A stretch of 46,795 bases of DNA, taken from contig CAIOZA010000053.1 in NCBI GenBank assembly GCA_903862655.1, forward strand, positions 1 to 46,795, read 5' to 3'. Below the pieces are notes generated by a model that was not told where the DNA came from, searched no databases, and worked only from the letters and a program-made list of their open reading frames with translations. Source of the DNA: an uncultured Ignavibacteria bacterium. GTDB lineage: Bacteria; Bacteroidota; Ignavibacteria; Kapaibacteriales; UBA2268. Positions 1 to 46,795 of the stretch are shown here, piece by piece. Made by a program: the position numbers and the translations under genes. How positions within the stretch are numbered: position 1 is the stretch's first letter; the number at the start of each line of letters is the position of its first letter.

Positions 1-5
1 AATAG

Positions 6-25
6 CCACGAGCTTTAGCTCGTGG
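6..25. repeat. REP-like perfect hairpin
   Basis: CCACGAGC (6-13) and GCTCGTGG (18-25) are exact inverted repeats around a TTTA loop. The form matches the common intergenic REP-type palindromes mobilised by Y1/RAYT transposases in many bacteria (family knowledge). No other identical copy was noticed in this window. Confidence 0.6.
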
Positions 26-224
26 TGAAAAGAAAAAATGATATTATTTGGGGATTTATCCTAACAAAAAGTGTAATTTCGACTAAAGTCAATGAAATAA
101 TTAGAACTATTTCCACTAACTAAAGATTCAGGAATACTTTAAAGAGAATGAACCCGCCCGGCTTTGTCAAAGGGGGTTGGGGGTTTCTCAGCATTAATAC
201 ATGATTTAAAATATATATAAAATA

Positions 225-269
225 AAAACCGTTTCTTTGATATATCAACCCCTATTTCGCAATTTGCAT
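225..269 (+). repeat. 45-bp inverted repeat, left arm
   Basis: The reverse complement of 10429-10473 matches this segment at 42 of 45 positions by direct comparison. Both arms lie in gene-free repeat islands. A second pair of similar blocks (441-493 and 10252-10305) lies on the inner side of each arm in colinear inverted order, so the islands are composite inverted copies about 10 kb apart. Confidence 0.8.
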
Positions 270-293
270 TTGGTGGCATTGATAGACCAAAAA

Positions 294-437
294 TATCGCA
301 TAGCGATTGAATATTGGTAGCTCAATGTTAAAAAAGAGTAAACCTTATCGCGTAGCGATTATATATTTGTCATCTACGATGTAATTATGTTTCGTGGGTT
401 CACTTTTCTACCAATATCAAATCCCTATCGGGATAGA
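294..437. repeat. Three copies of a hairpin-plus-tail repeat
   Basis: Copies at 294-320 (plus), 346-372 (plus) and about 410-437 (minus) share one layout: a short hairpin with arms ATCGC/GCGAT or ATCCC/GGGAT, then a tail reading about ATATTGGTAG. The stem bases co-vary between copies (G-C in two, C-G in the third), so pairing is conserved rather than sequence. The family resembles hairpin-tail intergenic repeats seen in Bacteroidota genomes. A more diverged relative on the minus strand at 10032-10060 carries a TTTGTAGAAAAA tail. Confidence 0.6.
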
Positions 438-440
438 AAA

Positions 441-493
441 TCAAAATACGAAAAACTCAATGCAAATGATGCAAATAGTGCAAACCAAAAAAT
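441..493 (+). repeat. Inner inverted-repeat block with TGCAAA nonamers
   Basis: This A-rich block contains three TGCAAA units at 9-nt spacing (458-486). It aligns with the reverse complement of 10252-10305 over about 50 bases with only a few differences and small gaps. Similar TGCAAA nonamer tracts occur on the minus strand at 9945-9970, 10155-10190 and 10261-10285. Confidence 0.6.
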
Positions 494-562
494 GAAATAA
501 TTGGAATATAAGGAGGATAGATGGATTTTAAACAACCAAACATTCATTAAAATGATGCAAAT

Positions 563-880
563 TTACAATATTGTTTTGATTGCAAGAATTCTGAAATTTT
601 TGTCAGAAAGATTTTTCCATCCTTTTCCTATACCTTGTGGACTATGCACGAGTGAACCTGCTTTAAGCGTAATGGTTTCATCACCTCTTAAAAATGTTCC
701 TTCACCTTCAATAACAAAAAACATAACGTCCAGATCCATTGCATGTAATGGGATGCTATCACCCGGTTTGAGTTCAAGATGTATTATCTGTAAATTTTCC
801 CCGCCAAACATTTTTCTTGCATCAACACCATGAGCGTTAAGATTAAAGGGTAATTCGAGGTAGTTTGTATATTCAATCAT
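563..880 (-). CDS. Cupin-domain protein
   Basis: This is a 105-residue single-domain cupin. The double-stranded beta-helix signature is visible as PGDSIPLH (39-46), a conserved acidic/hydrophobic run and EGEG (58-61), followed by a second motif around GSLVHSPQG (75-83). The second histidine of the classical HxH motif is replaced (H46-A-M48), so metal binding may be reduced; H79 remains. Small cupins serve as sugar-nucleotide epimerases, sensors or oxygenases, and the sequence does not show which. It starts 11 bp after the stop of the upstream membrane glycosyltransferase and is probably co-transcribed with it. The start is an ATG at 878-880. Cytoplasmic, since there is no signal peptide. Confidence 0.75.
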   Translation of the reverse strand: MIEYTNYLELPFNLNAHGVDARKMFGGENLQIIHLELKPGDSIPLHAMDLDVMFFVIEGEGTFLRGDETITLKAGSLVHSPQGIGKGWKNLSDKNFRILAIKTIL

Positions 881-891
881 TTTGTTCTTTC

Positions 892-2439
892 TTATTTTTG
901 AAAATAATAGTCATATTTGTTTTGCAAAGCATTGTTTGAATCATTTAATGCTTTGTAGAATATCAGACTATTTAGTCTGAAAAGTATTTCAATGTCCTTC
1001 GAAATATTTTTCTCTATTAAATCTAAACCGATAATGATTGAATTATTGAGGAGAATATGTCGGTTGGTCATGGGAATCTGCTTTTTGTCCTTGAATATAA
1101 AATAAGCATCTGGCTTCTTGAGATTCAATTTTGCAAAAGTATATTTTGGAAAACTTGCCTGAAGTGCTCTTTCGTTAACAGGAACTGTCGGATCCAGAAG
1201 TATATATGTATGCTTGAAGTCAAAACGTTTTCCAGAACGAGTATCTAAACCAGTCTTTATATCCGACTGAAAGTCATTGAGAGCTTTAATGTGATTAAGG
1301 GATACAGAATTCTGTGACATCAATCTTGAGGTCAGAGTATAAAATTGACTCTCGGATCTGGCTTTGGGTGAATAGAATTGTTCTATTGACAAAATTTTAT
1401 ATGGAAAAAACAAGAAATATGACATTTGAAAAACTGTGATTATCCATATTACAAATCTTGCTTTCTTATTCTCGGACATAACCAAACCTAGAAGAAGAAA
1501 CGTACTTGGAATAGCAATAAGCCAGTATCCGCGTGTATAATGTACGAAAGTGAACATTAACAATGATGGAATGAATAGAATTAAAAATTGATTGAGAAAG
1601 TATCTCGGATTTTTAGATTTAAATTTTAATGTTTTGAAAAATGGAAATACACAAATAAACGGCAAGACCAGCCAAAATAAATAGATTAACATTTGAAGAA
1701 CATTCTTAGAAAAGCCCAAATCGGGTAATGGGTTCTGAGTTCTGATTAAATACAGATAAGTATTGATACCACCGACGCTACTGATAAACGGCAAGAACCA
1801 TGCAGCAAAACATGCAATTCCGATGATTTGTGACAAAAGTAGAGTCCTTAAATCTTTAGTTTCTTTGTAGTAAATATAAAAAACTGAAATATAAAGTGGA
1901 AGCAGAATGATAACCGAACTCTGCCTTATTCCTGCTCCTAATGCGAAGACAGCAGGAATAAGATAAATAAATTTTCTATTAAAACTTAAATAAATCAAAA
2001 GAGACGAGAAGAAAAAATCGAAGGAATATATTTCGGGAACGGATCCATAGAACCACACAAGTGGATTGGTAACAATCAATAATGTAAGTAAAAGTGAATC
2101 TAAGATATTTAAAAACTTGCGTGATATCTTGTAGAACAGCATAGTGCCTAACGCTGAATACAAAGCCGACAAGAAGATCATGGAAAAATGCGTATTGTGG
2201 AATGTAAAATTAAATAGTCTGATTATCATAACATGGAGGTAATATCCGGGCAGGTGAGGTCGCTCTTCGGCAATGTTATAATCCTGAACTGCTAAGGTTA
2301 TATTGCCTGTATCATACGAATGGTAAACATTAGGAGCTGCTGAAGTCAGAAGCCTTAATGCTAATACTAGCAATAAAATGGCAATTGAAATTAATAATTC
2401 TGATTTTTTTTTCTTAATTTGCATATCTGAAATTGTCAT
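892..2439 (-). CDS. GT-C fold membrane glycosyltransferase (GT39/ArnT-like)
   Basis: A 515-residue integral membrane protein with about ten hydrophobic segments and one N-terminal anchor (about residues 15-32). The first extracytoplasmic loop contains QDYNIAEERPHLPGYYLH (about 52-69), the acidic plus proline-rich loop expected of GT-C enzymes that use polyprenyl-phosphate sugars. The C-terminal 150 residues are soluble. It probably transfers a sugar from a lipid carrier to an envelope acceptor, which cannot be named. Its start codon lies only 6 bp from the start of the divergent PAP2 gene, so its promoter must lie inside that gene or one start is placed too far upstream; an in-frame ATG at codon 6 is an alternative. 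A TATATTTG element (minus strand, 2486-2493) lies 47 bp upstream, but its -33 partner is poorly spaced. Confidence 0.7.
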   Translation of the reverse strand: MTISDMQIKKKKSELLISIAILLLVLALRLLTSAAPNVYHSYDTGNITLAVQDYNIAEERPHLPGYYLHVMIIRLFNFTFHNTHFSMIFLSALYSALGTMLFYKISRKFLNILDSLLLTLLIVTNPLVWFYGSVPEIYSFDFFFSSLLIYLSFNRKFIYLIPAVFALGAGIRQSSVIILLPLYISVFYIYYKETKDLRTLLLSQIIGIACFAAWFLPFISSVGGINTYLYLIRTQNPLPDLGFSKNVLQMLIYLFWLVLPFICVFPFFKTLKFKSKNPRYFLNQFLILFIPSLLMFTFVHYTRGYWLIAIPSTFLLLGLVMSENKKARFVIWIITVFQMSYFLFFPYKILSIEQFYSPKARSESQFYTLTSRLMSQNSVSLNHIKALNDFQSDIKTGLDTRSGKRFDFKHTYILLDPTVPVNERALQASFPKYTFAKLNLKKPDAYFIFKDKKQIPMTNRHILLNNSIIIGLDLIEKNISKDIEILFRLNSLIFYKALNDSNNALQNKYDYYFQK

Positions 2440-2445
2440 TTATTA

Positions 2446-3108
2446 ATGTTACTGTCCTTATTCAGTATTTCAATGGTTTTTCTTTCAAATATAAAAAACG
2501 AATGGCACAAATCCTTCATAAATAGGAAATTTGCCGTAAACTTCATTGTTTCCAGTATTGCTCTTGTTTTGACATTTTTGGCACTGTCGCAGTTCCTCCA
2601 ATGGATAGAATTTCGTCAGGGCGCAGTTCTGGATGATCCAATCTTGAGTATATTGCCGGCATGGGACGTGTCTCTGATTACGTTTTCAACTCTTTATTTG
2701 TCATTGTTCCTGGCTCTGATATGCATAATTGAAAAGCCTAAACTTCTTTTGATAGGAATAATTTCTTATTCGATAATGATTATTTTCAGAATAACCGGAA
2801 TTTATTTTGTAGCTCTCAACCCTCCCTCACTTATTATTCCGCTGCAGGATCCAATTACAAAAATGTTTGCTGAGGGAAATATCATAACAAAGGACTTATT
2901 TTTCTCTGGTCATACTGCAACAATGTGGATAATATTTCTTTTGACCGAAAAGAAAGTACTGAAATTTATACTATTCTTCGTGGCACTATTTATTTCAACC
3001 TGTGTCCTGATTCAACATGTACATTACACGATTGATGTTCTTGTTGCTCCTATGGCATCCTTTTCTGCCTATAAAATCGCACAATATATTGCCCGTAAAA
3101 TCAACTAA
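2446..3108 (+). CDS. PAP2 / sphingomyelin-synthase-like phosphatase or transferase
   Basis: A 220-residue membrane protein with about six hydrophobic segments. Near the C-terminus it carries FFSGHT (152-157) and HYTIDV (193-198). These supply the His, His, Asp triad (H156, H193, D197) found in the sphingomyelin synthase-like branch of the PAP2 superfamily, which moves a phospho-head-group onto ceramide or a similar lipid alcohol. The spacing matches that branch better than classical phosphatidate phosphatases. Sphingolipids are common in Bacteroidota, so a head-group transferase is plausible, but substrate is inference. The gene is followed after 12 bp by a symporter gene in the same direction. 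Confidence 0.65.
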   Translation: MLLSLFSISMVFLSNIKNEWHKSFINRKFAVNFIVSSIALVLTFLALSQFLQWIEFRQGAVLDDPILSILPAWDVSLITFSTLYLSLFLALICIIEKPKLLLIGIISYSIMIIFRITGIYFVALNPPSLIIPLQDPITKMFAEGNIITKDLFFSGHTATMWIIFLLTEKKVLKFILFFVALFISTCVLIQHVHYTIDVLVAPMASFSAYKIAQYIARKIN

Positions 3109-3120
3109 CCATGGACTTGA

Positions 3121-4524
3121 ATGTTTCATCTTAGTCCAATAGATATTTCGATTGTTATCTTGTATATCGCAGGCGTACTTTTTATTGGGTTCAGAAGAAG
3201 CAGGAAGGCTGAAGCAAGTAAAGATAGAGAACATTATCTTCTTGCCGGCAGAAAGCTTACTGTGCCTTTCTTTGTAGCCACACTAGTTGCTACATGGTAT
3301 GGAAATATTCTCGGAGTCGGTGAATTTGTTTATAATAACGGGTTAGTTGCCTGGCTCTGCTTTGGAATTACTTACTATATAACGGCTATTATTTATGCTT
3401 TGTATTTTGCAGGAAGAATAAGAAATCTCAATATTTATTCAATCCCCGAGCAGATAAAAAACAGATATGGGCTTACTTCAAGTATAATTGCTTCATTGAT
3501 AGTTCTGATAGTAACAATTCCAGCTGCTTATATACTAATGACTGGTTATCTTCTTCATTTATTCACAGGATGGAATTTAACTTTGTGTGTCATTGGCGGT
3601 GCCTTAGTTTCAGTTGTTTATCTTCAATCAGGAGGATTCGATTCTGATGTAAAGACAAATACCTTTCAATTTGTTCTGATGTATGTTGGCTTTGGAGTAT
3701 TACTTGTATTCGCTGTATTGCAATATGGATCACCCCTAAAGCTATTTTCGGATTTACCTGCAAACCACACTAAATTATTTGGCGGATTATCCTGGCAGTA
3801 TATCTTTTCATGGTTTCTGATAGCTTGTCAAACTTTCATCGACCCTAGTTTTCACCAAAGATGTTCAGCTGCTGAGACTCCTGCAACAGCTAAAAAAGGT
3901 ATTCTGATTTCTGTAGGTTTTTGGCTTATATTCGATATACTAACACTTCTTACCGGACTTTATGCACGTGCTCATTTCCAGATTAGCGATGGTGCTATGG
4001 CATATCCTGTTCTCAGTGAGGCAATTCTACCTGTGTTTTGGAAGGGATTGTTTGTTGTCGCAATGTTGGCGACAATTATGTCCACGCTAGTAAGTTACTC
4101 TTTCCTTTCGGCTTCAACAATCGGTAATGATATTCTGGCTAAAATTATTAACCGTAAGCAGAACAGACTATCCAGCTATGCGTTGACTAATTATGGATTG
4201 ATAATTACAATGATACTTGGAATTATCCTGGCTCTGGCTTTGCCATCACCGGTTGAACTTATTTATAGAGCCGCCTCCATTGCTGTCCCCGGCTTGATTA
4301 TGCCATTGCTTTTGAGTTTTAGTTCTAAGAACTATTTGTCAAATAAGACTTCTATTGCTTTAATGATAATTTCAGTATCTTCAGCCGGAATTTGGTATAT
4401 CGGAAGGATTGCAGGAATTCATGCCATTTTCAATGATTTCGAACCAATGGTAGTTGGAATAGTAGTTTCGCTAATAATGAGTATGATTATAATTGTGAGA
4501 TCCAAGATGAAAGGGAATGTTTAG
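3121..4524 (+). CDS. Sodium:solute symporter family protein
   Basis: A 467-residue transporter of the SSS family. The N-terminus resembles the family start (hydrophobic helix, then FIGFRRSRKAE and a YLLAGRKL segment at about 40-47, corresponding to the YFLAGR signature), followed by glycine-rich TM2 with ATWYGNILGVGE (about 58-69). About 12-13 transmembrane segments fit the 13-helix LeuT-like fold. It should couple Na+ influx to uptake of an organic solute; the substrate cannot be read from sequence. It starts 12 bp after the PAP2 gene stop. An upstream ATG at 3112 hits a stop after seven codons, so 3121 is the usable start. Confidence 0.85.
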   Translation: MFHLSPIDISIVILYIAGVLFIGFRRSRKAEASKDREHYLLAGRKLTVPFFVATLVATWYGNILGVGEFVYNNGLVAWLCFGITYYITAIIYALYFAGRIRNLNIYSIPEQIKNRYGLTSSIIASLIVLIVTIPAAYILMTGYLLHLFTGWNLTLCVIGGALVSVVYLQSGGFDSDVKTNTFQFVLMYVGFGVLLVFAVLQYGSPLKLFSDLPANHTKLFGGLSWQYIFSWFLIACQTFIDPSFHQRCSAAETPATAKKGILISVGFWLIFDILTLLTGLYARAHFQISDGAMAYPVLSEAILPVFWKGLFVVAMLATIMSTLVSYSFLSASTIGNDILAKIINRKQNRLSSYALTNYGLIITMILGIILALALPSPVELIYRAASIAVPGLIMPLLLSFSSKNYLSNKTSIALMIISVSSAGIWYIGRIAGIHAIFNDFEPMVVGIVVSLIMSMIIIVRSKMKGNV

Positions 4525-4632
4525 AAAAAATCCGGATATGTCTAAGCCTCATATATTTATCCTTTAAGCAAGTTGATTCGATCAACATACCTATTCAATT
4601 TTTTTCCTGTTAGCTAATTTTAATCAAATTAA

Positions 4633-4663
4633 TTGAATTTTAAAACATTATTTTATAATTTCG
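4633..4663 (+). promoter_or_regulatory. Possible Bacteroidota-type promoter
   Basis: TTG (4633-4635), about 20 nt, then TAATTTCG (4656-4663) approximates the TTTG/TAnnTTTG promoter pattern about 50 bp upstream of the T9SS beta-helix gene. The last bases deviate from consensus. Confidence 0.3.
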
Positions 4664-4709
4664 TTTATAAGTTTTAGTTTCAATAAATAAATAAGTTAGT
4701 CTGACCAAA

Positions 4710-6401
4710 ATGAAACAAGCAATATTACTATTATTATTATTACCATTTTGTTTGAATGCTGGAGTGATCTTTGTTGATGATGACAACAATTCCCCAACAC
4801 AAAACGGTAGCAGTCAGTATCCGTATGCGAGAATTCAAACAGCCATAGATAATGCAATTAATTTTGACACCATTAAAGTTGCATCAGGGAATTACAGCCA
4901 TATTGACAACATGGGCAAATCACTGTTTGTTTTAGGTGGTTACGAAGGTGCAAATTCATCTTCGTATAATTCCGGATCAGGAGGAAATTTCTCAGTCAGA
5001 ACGGCTAACCCAACATTGACAATCATCAAAGCTGGTCTCGACAGCATAGGTGTAAATTTGACCCGTTACGATTTTAACCCGTTTCGTTTAATGTTTGATA
5101 ATTTCACAGTTAGCAATTCCTTGAAAGGTATAGTCTGCGATGCTATTGTATCCTGGCCCCCTGTGGATAATGTTACCATATCCAATAACATTATCGAAAA
5201 CAATGGAATACCAAATATGACTACAGGAGGTGGAATTTTCGTTCTAGGAAATAATCACAGGATTATAAATAATATAATCCGGAAAAATCATGGCGGCAGG
5301 GGTGCAGGTATAGCAGGCAATAGAGAAGGAGATTCGTTATTGATTGATGGTAACCTGATTGAAAATAATACTGGATATGACGATCATTGCGGTGGAGTTT
5401 ATTTGGGAGGATATGTCATCATCAGTCATAATGTTATTTCCGGTAATCGTTTGCAAAATACCTATGGATGGGGTGGAGGAGTACTGATATTGGGAACTGC
5501 ATACATGTCGTTCAATGTGATTAAGAATAATTATTGTCCTTCTTATGGTGGAGCACTTTTCGTTGATGATGGTGGAATTGCCTATTTGGATCATGAATTA
5601 ATATATCATAACAGAACTTCTATCGAGGGTGCAGCTATTGCTGTTGATTTTATAGTTGACGTTGCTGGCTCATCTTATGTTAGCATGACAAATTGCACTG
5701 TTGTTAATAATTATTCAACCGGTCCTAACGGCGGGAATGCAGTATTCTTAGATGTAGCCGCTATTTGTGATATAAAAAACTGCATATTTAATGGGAACAC
5801 AGACGATTTCTTTATCGGAAGCAAGAGCTCTTTAAAGGTTAATTACACTTTAAGTTCTGAAGGTTTTTCGGGAATTGGAAATTTTTCTGCCGACCCTTTG
5901 TTCGCCGATACACTTAATGAGGATTTTCATCTAAAATCTACTGTTGGACGATATGATCCTGTTAGTAAAATATGGGTCATCGATAATGTCTATAGTCCCG
6001 CAATTGATAAAGGAGATCCAACCTCTCCTTATAGTAATGAACCAACACCAAACGGGAACAGAATCGACTTGGGATGTTATGGAAATACCAGTTTTGCGTC
6101 AAAATCACTAATAAAAACAGATATTGAAAACAGTATATCTCTAGATCCAGATATAACTGTATTCCCTAATCCATTCAACGGAAATACTAAATTTTCTTTT
6201 AAAACTGAAAATAACAAATTAGTAAAATTATGTATTTATAGTTCAAATGGTGATTTAATTCATGTTCTCTTGAATAAAGAAATGAGTGCAGGAATTCACA
6301 GTATTGATTTTGATGGCACGGATTTAAGCTCAGGTATTTATTTTTATGAGCTTCAATCGGGCGAAATATTAAAGAGAGGCAAAATCGTGTTGATCAAATA
6401 A
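4710..6401 (+). CDS. T9SS-secreted right-handed beta-helix protein
   Basis: A 563-residue secreted protein. Residues 1-17 form a signal peptide (ATG start at 4710). The opening FVDDDNNSPTQNGSSQYPYARIQTAIDNA is the standard entry of parallel beta-helix (pectate-lyase-like) proteins. Residues about 100-400 contain many N-rich ladder rungs such as NNIIENN, NNIIRKN and GNLIENN. A block with FSADPLF and SPAIDKGDP followed by RIDLGCYG is the choice-of-anchor Q region. The last 80 residues (from VFPNPFNG, 484) form a T9SS type A sorting domain ending GKIVLIK. No enzymatic motif is evident; such proteins often act at the cell surface on polysaccharides or as adhesins. Unlike three other T9SS genes here, its sorting domain contains no repeat insert. 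Confidence 0.88.
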   Translation: MKQAILLLLLLPFCLNAGVIFVDDDNNSPTQNGSSQYPYARIQTAIDNAINFDTIKVASGNYSHIDNMGKSLFVLGGYEGANSSSYNSGSGGNFSVRTANPTLTIIKAGLDSIGVNLTRYDFNPFRLMFDNFTVSNSLKGIVCDAIVSWPPVDNVTISNNIIENNGIPNMTTGGGIFVLGNNHRIINNIIRKNHGGRGAGIAGNREGDSLLIDGNLIENNTGYDDHCGGVYLGGYVIISHNVISGNRLQNTYGWGGGVLILGTAYMSFNVIKNNYCPSYGGALFVDDGGIAYLDHELIYHNRTSIEGAAIAVDFIVDVAGSSYVSMTNCTVVNNYSTGPNGGNAVFLDVAAICDIKNCIFNGNTDDFFIGSKSSLKVNYTLSSEGFSGIGNFSADPLFADTLNEDFHLKSTVGRYDPVSKIWVIDNVYSPAIDKGDPTSPYSNEPTPNGNRIDLGCYGNTSFASKSLIKTDIENSISLDPDITVFPNPFNGNTKFSFKTENNKLVKLCIYSSNGDLIHVLLNKEMSAGIHSIDFDGTDLSSGIYFYELQSGEILKRGKIVLIK

Positions 6402-6409
6402 TCGACAAA

Positions 6410-6721
6410 TTATAGTAACTCTAAACCGTTCTTTTTGATTTCATCCAGGAAAGGATTGCCATCATCGTAATCTGAATTAGAATAAGTTGTTGCGTGAATT
6501 AATTTGTTCTTTCTCAGTATGCTCACAATTAATTTGATGTCAATAGGTCCAACTCCAATAAATTCATCAGCAACCAGAGCAATATCAATATCAGAATGTT
6601 CATGTTGATTTTGATTTAAGTATGAACCGAATAAATAAGCCTTTCTTAAGTTTATTCCTATATTTCTCAAATCAATAATGAATTTTTTTGTATCATTTAT
6701 TGCAGCAGCTTGAGTAACCAT
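6410..6721 (-). CDS. MNT-type nucleotidyltransferase antitoxin
   Basis: A 103-residue minimal nucleotidyltransferase. The catalytic GS (32-33) and DID (44-46) form the GSx10DxD motif of the MNT family. In type VII toxin-antitoxin systems the MNT protein AMPylates and thereby silences a HEPN ribonuclease encoded next to it (family knowledge). Here the HEPN reading frame directly upstream overlaps this gene by 25 bp but is interrupted by a stop codon. The antitoxin frame itself is intact and ends 9 bp from the convergent T9SS gene. Confidence 0.85.
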   Translation of the reverse strand: MVTQAAAINDTKKFIIDLRNIGINLRKAYLFGSYLNQNQHEHSDIDIALVADEFIGVGPIDIKLIVSILRKNKLIHATTYSNSDYDDGNPFLDEIKKNGLELL

Positions 6722-7089
6722 TCTCGCATCTCCTTAATTTTAATAAGTATATCGTCAGCATATTCTTTTGACGCTATTTGGAATATTTTTTGTTTATAAT
6801 CTGGATATCTTCCCTCTATATTAAACTCATTAAGAACTAAAAGAAAATCAATTTGATCAATTGTAAGGTCTAATTTAACTTGATCTAGAATATAATAATT
6901 ATTATGACTTCGTGGAGGAATGTTCTCAATACTATTCTTAACCCAAATTGCCTTAGATAGCTTTTCGATAACTAAATGAGCAAAAAATAAACAATAAACA
7001 AAATCTTTACTCTCATATAACTTCCAAAGGATATTCTAATCCTTCTCCGCAATATCAATCCAGTATTTGATATAATCTTTTTTAGTCAT
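6697..7089 (-). pseudogene. HEPN-domain toxin with in-frame stop
   Basis: Translating the minus strand from ATG at 7087-7089 gives a 130-residue HEPN-like protein ending at TAA (6697-6699). Codon 18 is TAG (7036-7038), directly after MTKKDYIKYWIDIAEKD. The rest of the frame is open and clearly HEPN: helical, with FFAHLVIEKLSKAIWVKN and a PPRSHNNYYILDQ segment where this family carries PPRxHNL. No ATG usable as a start follows the stop until near the C-terminus. Only the stop breaks the gene, so the lesion is recent, a sequencing error, or a suppressed stop. It overlaps the downstream MNT gene by 25 bp, as in intact pairs. Confidence 0.75.
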
Positions 7090-7224
7090 TTGTAATGTAT
7101 TTGATTGAAACAAGTTTTACCTTTAATTAAATTAACAATCAATACAGATTTTTATTGTGATTAACACCATTTCTCGCGAAAAAAAATTTATTAATTTTGA
7201 TTCTCTCAATTACTTATATGACAC

Positions 7225-7842
7225 TCACTTCCACAGCTTGCCCGAATTTATTTCACTCATAGCTCTGTTCGGATTGCCGCTACTGATCAAATGTTCGATT
7301 GATATCACAGCATGATTAATCATAAGGTCAAGTTCGGATTTTTCTTCAGGTTTGAAATTCGATAACACATAATTAACCAAACCACCCGGACCGAAATTCT
7401 TTGATATACCGCAGCGAAGTCTGAAAAATGGTTGATTTCCGATATGTTGTATGACTGACATCATACCATTGTGACCGCCGTCATTACCGTTATCCTTAAT
7501 ATGTACTTTTCCTACATTGAAATTGTATTCATCGAGAATGACAATCAGATTCGTTATAGGCACATCGAATTCCACCATGAGCTTTTTAACGGCTTCACCG
7601 GAATTGTTCATAAAGGTCGTAGGAAGGGCAGTCAAAACAATTGAGCCTGATATAAAAAACGAAGAAGCCAGATAAATCGATGTTGATTCCTTTAACGGGG
7701 CATTGTGCTTTGTGGCTAATGAATTGCCAATCATCCAGCCGATATTGTGGCGCGTGCCCTGATACTTAGCTCCTGGATTGCCCAGACCAACTACCAACCA
7801 ATCAGCTTTCTTTTTAGTCTTCTTTTTAAAAAAATCAAACAT
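7225..7842 (-). CDS. pth: Peptidyl-tRNA hydrolase
   Basis: A 205-residue enzyme that releases peptidyl moieties from stalled peptidyl-tRNAs. Catalytic and binding residues of the family are all visible: VVGLGNPG with N22, TRHNIG with H32, FMNNSG with N79, D104 in LDEYNF, and GGHNG with H124 and N125. A lysine-rich extension of about 13 residues precedes the core. The usual HDELDL motif reads LDEYNF, conserving the key Asp only. Gene order prs, rplY, pth is common in Bacteroidota. A strong hairpin lies between rplY and pth, so pth is probably transcribed at a reduced level or from its own promoter. Confidence 0.97.
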   Translation of the reverse strand: MFDFFKKKTKKKADWLVVGLGNPGAKYQGTRHNIGWMIGNSLATKHNAPLKESTSIYLASSFFISGSIVLTALPTTFMNNSGEAVKKLMVEFDVPITNLIVILDEYNFNVGKVHIKDNGNDGGHNGMMSVIQHIGNQPFFRLRCGISKNFGPGGLVNYVLSNFKPEEKSELDLMINHAVISIEHLISSGNPNRAMSEINSGKLWK

Positions 7843-7852
7843 GTTTCACCAT

Positions 7853-7890
7853 AAAAAAAAGGGTGTTCCATCTTGACAGGAACACCCTTT
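7853..7890 (-). terminator. Rho-independent terminator after rplY
   Basis: GGGTGTTCC (7861-7869) pairs perfectly with GGAACACCC (7879-7887) across a 9-nt loop. Read on the minus strand, the stem is followed by eight Ts. It separates rplY from pth, whose start is only 11 bp further on. Confidence 0.85.
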
Positions 7891-7906
7891 GTAAAAGATC
7901 GAAATA

Positions 7907-8488
7907 TTATGCCTTTGCTGTTGTTTCAGCATCTGATTTAGACACTCTGGAGTGAGAGCATGATACGATAACAGTATCGCCAGGCATGTCTATTTGAACG
8001 TTTTCCAATACAACATCGTGTACGTATATTGTTTTACCGATACTCAAGCTTGTGATATTAATACCAATGCTTGATGGCAAATACTTGGATAAACATTTGA
8101 TTGGAATCTTGTGAATATTCTGCTGGATAATTCCACCTTCTTTAACACCGACTGCGACACCAGTGAAGGTAATAGGAACTTCAAAGATCATCATTTTGTC
8201 AGGACTTAATCCAATAAGATCAAAATGAACAATTTTATCGGTAACAGGATCAAACCTTACGTCTTTCAAAACTGCTTCCCTGGGAGCATCGTCCTCAATA
8301 TGAAGATTGACAATGTGAGTAGCGTTTGTATAGACAATAGGACGAAGAGACTTTGGTTCTGCAAGAATCGGAATAGACAGTTCGTCTTTGATATAGAATA
8401 TGCCGGGTACATGACCTTCACGTCTGTATCTTTTGGAAATCTGCTTGCCGGTTTCGCGTTTTTTAACCTTTAAGATAATCTGTTCCAT
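7907..8488 (-). CDS. rplY: 50S ribosomal protein L25 / Ctc
   Basis: A 193-residue protein with the two-domain CTC architecture. The N-terminal 5S-rRNA-binding L25 domain (about 1-90) begins with KVKKRETGKQISKRYRREGHVPGI, where RExG and the GxVPG(I/V) turn are typical; the TL5/CTC C-terminal beta domain follows (about 95-185). It binds 5S rRNA in the central protuberance of the large subunit. It starts 35 bp after the prs stop on the same strand and is likely part of the tRNA-Gln-prs-rplY transcription unit. Confidence 0.95.
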   Translation of the reverse strand: MEQIILKVKKRETGKQISKRYRREGHVPGIFYIKDELSIPILAEPKSLRPIVYTNATHIVNLHIEDDAPREAVLKDVRFDPVTDKIVHFDLIGLSPDKMMIFEVPITFTGVAVGVKEGGIIQQNIHKIPIKCLSKYLPSSIGINITSLSIGKTIYVHDVVLENVQIDMPGDTVIVSCSHSRVSKSDAETTAKA

Positions 8489-8523
8489 TATTTTAAATCC
8501 TCTAGAAGTATATAGTAAATAGT

Positions 8524-9462
8524 TTATCGTTCAATTTCGAATAAAGTACTGATTGACCTGCTGTCGTGTGTTCTGATGATTGCTTCTGCGAGAATATCAG
8601 AGACAGAAATTACTTGAATTTTGTCAACCTTACGTTTTAATGGAATAGTATCGGTAACGAACATTTTCTTTACGGCTTCATTTTGTTCGAAGCGGTCAAG
8701 TGCGTCACCTGAAAAAACCGGATGCACACATACACCATAAATTTCACGTGCTCCTTTAGCCTTCAATGCATCGGCACATTGCAGGAATGTGTTTCCTGTG
8801 TCAATCATGTCGTCAACAATGATAACATTTTTGTCCTCTACGTTACCGATGATATGAACGATCTCGGCTACGTTGTGAGCGGGACGTCTTTTGTCGACAA
8901 CGACCAGTTCACCATTAATTCTTTTTGCATAGGCTCTGGCAGTTTTAACGCCGCCTACATCAGGAGCAGCAACAACAATATCACTTAAACCAAGCTTCAT
9001 TACTGCTCTTATGAGAACAGGTGAAGCATATAGATGGTCGAGCGGTATGTCAAAGAATCCCTGAATCTGAGAAGAATGCAAATCAACAGTTATTATTCTG
9101 TCAGCTCCGGCTCTTACAAGAAGATTTGCCACAAGCTTTGCTGTGATAGCAACTCTGGGCTGATCTTTTCTGTCCTGGCGAGCATAAGCATAGTATGGAA
9201 TAACTGCCGTAACTCTTCTGACCGAGGCGCGTTTTGCTGCATCAATCAGCATTAAGAGCTCCATTAAATTATCAGAAGGAGCATAGGTTGACTGAATTAT
9301 GAAAAGATCGACACCACGGACATTTTCTTCAAATTTAACCCAAAGCTCTCCATCACTAAAATTTCGTATGCTGGTTTCTGATAGTTTGATACCGAGATTA
9401 CCGGCAACTTTATCGGCAATTGACGGATTGGAACGTCCAGAAGCTATTTTAAATTCATTCAT
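8524..9462 (-). CDS. prs: Ribose-phosphate pyrophosphokinase
   Basis: A 312-residue PRPP synthetase, which makes 5-phosphoribosyl diphosphate from ribose 5-phosphate and ATP for nucleotide, His and Trp synthesis. Visible motifs are the ATP-binding YARQDRKD (93-100), the Mg/PPi-binding VDLHSSQIQGFFDIP (126-140) with the catalytic His loop, and the PRPP-binding VIIVDDMIDTGNT (213-225). The length is typical of class I enzymes. It lies 36 bp downstream of tRNA-Gln on the same strand, with a consensus promoter in front of the tRNA. Confidence 0.98.
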   Translation of the reverse strand: MNEFKIASGRSNPSIADKVAGNLGIKLSETSIRNFSDGELWVKFEENVRGVDLFIIQSTYAPSDNLMELLMLIDAAKRASVRRVTAVIPYYAYARQDRKDQPRVAITAKLVANLLVRAGADRIITVDLHSSQIQGFFDIPLDHLYASPVLIRAVMKLGLSDIVVAAPDVGGVKTARAYAKRINGELVVVDKRRPAHNVAEIVHIIGNVEDKNVIIVDDMIDTGNTFLQCADALKAKGAREIYGVCVHPVFSGDALDRFEQNEAVKKMFVTDTIPLKRKVDKIQVISVSDILAEAIIRTHDSRSISTLFEIER

Positions 9463-9498
9463 TTTGTTATATCAATCAGTCTCATAGTGCTTGCAAAG

Positions 9499-9570
9499 CT
9501 GGGATGGAAGGATTCGAACCTTCGCGTGTCGCCTCCAAAGGGCGATGCCTTACCGCTTGGCTACATCCCA
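9499..9570 (-). tRNA. tRNA-Gln (anticodon TTG)
   Basis: The reverse complement folds into a complete cloverleaf: a 7-bp acceptor TGGGATG/CATCCCA, a 3-bp D stem with AAGCGGTAA loop, a TCGCC/GGCGA anticodon stem with loop CTTTGGA (anticodon TTG), and a T arm with TTCGAAT loop. The U1-A72 pair and discriminator G73 are glutamine identity features. CCA is not encoded. Confidence 0.97.
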
Positions 9571-9594
9571 ATGATTTTACCAATTAGAGAACTA

Positions 9595-9625
9595 CAAAAT
9601 TAAGACTAATTTTTTGATTTACAAA
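9595..9625 (-). promoter_or_regulatory. Bacteroidota-type promoter of tRNA-Gln/prs
   Basis: On the minus strand TTTG (9622-9625) is followed by exactly 19 nt and TAATTTTG (9595-9602). This is a full match to the TTTG-N19-TAnnTTTG consensus used by the primary sigma factor of Bacteroidota. The -7 element lies about 25 bp upstream of the tRNA 5' end. Confidence 0.75.
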
Positions 9626-9932
9626 CTGTTTCGCAAAAATAATTCTACTCAGATTTAACATAAGTATTTTTTATATCTTAGTGTTATAAGAATAATGACT
9701 ATTGATAGGACATTAGGGGATTATTGATTTATTTACATGGTTACAATTTTAAAAAAAAATAGATAAAATTTGAACTTTTAGATTGATGAATTGGTGATTT
9801 GAATTTTTTATAGGTCAAGAAAAGCTTGAAAATACAATTACACAGAGAGCCACAGAGTTTGTATTCTCTGTGTATCTCTTGTATTTCTCTGTGAAACTCT
9901 GTGTGATTTATTAAAATTGTTGAGAGAACCAC

Positions 9933-9961
9933 AGAGAAATACAAATTGCATTATTTGCATC
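9933..9961 (+). repeat. 29-bp direct repeat, copy 1
   Basis: AGAGAAATACAAATTGCATT and the next nine bases recur at 10141-10169 with 28 of 29 positions identical. Both copies follow a palindromic element and lead into a TGCAAA (minus strand) nonamer tract. Confidence 0.8.
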
Positions 9962-10087
9962 AATTGCACTACATTTTCCAGATTTTAAGGTCGCTCCGCT
10001 GGAGCTTCGGTTTTTATAGTTGATTTTTTTCTACAAACAGTTCGCTACTACGCAGCTTTTTTTCAATGATTAATGATCAAATACCAA

Positions 10088-10150
10088 TGAACAGTAAATA
10101 CAGAATTTTCCCCACACCAGCACTCCTCGCGAGCGGAGAGAGAGAAATAC
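10088..10150 (+). repeat. Diverged repeat unit, copy 1
   Basis: The unit reads about AATGA..CA.TAAATA.AGAATTTTCC.CAC, then a CTCC/GGAG hairpin, then GAAATACAA. A second copy is at 10319-10388. The hairpin part (10110-10140) belongs to the CCTCACCCC..CTCC-loop-GGAG family that also occurs inside the coding sequence at 35853-35887. Confidence 0.6.
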
Positions 10151-10169
10151 AAATTGCATTAATTGCATC
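10141..10169 (+). repeat. 29-bp direct repeat, copy 2
   Basis: Second copy of the element at 9933-9961 (28 of 29 identical). Confidence 0.8.
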
Positions 10170-10318
10170 TTTTTTTGCATCTTTTGCACTATTTTGATGA
10201 ACATAAAAGCATATAAAAAGTCCGTAACCTTCTTAAATTTCGGGTATATTACTTTTGGGTTTGCACTTTTGCATCATTTGCATCGTGTTTTTTCGATTTT
10301 TAATTTTTGCATCGATTT

Positions 10319-10418
10319 CAATGACCAATAAATATAGAATTTTCCTCACCCTTACATTCTCCAACAATTGGGGAGGGAAGAAATACAACACCTACCCCGA
10401 CCCTTCCTCGAGGAAGGG
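10319..10418 (+). repeat. Diverged repeat unit, copy 2, plus a further hairpin copy
   Basis: 10319-10388 matches the unit at 10088-10150. A further hairpin, CCTACCCCGACCC then TTCCTCGAGGAA and GGG (10391-10418), follows directly and is again trailed by GAGAAATACAA. These are intergenic members of the same palindrome family that is translated in the T9SS gene ending at 35770. Confidence 0.6.
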
Positions 10419-10428
10419 AGAAATACAA

Positions 10429-10473
10429 ATGCAATTTGCGAAATAGTGATTGATATATCAAAGAAACGGTTTT
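10429..10473 (-). repeat. 45-bp inverted repeat, right arm
   Basis: Its reverse complement matches 225-269 at 42 of 45 positions. It lies 86 bp from the stop of the dienelactone hydrolase gene. Confidence 0.8.
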
Positions 10474-10559
10474 AAAAGGAAATATAAATATTATTTATTT
10501 GGAATTGCAGGAATTCAATTTGCAAAAATGAAGATGTAGGAAATCTGAAATACACACTT

Positions 10560-11342
10560 TTATTGATTGAATATTTCGTTTAGGAAAAGTCTCATTGCTT
10601 CCCACGAGCGTTTGTCCGCTTTTTCGTTATATGCTGCACCCTTTGAGTTGTCATTTCCTGAAGCAGGATTAGTGAATGAATGAACTGCTCCGCTATATTT
10701 TACTAACTGCCAGTCAACTTTTGCCAGTCTCATTTCATTCTCGAATGATGTAACTTCCTCAGGTTTTACATAAGGATCATCGGCACCATGCAAAACGAGT
10801 ACTTTGCATTTGATCCCTTTAGCATCCTCAATATTCGGAGTAGATAAACCCCCGTGGAAACTAACAACACACTGGATAGACTGTCCGCTTCTTGCCAATT
10901 CGAGTACAGTAGATCCGCCGAAACAATAGCCGATAGCGGCAATTCTTCCTATGTCAGCCTTTTCGTTCTGTTTGATTTTCTCAAGAGCTGTTATAATTCT
11001 TTCTCTTAGCAGAGGAATATTTGATTTGTACATTGTTGCTTGTGTACGGGCTTCATCCATTGTTTCAGGCTTTTTGCCTTTACCATAAATATCGGCAGCA
11101 AATGCTAAATAGCCTAATTCCGCAAGCTTTTTGCATCTCATCTTGACATAGTCAGTGATACCGGTCCATTCATGGACAACGATTACAACCGGCATTGGTT
11201 GAGTAATTGTATTATCATAAGCAAGATAGCCTTCAAGCAATGCATCTTTGTCGTGATATTCAACATTTTCGGTTACAATTTCTGCAAACACATTACCAGC
11301 CATAATTATCAAACCCCAAACAATAATTGAAATATATTTCAT
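10560..11342 (-). CDS. Dienelactone hydrolase family protein, exported
   Basis: A 260-residue alpha/beta hydrolase. Residues 1-20 form a signal peptide ending FAEI, so it is probably periplasmic. The DLH catalytic triad is visible: nucleophile C140 in GYCFGG (138-143), an Asp in HGADDP (D188 or D189) and H221 in VHSF. The HEWTG segment (57-61) supplies the conserved Glu near the active site. The Cys nucleophile marks it as DLH-type rather than a serine esterase. Family members hydrolyse dienelactones or other small esters; the natural substrate is unknown. It stands alone, next to the right repeat island. Confidence 0.85.
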   Translation of the reverse strand: MKYISIIVWGLIIMAGNVFAEIVTENVEYHDKDALLEGYLAYDNTITQPMPVVIVVHEWTGITDYVKMRCKKLAELGYLAFAADIYGKGKKPETMDEARTQATMYKSNIPLLRERIITALEKIKQNEKADIGRIAAIGYCFGGSTVLELARSGQSIQCVVSFHGGLSTPNIEDAKGIKCKVLVLHGADDPYVKPEEVTSFENEMRLAKVDWQLVKYSGAVHSFTNPASGNDNSKGAAYNEKADKRSWEAMRLFLNEIFNQ

Positions 11343-11490
11343 GATTAGACTCCATTTAATTGATGTTATATATTAGCAAAGACTAATAAAATAATTAGGT
11401 ATTGTAAAATGGTTCCTATTTTATGCGGGGACTTAACAATTGGAAATAAACAACAAATAATAATTACTATTCTTCTTTACATTCAATTTT

Positions 11491-11534
11491 GTAGATCTGC
11501 CGACGGAAGAAAAGAATTGTTTCTTCCTATCTAC
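11491..11534. other. Two-part inverted repeat of unknown role
   Basis: GGAAGAAA (11505-11512) pairs perfectly with TTTCTTCC (11520-11527) around a 7-nt loop, and GTAGAT (11491-11496) pairs with ATCTAC (11529-11534) outside it, leaving one bulged side. It lies in the 274-bp divergent intergenic region between the hydrolase and the AlkD-like gene, about 80 bp upstream of the latter. It lacks a T tract, so a structured leader or operator is as likely as a terminator. Confidence 0.4.
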
Positions 11535-11616
11535 TTTGCCTATGGCACAGAATCCGAAATAATAAATAAATCTATCAATAAACCGTATAACATTTTTTGT
11601 ATTTTTTGAGAATAAA

Positions 11617-12324
11617 ATGACAGTTGAAGAAGTTTTAACCGAAATGGAAAAAATGGGCAGCGAAAGCACCCGTAAGACATATATTAAGCATGGTGCAAAG
11701 CCCCCGGTCTTTGGGGTAAAGGTTCAGGATATGAAGCTTATCAAGAAGAAAACAAGGAACGATCTGAAATTATCTCTTGAGCTTTATGATTCTGGGGTTT
11801 TCGATGCTATGTATCTTGCAGGATTGATTTCCAAACCAAAGGAAATGGCAAAAGCACAGATTCAATCCTGGGCTGGGAGAGCAATATTTTATTGGCTGAG
11901 CGAATACATTGTTCCCTGGGTGGCATCAGAGAGCAATTACTCTTTCGAGCTGGCTAGAGAGTGGATTAATTCTGATAATCCGACGATTGTATCCTCCGGT
12001 TGGTCAACGTGGTCTTCGATGCTGATGATCAAACCAAATACTGAGTTTGATTTAATAGAACTGACCAAACTAATGGAATCGATTCCGGGAACAATTCAGC
12101 AGTCACCCGACAGAGTCCGTTACACGATGAATGGCTTTGTTATTACAGCCGGTTCCAGCGTTCCGGAGCTTTTTGATAAGGCTAAAGAAATAGGAAAGAA
12201 GCTGGGAAAAGTCTCGGTAGATCTGAATGGTACTGCCTGCAAAGTACCTTCAATTGAAGAGTATCTGGATAAAGTCAAATCAATGAATCGGATAGGTCAT
12301 AAGAAAAAGACAGCCTTTTGCTGA
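11617..12324 (+). CDS. DNA alkylation repair (AlkD/HEAT-like) protein
   Basis: A 235-residue all-helical protein of the AlkD-like DNA glycosylase family. The start region (MTVEEVLTEMEKMGSEST followed by KTYIKHGAKPPVFGVKVQDMKLIKK) matches the family opening, where a GvppfGV-like turn precedes the first HEAT-like repeats. Helical repeats continue to about residue 215. AlkD enzymes excise bulky or cationic alkylated bases without base flipping. The subgroup active site cannot be assigned confidently here, so glycosylase activity is inferred from the family. A basic tail (GHKKKT) ends the protein. No operon partners. Confidence 0.75.
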   Translation: MTVEEVLTEMEKMGSESTRKTYIKHGAKPPVFGVKVQDMKLIKKKTRNDLKLSLELYDSGVFDAMYLAGLISKPKEMAKAQIQSWAGRAIFYWLSEYIVPWVASESNYSFELAREWINSDNPTIVSSGWSTWSSMLMIKPNTEFDLIELTKLMESIPGTIQQSPDRVRYTMNGFVITAGSSVPELFDKAKEIGKKLGKVSVDLNGTACKVPSIEEYLDKVKSMNRIGHKKKTAFC

Positions 12325-12644
12325 TTTTTCTTCAAAAGTAATTTGGATGATTTGGTGGCATTGCATAAATTATATTCTTTTGTGTTGATTAATCACAAAT
12401 TGTGCTTTAGAGTTTAATAAATTCTTTGGAAACAATATCTAAAAGTGTCATTCCGAACGAAGTGAGGAATCCATGTATTAGTGTATTTGTATAAAAAACA
12501 GCCTGGATTCTCACGGTCGCTTCGCTCCCTCAGAATGACAGAATCGTAGTTTTCAAACAGTCTCATGCATAGGAATGACAGTCTGGGAAAGGGTTTATTA
12601 CATTTTAAAGTTATTTCAAAAGAATAATATTTGCTAATTTTAAA
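12325..12644. repeat. Intergenic region with GTCATTCC-type palindromic repeat
   Basis: No gene is visible in these 320 bases. 12447-12572 is a repeat that begins GTCATTCCGAACGAAGTGAG and ends with CTCACGGTCGCTTCGCTCCC, TCAGAATGACA and GTAGTTTTCA. Its ends (GTCATTC/GAATGAC) are inverted. A second copy with the same conserved ends and a different centre is at 35604-35717. The last part (12600-12644) should hold the murG promoter, but no consensus is clear. Confidence 0.7.
12447..12572 (+). repeat. GTCATTCC palindromic repeat, copy 1
   Basis: The left block of 25 bases and right block of about 33 bases are almost identical to those at 35604-35717. The central 40 bases differ. The outer heptamers are inverted, so the element can form a long imperfect hairpin. 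The family is widespread in intergenic regions of Bacteroidota (from memory). Confidence 0.75.
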
Positions 12645-13739
12645 ATGAAATCAAACGATCTGAATTTATTGGTAGCTGCCGGTGGTACGGGCGGACATTT
12701 ATTTCCTGCTATGGCTGTCGTAGAAGAGCTTAAATCAAAGCTTGGCGACAGATTTAAAGCCGTTTTTGTTGGCAATGAAGGACGTATAGAGGGTAGAGCT
12801 GTTCCCAATGCTGGTTATGAATTTTATAATATACCCATTCGCGGTATTAACAGTAAATTTTCATTATCCAATCTAACTCTTCCTTACAAAATATTAAAAT
12901 CAATGAGTATTTGTTCGGCAATTATAAAACAGCACAACATCAACGCCGTGCTATGCACAGGTGCATATATCAGTTATCCTGCCGGAGTAACTGCCAGCAT
13001 GAAAAACCTGCCACTTTTCCTTATGGAGTCGAATGTATTCCCGGGTAAGACAATCCGCGCTCTTTCATCCAAAAGCAGACTTGTAATTACTTCATTCGCT
13101 GAATCGGAGGAATATCTGGCAAAAGGTAAATCAACCGAGATAGTTAATCTTGGTAATCCTGTGAGGAGTAATCTCTTAAATCTACCTTCTCAAGCAGATG
13201 GGAGAAGAAATTTTGGATTGGCTGCTGACAAGAAAACAATTCTGGTTTTCGGCGGATCTCTTGGAGCTAAGAGCATCAATCAGGCAATTGAAAAATATAT
13301 CAAAAAATCTAGTAATGAAAATATACAGATACTTTGGCAAACAGGATTGAATTTCGAAACAGATTTGAAGGAAAATTCAAATCTTAAGATATTGAAATTC
13401 ATTGACGATATGGCATCTGCTTATGCCGCAGCTGACATAGTTATATCTAGATCGGGAGCCACCACAATGGCAGAACTGGCTGTAACCCAGAAACCGGCTA
13501 TACTTGTTCCTTATCCCAAAGCGGCGAATAATCATCAGGAATTTAATGCTGATATTTTCGAAAGGCTTGGTGCTGGACTTAAAATCAGAGACATACAGCT
13601 ATGGGATAAAATCGAATTTGTGGTACCTGAATTGCTTAACGATGAAAAGAAGATTGTTGAAATGAAAGAAATTCTAAACAAAATATCAAAACCCGATGCT
13701 GCAAAAGAAGCATCAGAAAAATTTTTAGAATGTTTATAA
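12645..13739 (+). CDS. murG: UDP-GlcNAc transferase for lipid II synthesis (MurG)
   Basis: A 364-residue GT28 enzyme that adds GlcNAc from UDP-GlcNAc to lipid I to make lipid II at the inner membrane face. The N-terminal glycine loop AAGGTGGHLFPA (11-22) carries H18. A second glycine-rich loop, VFGGSLGAKSINQ, lies at about 201-213. The C-terminal donor site SRSGATTMAELAV and the NNHQEFNA segment (about 272-308) are typical. Length is normal. The gene stands alone rather than in the usual mur/fts cluster. Confidence 0.96.
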   Translation: MKSNDLNLLVAAGGTGGHLFPAMAVVEELKSKLGDRFKAVFVGNEGRIEGRAVPNAGYEFYNIPIRGINSKFSLSNLTLPYKILKSMSICSAIIKQHNINAVLCTGAYISYPAGVTASMKNLPLFLMESNVFPGKTIRALSSKSRLVITSFAESEEYLAKGKSTEIVNLGNPVRSNLLNLPSQADGRRNFGLAADKKTILVFGGSLGAKSINQAIEKYIKKSSNENIQILWQTGLNFETDLKENSNLKILKFIDDMASAYAAADIVISRSGATTMAELAVTQKPAILVPYPKAANNHQEFNADIFERLGAGLKIRDIQLWDKIEFVVPELLNDEKKIVEMKEILNKISKPDAAKEASEKFLECL

Positions 13740-13827
13740 TTTGAAATATCATTTTAATTTAATAACTTACAATTAATTAATACGTAGTTAATGCTACAAG
13801 ATTAATAACTAAAAATTTCAGATTGAA

Positions 13828-14301
13828 TTGAGCAACGAACCTAAAACACCGATTACGACATTCAACAGAAGGCTGGACTTTTACTGGCAATTCATTGCTG
13901 TGTATGCCATAGCCATTATCCTTTATGCTTTGGTTAAAGGTACTGTTGAAGAATGGAAAGTAACAGTTGTTCTGCTTGATCCAGTTGTGATCCTGCTTTG
14001 TATCTTCATACTCGCAACTTTCATAGGACTGATAGAAAGCAAGTACACAAAGCATCAGCTGGTAATTTCCAAAGACTATGTAATTCTCAAAAGTAGGTTC
14101 CGTGAGCGAAAATACACCGCCAAAGAGATTGTCAGAATCGGTATCGGAAGACAGAACCTGCGTTACCAGGGCGTACACAGAGTAATTAAACTAAAAGTGA
14201 ATAATAGAAAGCGCACCTATAGAATCCGCATGCAATCTTATCTTAATGATAAAGAACTCCTACTTGCCTTCAAAACACTGAAAAAGAATCTGAACAAATA
14301 A
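13828..14301 (+). CDS. Small membrane protein with C-terminal PH-like region, unknown
   Basis: 157 residues. Two transmembrane helices (about 24-42 and 54-73) are followed by a basic beta-rich segment of about 80 residues (LVISKDYVILKSRFRERKYT and so on) that resembles bacterial PH-like domains (YdbT/YvbH style). The start is TTG at 13828; an in-frame stop lies six codons upstream and the next ATG is near the C-terminus, so the TTG start is needed. It is 88 bp downstream of murG and 3 bp upstream of the next gene, with which it is probably co-transcribed. Function unknown. Confidence 0.6.
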   Translation: MSNEPKTPITTFNRRLDFYWQFIAVYAIAIILYALVKGTVEEWKVTVVLLDPVVILLCIFILATFIGLIESKYTKHQLVISKDYVILKSRFRERKYTAKEIVRIGIGRQNLRYQGVHRVIKLKVNNRKRTYRIRMQSYLNDKELLLAFKTLKKNLNK

Positions 14302-14304
14302 TCG

Positions 14305-14922
14305 ATGAATCACCTACGAAATATCGTTATGCTTTTGATTTTATCTTTTTTCATTTCTAATAAGATTCTAGCAGTTGAAAAACCTGATTCGACCAACCTT
14401 CAGATTATTGATGCTGAATTAGCCCGGAATCTTAGTGAGGTTAGTGCTTTTATAAAATCTCATGTAGAAGATACTCTGTACATAAGGACTTACCAAAGTG
14501 AAGAGGATTTGTATTATCAGTTGAAGCTGATGAGCTTTTTATCATCAGAAAAGATTAAGGTTTTTAGTATTGCAGTTGGTGAGTTTAAGACTCCGAGGCT
14601 GGAATGTATGGCTGAGTTTAAAACTGAGTATATCAATGCTGAATCTAATCGCGATCTTGTGATTAGAAAAATTTCTCTCAAAACGTCGGGTATTCTCTCA
14701 GAAAAAAATGGCTCAATCCTTCCTATTCCCGAGATGCAGACTCAGAAGACCGATATTGTATCAAGAGACAAGATAGATTATTATAACGGAAGCCGCCCTT
14801 TCTCTAAATCCACACCACCCGAACAACCGACAAGCCTATGGCAGGACATTGTACAGCCACTTGTTATCGTTGGTACGGCTGTCATCACAGTCGGTTTATT
14901 GTTCACGGTCAGATCCAAATAA
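14305..14922 (+). CDS. Exported protein with C-terminal membrane anchor, unknown
   Basis: 205 residues. An N-terminal signal sequence (about 1-24, ending ILAVEK), a soluble middle of mixed alpha/beta character, a proline-rich stretch (PFSKSTPPEQPTS, about 172-184) and one C-terminal hydrophobic helix (about 184-202) followed by RSK are visible. The layout suggests a periplasmic domain tethered by its C-terminus. It starts 3 bp after the preceding gene, and an OmpA-family gene follows 92 bp later, so an envelope role fits. No family is recognised. Confidence 0.55.
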   Translation: MNHLRNIVMLLILSFFISNKILAVEKPDSTNLQIIDAELARNLSEVSAFIKSHVEDTLYIRTYQSEEDLYYQLKLMSFLSSEKIKVFSIAVGEFKTPRLECMAEFKTEYINAESNRDLVIRKISLKTSGILSEKNGSILPIPEMQTQKTDIVSRDKIDYYNGSRPFSKSTPPEQPTSLWQDIVQPLVIVGTAVITVGLLFTVRSK

Positions 14923-15014
14923 ACATAAATTCAATACATATTCGTTAATCATATTGTTGATTTTGTTTAACAGCATAACAAATTTCATTTTCAATTAATA
15001 GAAGAGTAAAAATT

Positions 15015-16898
15015 ATGAGGAAGTTCCTGACTTTAGCCTTGATGCTAAGCCTGTCTTTAATCCCATTAAGCTTGTTGTCGCAGGAAAAGGATTTAAAAGT
15101 TCCAATGGCTATTGGCTTTTATGGAGGTATTAATTTTAATATGCACACACCTGCATTTACTATTAATGCTACAAAATTTGACATTAATAAAACGGGATTT
15201 GGCGGAGCAATCGGTGGAATATTCAACTATCCATTGAACAACACATTTGTCTTTTCGGGTAGATTGGGTTATAATCCAATTGGAACCACACTTTCGAAAT
15301 TATATAATAACAACACTTTCGAGCTAGATGCATCACTTCCTTATATTGAGCTGGCTCCGGTTTTTCAGTTCCATAATCTTTTCCCGGTAAAGCCACTTTA
15401 TTTGTTGGCAGGCCTGGAATTTGGAATACCCGTCAGCACATCAGCAGTTTTGGATTCAGTCGGTATTAAACAGGATATTGAAACTAATCCCAATTTACGT
15501 GCTGCACTTGTATTGGGAGCAGGTTATGTTTTGAAAGCCTCCAAATCTGTTTGGATAACACCGGAACTATCGTACAGAATACCTTTCGCAAATGTGTCAT
15601 CCAATGCTCAATTAAGTAAATGGTCAGTATCGCAGCTGAGATTAGGTTTGAACATCACATTCAGCCTTGCAAAAGACGAAGCTGAGCCACCGCCGCCCGA
15701 TGTATCGGATTTGAAGGTGGGATTCAAGGAAATAAGATCTTTCGATGCAGAAGGCAAACCGAAACCTGTAGAGTCAGTCAGACTCGAAGACGTTCAATAT
15801 ACTGAACTTTTCCCGTTTGTTCCTTATGTATTCTGCGATGAGAATCAGCCTGAGCCAAGAAAAGATGATCAGGTAATGATCGGCAAAACTGAAAGCGGCG
15901 AATTCAATATTCAAAGGCTTGAACCGGATGCTGTTAAGATTAACCACAGCACACTGGACATAATCGGCATAAGAATGAAGCAGAATCCTTCTGCAGAAAT
16001 AACAATTACCGGAACAAACGACAGCAAGAAAGAGAAGAACGATAAAGAGCTTGCATTGAAACGTGCCGAATTCGCAAAGAATTATCTTATAGAAAATTAT
16101 GGAATAAATCCTGAACTTATAAACGTTCGCGGAAGCGGACTCCCAACCAAACCATCTGCTTTGTCAGTGGATGACGGCGTTGCTGAGAACAGAAGAATTG
16201 AGTTTACAAGCTCAAACCCCGTTTTGTTCAAACCGATTCTGATTCAGGGCGACAATCAGAGAATAGCCGATCCCGGATTGATTGAGTTTATTCCATCGAT
16301 TCAGACAAAGGATTCGATTGTGAACTGGCAGATGGAAATCTCTCAGGCTGACAAGGTGCTTCGTCTCAATCAGGGAACAGGTATGCCTAATGCTCTTCAG
16401 TGGGGCATTCATCCGAACGAGCTGACTAACAAGCAGATTCCTATTGACTATAAGCTGACAGCCAGGACAGCCAAAGGTTATGAGGGAACATATACCGGAA
16501 GTATTCCTATCGAATATTTCTCATCGACAAGAAAGAAATCAGAAGATTTACCAGATAAAACTGTATCGAAATTCAGTTTGATTCTTTTCGATTTTGACAA
16601 ATATGATGTTTCGAAATCAGATCAGGAAATAATCGATAATTACATTCTGCCGGCGATTAAGTTCAATTCAACCATTAAAGTTTATGGTTACTCTGACAGA
16701 ATAGGAGATGAAGTTTACAATCAGACACTATCCACAAAGCGCGCCCAGACTGTTGCTGATATAATCACATCCAAGATGAAGGATGTCAAGATCAATGTAT
16801 ATGGCGTAGGCGAGAATGTCCCGATCTTCAACAATGAATCACCAGTAGGCAGACAGTTATCGCGTACAGTTCAGGTTCACGTAATAACACCCAAATAA
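15015..16898 (+). CDS. OmpA-family outer membrane protein with two OmpA-like domains
   Basis: 627 residues. Residues 1-22 are a signal peptide ending LLSQ. Residues about 25-215 form an outer-membrane beta-barrel of the PorT-like type, with strands such as GGAIGGIFNYPL and a final LRLGLNITF. Two OmpA-like peptidoglycan-binding regions follow: a first (about 310-395) with ALKRAEFAKNYLIENYGI and an ENRRIEF end, and a second (about 515-627) beginning LILFDFDKYDVSKSDQEII and ending with SRTVQVHVI. It should anchor the outer membrane to the cell wall. The two domains on one barrel are unusual in length (OmpA itself is about 350 residues). A strong terminator follows. Confidence 0.85.
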   Translation: MRKFLTLALMLSLSLIPLSLLSQEKDLKVPMAIGFYGGINFNMHTPAFTINATKFDINKTGFGGAIGGIFNYPLNNTFVFSGRLGYNPIGTTLSKLYNNNTFELDASLPYIELAPVFQFHNLFPVKPLYLLAGLEFGIPVSTSAVLDSVGIKQDIETNPNLRAALVLGAGYVLKASKSVWITPELSYRIPFANVSSNAQLSKWSVSQLRLGLNITFSLAKDEAEPPPPDVSDLKVGFKEIRSFDAEGKPKPVESVRLEDVQYTELFPFVPYVFCDENQPEPRKDDQVMIGKTESGEFNIQRLEPDAVKINHSTLDIIGIRMKQNPSAEITITGTNDSKKEKNDKELALKRAEFAKNYLIENYGINPELINVRGSGLPTKPSALSVDDGVAENRRIEFTSSNPVLFKPILIQGDNQRIADPGLIEFIPSIQTKDSIVNWQMEISQADKVLRLNQGTGMPNALQWGIHPNELTNKQIPIDYKLTARTAKGYEGTYTGSIPIEYFSSTRKKSEDLPDKTVSKFSLILFDFDKYDVSKSDQEIIDNYILPAIKFNSTIKVYGYSDRIGDEVYNQTLSTKRAQTVADIITSKMKDVKINVYGVGENVPIFNNESPVGRQLSRTVQVHVITPK

Positions 16899-16922
16899 GG
16901 ATAGTAAATACCAGATTATACC

Positions 16923-16959
16923 AAAGGCTGTCTCATACAAGGACAGCCTTTATTTTTTG
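16923..16959 (+). terminator. Rho-independent terminator after the OmpA-family gene
   Basis: AAGGCTGTC (16924-16932) pairs with GACAGCCTT (16942-16950), loop of 9 nt, followed by TATTTTTT. The stem core GGCTGTC/GACAGCC recurs in the terminator at 35523-35560. Confidence 0.85.
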
Positions 16960-16993
16960 ATCGTTTTTCCATTCAAGCGATGAGAAGTATTTT

Positions 16994-19900
16994 CTATTTC
17001 ATCAAAACAATCTGCCTGACCAAAGGATGCCTTCCATCAACGCTGAGGCATAAATTGTACACTCCCGATGTCAGATTATTTGTATTGAATGTAAGCATAT
17101 CTGCCTGATTGATCGTAAGCTGTTTGTCGTAAAGATCGCTGATGTTCCGGCCCAGCATATCGGTTAATGTTATCTTCAGGTTGCCTTCCATTCCAAGCAT
17201 CTTGAAGGATACCGTTCCGAAATCTGAAATTGGATTGGGATAGATTTTCACTTCCAGAAGCTCGTTTGTCGCAGTTGTTATTGTCTCGTCAACTCCGACC
17301 TGAATATTGAATCCTGCAACTTTATAAATATTACCCGAAAAGTCTGTAACCCAGAAATTCTCGTCTCTTCCATCATAGTCAATACCTCGTGCATTGATTA
17401 TTCCGTCAAGACTTTCGAGATTTAGTCTGCTGACTTCTTTCGAAAGATTGTTTTTGTCAATTTTTTGAATATAGGCATCGTCAAGAGGACCTGCATTCGG
17501 GAAGAATGTACAAACCTGATATACATACTGCTGACCATCATAGGCTAGCCCACGAGGACCGTAGGTAATCTGGCATGAATTATTAATAGTCTTCTCAGTC
17601 GCTCCTGTAGCTGGATTAACAACAAAGAAATTCTTATTGCTATACGAATCCTTTTTATCTCTGTCCCCGACGATCAGCTTGCCGTCAACAAATTCCAAAC
17701 CAATTGGGTAAACATCGGCAGGACTTTTGAATTCGTTAAGTACAAGCCCATTTGTGTCAACTGTGAATATAACACCACCACCTTGAGCGATTGTACCCAT
17801 CCTGTGAATATACATTATCCCTTTGTCTTTGTCGAAAGCTATATCAGTAAACAAACTATCCCCGGGAAGTTTGAACTCTTTTTCCTTGAGGTAAGTTTTT
17901 GCATTAAGTTTAGCAATGATATTTGAATAGAAACTTGTTGTCCAGAGCCCGTCTTTGCCATCCCATGCTAAACCGTAAAGAACATAGTTCACACCACCCA
18001 TTGTCATAATCGAACCAGATGCAACCTGGAAGATAGTGAAGGAGTTTGATATTCTCACCTGTGAAAGATCAGTCAATGAACTTACTCGCACTCTTGCATG
18101 GAAAGTAGGCAGATTGGGAACAGACCAGTTGATTGAAGTTCCCTGAACATTGTTAGCTATCGGATTCCAATTAACACCATCATTGACAGAGTATTCAACC
18201 TTAACAGGAGAAGTGAATCCATACCAGGTGATGACTTGATTAGTTGTACTGGTGTAGAGCTCGCCCCCGGCTGGAGTATTGATTTCAGGAGAAGTAATCT
18301 TTTCAACAGTAACAGGAACTTCCCAGATAGATCTGCCATGAGTAGCAACTCTAAGATACTGCGTCGTCTGTCCCATATAATATTTGTTAAAAGCCAAATC
18401 AGTTGCGGGAGCACGGGCTAATCCCCTACCATAAGGGAACCATGAATCGCCGCCATCAAATGTGGCGAATACACCAATGTCGGTAGCTATGAAAATCATA
18501 TTCCCATTGTCGGGATGAATCTCGATAGCATTTACCGGAATGTCAGGCAAGCCATTACTGATGCTGAACCAACTTTTGCCATAGTTTGTAGTTTTGTAAA
18601 CATGAGGAGTGCCAAAACCGGAATATACAATGAAAGCCGATGCCGGATCTTCATTAGAACACGCCATATCCTTGACCCAACGGTTAACAAGACCGTTATC
18701 GGTAACATTAGCCCAGGTTTCTCCAACATCGCGGGAAACTACTACTTCCCCATTTGATGTACCGGCATAAAGAGCGTTCTCATCTGCTACCGACATAGCA
18801 ATTGCTGTGAATCTACCCTGGGTGATGCCTGTAGGTAGAGCAGTCCATTGGTCGCCTCCACCATAAGATGCGTAAAGCTTGGTTCTGCCGTGCATCAGAA
18901 CATCCGGTAGTGTAGGATGCTGAACAAATGGTGGATCCCAAACCCCATCGGCTGTGTTTAGTCCTTGAGTCAGATATTGAAAATTGCCACTTTTTACGTC
19001 ATATTTGTATGGAGTAATTCGCCCGCCAGGGGTGGATGCACCATAAATTACCGAAGAATTACTAATATCAACAATAGTTCTGAATCCATCGCCTCCGACA
19101 ACGACATTCCAACCTAATGCGTTCATAATACCGACGGTACCATTATCCTGGGTGCCACCATAATTAATTTTCTCCGCAGAAGGATCGATTCCAATTGAAT
19201 AGAATTGAGTAACCTGAAGATTATTGTTAATTGCTGTCCAGTTTTGGCCTACATCGCTGGTTGAATAGACTCCGCCATCATTTCCAACGTAAACAACATT
19301 AGGATTACCAAGGAAAAATGTTGCACAATGCTGATCAACATGCATTTTGGAATTACTTGTATAGCCGTTTGTGATATTCTCAAATTCAATACCATTGATT
19401 GTCCGCCATATATCAATTCCACCGGCTAATACAACATCAGAACGTTTGGGATGAATGGCTATATAATTGTCGTAAAATCCCTGATTATTGAAGAAGGCAG
19501 CATCTCCCTTGTAGATGTTACCCCAATTTACGCCCAGATTTGTTGTTTTGTAAATATATCCAAGACCATTTGTTTCAACCAATGCATAAGCAATTTTAGG
19601 ATCAGACGGTGCAATCTGAACAGAGATTCTTCCAAGTCCGGCTTCAAATCCATCATTCCTTAGTGTCCAGCTGATACCACCATTTTTTGTACAATAAACT
19701 CCTTCGCCGCTAACTCCTATCAGGACTTCATTTTCGTCATTTGGATTTATTGAAACATCAGTTACGTTTTTATCACTCATCTTTTCCCATGTTACACCAG
19801 CATCCTGAGAACGGTATAACCCTTTTCCGCGTCTGACTGCACCTGCGTAAATAAGGTTTGAGTTTTTTGGATGAACTATGACTTTAGAAAAGGCTCCGAC

Positions 19901-20443
19901 AAAACTGAGACCAATCAGTTTCCATGTGTTTCCGCTATTTGTGGTTTTGTATATACCAGAACCCAGATAGGCAGTAGAGCTGTTAACAGCTTCTCCGGTT
20001 CCTGCATAAATAATGGCAGTATTCTCTGGATCCATAGACAGAGAACCAAAAGCAATGGCATTCTCGAAATCAAATATTGGATCCCATTTCTGACCTCCAT
20101 TGACTGTCTTCCAGATTCCTCCTGCTGCAGCACCGGCATAAGCAGTATCGGAGTTAGTAGGATGGATTACTATTGATTTAATTCTACCGCCAATGTCAAA
20201 CGGACCAATGTTTGTCCATTCTGGCTGAAGAGCCAGCTGCATTGCAGGGGAATTCTTTTCGTGCATAATACTTTCCATTTGCTGGAATGCTTTAACCCTG
20301 GCATTGTCGGGGATGTATCCTTTAGGATATTCCCTTTCTTTGGCAAACTCCTCGAATCTGCGGGAAGGATTGTCCTTTTCATCTTCTTTAGCCCAAATTG
20401 AGACAGAAGAGATTAGCAGCAAAATTATAAGCAATTTTTTCAT
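16994..20443 (-). CDS. Very large T9SS-secreted beta-propeller (VPS10/BNR-like) protein
   Basis: 1149 residues from the preferred ATG at 20441-20443, which has a good AAGGA ribosome site and begins directly with the signal peptide MKKLLIILLLISSVSIWA. An in-frame ATG 39 bp upstream would add 13 residues. Residues about 60-700 are sortilin/VPS10-type BNR propeller repeats (GGIWKTVNGGQKW, GIYKTTNSGNTW, VYKTTNYGKSW, GVFATFDGGDSW) ending THGRSIWEVPV. A fibronectin-like segment follows (about 715-800), then a second propeller of NHL/SMP-30 style (about 805-1055, LVWDGK and YDGRDENFW-type repeats). The last 83 residues are a T9SS type A sorting domain (IYPNPISDFG to IVLMK) without repeat inserts. 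No catalytic motif is evident; a surface-binding role is likely. Confidence 0.85.
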   Translation of the reverse strand: MKKLLIILLLISSVSIWAKEDEKDNPSRRFEEFAKEREYPKGYIPDNARVKAFQQMESIMHEKNSPAMQLALQPEWTNIGPFDIGGRIKSIVIHPTNSDTAYAGAAAGGIWKTVNGGQKWDPIFDFENAIAFGSLSMDPENTAIIYAGTGEAVNSSTAYLGSGIYKTTNSGNTWKLIGLSFVGAFSKVIVHPKNSNLIYAGAVRRGKGLYRSQDAGVTWEKMSDKNVTDVSINPNDENEVLIGVSGEGVYCTKNGGISWTLRNDGFEAGLGRISVQIAPSDPKIAYALVETNGLGYIYKTTNLGVNWGNIYKGDAAFFNNQGFYDNYIAIHPKRSDVVLAGGIDIWRTINGIEFENITNGYTSNSKMHVDQHCATFFLGNPNVVYVGNDGGVYSTSDVGQNWTAINNNLQVTQFYSIGIDPSAEKINYGGTQDNGTVGIMNALGWNVVVGGDGFRTIVDISNSSVIYGASTPGGRITPYKYDVKSGNFQYLTQGLNTADGVWDPPFVQHPTLPDVLMHGRTKLYASYGGGDQWTALPTGITQGRFTAIAMSVADENALYAGTSNGEVVVSRDVGETWANVTDNGLVNRWVKDMACSNEDPASAFIVYSGFGTPHVYKTTNYGKSWFSISNGLPDIPVNAIEIHPDNGNMIFIATDIGVFATFDGGDSWFPYGRGLARAPATDLAFNKYYMGQTTQYLRVATHGRSIWEVPVTVEKITSPEINTPAGGELYTSTTNQVITWYGFTSPVKVEYSVNDGVNWNPIANNVQGTSINWSVPNLPTFHARVRVSSLTDLSQVRISNSFTIFQVASGSIMTMGGVNYVLYGLAWDGKDGLWTTSFYSNIIAKLNAKTYLKEKEFKLPGDSLFTDIAFDKDKGIMYIHRMGTIAQGGGVIFTVDTNGLVLNEFKSPADVYPIGLEFVDGKLIVGDRDKKDSYSNKNFFVVNPATGATEKTINNSCQITYGPRGLAYDGQQYVYQVCTFFPNAGPLDDAYIQKIDKNNLSKEVSRLNLESLDGIINARGIDYDGRDENFWVTDFSGNIYKVAGFNIQVGVDETITTATNELLEVKIYPNPISDFGTVSFKMLGMEGNLKITLTDMLGRNISDLYDKQLTINQADMLTFNTNNLTSGVYNLCLSVDGRHPLVRQIVLMK

Positions 20444-20558
20444 AACATCCTTCATTCTATAATTTATATTCAATTTTTTCATTTTTTATTCTCAAGATTT
20501 CAAAATATATATATATTTTCGTAGTTACTATAAAATTATTATAAAATTATAACTAAAA

Positions 20559-21464
20559 ATGACAAAAAACAAAAGCAATAGTGAAATTGCTTTCAATAAG
20601 TTGCTTTCACTGCTAATATCACCCAATAGTGGTGATAAACTCGTTTTTGATTCTGATACTAAAACACTTAAGGACACAAAAGGTTACAAATATTCCGTAG
20701 AAAGTTTCATTCCAATACTTTTAACAAAAAATAGTGAATCATTGAATTTCGATTATCTTGAACATTACAAAACTGATTCGGAGCTTTTCGACTATTTTGA
20801 GGAAAGAACCGGCGGCACTCTTCACGATGAACTGAGGGTCCGCCAATATATTCTTAGCAGGATTGATTCAAACATCAAATCCATTCTCGATGTTGGATGC
20901 GGCAGAGCCTGGCTTGCAGGGGAATTATCAGTGAATGGGGTTTTCGTTTGCTCGCTGGATGCTTCACTTACAAATCCGGCAAAGGCTGTTGAATTGTACC
21001 CGAATGAGAATCACGCCGGCTTAGTTGCTGATGCATTAAATCTTCCGTTTACAGAAAATTCATTTGATTCAATCGTTGCCTCTGAAATTATTGAACACAT
21101 AGTAGAACCTCAGAAATTTGTAAATGAATTGATGAGATGTCTTAAACCGGGTGGTAAGCTAATAATAACGACGCCTTACAAGGAGGTCTTAAGATATTCA
21201 CTTTGCATTCACTGCAACAAAATGACACCTGTTAATGCTCATCTTCACACGTTTGATGAAAATAAATTAATGAATTTATATAAAACAGATTCCGGATTAT
21301 GTAAATGGTCGACATTCGGGAATAAAGCTTTGCTACACCTGAGAACACATGTAATTTTGAAATATCTGCCATTTTCTCTCTGGAAAGCTGTGGATTCATT
21401 TATTAGTTTGTTTATTAATAAGCAGGCTCACATCATAGCCGAATTCACAAAGGATAAAGCCTGA
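20559..21464 (+). CDS. SAM-dependent methyltransferase with Trm112-like N-terminus
   Basis: 301 residues. The N-terminal 55 residues (SPNSGDKLVF, then YSVESFIPILL) resemble a Trm112/YcaR-like module but lack its zinc cysteines. A class I methyltransferase domain follows: motif I ILDVGCGRAWLA (109-120), an acidic end of strand 2 (SLDAS), ADALNLPF and VASEIIEHI, and post-motif LKPGGKLIITTPYKE. This is the Methyltransf_11 type often found with glycosyltransferases that build surface polymers. Its TGA stop overlaps the ATG of the next gene by one base, so both are translationally coupled. Substrate unknown. Confidence 0.85.
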   Translation: MTKNKSNSEIAFNKLLSLLISPNSGDKLVFDSDTKTLKDTKGYKYSVESFIPILLTKNSESLNFDYLEHYKTDSELFDYFEERTGGTLHDELRVRQYILSRIDSNIKSILDVGCGRAWLAGELSVNGVFVCSLDASLTNPAKAVELYPNENHAGLVADALNLPFTENSFDSIVASEIIEHIVEPQKFVNELMRCLKPGGKLIITTPYKEVLRYSLCIHCNKMTPVNAHLHTFDENKLMNLYKTDSGLCKWSTFGNKALLHLRTHVILKYLPFSLWKAVDSFISLFINKQAHIIAEFTKDKA

Positions 21465-23221
21465 TGAACAAGTACACAGCAAGACATACGGCAATCTCGA
21501 TAATATTTTTCTTTTCTTTCATCCTGTTTATCAAGCTGGACATGGGCGAAGTCCAGCCATGGGACGAAGGTTTGTTCGCTGTCAGAGCACAAAGCATCAA
21601 TAAATATAATGCTTATTGGGATCAGACTCAGTATTCTATCGGTGGGCTTTACTCAGCCACTTATCCACCCTTAACCGTATGGGCAATGGCATTGAATATG
21701 CGGATTTTCGGTGAAAGGCTGATAGCGATTAGATTATTATCTGCTTTATGCGGTTCAATATCTCTTATATTTATATTTCTTCTGGCAAGGAGGCTGATGA
21801 ACAGCGACCTTGCCTTGCTTTCAATAATTGCTCTGGCTGTAACGGGTTCGTGGAATTACTATGCGCGGCAGGGTATGACCGACATTCCTCTGGTTGCATT
21901 CATACTGATCTCTTTGTGGGCAATGCTGAAGCTGCTGGAATCCGAAAGAAAGTATCAAACATTAATCTGGACATTGATTTTGGCTCTTGCATTCGGAGCA
22001 GCATTAATGACCAAGATTGTAATATCCTTTTTGCCGCTTCTATTCATTGCGGTAGCTCTGTTCCGAAAAGAATTTAAACGCTTCAGATTCCCGCTGATAT
22101 TAGCGTCTGTCCTCGGCATCGGAATAGCTCTTCCATGGCATATTTACATGATCAAAACTCACGGATATGAATTCTACCGAGCTTTCTTTGCACCACATAT
22201 TTACTCAAGTGTTGAAAGCAACAGTCCAATTCTTGGATTATTCTACTATCTGAATCAGATGATAGTAGCTAATCCTTTTTTACTTTTAGGACTTATATTC
22301 ATACCATTATATTATTGGAAATTCCGTCCAAAAATTGATATCAATGCAGATGAAGCAATAAACGATAAAATAGAAAGAAAAATTCAAATCAAAGCTTTCC
22401 TGACCGAAGTTCTTGTGATATGGCTGGGGCTTGGGTTTGTAATATTTTCAATTGCTCAGACCAAACTTCCTCATTATCTTTTATATTTGATTCCACCTGC
22501 TATCCTACTTGCAGGAAAATATATAAGGGAAAGCGAGAAATCAACAATAAATGCACGGTTGAGGTGGTTCATTCTGTCATTTTTAGTCATTTCGATTTTT
22601 TGGGCATTCAATTATGACCTGCGGCAAGGAATCAAAAATTTGCTCACATTCAGAGAGTTCCAATTCCAGGCATTTGTGTTTATCTTGATAGCGGTGGCTT
22701 TGGTCGGATATGGCATAAGAGCCGGAAGTTCTAATCTCAATAATCTCTTAGCCGTTTTTTCCCGAAAACTTTTTTTTCTATTCCTCATTTTCCTTGTGAT
22801 CAGATTGGTTCTCTCTAATTCACTTTATCCGCCTGGTAATACATTCGGGGCAGCAATAACAGCGGATAATATTCAGAAATTCAGGAAGCACACATTTGTT
22901 TATGTGTATCATAGGCACAACGCCAGTGATTCTCTGAATCCACAATTAGCTTGGTACACAAAAGGATGGAGTAGCGGACAGATGAAAGGACACAAAATAC
23001 TGAATGTGCCGTTGCCGAAAAATTTGGTAAATTTACAGACAATAGCTTCTACCGATATATTATCTAATTTGATGCTCATATATCAGATACCAGAGGATTT
23101 CGCTCTGGCTCACACAGTCATTCGAGAAATCAGCGAAGTAAGACCTATGATCAGAAGAACATCTGATTATGCAATTTTTGGTGCAGTACATAATTACAGA
23201 AAACCCGGTAAGCCGGTTTAG
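21464..23221 (+). CDS. GT39/ArnT-like membrane glycosyltransferase
   Basis: 585 residues with about 11-12 transmembrane segments. The first periplasmic loop has DMGEVQPWDEGLFAVRAQS (about 26-44), where the acidic pair before LFA is the GT39 catalytic/metal motif (compare DE in ArnT), and GLYSATYPPLTVWAMA continues the family pattern. It probably transfers a sugar from a polyprenyl-phosphate donor to a lipid or protein on the outer side of the inner membrane. It overlaps the upstream methyltransferase by one base (TGATG), suggesting a joint role in surface glycoconjugate synthesis. Confidence 0.85.
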   Translation: MNKYTARHTAISIIFFFSFILFIKLDMGEVQPWDEGLFAVRAQSINKYNAYWDQTQYSIGGLYSATYPPLTVWAMALNMRIFGERLIAIRLLSALCGSISLIFIFLLARRLMNSDLALLSIIALAVTGSWNYYARQGMTDIPLVAFILISLWAMLKLLESERKYQTLIWTLILALAFGAALMTKIVISFLPLLFIAVALFRKEFKRFRFPLILASVLGIGIALPWHIYMIKTHGYEFYRAFFAPHIYSSVESNSPILGLFYYLNQMIVANPFLLLGLIFIPLYYWKFRPKIDINADEAINDKIERKIQIKAFLTEVLVIWLGLGFVIFSIAQTKLPHYLLYLIPPAILLAGKYIRESEKSTINARLRWFILSFLVISIFWAFNYDLRQGIKNLLTFREFQFQAFVFILIAVALVGYGIRAGSSNLNNLLAVFSRKLFFLFLIFLVIRLVLSNSLYPPGNTFGAAITADNIQKFRKHTFVYVYHRHNASDSLNPQLAWYTKGWSSGQMKGHKILNVPLPKNLVNLQTIASTDILSNLMLIYQIPEDFALAHTVIREISEVRPMIRRTSDYAIFGAVHNYRKPGKPV

Positions 23222-23243
23222 TAAGACAATTACAGGAATTAAT

Positions 23244-24881
23244 ATGAAAAAATTTAGCACATTACTTTTCGTGATAATCATAGGATCTCTTGCTTCCTAC
23301 TCCCAGTATATTGACCCAGACACAGTCAGGATACATTTGATTACACCGAGAGAGGCGGTCTATCTTCAGTCTAAATATGTCCAGCCGGAAACTTTTTATC
23401 CGGAAATATCGGCTAAAGCTATGGATATCGACAAGAAAGAGCATCTTCGGGCAGCTGAATTAGCAATCAGACTAAAGAAGATAATGGATGCAAAATCTTT
23501 GATACTTAATATCGCTAAAATTCCCAACGATACCCTTGTTATGGATTCATCATCTGGAAGGTATATCTACTATCCTTTCAGGAACGCACCTGAAATTTAT
23601 CTCGAACGAGTTGGATCCAAATGGAAGTATTCCAGATCTACATGTGATCAGATTGATATAATATACGACAAATTATACCTTTTTCACTTGAACCATTTTG
23701 TCGAGGATTTGCCTCATTTTTTTAGGGCTAACATTGCATTCGGCATAAATGTTTGGCAGCTTACAGCATTCATTGTTCTACTCACTGCCGGTTTCATTGT
23801 TAAAAAACTCTTCTCTTACCTAGGCAGGTTACTATGCAATAAAATTTTTGGGAGAACTCGTTACAAACTGTTCTTCGAAAATCACATTCTGAAAAATGTT
23901 AATACACTTTCTACAATCCTTGGTTTGGTACTGATCTATATTTTGCTGCCCAACATTGAGCTTCCCGTTAAGATTAATTTTGTCCTCAGTATTGTTTTCA
24001 AAGGCTTGATACCGCTATTTGCAACGATAATCATGTTCAGGATGGCTGACTATATCTCCGAAAGAATCCAGCGCAAACGACTCGAAAAGCAAAATAAAGT
24101 TCACGAGAATTTTCTTCCATTTCTAAGAACTACTTTCAAGGTAGTGATTGTTACAATAGGACTATTATTTATTCTTGTCAGCCTTGGAGTTGAAATATTA
24201 CCTCTGATAGCCGGTCTTTCAATTGGTGGTATCGCCATAGCTCTTGCTGCGCAGGAAACGATTAAGAATATTTTCGGATCGATAACTGTGTTCACTGACA
24301 GACCGTTTGATGTCGGTGACTGGATTATCTTCCAGGGTGGCGAAGGCACAGTAGAAGAAATTGGTGTTCGCTCTACCCGCATCCGTTCATTCAATAACTC
24401 GATAATTTCTGTTCCCAACGGCAAGCTGATGGACATGACGATCGACAACATGGGCAGACGGCTCTACAGACGATATGCACTCAATCTGGAGGTTGATGTT
24501 AATACACCGGTTGAGCTACTTGAAACTTTCATTGAAGGACTGCGGGTTCTGATCCTACAGCATCCAATCACACGAAACGATCTGTACTATGTATATCTGG
24601 TCAACATGACTTCTGCATATTTTCAGATTCTCGTGCAGACTTACTTTGTTTCAGAAGATATGGATGGAGAATACAAAGCAAAGCAAATTTTTCTGACTGA
24701 TATTATTAAACTTGCCCGTGAACTTGGGATACGCTTTGCTCTGCCGGCACAATCGCTGCAATTACACAAAGCAGAACCAGAGCCGGAGTTCATCCCTGCT
24801 GATCCAAAAGAATACAAAAGGAAGCTGGATCATTTCTTCGAATCCCGCAAAGCAGACTCTGGAAGCGAAGTAATTGAGTAG
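23244..24881 (+). CDS. MscS-family mechanosensitive ion channel
   Basis: 545 residues from ATG at 23244, chosen because AGGA lies six bases upstream and the protein then begins with a proper signal peptide (MKKFSTLLFVIIIGSLASYS). An ATG 75 bp upstream would overlap the previous gene by 53 bp. A periplasmic region (about 20-165) precedes four or five transmembrane helices. The pore helix and beta domain are canonical: GLSIGGIAIALAAQETIKNI, FGSITVFTDRPFDVGDWI, then GTVEEIGVRSTRIRSFNNS and VPNGKLMDMTIDN. The C-terminal alpha/beta domain follows and the tail is charged. It should release solutes on hypoosmotic shock. Confidence 0.93.
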   Translation: MKKFSTLLFVIIIGSLASYSQYIDPDTVRIHLITPREAVYLQSKYVQPETFYPEISAKAMDIDKKEHLRAAELAIRLKKIMDAKSLILNIAKIPNDTLVMDSSSGRYIYYPFRNAPEIYLERVGSKWKYSRSTCDQIDIIYDKLYLFHLNHFVEDLPHFFRANIAFGINVWQLTAFIVLLTAGFIVKKLFSYLGRLLCNKIFGRTRYKLFFENHILKNVNTLSTILGLVLIYILLPNIELPVKINFVLSIVFKGLIPLFATIIMFRMADYISERIQRKRLEKQNKVHENFLPFLRTTFKVVIVTIGLLFILVSLGVEILPLIAGLSIGGIAIALAAQETIKNIFGSITVFTDRPFDVGDWIIFQGGEGTVEEIGVRSTRIRSFNNSIISVPNGKLMDMTIDNMGRRLYRRYALNLEVDVNTPVELLETFIEGLRVLILQHPITRNDLYYVYLVNMTSAYFQILVQTYFVSEDMDGEYKAKQIFLTDIIKLARELGIRFALPAQSLQLHKAEPEPEFIPADPKEYKRKLDHFFESRKADSGSEVIE

Positions 24882-25003
24882 GAAGAAATACAGAATTTTT
24901 CTGCTGATTTCAATTATTTTTTGTTTTGTTAGTCTTATAAAATTAGGGTAAATTATTCTTTTGTGAATATACCGAATCAATTAAAATTATAACAGAGTAT
25001 TAA

Positions 25004-25741
25004 ATGGCAATTATAGAAATTAAAACCGGTCTTGGCTATGAGGGATGCCTGCTTTGCGGAGAAGCACTGGTCAATTTCCCCGATCCTATTGAAATGAAAT
25101 GTGCTTTCTGCGGCACTATGCACAATGCTAAGGCTCATTGCACCGAAATGCACTATGTATGCGATACATGCCAGCATTTGTCCGCCGGTGATATTGTTCA
25201 GACTATTTGCCTCAAATCCGATAAAACCGATCCGATGGCTCTGGCAGTTGAGATCATGAGTTCTCCAGCAATTAAGATGCACGGACCTGAACATCATTTC
25301 ATAGTTCCTGCTGTGCTGATGACCTGCATTAACAACAAACACAGAGATTTTCCTGATTTGAAGGATAGAATTGATTTTGTCCGTAAAATCGCCGGTGAAA
25401 CCATACCAAATTGTACATTCGACCTGAGAACATGCGGTGCTGGAATCGGTACAGGTATTTTCCTCGAAATGCTTAACAACCGCGACGCTGCAACCGAAGA
25501 TGAGTGGTCATTATCAAAAAATATCGTATCAGATTCACTGACTAAAATCGCTGAAAGCGGCGGACCAAGATGCTGCAAGCGAGATACATATCTTGCACTC
25601 GAAGCCTCGGTTGAATTTCTACGGGATAAATATGCAATAGATTTACCGACATCGCAGGCTAAATGCACATTCTCGCTTAGAAATAACTCATGCAAAAGAG
25701 AGGAATGTAATTTTTATAATATGAGTAATTCTCTGGTGTGA
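25004..25741 (+). CDS. Cysteine-rich DUF5714-like protein
   Basis: 245 residues, 16 of them cysteine. CLLCG (15-19), CAFC (33-36), HC (45-46) and CDTC (53-56) form an N-terminal zinc- or iron-sulfur-type cluster. GPEHHFIVPAVL (94-105), a CGAGIGTGIF segment (144-153), a CC pair (190-191) and C-terminal C221, C230, C235 follow. The pattern matches proteins annotated as DUF5714 in methanogens, Clostridia and Bacteroidota (recognition from memory; function not established). No signal peptide, so cytoplasmic. It is monocistronic here and has no radical-SAM or redox partner next to it. Metal binding is likely from the CxxC motifs; the role is unknown. Confidence 0.7.
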   Translation: MAIIEIKTGLGYEGCLLCGEALVNFPDPIEMKCAFCGTMHNAKAHCTEMHYVCDTCQHLSAGDIVQTICLKSDKTDPMALAVEIMSSPAIKMHGPEHHFIVPAVLMTCINNKHRDFPDLKDRIDFVRKIAGETIPNCTFDLRTCGAGIGTGIFLEMLNNRDAATEDEWSLSKNIVSDSLTKIAESGGPRCCKRDTYLALEASVEFLRDKYAIDLPTSQAKCTFSLRNNSCKREECNFYNMSNSLV

Positions 25742-25759
25742 TCGTTGCTTATTTTTCAT

Positions 25760-27394
25760 TTACTTTGGATTGCAATTTTCATCCAAATAATTATTTAAAT
25801 CTTTAAAACCGAGCTCTTTTGCTTTAGTAAAATCTGAACATGCAGCAGCAACATTTTTTAATAGTGAATAAGCATTAGCACGGCAGTAATAAGAATAGCC
25901 ACTTTTAGGATTAATTTCAATGGCTTTTGTAAAATCTTTAATAGCATCAAGTGTATCATTTAATGACATTTTTGTATTTCCGAGACTGCAATAAGCATGG
26001 TCATCCTTTGGATTGATTTCGATTGCCTTTTTTAAATCCGAAATAGCACCTTTATGATCTTTTAATACATTTTTAATCAGTCCACGATTAAAATATGAAT
26101 TCCCATTTTTTGGATTGATCTCAATAGCTGTTGTGTAATCATTCAATGCATCCTGATAATCTTTCAAATCCAATTTTATGCCACCTCTATTAAGGTAGGC
26201 CTCTTCATTATATGGGTCTAAATTAATTGCGTGGTTAAAATCAATGATAGCTCCAAGATTGTCTTCTAATAGTCGTTTTGTCTGGCCTCTGTTTATATAA
26301 AACTGAGCATCATCTGTATCAATCTCAATAGCCTTTTCATATTCAATTAATGCCCCTTTATAATCTTTTTTGAGTGTTTTAGAAAGTCCAAGATTAACAT
26401 GAGCTAAAGTATTTTGAGGATCAAGCTCCAATGCTCTTATATAATCGGAAATAGCCCCTTCATAATCACGTAAAAGGAATTTCAGATATCCGCGGTTATT
26501 GTAAACCCAAGTGTCTATAAAACCATTTTCAATAGCTTTATCATAATCAGATAGAGCACCATTTCTATCCTTATTATTGTCTTTAGCCCAACCGCGATTA
26601 AAATATGCTTTCCCGAATTTTGGATCATTTGAAATAGCCATATTAAAATCTAATAATGCTGAATTTACTTCATTGTTTTGAAACTTAATTTCACCTCGTT
26701 TATTATATGATCTAGCATCAGAGGGTTCTAATTCTATGACTTTTGAATTATCAGAAATTGCACCTTCATTATGTTTTAAATATGATTTTGCATTTTCTAG
26801 ATTTCTTTCAGCGATATCAAGGTTTGCATCAAGTTCGATTGCCTTATTAAAATCAAGAATTGATTCTTGAACGCTACCAAGTTCTAATTTACAAAATCCC
26901 CGGTTATTGAATGCCATTGCATATTTTGGGTTCAGTTCAATTGTCTTGTCATAATCTACGATTGCACCGGAGTTATCCTTCAATTCGGACTTGGAATAAG
27001 CTCTATAAAAATAAGCATTATAATAAGCAGAGTCAAGTTCAATAACTTTCGAAAAATCCAGAATTGATCCATTAAAATCTTTTTTCTCAAATTTTAAAAA
27101 ACCACGATTGAAATAAGCATCAACATAATTTGTATCAATTTCAATTGCCTTGGTGTAATCTTCAATTGCTTCCTTGCTTTTTTTTAATATGGATCTACAC
27201 AATCCTCTAAATCTATAAATGAATGGTAAATTAGGATTTAATTCGATTGCTTTATCAAAGTCTTTTATAGCCTCAATATAATCCTGTTCGAAATATTTTT
27301 TCATCCCGCTTTTAGAATAATCATCAACAGTTTGACAATTCACAAAACAACTTGCCAAAATAAAGAAGATAATAGTTATAGAATTTTTCATCAT
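25760..27394 (-). CDS. TPR-repeat lipoprotein
   Basis: About 544 residues made of roughly 14-15 consecutive TPR units of 34 residues, each with the A..Y.RG...Fxxxx..GAI.D..KAIE(I/L)(N/D)P pattern. The N-terminus is a signal peptide ending in LASC, a lipobox, so the mature protein is probably a lipoprotein starting at that Cys. ATG codons at 27392-27394 and 27389-27391 are both possible starts; a TTG just upstream is less likely. It begins about 25 bp after the PD40/T9SS gene stop on the same strand and is likely co-transcribed. The pairing suggests an assembly or scaffolding role at the envelope (inference). Confidence 0.85.
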   Translation of the reverse strand: MMKNSITIIFFILASCFVNCQTVDDYSKSGMKKYFEQDYIEAIKDFDKAIELNPNLPFIYRFRGLCRSILKKSKEAIEDYTKAIEIDTNYVDAYFNRGFLKFEKKDFNGSILDFSKVIELDSAYYNAYFYRAYSKSELKDNSGAIVDYDKTIELNPKYAMAFNNRGFCKLELGSVQESILDFNKAIELDANLDIAERNLENAKSYLKHNEGAISDNSKVIELEPSDARSYNKRGEIKFQNNEVNSALLDFNMAISNDPKFGKAYFNRGWAKDNNKDRNGALSDYDKAIENGFIDTWVYNNRGYLKFLLRDYEGAISDYIRALELDPQNTLAHVNLGLSKTLKKDYKGALIEYEKAIEIDTDDAQFYINRGQTKRLLEDNLGAIIDFNHAINLDPYNEEAYLNRGGIKLDLKDYQDALNDYTTAIEINPKNGNSYFNRGLIKNVLKDHKGAISDLKKAIEINPKDDHAYCSLGNTKMSLNDTLDAIKDFTKAIEINPKSGYSYYCRANAYSLLKNVAAACSDFTKAKELGFKDLNNYLDENCNPK

Positions 27395-27419
27395 CAATCC
27401 AATGTTTTTTTTATTTTTA

Positions 27420-28964
27420 CTATCGCATGATCATGATTTTTTTAAAAATCTGCTTTACCACACCATCAACTTCATAATCAACTTTCACAAAATAAAGTCC
27501 GCTGCTTGCAGGCTCATTTATCTGATTTTTCCCATCCCAGATGATTTTATGTGTTCCAGAAAATTGTTTTTCGGCAACAAGTTTTATTACTTCCTCGCCC
27601 TTAACAGAAACTATCACAATTGTAATATTACCTGGTTCCACTATCGAATATTCAATTGTAGTATTTAGAGAAAAAGGATTTGGATAGTTGTTAACCTGAA
27701 ATGTAGATTCACCTGTGCAACTTTCGTTGGACTGATAGTCAGGCACATAAGCCATAAAAAGATCGCGATCTCCCTGAAAATTAGGTATATCCTGTCTATT
27801 CGAAGAAAAATATATCACATCTCCTGATGCGGGTATGCAGATAAACTGATCATCTTGTGGTGTATTAATAGGTTTGCCTAAATTAACAGGTTGTGACCAT
27901 GTGTCATTTTCCGGATTATAACGGGTGACATAAAAATCCAGTCCACCATAATTAGGCTGAATCCCGTCTGACGAGAAAAATAGAGTAACTCCGTCTGCTG
28001 CAATGAATGGTCCGCAATCTAAGCCTTTAGAATTGATGCCAGTAAGGTTCTTAGCCGGCTGCCAGCCGTTCACTTCATCACTCCAATCAGAATACCAAAT
28101 ATCCATATTCTTCTTAGTTGGCGATCCATCACTATTTGGACCTAATCGTGTAGAAGTAAAATAAATTCTCTTATTATATGGAGCTATTGATGGTTGTGCC
28201 TCCCATAATTCAGTATTAACATTTGAATCCAAAGGTTCGGGTTTAGACCATTTTTTCCCATCAAACCTCGAATAAAAAATGTCACAATCACCATAACCAT
28301 CCGGGCTATTACATTTTGTAAAGAAAATTATTTTTCCATCTGCGCTTATACTTGGTGTTCCTTCCTGAAGTGAGCTGCTTAATACGGCTGTACCCCAAAT
28401 ATTTGAATTATTAAGATTTTGGGGTGGTACGAAAGTAGTGTCAAGTCTATCAAATTTTGATACGAACCAAAAATCACCTGTAGAAAAATTCTCCTTTACT
28501 TCAACCTTTTTTTCGATTACTCTGTTTGAATCAGTAATGAACCAAATTGAATCAACAAGGGATTTACTACTTTTAGAATCATTTGTAGAGTTGATCATTT
28601 CTTCAATTTGCTTTTTTAATTGAGGAGTTGAAGGCACTGTATCATACTTATTCTTAAATTTAAGTACTATAAACTCACTTATAGCTTTTTGAACAGTGAT
28701 GATGTTTCGGTAATCAATACCACCTTTTCTATTGGAAGTAAATATTATTGATTTGCCGTCGAGAGTAATGGAAGGAGCATAATCTGCTTCTGGGCTATTG
28801 ACTGCGGGTCCCAAATTTACTATCTTCAATTTCTCATTCATTATTATAGGACTATCATAAATTGAACATGGAATGGTATAAACAGGTTTCCCTTTGTTCA
28901 ACTGCGAATAAACTGAATAAAAGCTGAAGAGAACAATGACAAGATAAATAAATTTCTTGTTCAT
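27420..28964 (-). CDS. T9SS-secreted PD40 (TolB-like) beta-propeller protein
   Basis: 514 residues. A signal peptide (1-20, ending SVYSQ) is followed by PD40/WD40-like repeats with the characteristic S.DGK.I(I/F)F(T/S)SNR pattern: ITLDGKSIIFTSNRKGG, ISADGKIIFFTK, IAPYNKRIYFTSTRLG, IAADGVTLFFSSDG and IPASGDVIYFSSNR. A coiled, charged insertion lies at about 90-165. The last 89 residues (from NYPNPFSLN) form a T9SS sorting domain of the FlgD-like variant (WDGKNQ, ASSGLYFVKV, KKIMIMR), without repeat inserts. PD40 proteins often work with OmpA-family and TPR proteins at the outer membrane, and a TPR gene follows 25 bp downstream. Confidence 0.88.
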   Translation of the reverse strand: MNKKFIYLVIVLFSFYSVYSQLNKGKPVYTIPCSIYDSPIIMNEKLKIVNLGPAVNSPEADYAPSITLDGKSIIFTSNRKGGIDYRNIITVQKAISEFIVLKFKNKYDTVPSTPQLKKQIEEMINSTNDSKSSKSLVDSIWFITDSNRVIEKKVEVKENFSTGDFWFVSKFDRLDTTFVPPQNLNNSNIWGTAVLSSSLQEGTPSISADGKIIFFTKCNSPDGYGDCDIFYSRFDGKKWSKPEPLDSNVNTELWEAQPSIAPYNKRIYFTSTRLGPNSDGSPTKKNMDIWYSDWSDEVNGWQPAKNLTGINSKGLDCGPFIAADGVTLFFSSDGIQPNYGGLDFYVTRYNPENDTWSQPVNLGKPINTPQDDQFICIPASGDVIYFSSNRQDIPNFQGDRDLFMAYVPDYQSNESCTGESTFQVNNYPNPFSLNTTIEYSIVEPGNITIVIVSVKGEEVIKLVAEKQFSGTHKIIWDGKNQINEPASSGLYFVKVDYEVDGVVKQIFKKIMIMR

Positions 28965-29126
28965 AAATTTCCTGATCTATATTTGAGATAAAATTAATCT
29001 AATATCATTAATAACTAATATTACAATATAACAAATATAATCAACATTTAACAAAAGGAGAATGAATCAATTAATATATTATTAGATTTTGATCATTTAC
29101 ACTTAAATTCCTTTTATGGAAACTAG

Positions 29127-29171
29127 ATATAAAAACCACTCCATATATAAGTCAGATTATATGGAGTGGTT
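29127..29171 (-). terminator. Rho-independent terminator after the lipoprotein gene
   Basis: A perfect 14-bp stem (29134-29147 with 29158-29171) around a 10-nt loop, followed on the minus strand by TTTTT. It lies 20 bp beyond the lipoprotein stop. Confidence 0.85.
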
Positions 29172-29191
29172 AAAATCTTCAGAAAAAGCAA

Positions 29192-29884
29192 TTAGTTGTC
29201 TTTGATGACTACACCCGCAGGAACTGTGAATTTTTCGGCTGGTACAGCCACATCAGTTTCTATTTTCGTAGCTTTGATTGTGATAAATTGTTTCCCGTTC
29301 TTGTCGAGCATATTCATAAGAATCGGAACATTTTCCCAGCTCCAAGCTTCAACCTTCATTTCGTTGAAGACCATTGTGTAGCCTTTGCACTTCTTGCCCA
29401 GAATTTCTTTTTCGCCTAATTCTTTGAACTTATATTTTTCCATCATGTCTTTGGAGAATGAACTTGCATCGGGCACACCTGATTGGCCTCCACTTATGCT
29501 TCCGTATGATTTACTCTTTGAACCTGTCTTCTTTTTCATGTCAAATTTAGTAACGAAACCATCGGCATTAATTTCAACGTCCTCGGTTTCGACAGTTTGG
29601 CCCATCATTTCGAGTTTCATCAAGCTGTATCTGGCTTCTTTCTCACCATAATTATCTACAAAGAAAGTCTGAGTCTGAACCATTCCCATCAGATCAGCAT
29701 CATAATAGATAACAGCAGATTTGAATTTGTACATTTTATTTGTCGCTGGCTTTACTGTTTCCTGAGCCGCTGCAGGTTTTGTCTCTGGAACAGTTTCCTT
29801 TTTGGAACCGCACCCGGTAATGAAAATGACAAGTAAACTAAGAGCAAATGATGTCTGAAATAACAATTTCATGAAGTTTTTCAT
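29192..29884 (-). CDS. Lipoprotein of unknown function
   Basis: 230 residues. The signal peptide ends in the lipobox ITGC (about 22-25), followed by a charged and Ala/Pro-rich linker (SKKETVPETKPAAAQE). The soluble domain (about 50-230) contains DADLMGMVQTQTFFVDNYGEK, a GKKCKGYTM strand and a C-terminal VPAEKFTVPAGV. This recalls lipoprotein domains of the LolA/DUF4412 type found in Bacteroidota, but I cannot assign the family firmly. It is monocistronic with its own terminator. Probably lipid-anchored in the outer membrane or inner membrane outer leaflet. Confidence 0.7.
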   Translation of the reverse strand: MKNFMKLLFQTSFALSLLVIFITGCGSKKETVPETKPAAAQETVKPATNKMYKFKSAVIYYDADLMGMVQTQTFFVDNYGEKEARYSLMKLEMMGQTVETEDVEINADGFVTKFDMKKKTGSKSKSYGSISGGQSGVPDASSFSKDMMEKYKFKELGEKEILGKKCKGYTMVFNEMKVEAWSWENVPILMNMLDKNGKQFITIKATKIETDVAVPAEKFTVPAGVVIKDN

Positions 29885-30036
29885 ATGACCTCGAAATAAG
29901 TAAATTAATAATTGATTAAATTATAGTATTTTTAAATTATTTCAAAATAAAAAATGCAAATTGTTCTGCTTGAATATTTTTAGTTGTTTAATTAAAAAAA
30001 ATAGCAAGTTTTATTCATTGTGATTGCGAAAAAGTT

Positions 30037-30519
30037 ATGAAGAAAAGCATTCTAATGCGGATATCATTTTTGATTATATTTTCGTTGATGTGCCTGCCTA
30101 CAAGCGCACAGAATAAATCAGAAAAGGTTAATGCAGAAATTTCGGAAGTATTAAATCTTTGGAACTCTGCAGCAAAGAATTCTAATACCGATCAAGCCTT
30201 ATCATTGTTTGATGAGACTGACAATATTATGTTGGTTGGCTCCGACAGCGGGGAAGTATTCAAAGGAAAAGATCAAATAAGAGGTTGGCTGAACAGACTG
30301 TTTAAGCATAACAGTTTCTCATGGGAAATGAATAGAATCGACATCGATTCCTTCGAAAACACAGCCTGGGTATTTATGGATGGATTCATGGTTGTATCGA
30401 ATGACAAAGGAAAAACGCGAAAAGTTCCTTACAGATTCACTGGCATAATGGTAAAAAAAGACAATACTTGGAAATGGAGATTATTCAATGGATCTGCACC
30501 ATCAGTGAGTAGGGATTAG
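30037..30519 (+). CDS. Exported SnoaL-like/NTF2-fold protein
   Basis: 160 residues. A signal peptide (1-25, ending TSAQ) precedes an NTF2-like cone: an N-terminal helix EISEVLNLWNSAAKNSNTDQ, FDETDNIMLVGSDSGEVFKGKDQIRGWLN, then strands ending WRLFNGSAPS. The layout is that of SnoaL_3/DUF4440 proteins, which bind or isomerise small hydrophobic molecules or act as accessory domains. No catalytic residue can be assigned. Convergent with the next gene, 15 bp between stops. Confidence 0.75.
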   Translation: MKKSILMRISFLIIFSLMCLPTSAQNKSEKVNAEISEVLNLWNSAAKNSNTDQALSLFDETDNIMLVGSDSGEVFKGKDQIRGWLNRLFKHNSFSWEMNRIDIDSFENTAWVFMDGFMVVSNDKGKTRKVPYRFTGIMVKKDNTWKWRLFNGSAPSVSRD

Positions 30520-30534
30520 AGAATTACAAGAAAA

Positions 30535-30963
30535 TTACAGAACAGATTCTGCGATAGATAACTGCATAGCAGAGAGTAGGAGCGGCGGAGCGAGTTCTGA
30601 AAAATCATGATTCAGAATCTCACGGTTGATGTTTGTAAACATAGAGCATGTGCTCTGCTTGCCGATTATCAGGCTTGAAAGTTTAAAATCATCGTGTTGG
30701 ATAAATATGACTTCATCTGGTTCGAACAGCATAAACATCGTGCAGTTGTGCAGCTCGAAGTAACCATGCTGAGTCTGAACAGAAATTAGATTGCCCCTCT
30801 CATTGTGCTCAAGCTGAATATCGGTGATAATAGAAAAAATGAGCTGTTGCCCTGTTCCTTTGTTAAGAAGTCTCCAAGTCCAGCCTTTGTCGAATTCCTG
30901 AGGCTTTAGCCCTAAGGTTTCCGAAATATTATCAACATCATCATTTGTAAAGAAATAACCCAT
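30535..30963 (-). CDS. Hypothetical protein
   Basis: 142 residues, no signal peptide, no membrane segment, acidic. It starts MGYFFTNDDVDNISETLGLKP, has alternating beta strands in the middle (LIFSIITDIQLEHN, NLISVQTQHGYFEL, VIFIQHD) and a helical end rich in Leu/Ser. No family recognised. It starts about 117 bp from the stop of the upstream P-type ATPase on the same strand and converges on the SnoaL-like gene. Coding is supported by a clean full-length frame and an ATG start. Confidence 0.6.
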   Translation of the reverse strand: MGYFFTNDDVDNISETLGLKPQEFDKGWTWRLLNKGTGQQLIFSIITDIQLEHNERGNLISVQTQHGYFELHNCTMFMLFEPDEVIFIQHDDFKLSSLIIGKQSTCSMFTNINREILNHDFSELAPPLLLSAMQLSIAESVL

Positions 30964-31079
30964 AATTCACTGTTTAATTTCAATATTAAAGCAATATAAC
31001 AAAAATTTTCGAGGTTTTTTATCTTTTTATCTACTATAACTCTTTACATAAATTTTTACGATAAATATCCCTTATAGTT

Positions 31080-33542
31080 TCAGAATTTCTTGACAAATAA
31101 ATTTTTATAGAAATATTTGTCCATAACATGAGATCTGAGATAATGCAGAAATGCGAATATCGCAGCACCAGGCAAAAGCACAATCACGAGATAAACCCAT
31201 TCAGCTATTGTATAAGTCCCTAATTCGTAGAATGCCTTGAGAAGGCTGAATGGAAGAAAATTAAGATGCAAAGATGCAAATACCAAAAACACTACACCAA
31301 TTATTATTGTGTACTTCATATAGAGCCATTTATTCTCTGAGTCATCAAAATATATGGTAGTCAGGAAGTTCAGAACCGACATCAGAACTAATGCCAGAAG
31401 CATCAGATTAGAGGCAGTATTACCATCAACACCAAACACAAACATTGAGGCATAATAAACTCCGAATGATGTTGCCAAGATCAATAGCGACGACAATCCG
31501 ACATAAATAAAGACATCCCTGAAAAAACTCGGATAAGCATGAGAATTTTTGTTCAAAATTGCAATAATATAGCATGGAATACCCACTCCCAGAATGCTGA
31601 TCAGTGAACTCTTCCTGGGTGTAAGCGGATAGACAAAATCAAAAAACCAGGATAGCAGACTGATAAAGAAGATCGTGAAGTTCTTTGTAAGGTATAAACG
31701 GGCTACAAATTTAATCGTGTTGATTATTTTGTTGCCCTCGTTGAATAAACTTGGCAGTATCGAGAATTTATTGTCCAGAAGAACTATATCGGAAACCTTC
31801 TTGGTTATTGATGAGCCTTCTTCCATGGTTATGCCAAGGTCTGCCTCTTTGATTGCCGGGAGGTCATTCACTCCATCGCCGATAACCGCTGTTTGTATGT
31901 GTTGTTTGCGTAATGATCTAACAATGCTGAGTTTATGTTCAGGTTTTAATCTGACGAATATCTCTTTTGAAATGACAGCTGCATCAAATTCTTCTTGAGA
32001 AAGGGCATCGAGCTCAGAACCTGTAATAATCTGTTTTTCACTGATTCTCCAACCAATTTCATCGAGTGTCGTTCTGACAGAATCAGCAGAATCGCCGGAA
32101 ACGATCTTAATTTGTATTTTATTCTTCTCAAAAAGTGCAAGAGCTTCGTGGGCATCTTCTCTTGCTTCATCTTTCATTGAGATTATACATAAAGGCGTAA
32201 TTTCTTTTGTAACAATTGCTTCTGGTGTTAATACTTCGTTTTCATTATCGTTAATCCTGCCGAAAATCAGATTACGGAATCCTTTAAGGTTATTTTTTTC
32301 GAAAAGTATTTTGCATTTAATTTCATCATTAACGCCTAATTTTTCCAGAAGAATGTCATAAGCACCGAGGAAGAAAGTAGCCGTTACGTCGTTATACTTC
32401 ATTCTTATAATGCTCATCTTCAGATCCGAACGGAAGGGAATCTCATCAACCAGAGAATAAGTATCGAATGGATCAAACTCTTCTAAAGCTTTAATCGTAG
32501 CGTTCTGTTCTGTACTCAGCCTGTTGTATGAACCAAGTACTTTGGTAATAACCTTATTGTCTTCATCAATGGCTGTAATCTTAGCAACCTTGATGTTATT
32601 TTTGGTGATAGTTCCGGTTTTGTCCATGCAGACAACCTTGATAGTCGAGAATGCATCAATAGCATTAATCTTCTGTACGATAGCTCCAAGCTTGGAAATG
32701 CGATAAATCCCCAAAGTAAAAGTAACGGTAGCAAAGAAGACTAATCCCTCTGGAATCAGTGAAAATGCTATTGTCGATATCTTTCGAATTTCGGTTACAG
32801 TGATCGAACCGCCAAGATATGAATGAACAAACTCTATAATTGCCATAACAATAGTAACAGCAAACGATATAAAGAATATCCAGTTGATTTTTTTCATTAA
32901 AGGTGAGGTCAGTAGCTTGTATTTTTTTGCGAGATGGGTTACCTGTGTTGCATAATTATCTTTACCCACTTTTTTTGCTAAAAGATAGCCACTGCCATAA
33001 ACACAAAAACTGCCCGAAAGAACATTATTGCCGGAATTTTTATCCTGAGGGAGTGATTCACCAGTCAGAAGTGACTCATCAATTTGAAGGTGATGTCCCG
33101 ATAGGATTTCACCGTCGACTGGCACCTGATCACCTTTCTGCAAAAAGATCACTTCGTCGAGAACTATTTCATCGGTATGAATCTCAACTTTAGCTCCATT
33201 ACGGATAACAGTTATCTTATCTTTTTTCAGCAGGTCAACTTTTGCAAGTGCTCTTGCCGCTTTTATTTTTTGGATTATTCCGGCTAATGTATTTAGCAAA
33301 GTAACGGACACAACACCAACTGAATCATAGAGAAGTTTGTAATCCTGAGTCCTTACATAATAGAAAAGAAGAAAACTTAGAATCAACATATTGATAAGGT
33401 TAAAGGCGGTAAAGGAGTTCTCAATAACGATTCTGGGAACAGAATACTTGCCGGTATCCTCCTGTTTATTAACTTGACCGGATTTCTTTCGTTTAGAAAC
33501 TTCTTCTAAACTTAAACCATTATATTCGAGTTCATTTACCAT
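31080..33542 (-). CDS. P-type cation ATPase (CtpE-like)
   Basis: 820 residues. All cytoplasmic motifs are present: TGES (160-163) in the actuator, DKTGT (307-311) with the phosphorylated D307, and GDGVNDLPAI (551-560) at the hinge. The N-domain lacks a canonical KGAPE, showing FLGAYDILL (387-395) instead. The membrane helix M4 has IPEGL (263-267), as in Ca-type pumps, and there is no N-terminal heavy-metal domain and no CPx motif, so it is not a copper/zinc pump. The architecture and PEGL motif recall mycobacterial CtpE (calcium/manganese-type) and related HAD-IC ATPases. About eight to ten transmembrane helices. Ion specificity is inference. Confidence 0.88.
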   Translation of the reverse strand: MVNELEYNGLSLEEVSKRKKSGQVNKQEDTGKYSVPRIVIENSFTAFNLINMLILSFLLFYYVRTQDYKLLYDSVGVVSVTLLNTLAGIIQKIKAARALAKVDLLKKDKITVIRNGAKVEIHTDEIVLDEVIFLQKGDQVPVDGEILSGHHLQIDESLLTGESLPQDKNSGNNVLSGSFCVYGSGYLLAKKVGKDNYATQVTHLAKKYKLLTSPLMKKINWIFFISFAVTIVMAIIEFVHSYLGGSITVTEIRKISTIAFSLIPEGLVFFATVTFTLGIYRISKLGAIVQKINAIDAFSTIKVVCMDKTGTITKNNIKVAKITAIDEDNKVITKVLGSYNRLSTEQNATIKALEEFDPFDTYSLVDEIPFRSDLKMSIIRMKYNDVTATFFLGAYDILLEKLGVNDEIKCKILFEKNNLKGFRNLIFGRINDNENEVLTPEAIVTKEITPLCIISMKDEAREDAHEALALFEKNKIQIKIVSGDSADSVRTTLDEIGWRISEKQIITGSELDALSQEEFDAAVISKEIFVRLKPEHKLSIVRSLRKQHIQTAVIGDGVNDLPAIKEADLGITMEEGSSITKKVSDIVLLDNKFSILPSLFNEGNKIINTIKFVARLYLTKNFTIFFISLLSWFFDFVYPLTPRKSSLISILGVGIPCYIIAILNKNSHAYPSFFRDVFIYVGLSSLLILATSFGVYYASMFVFGVDGNTASNLMLLALVLMSVLNFLTTIYFDDSENKWLYMKYTIIIGVVFLVFASLHLNFLPFSLLKAFYELGTYTIAEWVYLVIVLLPGAAIFAFLHYLRSHVMDKYFYKNLFVKKF

Positions 33543-33652
33543 TAATTATCATAAAAATTGCTGAATGATAGATATATATTAATAAAAATATGATATAATT
33601 TTGAAATCATCAAATTTTTTCTAATTTTTGGAAGAACTAATTTGAGTTTAAT

Positions 33653-34285
33653 TTGAACGAAACACTTATTTTATCAATTATATCTGTTATCTCCTATCTT
33701 ATCGGATCGGTTCCGTCGGCATATATCATTGTTAAACTTGCAACCGGCAATGATTTACGTAAAATGGGCACAGGAAACATTGGTGCAATGAACAGCTATG
33801 ACGAAACCAAAAAAAAATGGATTGGAGTAACAGTGTTCCTTTTGGATTTGGCAAAAGGAATAATTGCTTTGATTATTAGCAAATTTCTTGATAATGAATT
33901 CTCAGGATTAGCTTTTAGTGCAATTTTTGCAGTAATAGGGCATAACTTCAGCATATTCCTCAAATTCAAGGGCGGTAGAGGTCTTGCTACCGCAACCGGT
34001 GCAATGATGCTAATCAATCCACTTTTTATTATTATTTGGGCAGTTATGTATGAATTGTCAATATATTTAATCAATAAAAACATTCACGTGTCATGCGCTC
34101 TAGCTACAATACTGACTCCTTTGCTTCTATTGTTTATACCCGAATCACTCCTGTACAAGACATCGACAGCCGGACAAATTCCTATAACGCAGCTTTTGTT
34201 CTGCACATCAGCAGTTTGTTGTGTGATTTTGCTAAAACATATTGAACCGATATACAAATTTATTAGACCGATAAATTTGGAATAA
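33653..34285 (+). CDS. plsY: Acyl-phosphate:glycerol-3-phosphate acyltransferase
   Basis: 210 residues, five to seven transmembrane helices. It transfers an acyl group from acyl-phosphate to glycerol 3-phosphate, the first step of phospholipid synthesis. The three PlsY motifs are visible: GSVPSAYI (about 18-25), KMGTGNIGAMN (about 38-48, usual form GSGNPGATN) and GHNFSIFLKFKGGRGLAT (about 102-119). The start is TTG at 33653; the only nearby alternative upstream (TTG at 33642) runs into a stop, so the TTG is needed. It lacks a clear Shine-Dalgarno at optimal distance. Confidence 0.93.
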   Translation: MNETLILSIISVISYLIGSVPSAYIIVKLATGNDLRKMGTGNIGAMNSYDETKKKWIGVTVFLLDLAKGIIALIISKFLDNEFSGLAFSAIFAVIGHNFSIFLKFKGGRGLATATGAMMLINPLFIIIWAVMYELSIYLINKNIHVSCALATILTPLLLLFIPESLLYKTSTAGQIPITQLLFCTSAVCCVILLKHIEPIYKFIRPINLE

Positions 34286-34382
34286 AGAGAGTAAAATAAC
34301 AACGATATTTTTAGTAGGATGGACATTCTGTCTAACTAGATTGAAATTTGCTAACAAATTAAATATTGAAAAGGAAGATTAA

Positions 34383-35504
34383 ATGGCGAAAATACTTATT
34401 TTAGGTGCCGGAATGGTTGGAAGAGCAATGGCTGCTGATTTATGCGGCAATCATTCTGTTACATCGGCAGATGTAAATCCAGACAATTTAAAATTACTTG
34501 CAAAGTACAATGTATCAACAACTGAGGCAAATTTAGGCGATAAAACAAAGCTAAAAGCACTTATTTCTGATTATGATCTTATTGTCGGTGCCGTTCCCGG
34601 ATTTATGGGCTATGAGACTGTTAAGACATGTATCAAGTCAGGAAAGAACATTGTTGATATATCTTTCTTTCCTGAGGACTCACTAACACTGGATGCATTA
34701 GCAAAGGAACATAACGTGACGGCTATCGTCGATTGCGGAGTTGCCCCGGGAATGAGTAATCTCATAATCGGATATCATAACAAAAGGATGATTGTTGAGG
34801 ATTTCCGTTGCTATGTAGGTGGTTTGCCATTCAAGCGCGATTTTCCTTTTCAGTACAAAGCACCGTTCTCACCGATTGATGTTCTTGAGGAATACACTCG
34901 CCCTGCAAGATATGTAGAGAATTTCAATCTTATTACAAAGCCGGCTCTTAGTGATACAGAGTATATTAGTTTCGACGAGGTTGGTACGCTCGAAGCGTTC
35001 AATTCTGATGGCTTGAGAACGATAATCGATACTGTAAAAGCCAGAAATATGATCGAGAAAACTCTCCGCTATCCTAATCATATAGAATACATTCAGGTTC
35101 TGAAAGGTGCAGGATTTTTCTCGACTGACGAGATCGAAATTAATGGAATAAAAACCACTCCTATGGCATTCACATCGAAAATACTGTTTGACAAATGGAA
35201 GTTGAGAGATGAAGACGATGAGTTTACTATAATGAGAATCATTGTTGCCGGTAATGAAGATGGGAAACATGTACAATACACTTATGATTTGTTTGACAGA
35301 AGAGATAAGGTAACCGGTATTTCCTCAATGTCAAGAACAACGGGCTATGCCTGTACGGCTGCAGTCGAAATGTTTCTATCGGGACTATTTACCAAAAAAG
35401 GAGTTTTTCCTCCCGAACTAATCGGTGACGAGGAAAAATGCTTTAATCACATGATTGATTATCAAAAGCAAAGAGGGATCAACTATAGAGTTACCAAAGT
35501 GTAA
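34383..35504 (+). CDS. Saccharopine dehydrogenase-like oxidoreductase
   Basis: 373 residues. The N-terminal Rossmann fold has ILILGAGMVGRAMA (4-17) and a strand-2 end DVNP (acidic, fitting NAD(H)). A middle region contains DCGVAPGMSNL (about 119-129), characteristic of the saccharopine dehydrogenase/lysine-forming reductase family, and the C-terminal domain ends near TGYACTAAVEMFLSG. The sequence suggests amino-acid dehydrogenase or carboxynorspermidine synthase-like chemistry, but the exact substrate is not resolved. No signal peptide. A good purine-rich ribosome site (AAGGAAG) precedes ATG 34383. A terminator follows. Confidence 0.8.
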   Translation: MAKILILGAGMVGRAMAADLCGNHSVTSADVNPDNLKLLAKYNVSTTEANLGDKTKLKALISDYDLIVGAVPGFMGYETVKTCIKSGKNIVDISFFPEDSLTLDALAKEHNVTAIVDCGVAPGMSNLIIGYHNKRMIVEDFRCYVGGLPFKRDFPFQYKAPFSPIDVLEEYTRPARYVENFNLITKPALSDTEYISFDEVGTLEAFNSDGLRTIIDTVKARNMIEKTLRYPNHIEYIQVLKGAGFFSTDEIEINGIKTTPMAFTSKILFDKWKLRDEDDEFTIMRIIVAGNEDGKHVQYTYDLFDRRDKVTGISSMSRTTGYACTAAVEMFLSGLFTKKGVFPPELIGDEEKCFNHMIDYQKQRGINYRVTKV

Positions 35505-35522
35505 ATAATTGTTTTATTATGC

Positions 35523-35560
35523 AGAAGAGGCTGTCCCGCTATGAGACAGCCTCTTTTTGT
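35523..35560 (+). terminator. Rho-independent terminator after the saccharopine dehydrogenase-like gene
   Basis: AAGAGGCTGTC (35525-35535) pairs with GACAGCCTCTT (35545-35555), followed by TTTTT. It shares the GGCTGTC/GACAGCC stem core with 16923-16959 and resembles 45693-45727. Confidence 0.85.
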
Positions 35561-35603
35561 GTCATTCCTGTGAATGTGGCTTTGTGAAAAGCCTGATTTA
35601 GTG

Positions 35604-35717
35604 GTCATTCCGAACGAAGTGAGGAATCTAGTCCGCATGAATAATGGATGTGCTTCGCAGTCCTTCGGAACTCACGGTCGCTTCGCTCCCTCAGAATGAC
35701 ATGATAGTAGTTTTCAC
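35604..35717 (+). repeat. GTCATTCC palindromic repeat, copy 2
   Basis: Same left (TCATTCCGAACGAAGTGAGG) and right (CTCACGGTCGCTTCGCTCCC, TCAGAATGACA, GTAGTTTTCA) blocks as 12447-12572 but a different centre. Confidence 0.75.
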
Positions 35718-35769
35718 GCTGACTCGCATACAGGTGCCGAAGGCCAAGCGAAGCGAATCTTTTACGATT

Positions 35770-37761
35770 TCACATCTTAATAAACTTGGTCACTCTATCC
35801 CCAATTCTCACAAAATACATCCCGGGAACCAAGCCGGATACATCGATTCTAACTCCCTCTCCACTTGTGGAGAGGGTTGGGGTGAGGTCGCAGTTCTGCC
35901 CGAAGACATTATATATCTTAATACTCACACCCCCTGACCCACTCTCAAGAGGGGGATAAGAAATTTCTATAAAATCCGTTACCGGATTGGGAGCAATCTC
36001 CATTTCTGACGATATATTATTTTCTTCAACGCTTATAATCTTCCCGACTACGCTGATCTTTAGAGAATCTGACCATTCGCTTATTGATCCTTTTGTGTCC
36101 TTTGCTTTCACCTTAATAATAAAATCACCTGGTTTGCTCCAAGAATGAGATGCTGTAATTTGAGTGTCTGGTAGATAGAATTCAGACCAAGCGGACACAG
36201 TACTGTCTCCCCAGTCAAAGAAATAGCTGACAGAATCATCATCTAAATCATTTGTTTTAGTGATGTAGTTATAACTTCTATAAATTGAATCTACAATACT
36301 ACCTCCGGGTTTTGAAGGTATTTCCGGTGAATGATTGGGTGGTTTAATTATCCCGACTACATTAACTAGCAAAGTGTCTGACCATTCACTTTCAAGGTCA
36401 TATTTATCTCTGGCTTTTACCCTGACTTGAAAATTTCCGGTTGTATCCCATGAATGAGTAACTGATACTTGTTCACCGGAATCATAAAGTATTGTCCAGT
36501 CTGAATTCTTACCATCTCCCCAGTCAAAAAAATATTTAACTGAATCTTTGTCAGGATCTGTTGTTTTAGTAATATATTCGTAATCGAGATAAATTGAGTC
36601 TTTAATGTTACCCTGTGGCTTTAAAGGTTTATCAGGATGGTTATTTGTAGGTCTCGTAAAATCACGTGTATATTTATATACTGAATCTCCGTCATAAATT
36701 ACATACGCTGTAGTAGCAGATGTTACCTGAACACTATTTGTTAAACCAAACGCTGGGCTACTGTCTGGTAATTTATATAAAATATCTTCCCTCCAGTGTT
36801 TTCCACCATCTTCAGTTACAAGAACCAAACCTAAACTGCTGGTTGCCATTCCAAATTGATTATCAAAAAAAATAATATCATGAACTGTAAAGCTATTAAA
36901 TTTTTTGTCTCTTTGTGTTTCCCAAGTTTTACCACCATCTGTGGTTTTTTGGATTAATTGAGTAGTTTTCGAATAGTCACTTGAAGTTAAAAATCCACCA
37001 CTGATCCAACCAAGAGTATCATTTATAAAATCTAAATAATAGGCATAATTGTGCACAGGTAATGTGTCCCAGGCTTTCTTTTTTAAATCTACTGTTAATA
37101 GGTTTTGCTTAGGAATAGAATCCATAAACCAAATCAAACCCACTAATTTATTCCTATTAATTAAATCCCAATCAACAATGCCAAGTCTATTTTCATCTGG
37201 TAATCCAATTTTGTTCCAAGTTAAACCACCATCAATAGTTTCAATCTGATCGACAACCTTTATAGGCTCAGGATAATTACCAATCAACATAATACCATAT
37301 TTTTCATCGAACATTTTCAATCTGCCTAATTTCTTATTTTTCCCTAAAGAAAATTTATTCCATGTATTACCTTTATCAGTAGTTCTAATTATCAAACCAG
37401 AATCACCGATGGCAATAAACAATTTTTCATTAGGATAAGCGATCTCTTTCAATTTAGGTACAAATTTTTGTGTATTACCTTTAACATAAGCAGAATCCAT
37501 GAAAACATTCTTCCATGTAATGCCACCATCGGTTGTTCTTCTAAAATAGTAACCTCCAGCACCATAGAAATCACACCAAATCATGCAATTTAGTGAATCA
37601 AAGCATTTCATTTTTACGTATTGATTGTCTGTGTAACCATCAGGAATATCGAATCTACGATCAACTACCTGCCAACCGTGCGGTGGTTGGGAAAAAGACA
37701 AATGAAAAGGTATAACGGAAATAGTTAAAATTAGTAGGAGGAGCTTAAGAAATAGTTTCAT
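35770..37761 (-). CDS. T9SS-secreted BNR plus PKD protein with repeat-invaded sorting domain
   Basis: 663 residues. Signal peptide 1-24; then a BNR/Ycf48-like propeller (about 30-360; RRTTDGGITWKN, IRTTDKGNTWNK, QKTTDGGKTWET, LVTEDGGKHW). Two PKD domains follow (about 375-470 and 480-580), each with YFFDWGD, a SHSW or THSW strand and VKAKD or VKARD. The last 75 residues (IAPNPVTDFIEIS to KFIKM) are a T9SS type A sorting domain. In that domain YPPLESGSGG and DLTPTLSTSGEG are translations of palindromic repeat DNA (35929-35957 and 35853-35887) sitting in two loops. No catalytic motif; probably a surface-bound adhesin or matrix protein. Confidence 0.88.
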   Translation of the reverse strand: MKLFLKLLLLILTISVIPFHLSFSQPPHGWQVVDRRFDIPDGYTDNQYVKMKCFDSLNCMIWCDFYGAGGYYFRRTTDGGITWKNVFMDSAYVKGNTQKFVPKLKEIAYPNEKLFIAIGDSGLIIRTTDKGNTWNKFSLGKNKKLGRLKMFDEKYGIMLIGNYPEPIKVVDQIETIDGGLTWNKIGLPDENRLGIVDWDLINRNKLVGLIWFMDSIPKQNLLTVDLKKKAWDTLPVHNYAYYLDFINDTLGWISGGFLTSSDYSKTTQLIQKTTDGGKTWETQRDKKFNSFTVHDIIFFDNQFGMATSSLGLVLVTEDGGKHWREDILYKLPDSSPAFGLTNSVQVTSATTAYVIYDGDSVYKYTRDFTRPTNNHPDKPLKPQGNIKDSIYLDYEYITKTTDPDKDSVKYFFDWGDGKNSDWTILYDSGEQVSVTHSWDTTGNFQVRVKARDKYDLESEWSDTLLVNVVGIIKPPNHSPEIPSKPGGSIVDSIYRSYNYITKTNDLDDDSVSYFFDWGDSTVSAWSEFYLPDTQITASHSWSKPGDFIIKVKAKDTKGSISEWSDSLKISVVGKIISVEENNISSEMEIAPNPVTDFIEISYPPLESGSGGVSIKIYNVFGQNCDLTPTLSTSGEGVRIDVSGLVPGMYFVRIGDRVTKFIKM
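35853..35887 (-). repeat. Palindromic repeat inside coding sequence (A, site 2)
   Basis: CCCTCTCCA (35855-35863) pairs with TGGAGAGGG (35868-35876) around CTTG, then TTGGGGTGAGG. On the minus strand it encodes DLTPTLSTSGEG within the sorting domain. Intergenic relatives are at 10110-10140, 10344-10378 and 10391-10418. Confidence 0.75.
35929..35957 (-). repeat. Repeat-like insert inside coding sequence (A, site 1)
   Basis: An imperfect C-rich/G-rich palindrome (ACCCCCTGACCC, then ACTCTCAAGAGGGGGAT) encodes YPPLESGSGG between the first strand of the sorting domain and the KIYNVFGQ strand. It occupies the same place as the 28-bp elements at 38501-38528 and 45911-45938 but belongs to a different family. 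Confidence 0.55.
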
Positions 37762-37779
37762 ATCAATTTGATAGAATTG

Positions 37780-38037
37780 TTAATAGTGTCCTTTACAAGA
37801 AATAATATTGATTGCTTCTTCTGTAACTTCATATATTATCCTGTTATAATCATCGATTCTGCGAGACCAATAACCACTCAACTCATTTTTTAATGGCTCT
37901 GGCTTGCCAATTCCCTCGAATGGGGTTCTCGAAATCTCAATGATTAGTTTTGATATCTTAACAAACAGCTTTTTGTTAGTTTCAGCAAATTCGGAGAATT
38001 CTTCGAAAGCATCTCTATTAAAAATAATATTACGCAA
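37780..38037 (-). CDS. YoeB/Txe-family toxin
   Basis: 85 residues, the family length. A ribosome-dependent mRNA interferase fold with the expected residues: E47 in KPEPLKNEL, YWSRRID (56-62), R66 and the C-terminal GHY with H84 and Y85, matching the E46/R65/H83/Y84 set of E. coli YoeB. Its start is TTG at 38035-38037, overlapping the antitoxin stop by 8 bp; no ATG lies nearby, so toxin translation is coupled to, and probably weaker than, the antitoxin. The locus sits between two T9SS genes. Confidence 0.85.
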   Translation of the reverse strand: MRNIIFNRDAFEEFSEFAETNKKLFVKISKLIIEISRTPFEGIGKPEPLKNELSGYWSRRIDDYNRIIYEVTEEAINIISCKGHY

Positions 38038-38260
38038 TCTTTTTGCCGGATTTCTGATTTACATAATCCGTAAACTGATCAGAGGTAAAAGAAACAATAT
38101 TTTTGCTCTGCTTCAGTTGCTTTATTCTATCAATCAATACAGACGAATTGTCAACTTCGGAAACCAATATTTCTATTTCCTTTCCTCTGAATGCCGATTT
38201 AATTGACTTAAGTATTTGAGCATTCAACTCATCAGCCGGTATTCTATATGATGCTAGCAT
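38030..38260 (-). CDS. Antitoxin of the YoeB-type pair
   Basis: 76 residues from ATG at 38258-38260, preferred over the upstream GTG because AAGGTG lies about six bases before it. Helical and charged: residues about 1-10 (MLASYRIPAD), a long strand/helix SAFRGKEIEILVSEVDNSS, then a toxin-binding C-terminus IVSFTSDQFTDYVNQ. It does not show a clear YefM/Phd motif, so the family is not certain, but its position upstream of and overlapping a YoeB gene defines its role. It should also repress the locus. Confidence 0.75.
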   Translation of the reverse strand: MLASYRIPADELNAQILKSIKSAFRGKEIEILVSEVDNSSVLIDRIKQLKQSKNIVSFTSDQFTDYVNQKSGKKIA

Positions 38261-38345
38261 TGACTTCACCTTAATTTATTTACTATTGTTTTATAAGTCG
38301 TAGAAAGACTTTTTATATTTCATTATATGATCTTTAATCAGCAAT

Positions 38346-39572
38346 TTAAAGCTTCACAAATTTCCCAACTATATCCCCAATTCTCACAAAATACATACCC
38401 GGAGCAAATCCGGAAATGTCTACACGTAGGGGCAATTCATGAATTGCCCCTATAGACAATACAGTTTGACCATAAACATTATATATCCTCACATCGCTTT
38501 GTAAGGGCGAACGGCCGTTAGCCCCTACGAATACATCAATAAAATCAGATGCAGGATTTGGAGAAATAAATTGCGCATTCTCGGAGGCTAGGTTTTCTCC
38601 TGCATCATTCGAAAAATCGATTTCACAGTTTATTAATTTTGCTCGGCATAATGTGCCACCATAAAGAATATAGATGTACTTTTCGTTATGAGCTATTGCT
38701 AGACCTGACTTGCCATGTTCAATTGCCAAACCGGTATTCGCTGAAAGCCACTTTTTGCCTGAATCTCTGGATTGGTAAACTCCAATCTGATTGATAGAAA
38801 TACCAAATAAGTTGTTACCGCAAGATATTATCTGTCGGAAATTTGATAAACCCGCATAATTTGGGGTTTCGCTCCAACTTGTTCCATTGTCAGAACTTGA
38901 TATTACCGAATTTCCCTGATACTCAAAACCCATAATTAAATCATTAATCGATAGATAGCTGGAATATTTATTATTCGTGGGAGCATAAACTGCATCCCAA
39001 GATTGACCTTTGTCAATTGACCGGTAAATCTCTCTGCCAATAAATTTTGCGGAAAAAAGAGAATTTCCCTTTACAAGAAGCGGACCATAGCCATCATTGC
39101 TCCATCCGGTTGCTATTACACGCTGGAAGGTTTCACCATAGTCTGTTGTTCTGTAGAGGGAGCAGCAACCGCCAATTATTCCGGTTTCACCAGTGAACAT
39201 AATGGTGCCTGATACTGAATGGGATGTATCTGTAAACACTTTCCAAGTTTGACCATAATCATGTGAAACGAGATAATCCTCATAAATTGTCGCAAAGATA
39301 TTGGAGTCTTTAATACCGCATAGGTATGTATCTCGATTCTGACTGGGAGTATATTGAGTCAATACCCAGTTATCACCGGCATCTTTTGAAACATATACTT
39401 TATTACCAAAAGTAGAAATTGCAATATTATTTCCGTCAATTACCAGATTAGTGTAATATTCACTTTTCGCTGCGGGTAAACCATTTTTCTCGGCTAATTC
39501 AACCCACTGCGCAAACGTTCCAATAGAGAATAACCCAAGGATCAGAATATGGAGACAAATATATTTAATCAT
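38346..39572 (-). CDS. T9SS-secreted BNR propeller with repeat-invaded sorting domain
   Basis: 408 residues from ATG at 39570-39572, which begins the signal peptide directly (MIKYICLHILILGLFSIG); a TTG 15 bp upstream is a weaker alternative. Residues about 20-330 are Ycf48/BNR propeller repeats (KVYVSKDAGDNWV, LVSHDYGQTWKV, EIYRSIDKGQSWD, GVYQSRDSGKKWL). The last 73 residues (ISPNPASDFIDVF to KFVKL) are a T9SS sorting domain. Two loops are encoded by palindromic DNA: VGANGRSPLQ (from 38501-38528) and GAIHELPL (from the perfect palindrome 38427-38452). A degenerate second sorting domain lies just upstream on the same strand. Confidence 0.87.
   Translation of the reverse strand: MIKYICLHILILGLFSIGTFAQWVELAEKNGLPAAKSEYYTNLVIDGNNIAISTFGNKVYVSKDAGDNWVLTQYTPSQNRDTYLCGIKDSNIFATIYEDYLVSHDYGQTWKVFTDTSHSVSGTIMFTGETGIIGGCCSLYRTTDYGETFQRVIATGWSNDGYGPLLVKGNSLFSAKFIGREIYRSIDKGQSWDAVYAPTNNKYSSYLSINDLIMGFEYQGNSVISSSDNGTSWSETPNYAGLSNFRQIISCGNNLFGISINQIGVYQSRDSGKKWLSANTGLAIEHGKSGLAIAHNEKYIYILYGGTLCRAKLINCEIDFSNDAGENLASENAQFISPNPASDFIDVFVGANGRSPLQSDVRIYNVYGQTVLSIGAIHELPLRVDISGFAPGMYFVRIGDIVGKFVKL
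38427..38452. repeat. Perfect 26-bp palindrome inside coding sequence (B, site 2)
   Basis: TAGGGGCAATTCA (38427-38439) is followed directly by its exact reverse complement (38440-38452). On the minus strand it is translated as IGAIHELPL in the loop between the GQ turn and the RVDISG strand. The DNA matches a palindrome family widespread in intergenic regions of other bacteria (from memory). Confidence 0.85.
38501..38528. repeat. 28-bp imperfect palindrome inside coding sequence (B, site 1)
   Basis: GTAAGGGCGAACGGCCGTTA then GCCCCTAC is palindromic apart from two symmetric mismatch pairs, with ACGGCCGT at its centre. It encodes GANGRSPLQ. The element at 45911-45938 matches it at 24 of 28 positions and occupies the same loop in another gene. 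Confidence 0.8.
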
Positions 39573-39663
39573 AATCAATCTCTTCAAATTTTTTTACAAA
39601 TTTACTAACTTTATTGCCAATACTCACAAAATACATACGGGAACAAAGGGAGAATAACTCGAC
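39565..39663 (-). pseudogene. Orphan, degenerate T9SS sorting-domain fragment
   Basis: The minus-strand frame ending at TAA (39565-39567) encodes VELFSLCSRMYFV then SIGNKVSKFVK, which aligns with VDISGFAPGMYFV then RIGDIVGKFVK of the neighbouring T9SS protein, including MYFVxIGxxVxKFVK. At DNA level CTCACAAAATACAT (39623-39636) is identical to the same place in the other three cassettes. There is no passenger domain, signal peptide or conserved NP motif, and an in-frame TGA lies about 30 bp upstream of the homologous part. It overlaps the 5' end of the next gene. Either the tail of a deleted gene or a copied cassette. Confidence 0.55.
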
Positions 39664-39910
39664 TTTTCCTTTGAATGCATGGTTGATTCATCGTAAGTAC
39701 CAAATATTTATTACATTTGAAAAAAGTATTCTCTCAAATTTCTATGGTGGGGGAACGTGCTAACTTCATTGATATAAAAACCAGAGTTTTTCAGGGCATT
39801 CGTCGAGCTGAGTTCACCTGACCTGATTTGTCAACAATTATATTAAACAATAATCTGGAGTTTATGAGTCAAATTTACAGTTTATGTACCATTGAATCAT
39901 TCATTTTTTC
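39664..39910. other. Intergenic region between flhA and T9SS genes, nothing recognised
   Basis: About 250 bases downstream of flhA contain no open frame of note, no clear terminator and no repeat seen elsewhere. Together with the orphan fragment they make up the 338-bp gap after the flagellar operon. Confidence 0.5.
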
Positions 39911-42040
39911 TTAGGTTGCAGCCAGATTTGCCATGATTTCTATGTCAGTATCTGGCGGTAATTCCGTATAACTTATGACGCTGATCATCGGGAACTGAGT
40001 GTGAATCATTCTGTAAAAATATGGTCTGACCTGAGCTGAGCATATAATTATCGGCAGATATCCTCTTAGAGTTATATCGTCGATCTGGTCAGAGAGTGCA
40101 TTGTGAACATCCCGGATCATATCCGGGGGTAAACCAAGTGTTGGTGAACTGCTAGCCTGATTACTTGTCTGGAGTGCAGTAGTCATTTTATCTTCTATCT
40201 CGGTGTCCAATGCAATCACGTGTACTGTTCCTTTGTCATCCTGATAAAGCTTCTTGATTGTTTCGGACATATTGTGTCGGACAAATTCTGTCAGGACATC
40301 TATATTCTTAGTAATAGGATAGTATTCAAGAAGAGATTCGAGAATTATTGGTAAATCTCTGATAGGAACTCCTTCCCTGAGAAGATTTTGGATAACCTTT
40401 TGAGTTGTTGCTGATGGAAGATTATCGGGAGTCATTTCATCAACTAATGCAGGATAATCAGTCTTTAGATTTTCTACCAAATGCTTAATATCCTGACGAG
40501 TGATAAGCTTATCTGAGTTTCTTCTTAACAGTTCAGTAAGATGTGTAGTCAGTACAGTTGCTGATTCAACAACTGTATATCCCATGATTTCGGCATTCTC
40601 TCTGTCGCCAAATCCAATCCATGTAGCCGGCAATCCGAAGACTGGCTCAGTCACCTTAATGCCGCTCAAGTCACCTTCGGCAGTACCGGGATTCATAGCT
40701 AGCAGCATAGTCGGGTGCAATTGATTTCTTGCGGCTTCATTTCCGCGGATCCGGATAATATATTCCTCTGGTTCAAGCTGAAGATTATCTCTAACCCTGA
40801 CAGGTGGAAGGATGATACCCAGTTCCGTAGCCAACTGTCTTCTAACATTAGATATACGCTTGAATACGTCCCCACCCTGAGCCTCGTCCACTAGGGCAAT
40901 GAGAGAATATCCTAGTTCAATTTCGACAGGATCAACCCGCAACAATTCCTCAACTGGTGCTTCTTCAGGTTTCTCGGTAGTTTTATCTGTATCTATCATT
41001 TCCTCTCTTAGCTTTTCGACTGCTTCTTTCTTGTTGGCCTTTGACCTGAAATAAGCAATTAGCCCAGCAACAAATGAAATCAAAAGGAAAGGAAATGTGG
41101 GAAGTCCAGGCATAACGCCAAGTATAAACATTGTCCCGGATACCATAGCCATAGGTTTAGTTTTTCCGGTAAATTGCTTACCTAGTTCAGAGTCAAGTTT
41201 GTCAGCTGAGGCTGAACGTGTAACAACAAAACCGGCGGCAACAGAAATTAGCAAACCGGGGATCTGAGAAACAAGACCGTCACCGATAGAAAGAACAGTA
41301 AATGTGGATAGTGCTGTGGATACATCCATATCGAGCTGGGCTATACCAATCGCGAATCCACCTAGAATATTTATGGCAGTGATTAAAAGGCCTGCTATCG
41401 CATCCCCTTTAATAAATTTTGACGCACCATCCATTGAGCCATAAAAGTCGGATTCTTTGGTTAATTCCTCTCGTCTTTTGCGTGCAGTCTGTTCGTCGAT
41501 GTAACCGGCATTCAAATCAGCATCGATACTCATCTGCTTTCCAGGCAGAGCATCAAGAGTAAATCTTGCCGTTACTTCTGCTATTCTAGTCGAACCTTTA
41601 ACAACGACAATGAAATTGATAATTAACAGGATTATAAATAAAATCAAACCCACTACATAATTACCCCGGATAACAAACGTTCCAAACGACTGAATAACCT
41701 GTCCTGCACTGCCTTCACTAAGAATGAGACGGGTTGACGCAACATTAAGCCCCAGCCTGAATAATGTAACAATAAGCAGGACTGTCGGGAATGAAGAAAA
41801 TTCCACAGGGCTTCGGATATATAGGGCAATAAGCACAATTAAAACCGACATTGAAATACTGATAGTCAAAAGAATATCCAGTAGAAATTGTGGCAAAGGA
41901 ATTATAATAAGCGCCAATATTATTAGCACTCCGAATGAAAGTAATATATCTGGATTATGCTTAACATAAGGCAGGATACTTCTTCCAAAGTTCGATATAG
42001 TATTTCCGCCTGTAAGGGCCAGTGGTTCAGTCTTTGCCAT
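39911..42040 (-). CDS. flhA: Flagellar biosynthesis protein FlhA
   Basis: 709 residues, normal length. Eight transmembrane helices (about 28-335) carry the FHIPEP-family signature region VTLFRLGLNVASTRLIL (about 90-106) and the loop with ARFTLDALPGKQMSIDADLNAGYI plus RREELTKESDFYGSMDGASKFIKGDAIAG. A charged linker with GPEEAP-like residues (about 335-355) precedes the large cytoplasmic domain that forms the export ring and docks chaperone-substrate complexes. It starts 10 bp after the flhB stop and is the last gene of the export operon. Confidence 0.97.
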   Translation of the reverse strand: MAKTEPLALTGGNTISNFGRSILPYVKHNPDILLSFGVLIILALIIIPLPQFLLDILLTISISMSVLIVLIALYIRSPVEFSSFPTVLLIVTLFRLGLNVASTRLILSEGSAGQVIQSFGTFVIRGNYVVGLILFIILLIINFIVVVKGSTRIAEVTARFTLDALPGKQMSIDADLNAGYIDEQTARKRREELTKESDFYGSMDGASKFIKGDAIAGLLITAINILGGFAIGIAQLDMDVSTALSTFTVLSIGDGLVSQIPGLLISVAAGFVVTRSASADKLDSELGKQFTGKTKPMAMVSGTMFILGVMPGLPTFPFLLISFVAGLIAYFRSKANKKEAVEKLREEMIDTDKTTEKPEEAPVEELLRVDPVEIELGYSLIALVDEAQGGDVFKRISNVRRQLATELGIILPPVRVRDNLQLEPEEYIIRIRGNEAARNQLHPTMLLAMNPGTAEGDLSGIKVTEPVFGLPATWIGFGDRENAEIMGYTVVESATVLTTHLTELLRRNSDKLITRQDIKHLVENLKTDYPALVDEMTPDNLPSATTQKVIQNLLREGVPIRDLPIILESLLEYYPITKNIDVLTEFVRHNMSETIKKLYQDDKGTVHVIALDTEIEDKMTTALQTSNQASSSPTLGLPPDMIRDVHNALSDQIDDITLRGYLPIIICSAQVRPYFYRMIHTQFPMISVISYTELPPDTDIEIMANLAAT

Positions 42041-42050
42041 TTATTTTCCG

Positions 42051-43154
42051 TTAATTGTTATTAATATTGCTCAAAACGTCTTTCTTTTTAAGACGAAATA
42101 CGTAAGCCAGGATCTGTGCCACAGCTTTGAACAAATTCTCAGGTATAGCTTCATTCACATCTACAGAATAGTAAAGTGCCCTCGCTAGTGGCGGCTCTTC
42201 TACTATAGGAATATCAAATTCTTTTGCAAGTTCTCTTATTCTGAAAGCTAGAAAATCTACCCCCTTTGCTATTACTATTGGAGCATTGTCCTGTTTGGGT
42301 TGATACTTAAGTGCAATAGCATAATGAGTCGGGTTAGTTATCACAACGTCTGCCTGAGACATTTTGGATAACATTATTTTTCTTAGTCTTCCTCGCATGA
42401 TAGATCGAATTTTTGATTTTATCATCGGATTACCTTCTGATTGCTTTCCTTCTTCTTTCACTTCCTGCTTTGTCATTTTCATGTCACTTTTGAATTTGTA
42501 TTTCTGGTAGAAATAATCAGCAGCAGCAATTAGTATGTAAAGAGCACCGACCTTCAATATAAGTTCAAGACTTACTTTTCCGATAAAAGCACCAATTTCA
42601 TTGATTGGACGCTCAATCAGAAGAATAGCCTCGTCTGAATATTTCATAAGAACAGTGTAAACAACAAATCCAAGAATAAATAGCTTCATCAAACTTTTTA
42701 GAAGTTCTACCATTGATCTGCTGGAGAACAACATTCTTTTCAATCCTGAAAATGGATTGAATATCATTGCCAGATTCAATCCTTCAGTGAATTTCTTTGT
42801 AGCGAAATGCAGTCCTACCTGAGAAATCTCTGCTATTAGAATAATTACGCTAATACCCATTAGAACCGGAAGAATCAACTTGCTTATGTAGATTATGAAT
42901 CCAAGAGTATAAGCCTGAATACTTAGGTCAGTAAAAACAAATTCATTTGAATGGATCAATATCCTCTGCAGCAATTCTTTGATGGATTCAATTGTACCTG
43001 AACCTGTAAAATATACAAGCAGGGTACCGAAAAGTAGTGCCGCAGATGTTGTTACGTCAATGCTTTTCGATACCTGTCCTTTGTCCCGCGATTCTGAGAG
43101 TTTTTTACCACTCGCGGGTTCGGTTTTCTCCTGACCTTCTTTATTTTCAGCCAT
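42051..43154 (-). CDS. flhB: Flagellar biosynthesis protein FlhB
   Basis: 367 residues. Hydrophilic N-terminus (EKTEPASGKKLSESRDKGQVSKS), four transmembrane helices (about 35-55, 85-110, 150-172, 195-215), a basic linker and the autocleavage motif NPTH (274-277) in ADVVITNPTHYAIAL. Cleavage between N and P switches the export gate from rod/hook to filament substrates (family knowledge). The C-terminal domain ends with a non-conserved tail (KKKDVLSNINNN). It starts 3 bp after fliR and ends 10 bp before flhA. Confidence 0.97.
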   Translation of the reverse strand: MAENKEGQEKTEPASGKKLSESRDKGQVSKSIDVTTSAALLFGTLLVYFTGSGTIESIKELLQRILIHSNEFVFTDLSIQAYTLGFIIYISKLILPVLMGISVIILIAEISQVGLHFATKKFTEGLNLAMIFNPFSGLKRMLFSSRSMVELLKSLMKLFILGFVVYTVLMKYSDEAILLIERPINEIGAFIGKVSLELILKVGALYILIAAADYFYQKYKFKSDMKMTKQEVKEEGKQSEGNPMIKSKIRSIMRGRLRKIMLSKMSQADVVITNPTHYAIALKYQPKQDNAPIVIAKGVDFLAFRIRELAKEFDIPIVEEPPLARALYYSVDVNEAIPENLFKAVAQILAYVFRLKKKDVLSNINNN

Positions 43155-43157
43155 TTG

Positions 43158-43952
43158 TTATATCCGTCCAGGATTTAATGTTAAAATTATTCTCATTAGA
43201 TCTGTCTCCATATTTTGAAGAAAGTACCTAATAGAAAGTACTGTAAGCGGCACTGTTATGAATAAAATCAATAAGCCAACAATGATCTTTACCTGAAAGC
43301 TAAGCACAAACACATTGGTCTGTGGAGCTACTCTCGCCAGTAAAGCCAGAGCTAAATTCACTAAAAACAATGATATCAATACAGGTGCTGATATTTTGAG
43401 TCCAACAATCATTACGCTTCCTGCAATTACAGTCAGAGATTTCATTGTCGCAGCCGTAAATTGTCCCTGAGTCAACGGAACAATTTTAAAGCTGGCATAT
43501 AAAGCTTCAATCAGATAATGATGCCCATTAATTATGAGAAAGACCATAAGTGCTGACATTTCAAAAAATTCACCAACAAGACTTGGAGTGTCATCTCCAC
43601 TGAACAGCATACCTGTCTGGAATCCCATGTCAAAATCAATCAATCCTCCTGCTAACCGTGCGCCAAAGAACACAATATTCATAGAAAATCCGATTGCCAG
43701 ACCAACAAAGAACTCTTTCAAAATGAGAAATGCAAGATTCCACACCTGAACGTCTATTTCGCCAGGCGTAAGAGAATAACTGCTCGTCATAACCATTGCA
43801 AGGATCATAATTGTAAAGAACTTTATGCTATTCGGAAATGCTGTACTCCTGAAAAATGGTGCACTTAGAATTGCACCCGATATTCTTACGGAAATCAGAA
43901 TGGCAATTATCAATTTACCCATCAATATATCCATATCGACTGCATTAATCAC
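43158..43952 (-). CDS. fliR: Flagellar biosynthetic protein FliR
   Basis: 264 residues, hydrophobic throughout with about six membrane segments. The family pattern is clear: RISGAILSAPFFRSTAFPNSIKFFTIMILAM (about 23-53) and FFVGLAIGFSMNIVFFGARLAGGLIDFDMGF (about 86-116). It forms the export gate core with FliP and FliQ. Its ATG overlaps the fliQ stop by 4 bp (ATGA arrangement), indicating translational coupling. Confidence 0.96.
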   Translation of the reverse strand: MINAVDMDILMGKLIIAILISVRISGAILSAPFFRSTAFPNSIKFFTIMILAMVMTSSYSLTPGEIDVQVWNLAFLILKEFFVGLAIGFSMNIVFFGARLAGGLIDFDMGFQTGMLFSGDDTPSLVGEFFEMSALMVFLIINGHHYLIEALYASFKIVPLTQGQFTAATMKSLTVIAGSVMIVGLKISAPVLISLFLVNLALALLARVAPQTNVFVLSFQVKIIVGLLILFITVPLTVLSIRYFLQNMETDLMRIILTLNPGRI

Positions 43953-44215
43953 TTCAGTGTCTCTATCATTTTAATCATTTCAATCGTATAAGTTTTTAAA
44001 GCATTCATCATAAATGGCAGTAGAAGAACCGTTGTGACAAATACTGCAATTAATTTCGGAACAAATGTTAATGTTTGTTCCGAGATAGACGTGGCTGCCT
44101 GAAAGATCGAAATTATCAATCCAACTACCAGAGAGACTAGCAAAAGAGGACCAACAACTATCATAACATTGTAGAATGCTTCCCTCACTATCGATACCAC
44201 CATTTGTTCTGTCAT
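43949..44215 (-). CDS. fliQ: Flagellar biosynthetic protein FliQ
   Basis: 88 residues with two transmembrane helices. The family start (MTEQMVVSIVREAFYNVMIVVGPLLLVSLVVGLIISIFQAATSISEQTLTFVPKL, given here as description of residues 1-55) is intact, including the conserved QAATSISEQTLTFVPK segment. Four copies surround the FliP5-FliR1 core in the gate. It starts 21 bp after fliP and overlaps fliR by 4 bp. Confidence 0.96.
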   Translation of the reverse strand: MTEQMVVSIVREAFYNVMIVVGPLLLVSLVVGLIISIFQAATSISEQTLTFVPKLIAVFVTTVLLLPFMMNALKTYTIEMIKMIETLK

Positions 44216-44236
44216 TTATCTTATTCCATATTAAAT

Positions 44237-45010
44237 TTATTTAAGAATACCCTTCATCAGTGATTCTATTATCAGATACCAGCCATCAACCAGAATGAAA
44301 AGCAGAATTTTGATCGGCAGAGAAATAAGCTGAGGAGGCAGAAGGAACATACCTAAAGCCATTAGAATACTGGCTATAACCATATCGAGAACGATAAATG
44401 GGATGAACAACAGAAATCCTATCTGAAATGCCATTCGCAGCTCACTTATTGAATATGCCGGTATAACTGTCCAGGTAGAAACTTCCGTAATGTCTTTTGG
44501 CTTGTCCTTCCCGCTTAACTTGATGAAGAGTTTTAGATCCTGTTCACGAGTATGCTTGAGCATGAAGGCTCTGAATGGAGTTATCATATTGTCCACAGCC
44601 TGGGACTGTGAGATTTCATCCTTCATGTAGGGTTGCAGCCCCTCTCTGTTAGCCTGATCCATCACAGGTTGCATAACAAAGAAAGTGAGGAATAAAGCTA
44701 AACCAATAAGCATTTGATTAGGCGGTTGCGTTTGAGTGCCGAGAGCCATCCTGAGAAAGTGAAAAACAACGATAATTCTTGTGAAGCATGTCATCATTAT
44801 CAGCAATGATGGAGCCAATGTGAGTACCGTCATAATCAACAGTATCTGGATATTCATTGAGAAGTCATTCTTCTTGTCTGAATTATCGACAGAGATTGAA
44901 AGACGCGGTAAAGACGGCACAGTCTGCTGTGCTTTTGCTGTTTCGGCAAGGGCAATTGACAACAACAGACCTAAGACTACCGATATGATAATTGATTTAT
45001 ATCTGAGCAT
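44237..45010 (-). CDS. fliP: Flagellar biosynthetic protein FliP
   Basis: 257 residues. A cleavable signal peptide (about 1-27, ending AKAQQ) and four helices. Signatures include TVLTLAPSLLIMMTCFTRIIVVFHFLR (about 60-86), ALGTQTQPPNQMLIGLALFLTFFVM (about 89-113), a periplasmic loop with FRAFMLKHTREQDL, and the C-terminal IPFIVLDMVIASILMALGM, LPIKILLFILVDGW. First gene of the visible operon; fliO is not recognisable upstream. Confidence 0.97.
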   Translation of the reverse strand: MLRYKSIIISVVLGLLLSIALAETAKAQQTVPSLPRLSISVDNSDKKNDFSMNIQILLIMTVLTLAPSLLIMMTCFTRIIVVFHFLRMALGTQTQPPNQMLIGLALFLTFFVMQPVMDQANREGLQPYMKDEISQSQAVDNMITPFRAFMLKHTREQDLKLFIKLSGKDKPKDITEVSTWTVIPAYSISELRMAFQIGFLLFIPFIVLDMVIASILMALGMFLLPPQLISLPIKILLFILVDGWYLIIESLMKGILK

Positions 45011-45230
45011 CCTGCTTTAAAATTAATTCTTAAATACAGCGATGCATAATTCAATACTTATGCCAAATAATGTTTTTTAGGATAAGAATTATTAACTGGT
45101 TGTTATTTATAGACTTAGTGAATGCCTCCAAAACAAGAAATAAAATAATTGCATTAGGATTTGATGTAGAATAATGACCAATATTTTTTAGGTGAGGATA
45201 TTAGCCTATTAAAAAAAAGATAAAAATAAT

Positions 45231-45262
45231 TTTGGCAATTTGTAGAAAAAGTCGTAAATTTG
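45231..45262 (+). promoter_or_regulatory. Bacteroidota-type promoter of rplS
   Basis: TTTG (45231-45234), 20 nt, TAAATTTG (45255-45262) matches the TTTG/TAnnTTTG consensus with one extra spacer base. It lies 28 bp upstream of the rplS start, giving a short leader. Confidence 0.7.
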
Positions 45263-45289
45263 TGGCTCTATTTGTAAAAGGATTTGAAA

Positions 45290-45670
45290 ATGAATACATT
45301 AGATTTGATCGAGACGCTGTCCAAAGAAAGAGCGATAGACGTACGCAGACAAAAAGACGGCGATAATTATGTCGAAATTCCAGATTTTAGCCCCGGCGAT
45401 ACAGTAAACGTTGCTGTTAGAGTTGTTGAAGGCGAAAAAGAAAGAATTCAGAACTTTAAGGGAATCATCATTGCCAGAAGAGGTGCTGGAGTCAACCAGT
45501 CTTTCCTGATTCGTAAGATATCAAACGGAGTAGGCGTTGAGCGTATATTCCCATTGTTTTCTCCGATGCTTCAGGCCATCACATTGATTCGTGAAGGTAG
45601 AACTCGCAGAGCGAAACTTTATTATCTCCGCGGAATGAGCGACAGAAAGATCAGACAGAAACTCAGCTAA
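45290..45670 (+). CDS. rplS: 50S ribosomal protein L19
   Basis: 126 residues from ATG at 45290 (AAAAGGA seven bases upstream); a TTG 6 bp earlier is an unlikely start. The L19 signature is clear: IPDFSPGDTVNVAVRVVEGEKERIQNFKGIIIARRGAG, here described for residues about 29-66, then SFLIRKISNGVGVERIFPLFSP and RRAKLYYLR. It lies at the 30S-50S interface. It has its own promoter and terminator, so it is transcribed alone here rather than with rpsP-rimM-trmD. Confidence 0.97.
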   Translation: MNTLDLIETLSKERAIDVRRQKDGDNYVEIPDFSPGDTVNVAVRVVEGEKERIQNFKGIIIARRGAGVNQSFLIRKISNGVGVERIFPLFSPMLQAITLIREGRTRRAKLYYLRGMSDRKIRQKLS

Positions 45671-45692
45671 TTGAGCGAGTGAAATTATCAAA

Positions 45693-45727
45693 AAGACTGC
45701 CTCAGAATATGGGGCAGCCTTTTTTTT
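45693..45727 (+). terminator. Rho-independent terminator after rplS
   Basis: AGACTGCC and GGCAGCCT form an imperfect stem (45695-45702 with 45713-45720, one mismatch) followed by eight Ts. Its stem resembles the reversed GGCTGTC-type terminators at 16923 and 35523. Confidence 0.8.
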
Positions 45728-45749
45728 AGTGCATTATTGCAGCTTAGCT

Positions 45750-46795
45750 TTACAACTTCACAAACTTCCCAACTCTGTCCCCTATCCTCACAAAATACAT
45801 CCCCGGAGCCAAACCGGATACATCGATTCGTATTGTAGGGGCGGGTTCTAAACCCGCCCAAGTTGATGACACATTCTGCCCATAGACATTATATATCCTC
45901 ACATCCCTTTGTAAAGGCGGACGGCCGTTCTCCCCTACCGATATTTCAATGAAATCAGATGTGGGATTTGGATAAATAAAAGTTGGGGTGGGATCTTCGT
46001 CCGATTTAACACCAGTTGTTTCCCAGCGGGCATGAAGCATTGTTATGTCATCATCTCTACCAGCACATATCATCGTATTATCTGGTGAAATGGATAGTCC
46101 AGTTAATGCTGCAAACCCATAAATATAACTAATACTCTCATTCTTAAAATTCCATATCCTCAAACTATCATAACCTGTAACCAGGCATTTAGAATCTCTT
46201 GAAAAGCAAACAAAACCCGCGACTTTTTGCCCTCCCAAACTCAAAGTATGTATAAGTGAGTCATTAGTTAAATCCCATATACGCACATTATAACCTGTAC
46301 CACCAGCAAGGTATTTTCCATCTGGACTACAATTTAGATATAGCCCATCATTGTTTTGGTTTTTATTATAAACTATTTTTTTTACTATTGATAAGCTGTC
46401 AACGCTCCTGAATTCAATATAAAAAAGTTTTTGAAAAGAACCCTCTCCTATAAATAAATTGTCATTTGTAGGTAATGTCAATAAAGCTATATCGTAATCG
46501 AGTTGTTTCCTATTAATAATCTGAAGATTTTGCAAATCAATTTTATAAAGCATATACTTTTCTTCTTTTGTATTTTGTTTTATCTGGTAAAATACTACGA
46601 AAAGATACCTTCCGTTATTAGATAGACACATAGATTTAGAGTTAGGGTAGTAAACAAATGGAGACCATCCGCTAATATCAAAATCACCGAGATAGATAGT
46701 ATCAGACTGCCTTACCAGTTTAAAGCTGTCCAGCGAGTATATTTTTAATATTCCGTCATCGAAAAACATATAATTTAAACTATCTGAAGAGAGTA
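45750..46795 (-). CDS. T9SS-secreted WD40-like protein, partial, with repeat-invaded sorting domain
   Basis: The frame runs off the right edge: an ATG at 46767-46769 exists, but the codons upstream stay open to the end (LSSDSLNY before MFFDDG) and continue a WD-like repeat, and no signal peptide is seen, so the N-terminus lies outside. About 348 residues are visible. WD40-like repeats include MCLSNNGRYLFVV, NCSPDGKYLAGGTGYNVRIWDL, CFSRDSKCLVTGYDSLRIWNF and SISPDNTMICAG. The last 75 residues (IYPNPTSDFIEIS to KFVKL) are a T9SS sorting domain in which VGENGRPPLQ (45911-45938) and AGLEPAPT (45835-45861) are translated palindromes. Confidence 0.85.
   Translation of the reverse strand, partial: LSSDSLNYMFFDDGILKIYSLDSFKLVRQSDTIYLGDFDISGWSPFVYYPNSKSMCLSNNGRYLFVVFYQIKQNTKEEKYMLYKIDLQNLQIINRKQLDYDIALLTLPTNDNLFIGEGSFQKLFYIEFRSVDSLSIVKKIVYNKNQNNDGLYLNCSPDGKYLAGGTGYNVRIWDLTNDSLIHTLSLGGQKVAGFVCFSRDSKCLVTGYDSLRIWNFKNESISYIYGFAALTGLSISPDNTMICAGRDDDITMLHARWETTGVKSDEDPTPTFIYPNPTSDFIEISVGENGRPPLQRDVRIYNVYGQNVSSTWAGLEPAPTIRIDVSGLAPGMYFVRIGDRVGKFVKL
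45835..45861. repeat. Palindromic repeat inside coding sequence (C, site 2)
   Basis: GGGCGGGTT (45839-45847) pairs perfectly with AACCCGCCC (45851-45859) around CTA, with GTAGG on its left. On the minus strand it is translated as WAGLEPAPT in the loop before the RIDVSG strand. Confidence 0.8.
45911..45938. repeat. 28-bp imperfect palindrome inside coding sequence (C, site 1)
   Basis: Same family as 38501-38528 (24 of 28 identical, same ACGGCCGT centre and CCCCTAC end). It encodes GENGRPPLQ in the same loop of the sorting domain. Confidence 0.8.

Follow-up and report, generated by a model that had tools for sequence, protein, structure and literature searches.

What are two short palindromes doing in the translated end of a single gene? 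The question is raised by a gene in a 46,795-nucleotide stretch of DNA (contig CAIOZA010000053.1) from an uncultured Ignavibacteria bacterium. The whole of this stretch is referred to here as the window. The original prediction, made from the sequence alone, was that two palindromes, here called A and B, are read in frame in the C-terminal sorting domain of the encoded protein, each fitting a loop of the domain. We followed up this prediction by sequence, structural and comparative analysis. The analysis placed both palindromes among the REPs, which are usually treated as extragenic.

The host gene and its sorting domain

The host gene is located at 38346-39587 on the minus strand. Its 413-residue frame encodes a protein with BNR/Sortilin-like repeats that ends in a T9SS type-A sorting domain (CTD). 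The C-terminus scored 29.8 bits against TIGR04183 (cut-off 23), and the protein scored 34 bits against PF18962 (cut-off 27), both of which identify a sorting domain. PF15902 and PF02012 were also matched. The CTD extends from a PNP motif to the last codon (38349-38561, minus strand), as supported by the profile matches, a structure model and a Foldseek search. The genome also carries T9SS machinery, as indicated by SprA (TIGR04189), which scored 881.5 bits (cut-off 200); the same profile matched none of 14 control genomes.

The CTD model is of moderate confidence, with a mean pLDDT of 75 and a pTM of 0.67. Foldseek ranked the mirolase CTD at the top of the solved structures, and the T9SS translocon substrates 8glk and 8gl6 were found at ranks 6 and 8; no solved structure scored below E = 0.001. 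Judged by sequence family, C-terminal position and predicted fold, the domain is a type-A sorting domain. Consistent with the original prediction, the model places both inserts in turns between strands. The B insert is predicted to lie between strands 16-19 and 31-36, in a low-confidence stretch. The A insert is predicted to span the turn that joins strands 42-48 and 54-57, together with the ends of both.

An Rfam search of the window returned one tRNA and nothing else. A flagellar export cluster with FlhA, FlhB, FliR and FliP is located at 39911-45010 on the minus strand, beside the CTD genes, and the genome combines flagellar export genes with T9SS.

Two palindromes of one repeat class

Palindrome A is located at 38426-38453 (minus strand) in loop 2 of the CTD and reads IGAIHELPL(R). 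When recomputed from the sequence, its inner 26 bp, TAGGGGCAATTCATGAATTGCCCCTA at 38427-38452, were found to be an exact inverted repeat with no loop, as had been described. The outermost pair of the 28-bp unit is broken by one substitution. This is the sole perfect palindrome of at least 26 bp in the window, where 0.0017 are expected at 36.8% GC. Its translation, IGAIHELPLR, lies between GQTVLS and VDISG, again as described. Palindrome B, GTAAGGGCGAACGGCCGTTAGCCCCTAC at 38501-38528 (minus strand), is located in loop 1 within a slot of 30 nt (38499-38528). It encodes VGANGRSPL(Q) as claimed, but to call it a palindrome without qualification was an overstatement, as it is imperfect and only 12 of its 14 pairs match. 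Both units are in phase 0 of the host frame.

The two palindromes had been considered too improbable to arise by chance. The existence of copies is consistent with this view, but the palindromy of B alone is not improbable: 0.32 such 28-mers are expected in the window, and another as palindromic as B is found at 44056-44083. The weight of B therefore comes from its copies and not from its palindromy alone.

These copies give a 28-bp consensus of GTAGGGGCAATTCATGAATTGCCCCTAC for unit A and a consensus of GTAGGGGCGAACGGCCGTTCGCCC[C/T]TAC for unit B. The 8-bp outer arms of the two are the same save for the C/T position, and the 12-bp cores differ. The two ends of each consensus are GT[AG]G and C[TC]AC, the mark of a double-foot REP. 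The window copies each have one substituted foot, A ending in CTAT on the plus strand and B beginning with GTAA. A is open in one of the three frames and B in two of the three. On these sequence features, A and B are double-foot REP sequences, a class tied to the TnpA-REP (RAYT) transposases of subclass 2.4. The original prediction had missed that A and B are members of one 28-bp repeat class, that other types occupy the same loops, and that the class is tied to RAYT genes.

The mRNA had also been expected to carry two strong hairpins close to the stop codon, and folding in silico bears this out. A 250-nt segment that includes the stop codon (38330-38579, minus strand) has a predicted energy of -73.4 kcal/mol (z = -3.0; 0 of 200 shuffles as stable), and both hairpins are present in its minimum-energy and centroid structures. 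The first unit (A) ends 77 nt before the stop codon and the second (B) 152 nt before it.

Repeat inserts in the sorting domains of the genome

Other copies in the genome (4.07 Mb) had been predicted, and we found 9 copies of A and 24 of B with up to three mismatches; a reversed-pattern control for B gave 0. All 9 copies of A are in CTDs, as are 23 of the 24 copies of B, the exception being located at C84:27548. In the CTDs, DFIEIS or a variant form precedes B, which is on the coding strand and has a single orientation wherever its asymmetry can be read. A wider scan for double-foot sites gave 33 sites (control 1). CTD sequence accounts for 32 of them, including 3 in two CTD remnants with no long upstream frame, and the exception is at C122:32551. 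With 32 of 33 sites in CTDs, the repeats are dispersed between genes and not between contexts.

The CTD remnant L397 (G000:C19:89601-89816; site C19:89678) has on its 5' side two REPs, one of E type followed by one of H type, with a short spacer between them, and this region resembles intergenic REP dimers at C95, C114 and C122. That the remnant starts at an apparent intergenic REP dimer hints at recombination at a REP.

The window contains three CTDs with repeat inserts, on three different host proteins. In the CTD of the gene at 35770-37761, a type F hairpin repeat occupies loop 1 (35926-35958) and a type C hairpin repeat loop 2 (35852-35886). In the third CTD (gene 45750-46769), a B variant with a 30-nt slot is located in loop 1 (45909-45938) and the type E repeat GGGCGGGTTTAGAACCCGCCCCTACA in loop 2 (45834-45859). 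All four are on the minus strand. Types were labelled from peptide patterns, which distinguish four in loop 1 (B, F, G and H) and six in loop 2 (A, A', C, D, E and I). The hairpin repeats of types C, D, F and I do not have GTAG feet at both ends; they may be of another kind, which the double-foot account does not cover. Of the 18 exact copies of type E/G, CTDs contain 12, and one of the 6 found elsewhere is beside a RAYT gene. Type G occurs in loop 1 in both orientations (C15:68125 versus C24:76936, C139:88635 and C147:31167).

We scored 150 of 321 CTD candidates. A subfamily of 52 CTDs, which is not a random set (39 of the 150 were taken through a motif filter and 13 were added for carrying B), has at least one insert in 42 members, in 14 type combinations, and neither insert in 10. 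The structure alignment included 51 of the 52. B sites outside this set are L038, which has no CTD, and L028, a CTD remnant.

Divergence of the repeats and of their carrier domains

Among 25 B-bearing CTDs, the divergence at third codon positions within B is 0.077. The corresponding value is 0.37 for the 30 nt that precede B, 0.49 for the 33 nt that follow the slot and 0.43 for the 3' module. B is equally diverged at codon positions 1, 2 and 3 (0.075, 0.078 and 0.077). The borders are sharp: per codon, divergence drops from 0.47 to 0.08 at the left border and rises from 0.0 to 0.35 at the right one. To the left of B, the codon nearest to it is preceded by five that are fairly conserved as well (0.08 to 0.41). 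In 8 A-bearing CTDs, divergence is 0.13 inside A, compared to third-position values of 0.38 and 0.60 beside it. The low divergence in the repeats relative to their flanks indicates that they are younger than the carrier domains, or homogenised apart from them.

A scaffold tree was calculated for 42 CTDs from 141 columns, with the loops left out. On this tree, the loop-1 type requires 10 changes, compared to a mean of 15.8 and a minimum of 13 in 300 shuffles. The loop-2 type requires 19, compared to a shuffled mean of 23.7, with 3 of the 300 shuffles as low. The F-bearing CTDs form one group of 8. These counts, which are weak evidence because the tree has little resolution (4 starred branches out of 39 inner ones), suggest that loop types track the scaffold in part, yet switch often.

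Links to RAYT genes

In G008, a Y1 transposase (PF01797) contains a perfect in-frame copy of B downstream of its HUH motif, MPNHIH. B in the window genome differs from this RAYT copy by one base. We analyzed the loop regions of 44 RAYT loci and three chosen for A, and those fitting the motif pattern gave 23 rows, one of which (L301) repeats another (L213). A strong hairpin, with a score of at least 11 and exceeding every shuffle, is present in 14 of the 22 distinct rows, and 10 of these 14 contain the full 28-bp GTAG...CTAC palindrome; the RAYT query itself contained the B peptide, which favours B-like loops. Exact A is present in three further RAYT genes, all from other phyla (Brocadia, Gracilimonas and a Proteobacteria MAG), which were found through A. 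A, B, E/G, and A' with one base changed all occur in frame in the RAYT-gene loop as well. In G054, where a single type was sought, the type in the RAYT loop is a repeat with 15 copies in the genome, counting the one in the RAYT. RAYTs contain every exact double-foot site of G037 (1 of 1) and of G085 (2 of 2), indicating that the RAYT copy need not come with dispersal.

The genome of the window contains two RAYTs with such a loop, of type E/G and not A or B. A cognate enzyme for A or B was sought among its RAYTs and none was found. The hairpins around its Y1_Tnp genes are of E/G type or other palindromes, with no A or B among them. Short, truncated-looking Y1_Tnp frames are located at G000:C14, C98, C142 and other places (L209-L212, L214, L216-L218). 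They end in a common NHVHLLLQIDTKRPICKTVEIIKS-type stretch, and some have an internal stop.

Copies in other phyla and in relatives

The exact 26-mer of A is found in at least 114 stretches of named genomes, the matches listed including Nostoc, Nitrospirae, Omnitrophica, Brocadia, Zixibacteria, Spirochaetota and Anaerolineaceae. A flank consensus was sought in 107 A copies with distinct flanks and none was found, no column exceeding 0.08 bits. Across phyla, A is multicopy and dispersed, with unrelated flanks. To see whether the copies are flanked by target-site duplications, as a MITE with terminal repeats would be, we counted the direct repeats at their borders. Those of 2 bp border 16 of the 107 copies (8.1 expected), those of 1 bp border 8 (26.1 expected) and those of 3 bp or longer border none (1.9 expected).

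A is central in a larger inverted repeat, with at least 5 bp per arm, in 18 of the 107 copies, compared to 0.96 expected. In L113, L118, L120, L149 and L167, A is at the exact centre of inverted repeats that continue for a further 9-12 bp on each side, and these copies look as if they were inserted in the loop of a pre-existing hairpin.

A P-type-ATPase-like frame in a Nitrospiraceae MAG (L146, 5900-6400) contains two in-frame A-type units, one exact and one variant; for A copies of other phyla, 'in frame' denotes at least 110 codons free of stops, a criterion that certainly admits some frames that are not genes. A Zixibacteria contig has an A copy in a PNP-type domain, reading PNPFNSSVTIAIDG-VGAIHELPLR-VEIY and cut by the contig end.

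B is present with up to three mismatches in 7 of 60 relatives. We considered sites in relatives with no more than three broken pairs, of which three regions of G005 and one of G088 yielded none. Of the 17 double-foot sites of G088, CTDs contain 7, a CTD fragment contains 1 and RAYTs contain 2, and the other 7 are elsewhere. In G101, all 3 fetched sites are in CTDs; the genome has 6 sites, and one of the other three is in a RAYT. G104 has 14 sites, 1 of them in a CTD and 1 in a RAYT. None of the 16 G005 rows examined is in a CTD, despite many B copies in that genome. G088, G101 and G104 together have 11 full CTDs with an insert. In 10 of these the insert starts at the same codon as in the window gene, and in L385 it is offset. 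In most of those 10 CTDs, which belong to other genera of the family, the repeat types differ from those of the window gene. Exact A' and the paired variant GTAGGGGTAATTCATGAATTACCCCTAC are both found in CTDs of the window genome and in G104.

CTDs of G028 and G008 have degenerate A-like peptides in loop 2. In G032, which belongs to another genus, CTDs (L418, L424, L428 and L430) contain perfect palindromes or inverted repeats of 28-33 nt in loop 1 without GTAG feet, for example ATCAACCATAGGGTTAACCCTATGGTTGAT. Judging from these sequences, they are another repeat kind in the same loop. Of 395 genomes drawn evenly from the phylum, 6 were matched by a query CTD that contains the A peptide; all 6, the window genome among them, are of this family, and G088, G101 and G104 are not in the rows listed.

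Discussion

The feature is real, recurrent and non-random. Double-foot repeats of types also found in RAYT genes occupy two turns of many CTDs, in frame, and are relatively young compared to the domains around them. The palindromes are probably RAYT-derived double-foot REPs that are tolerated as selfish repeats in two CTD turns and have spread among paralogs. TnpA-REP enzymes of subclass 2.4 would copy, or would have copied, REPs of this class in the form of single-stranded hairpins. The survival of these REPs inside proteins may be due to the open frame 0 and to a length, 28 bp and 2 nt more, that amounts to ten residues in a tolerant turn. Spread to paralogous CTDs, or mutual replacement in them, could proceed through gene conversion of short tracts or through recombination-like exchange at the feet that the units share. 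The loop peptide is most likely a neutral filler in an exposed loop and no part of the sorting signal. Several observations count against this explanation: no cognate enzyme for A or B was found among the RAYTs of this genome, G005 has no CTD copies among the rows examined, and the loop type partly follows the scaffold. We also considered random transposition followed by selection, which fits poorly with the near absence of A and B copies outside CTDs here. Because of this near absence, active transposition is not visible in the genome.

A single ancestral CTD might instead have gained the palindromes once, after which the whole cassette was duplicated with the palindromes as immobile passengers. 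B is always located at the same codon and in one orientation where this is readable, loop types fit the scaffold better than shuffled labels (10 versus 15.8 changes for loop 1), and the 8 F-bearing CTDs group together, all as expected from duplication. The conserved codons left of B and the loop types partly following the scaffold indicate that cassette duplication contributes. As a complete account it is unlikely. Third-position divergence is 0.077 in B versus 0.37-0.49 beside it, and the loop types switch at least 10 times (loop 1) and at least 19 times (loop 2) on the tree. In addition, type G is present in two orientations, and other types occupy the same codons in other genera. An origin in place, by hairpin-templated mutation of quasi-palindromic CTD sequence, is hardly tenable. 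The A' loop partly resembles the non-palindromic loop of C19:133592, but A and A' are identical to repeats in other genomes and B is one base away from the G008 RAYT copy. Mutation in place would not repeatedly give one sequence, and the identical copies elsewhere therefore argue against it.

Selection could also have kept the palindromes for what they do. A regulatory role of the RNA or DNA hairpins, close to where the mRNAs of secreted proteins end, would agree with the stable transcript hairpins (z = -3.0), with variants that keep the pairing (A pairs 5 and 8) and with the equal conservation of codon positions within B. However, paired variants such as GTAGGGGTAATTCATGAATTACCCCTAC are also repeats in G104 and need not arise in place, 10 of the 52 subfamily CTDs have neither insert, and the same units occur elsewhere with unrelated flanks. 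We regard this role as improbable. Selection of the loop peptides themselves, on secretion, modification or surface diversity for instance, would account for inserts that keep the frame and recur at the same turns in several genera, and for the several alternative peptides per loop. Codon positions 1 and 2 show no excess conservation inside A or B, however, and the C36 and C95 paralogs manage with short loops, to judge from their intact frames. Peptide selection thus appears very improbable.

An extension of the RAYT-derived REP explanation is conceivable, and we advance it tentatively and with some doubt. CTDs and RAYT genes may be dedicated coding niches, in which REPs evolved for harmless translation. 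In CTDs, the REPs might act as exchange sites that shuffle loop peptides, perhaps whole sorting domains, between dozens of secreted proteins. If REPs do exchange CTD segments, they would offer a route for shuffling secretion tags.

A REP population located almost wholly within one translated domain family allows age, spread and tolerance to be measured against codon positions and dozens of paralogs, and makes REP movement a testable question at fixed sites. It also carries a warning for annotation, as the peptides GAIHELPL, GANGRSPL and AGLEPAPT mark repeats and not homology.

Comparison with known systems

REPs, including in-frame REPs, are already known, and the element class is therefore a known one. 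In the sections of Quentin et al. (2018; PMC6006769) cited here, subclass 2.4 tnpAREP genes contain double-foot REPs in frame, after the HUH motif, and these REPs are reported in Cyanobacteria, Bacteroidetes and scattered phyla. The repeats described here are similar to them in the GT[AG]G and C[TC]AC palindrome ends, in the in-frame RAYT copies and in the spread over phyla. Unlike those REPs, they have as their main intragenic home two fixed turns of the T9SS sorting domain, of which the cited sections make no mention. GTAG and CGTC REPs were described within many reading frames, where they code for extra residues (Di Nocera et al., 2013; PMC3733652). They resemble the present repeats as short GTAG-tagged palindromes that add residues to reading frames; in the cited parts of that work, however, they lie in scattered genes, DNA repair is stressed and no sorting domain is named.

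Rickettsia palindromic elements (RPEs) are likewise palindromic repeats that are tolerated in frame in many unrelated proteins, and the portion of the source cited here gives their length as 105-146 bp (PMC2229807). Those of R. conorii have CGTC ends, according to the cited part of PMC3733652. We considered whether the present repeats are RPEs and rejected this on size, as the RPE unit given in the cited portion (105-146 bp; PMC2229807) compares to 28 bp with GTAG ends here.

A search of titles and abstracts in open-licence PMC text found no literature joining REPs with T9SS. Compared to the T9SS type-A sorting domain (TIGR04183, PF18962), which it resembles in sequence family, C-terminal position and predicted fold, the domain studied here differs in that two of its turns hold repeat-encoded decapeptides. 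Within the reach of that literature search, the T9SS sorting domain appears to be new as a second recurrent protein-coding home of REPs, at two fixed turns and in several genera.
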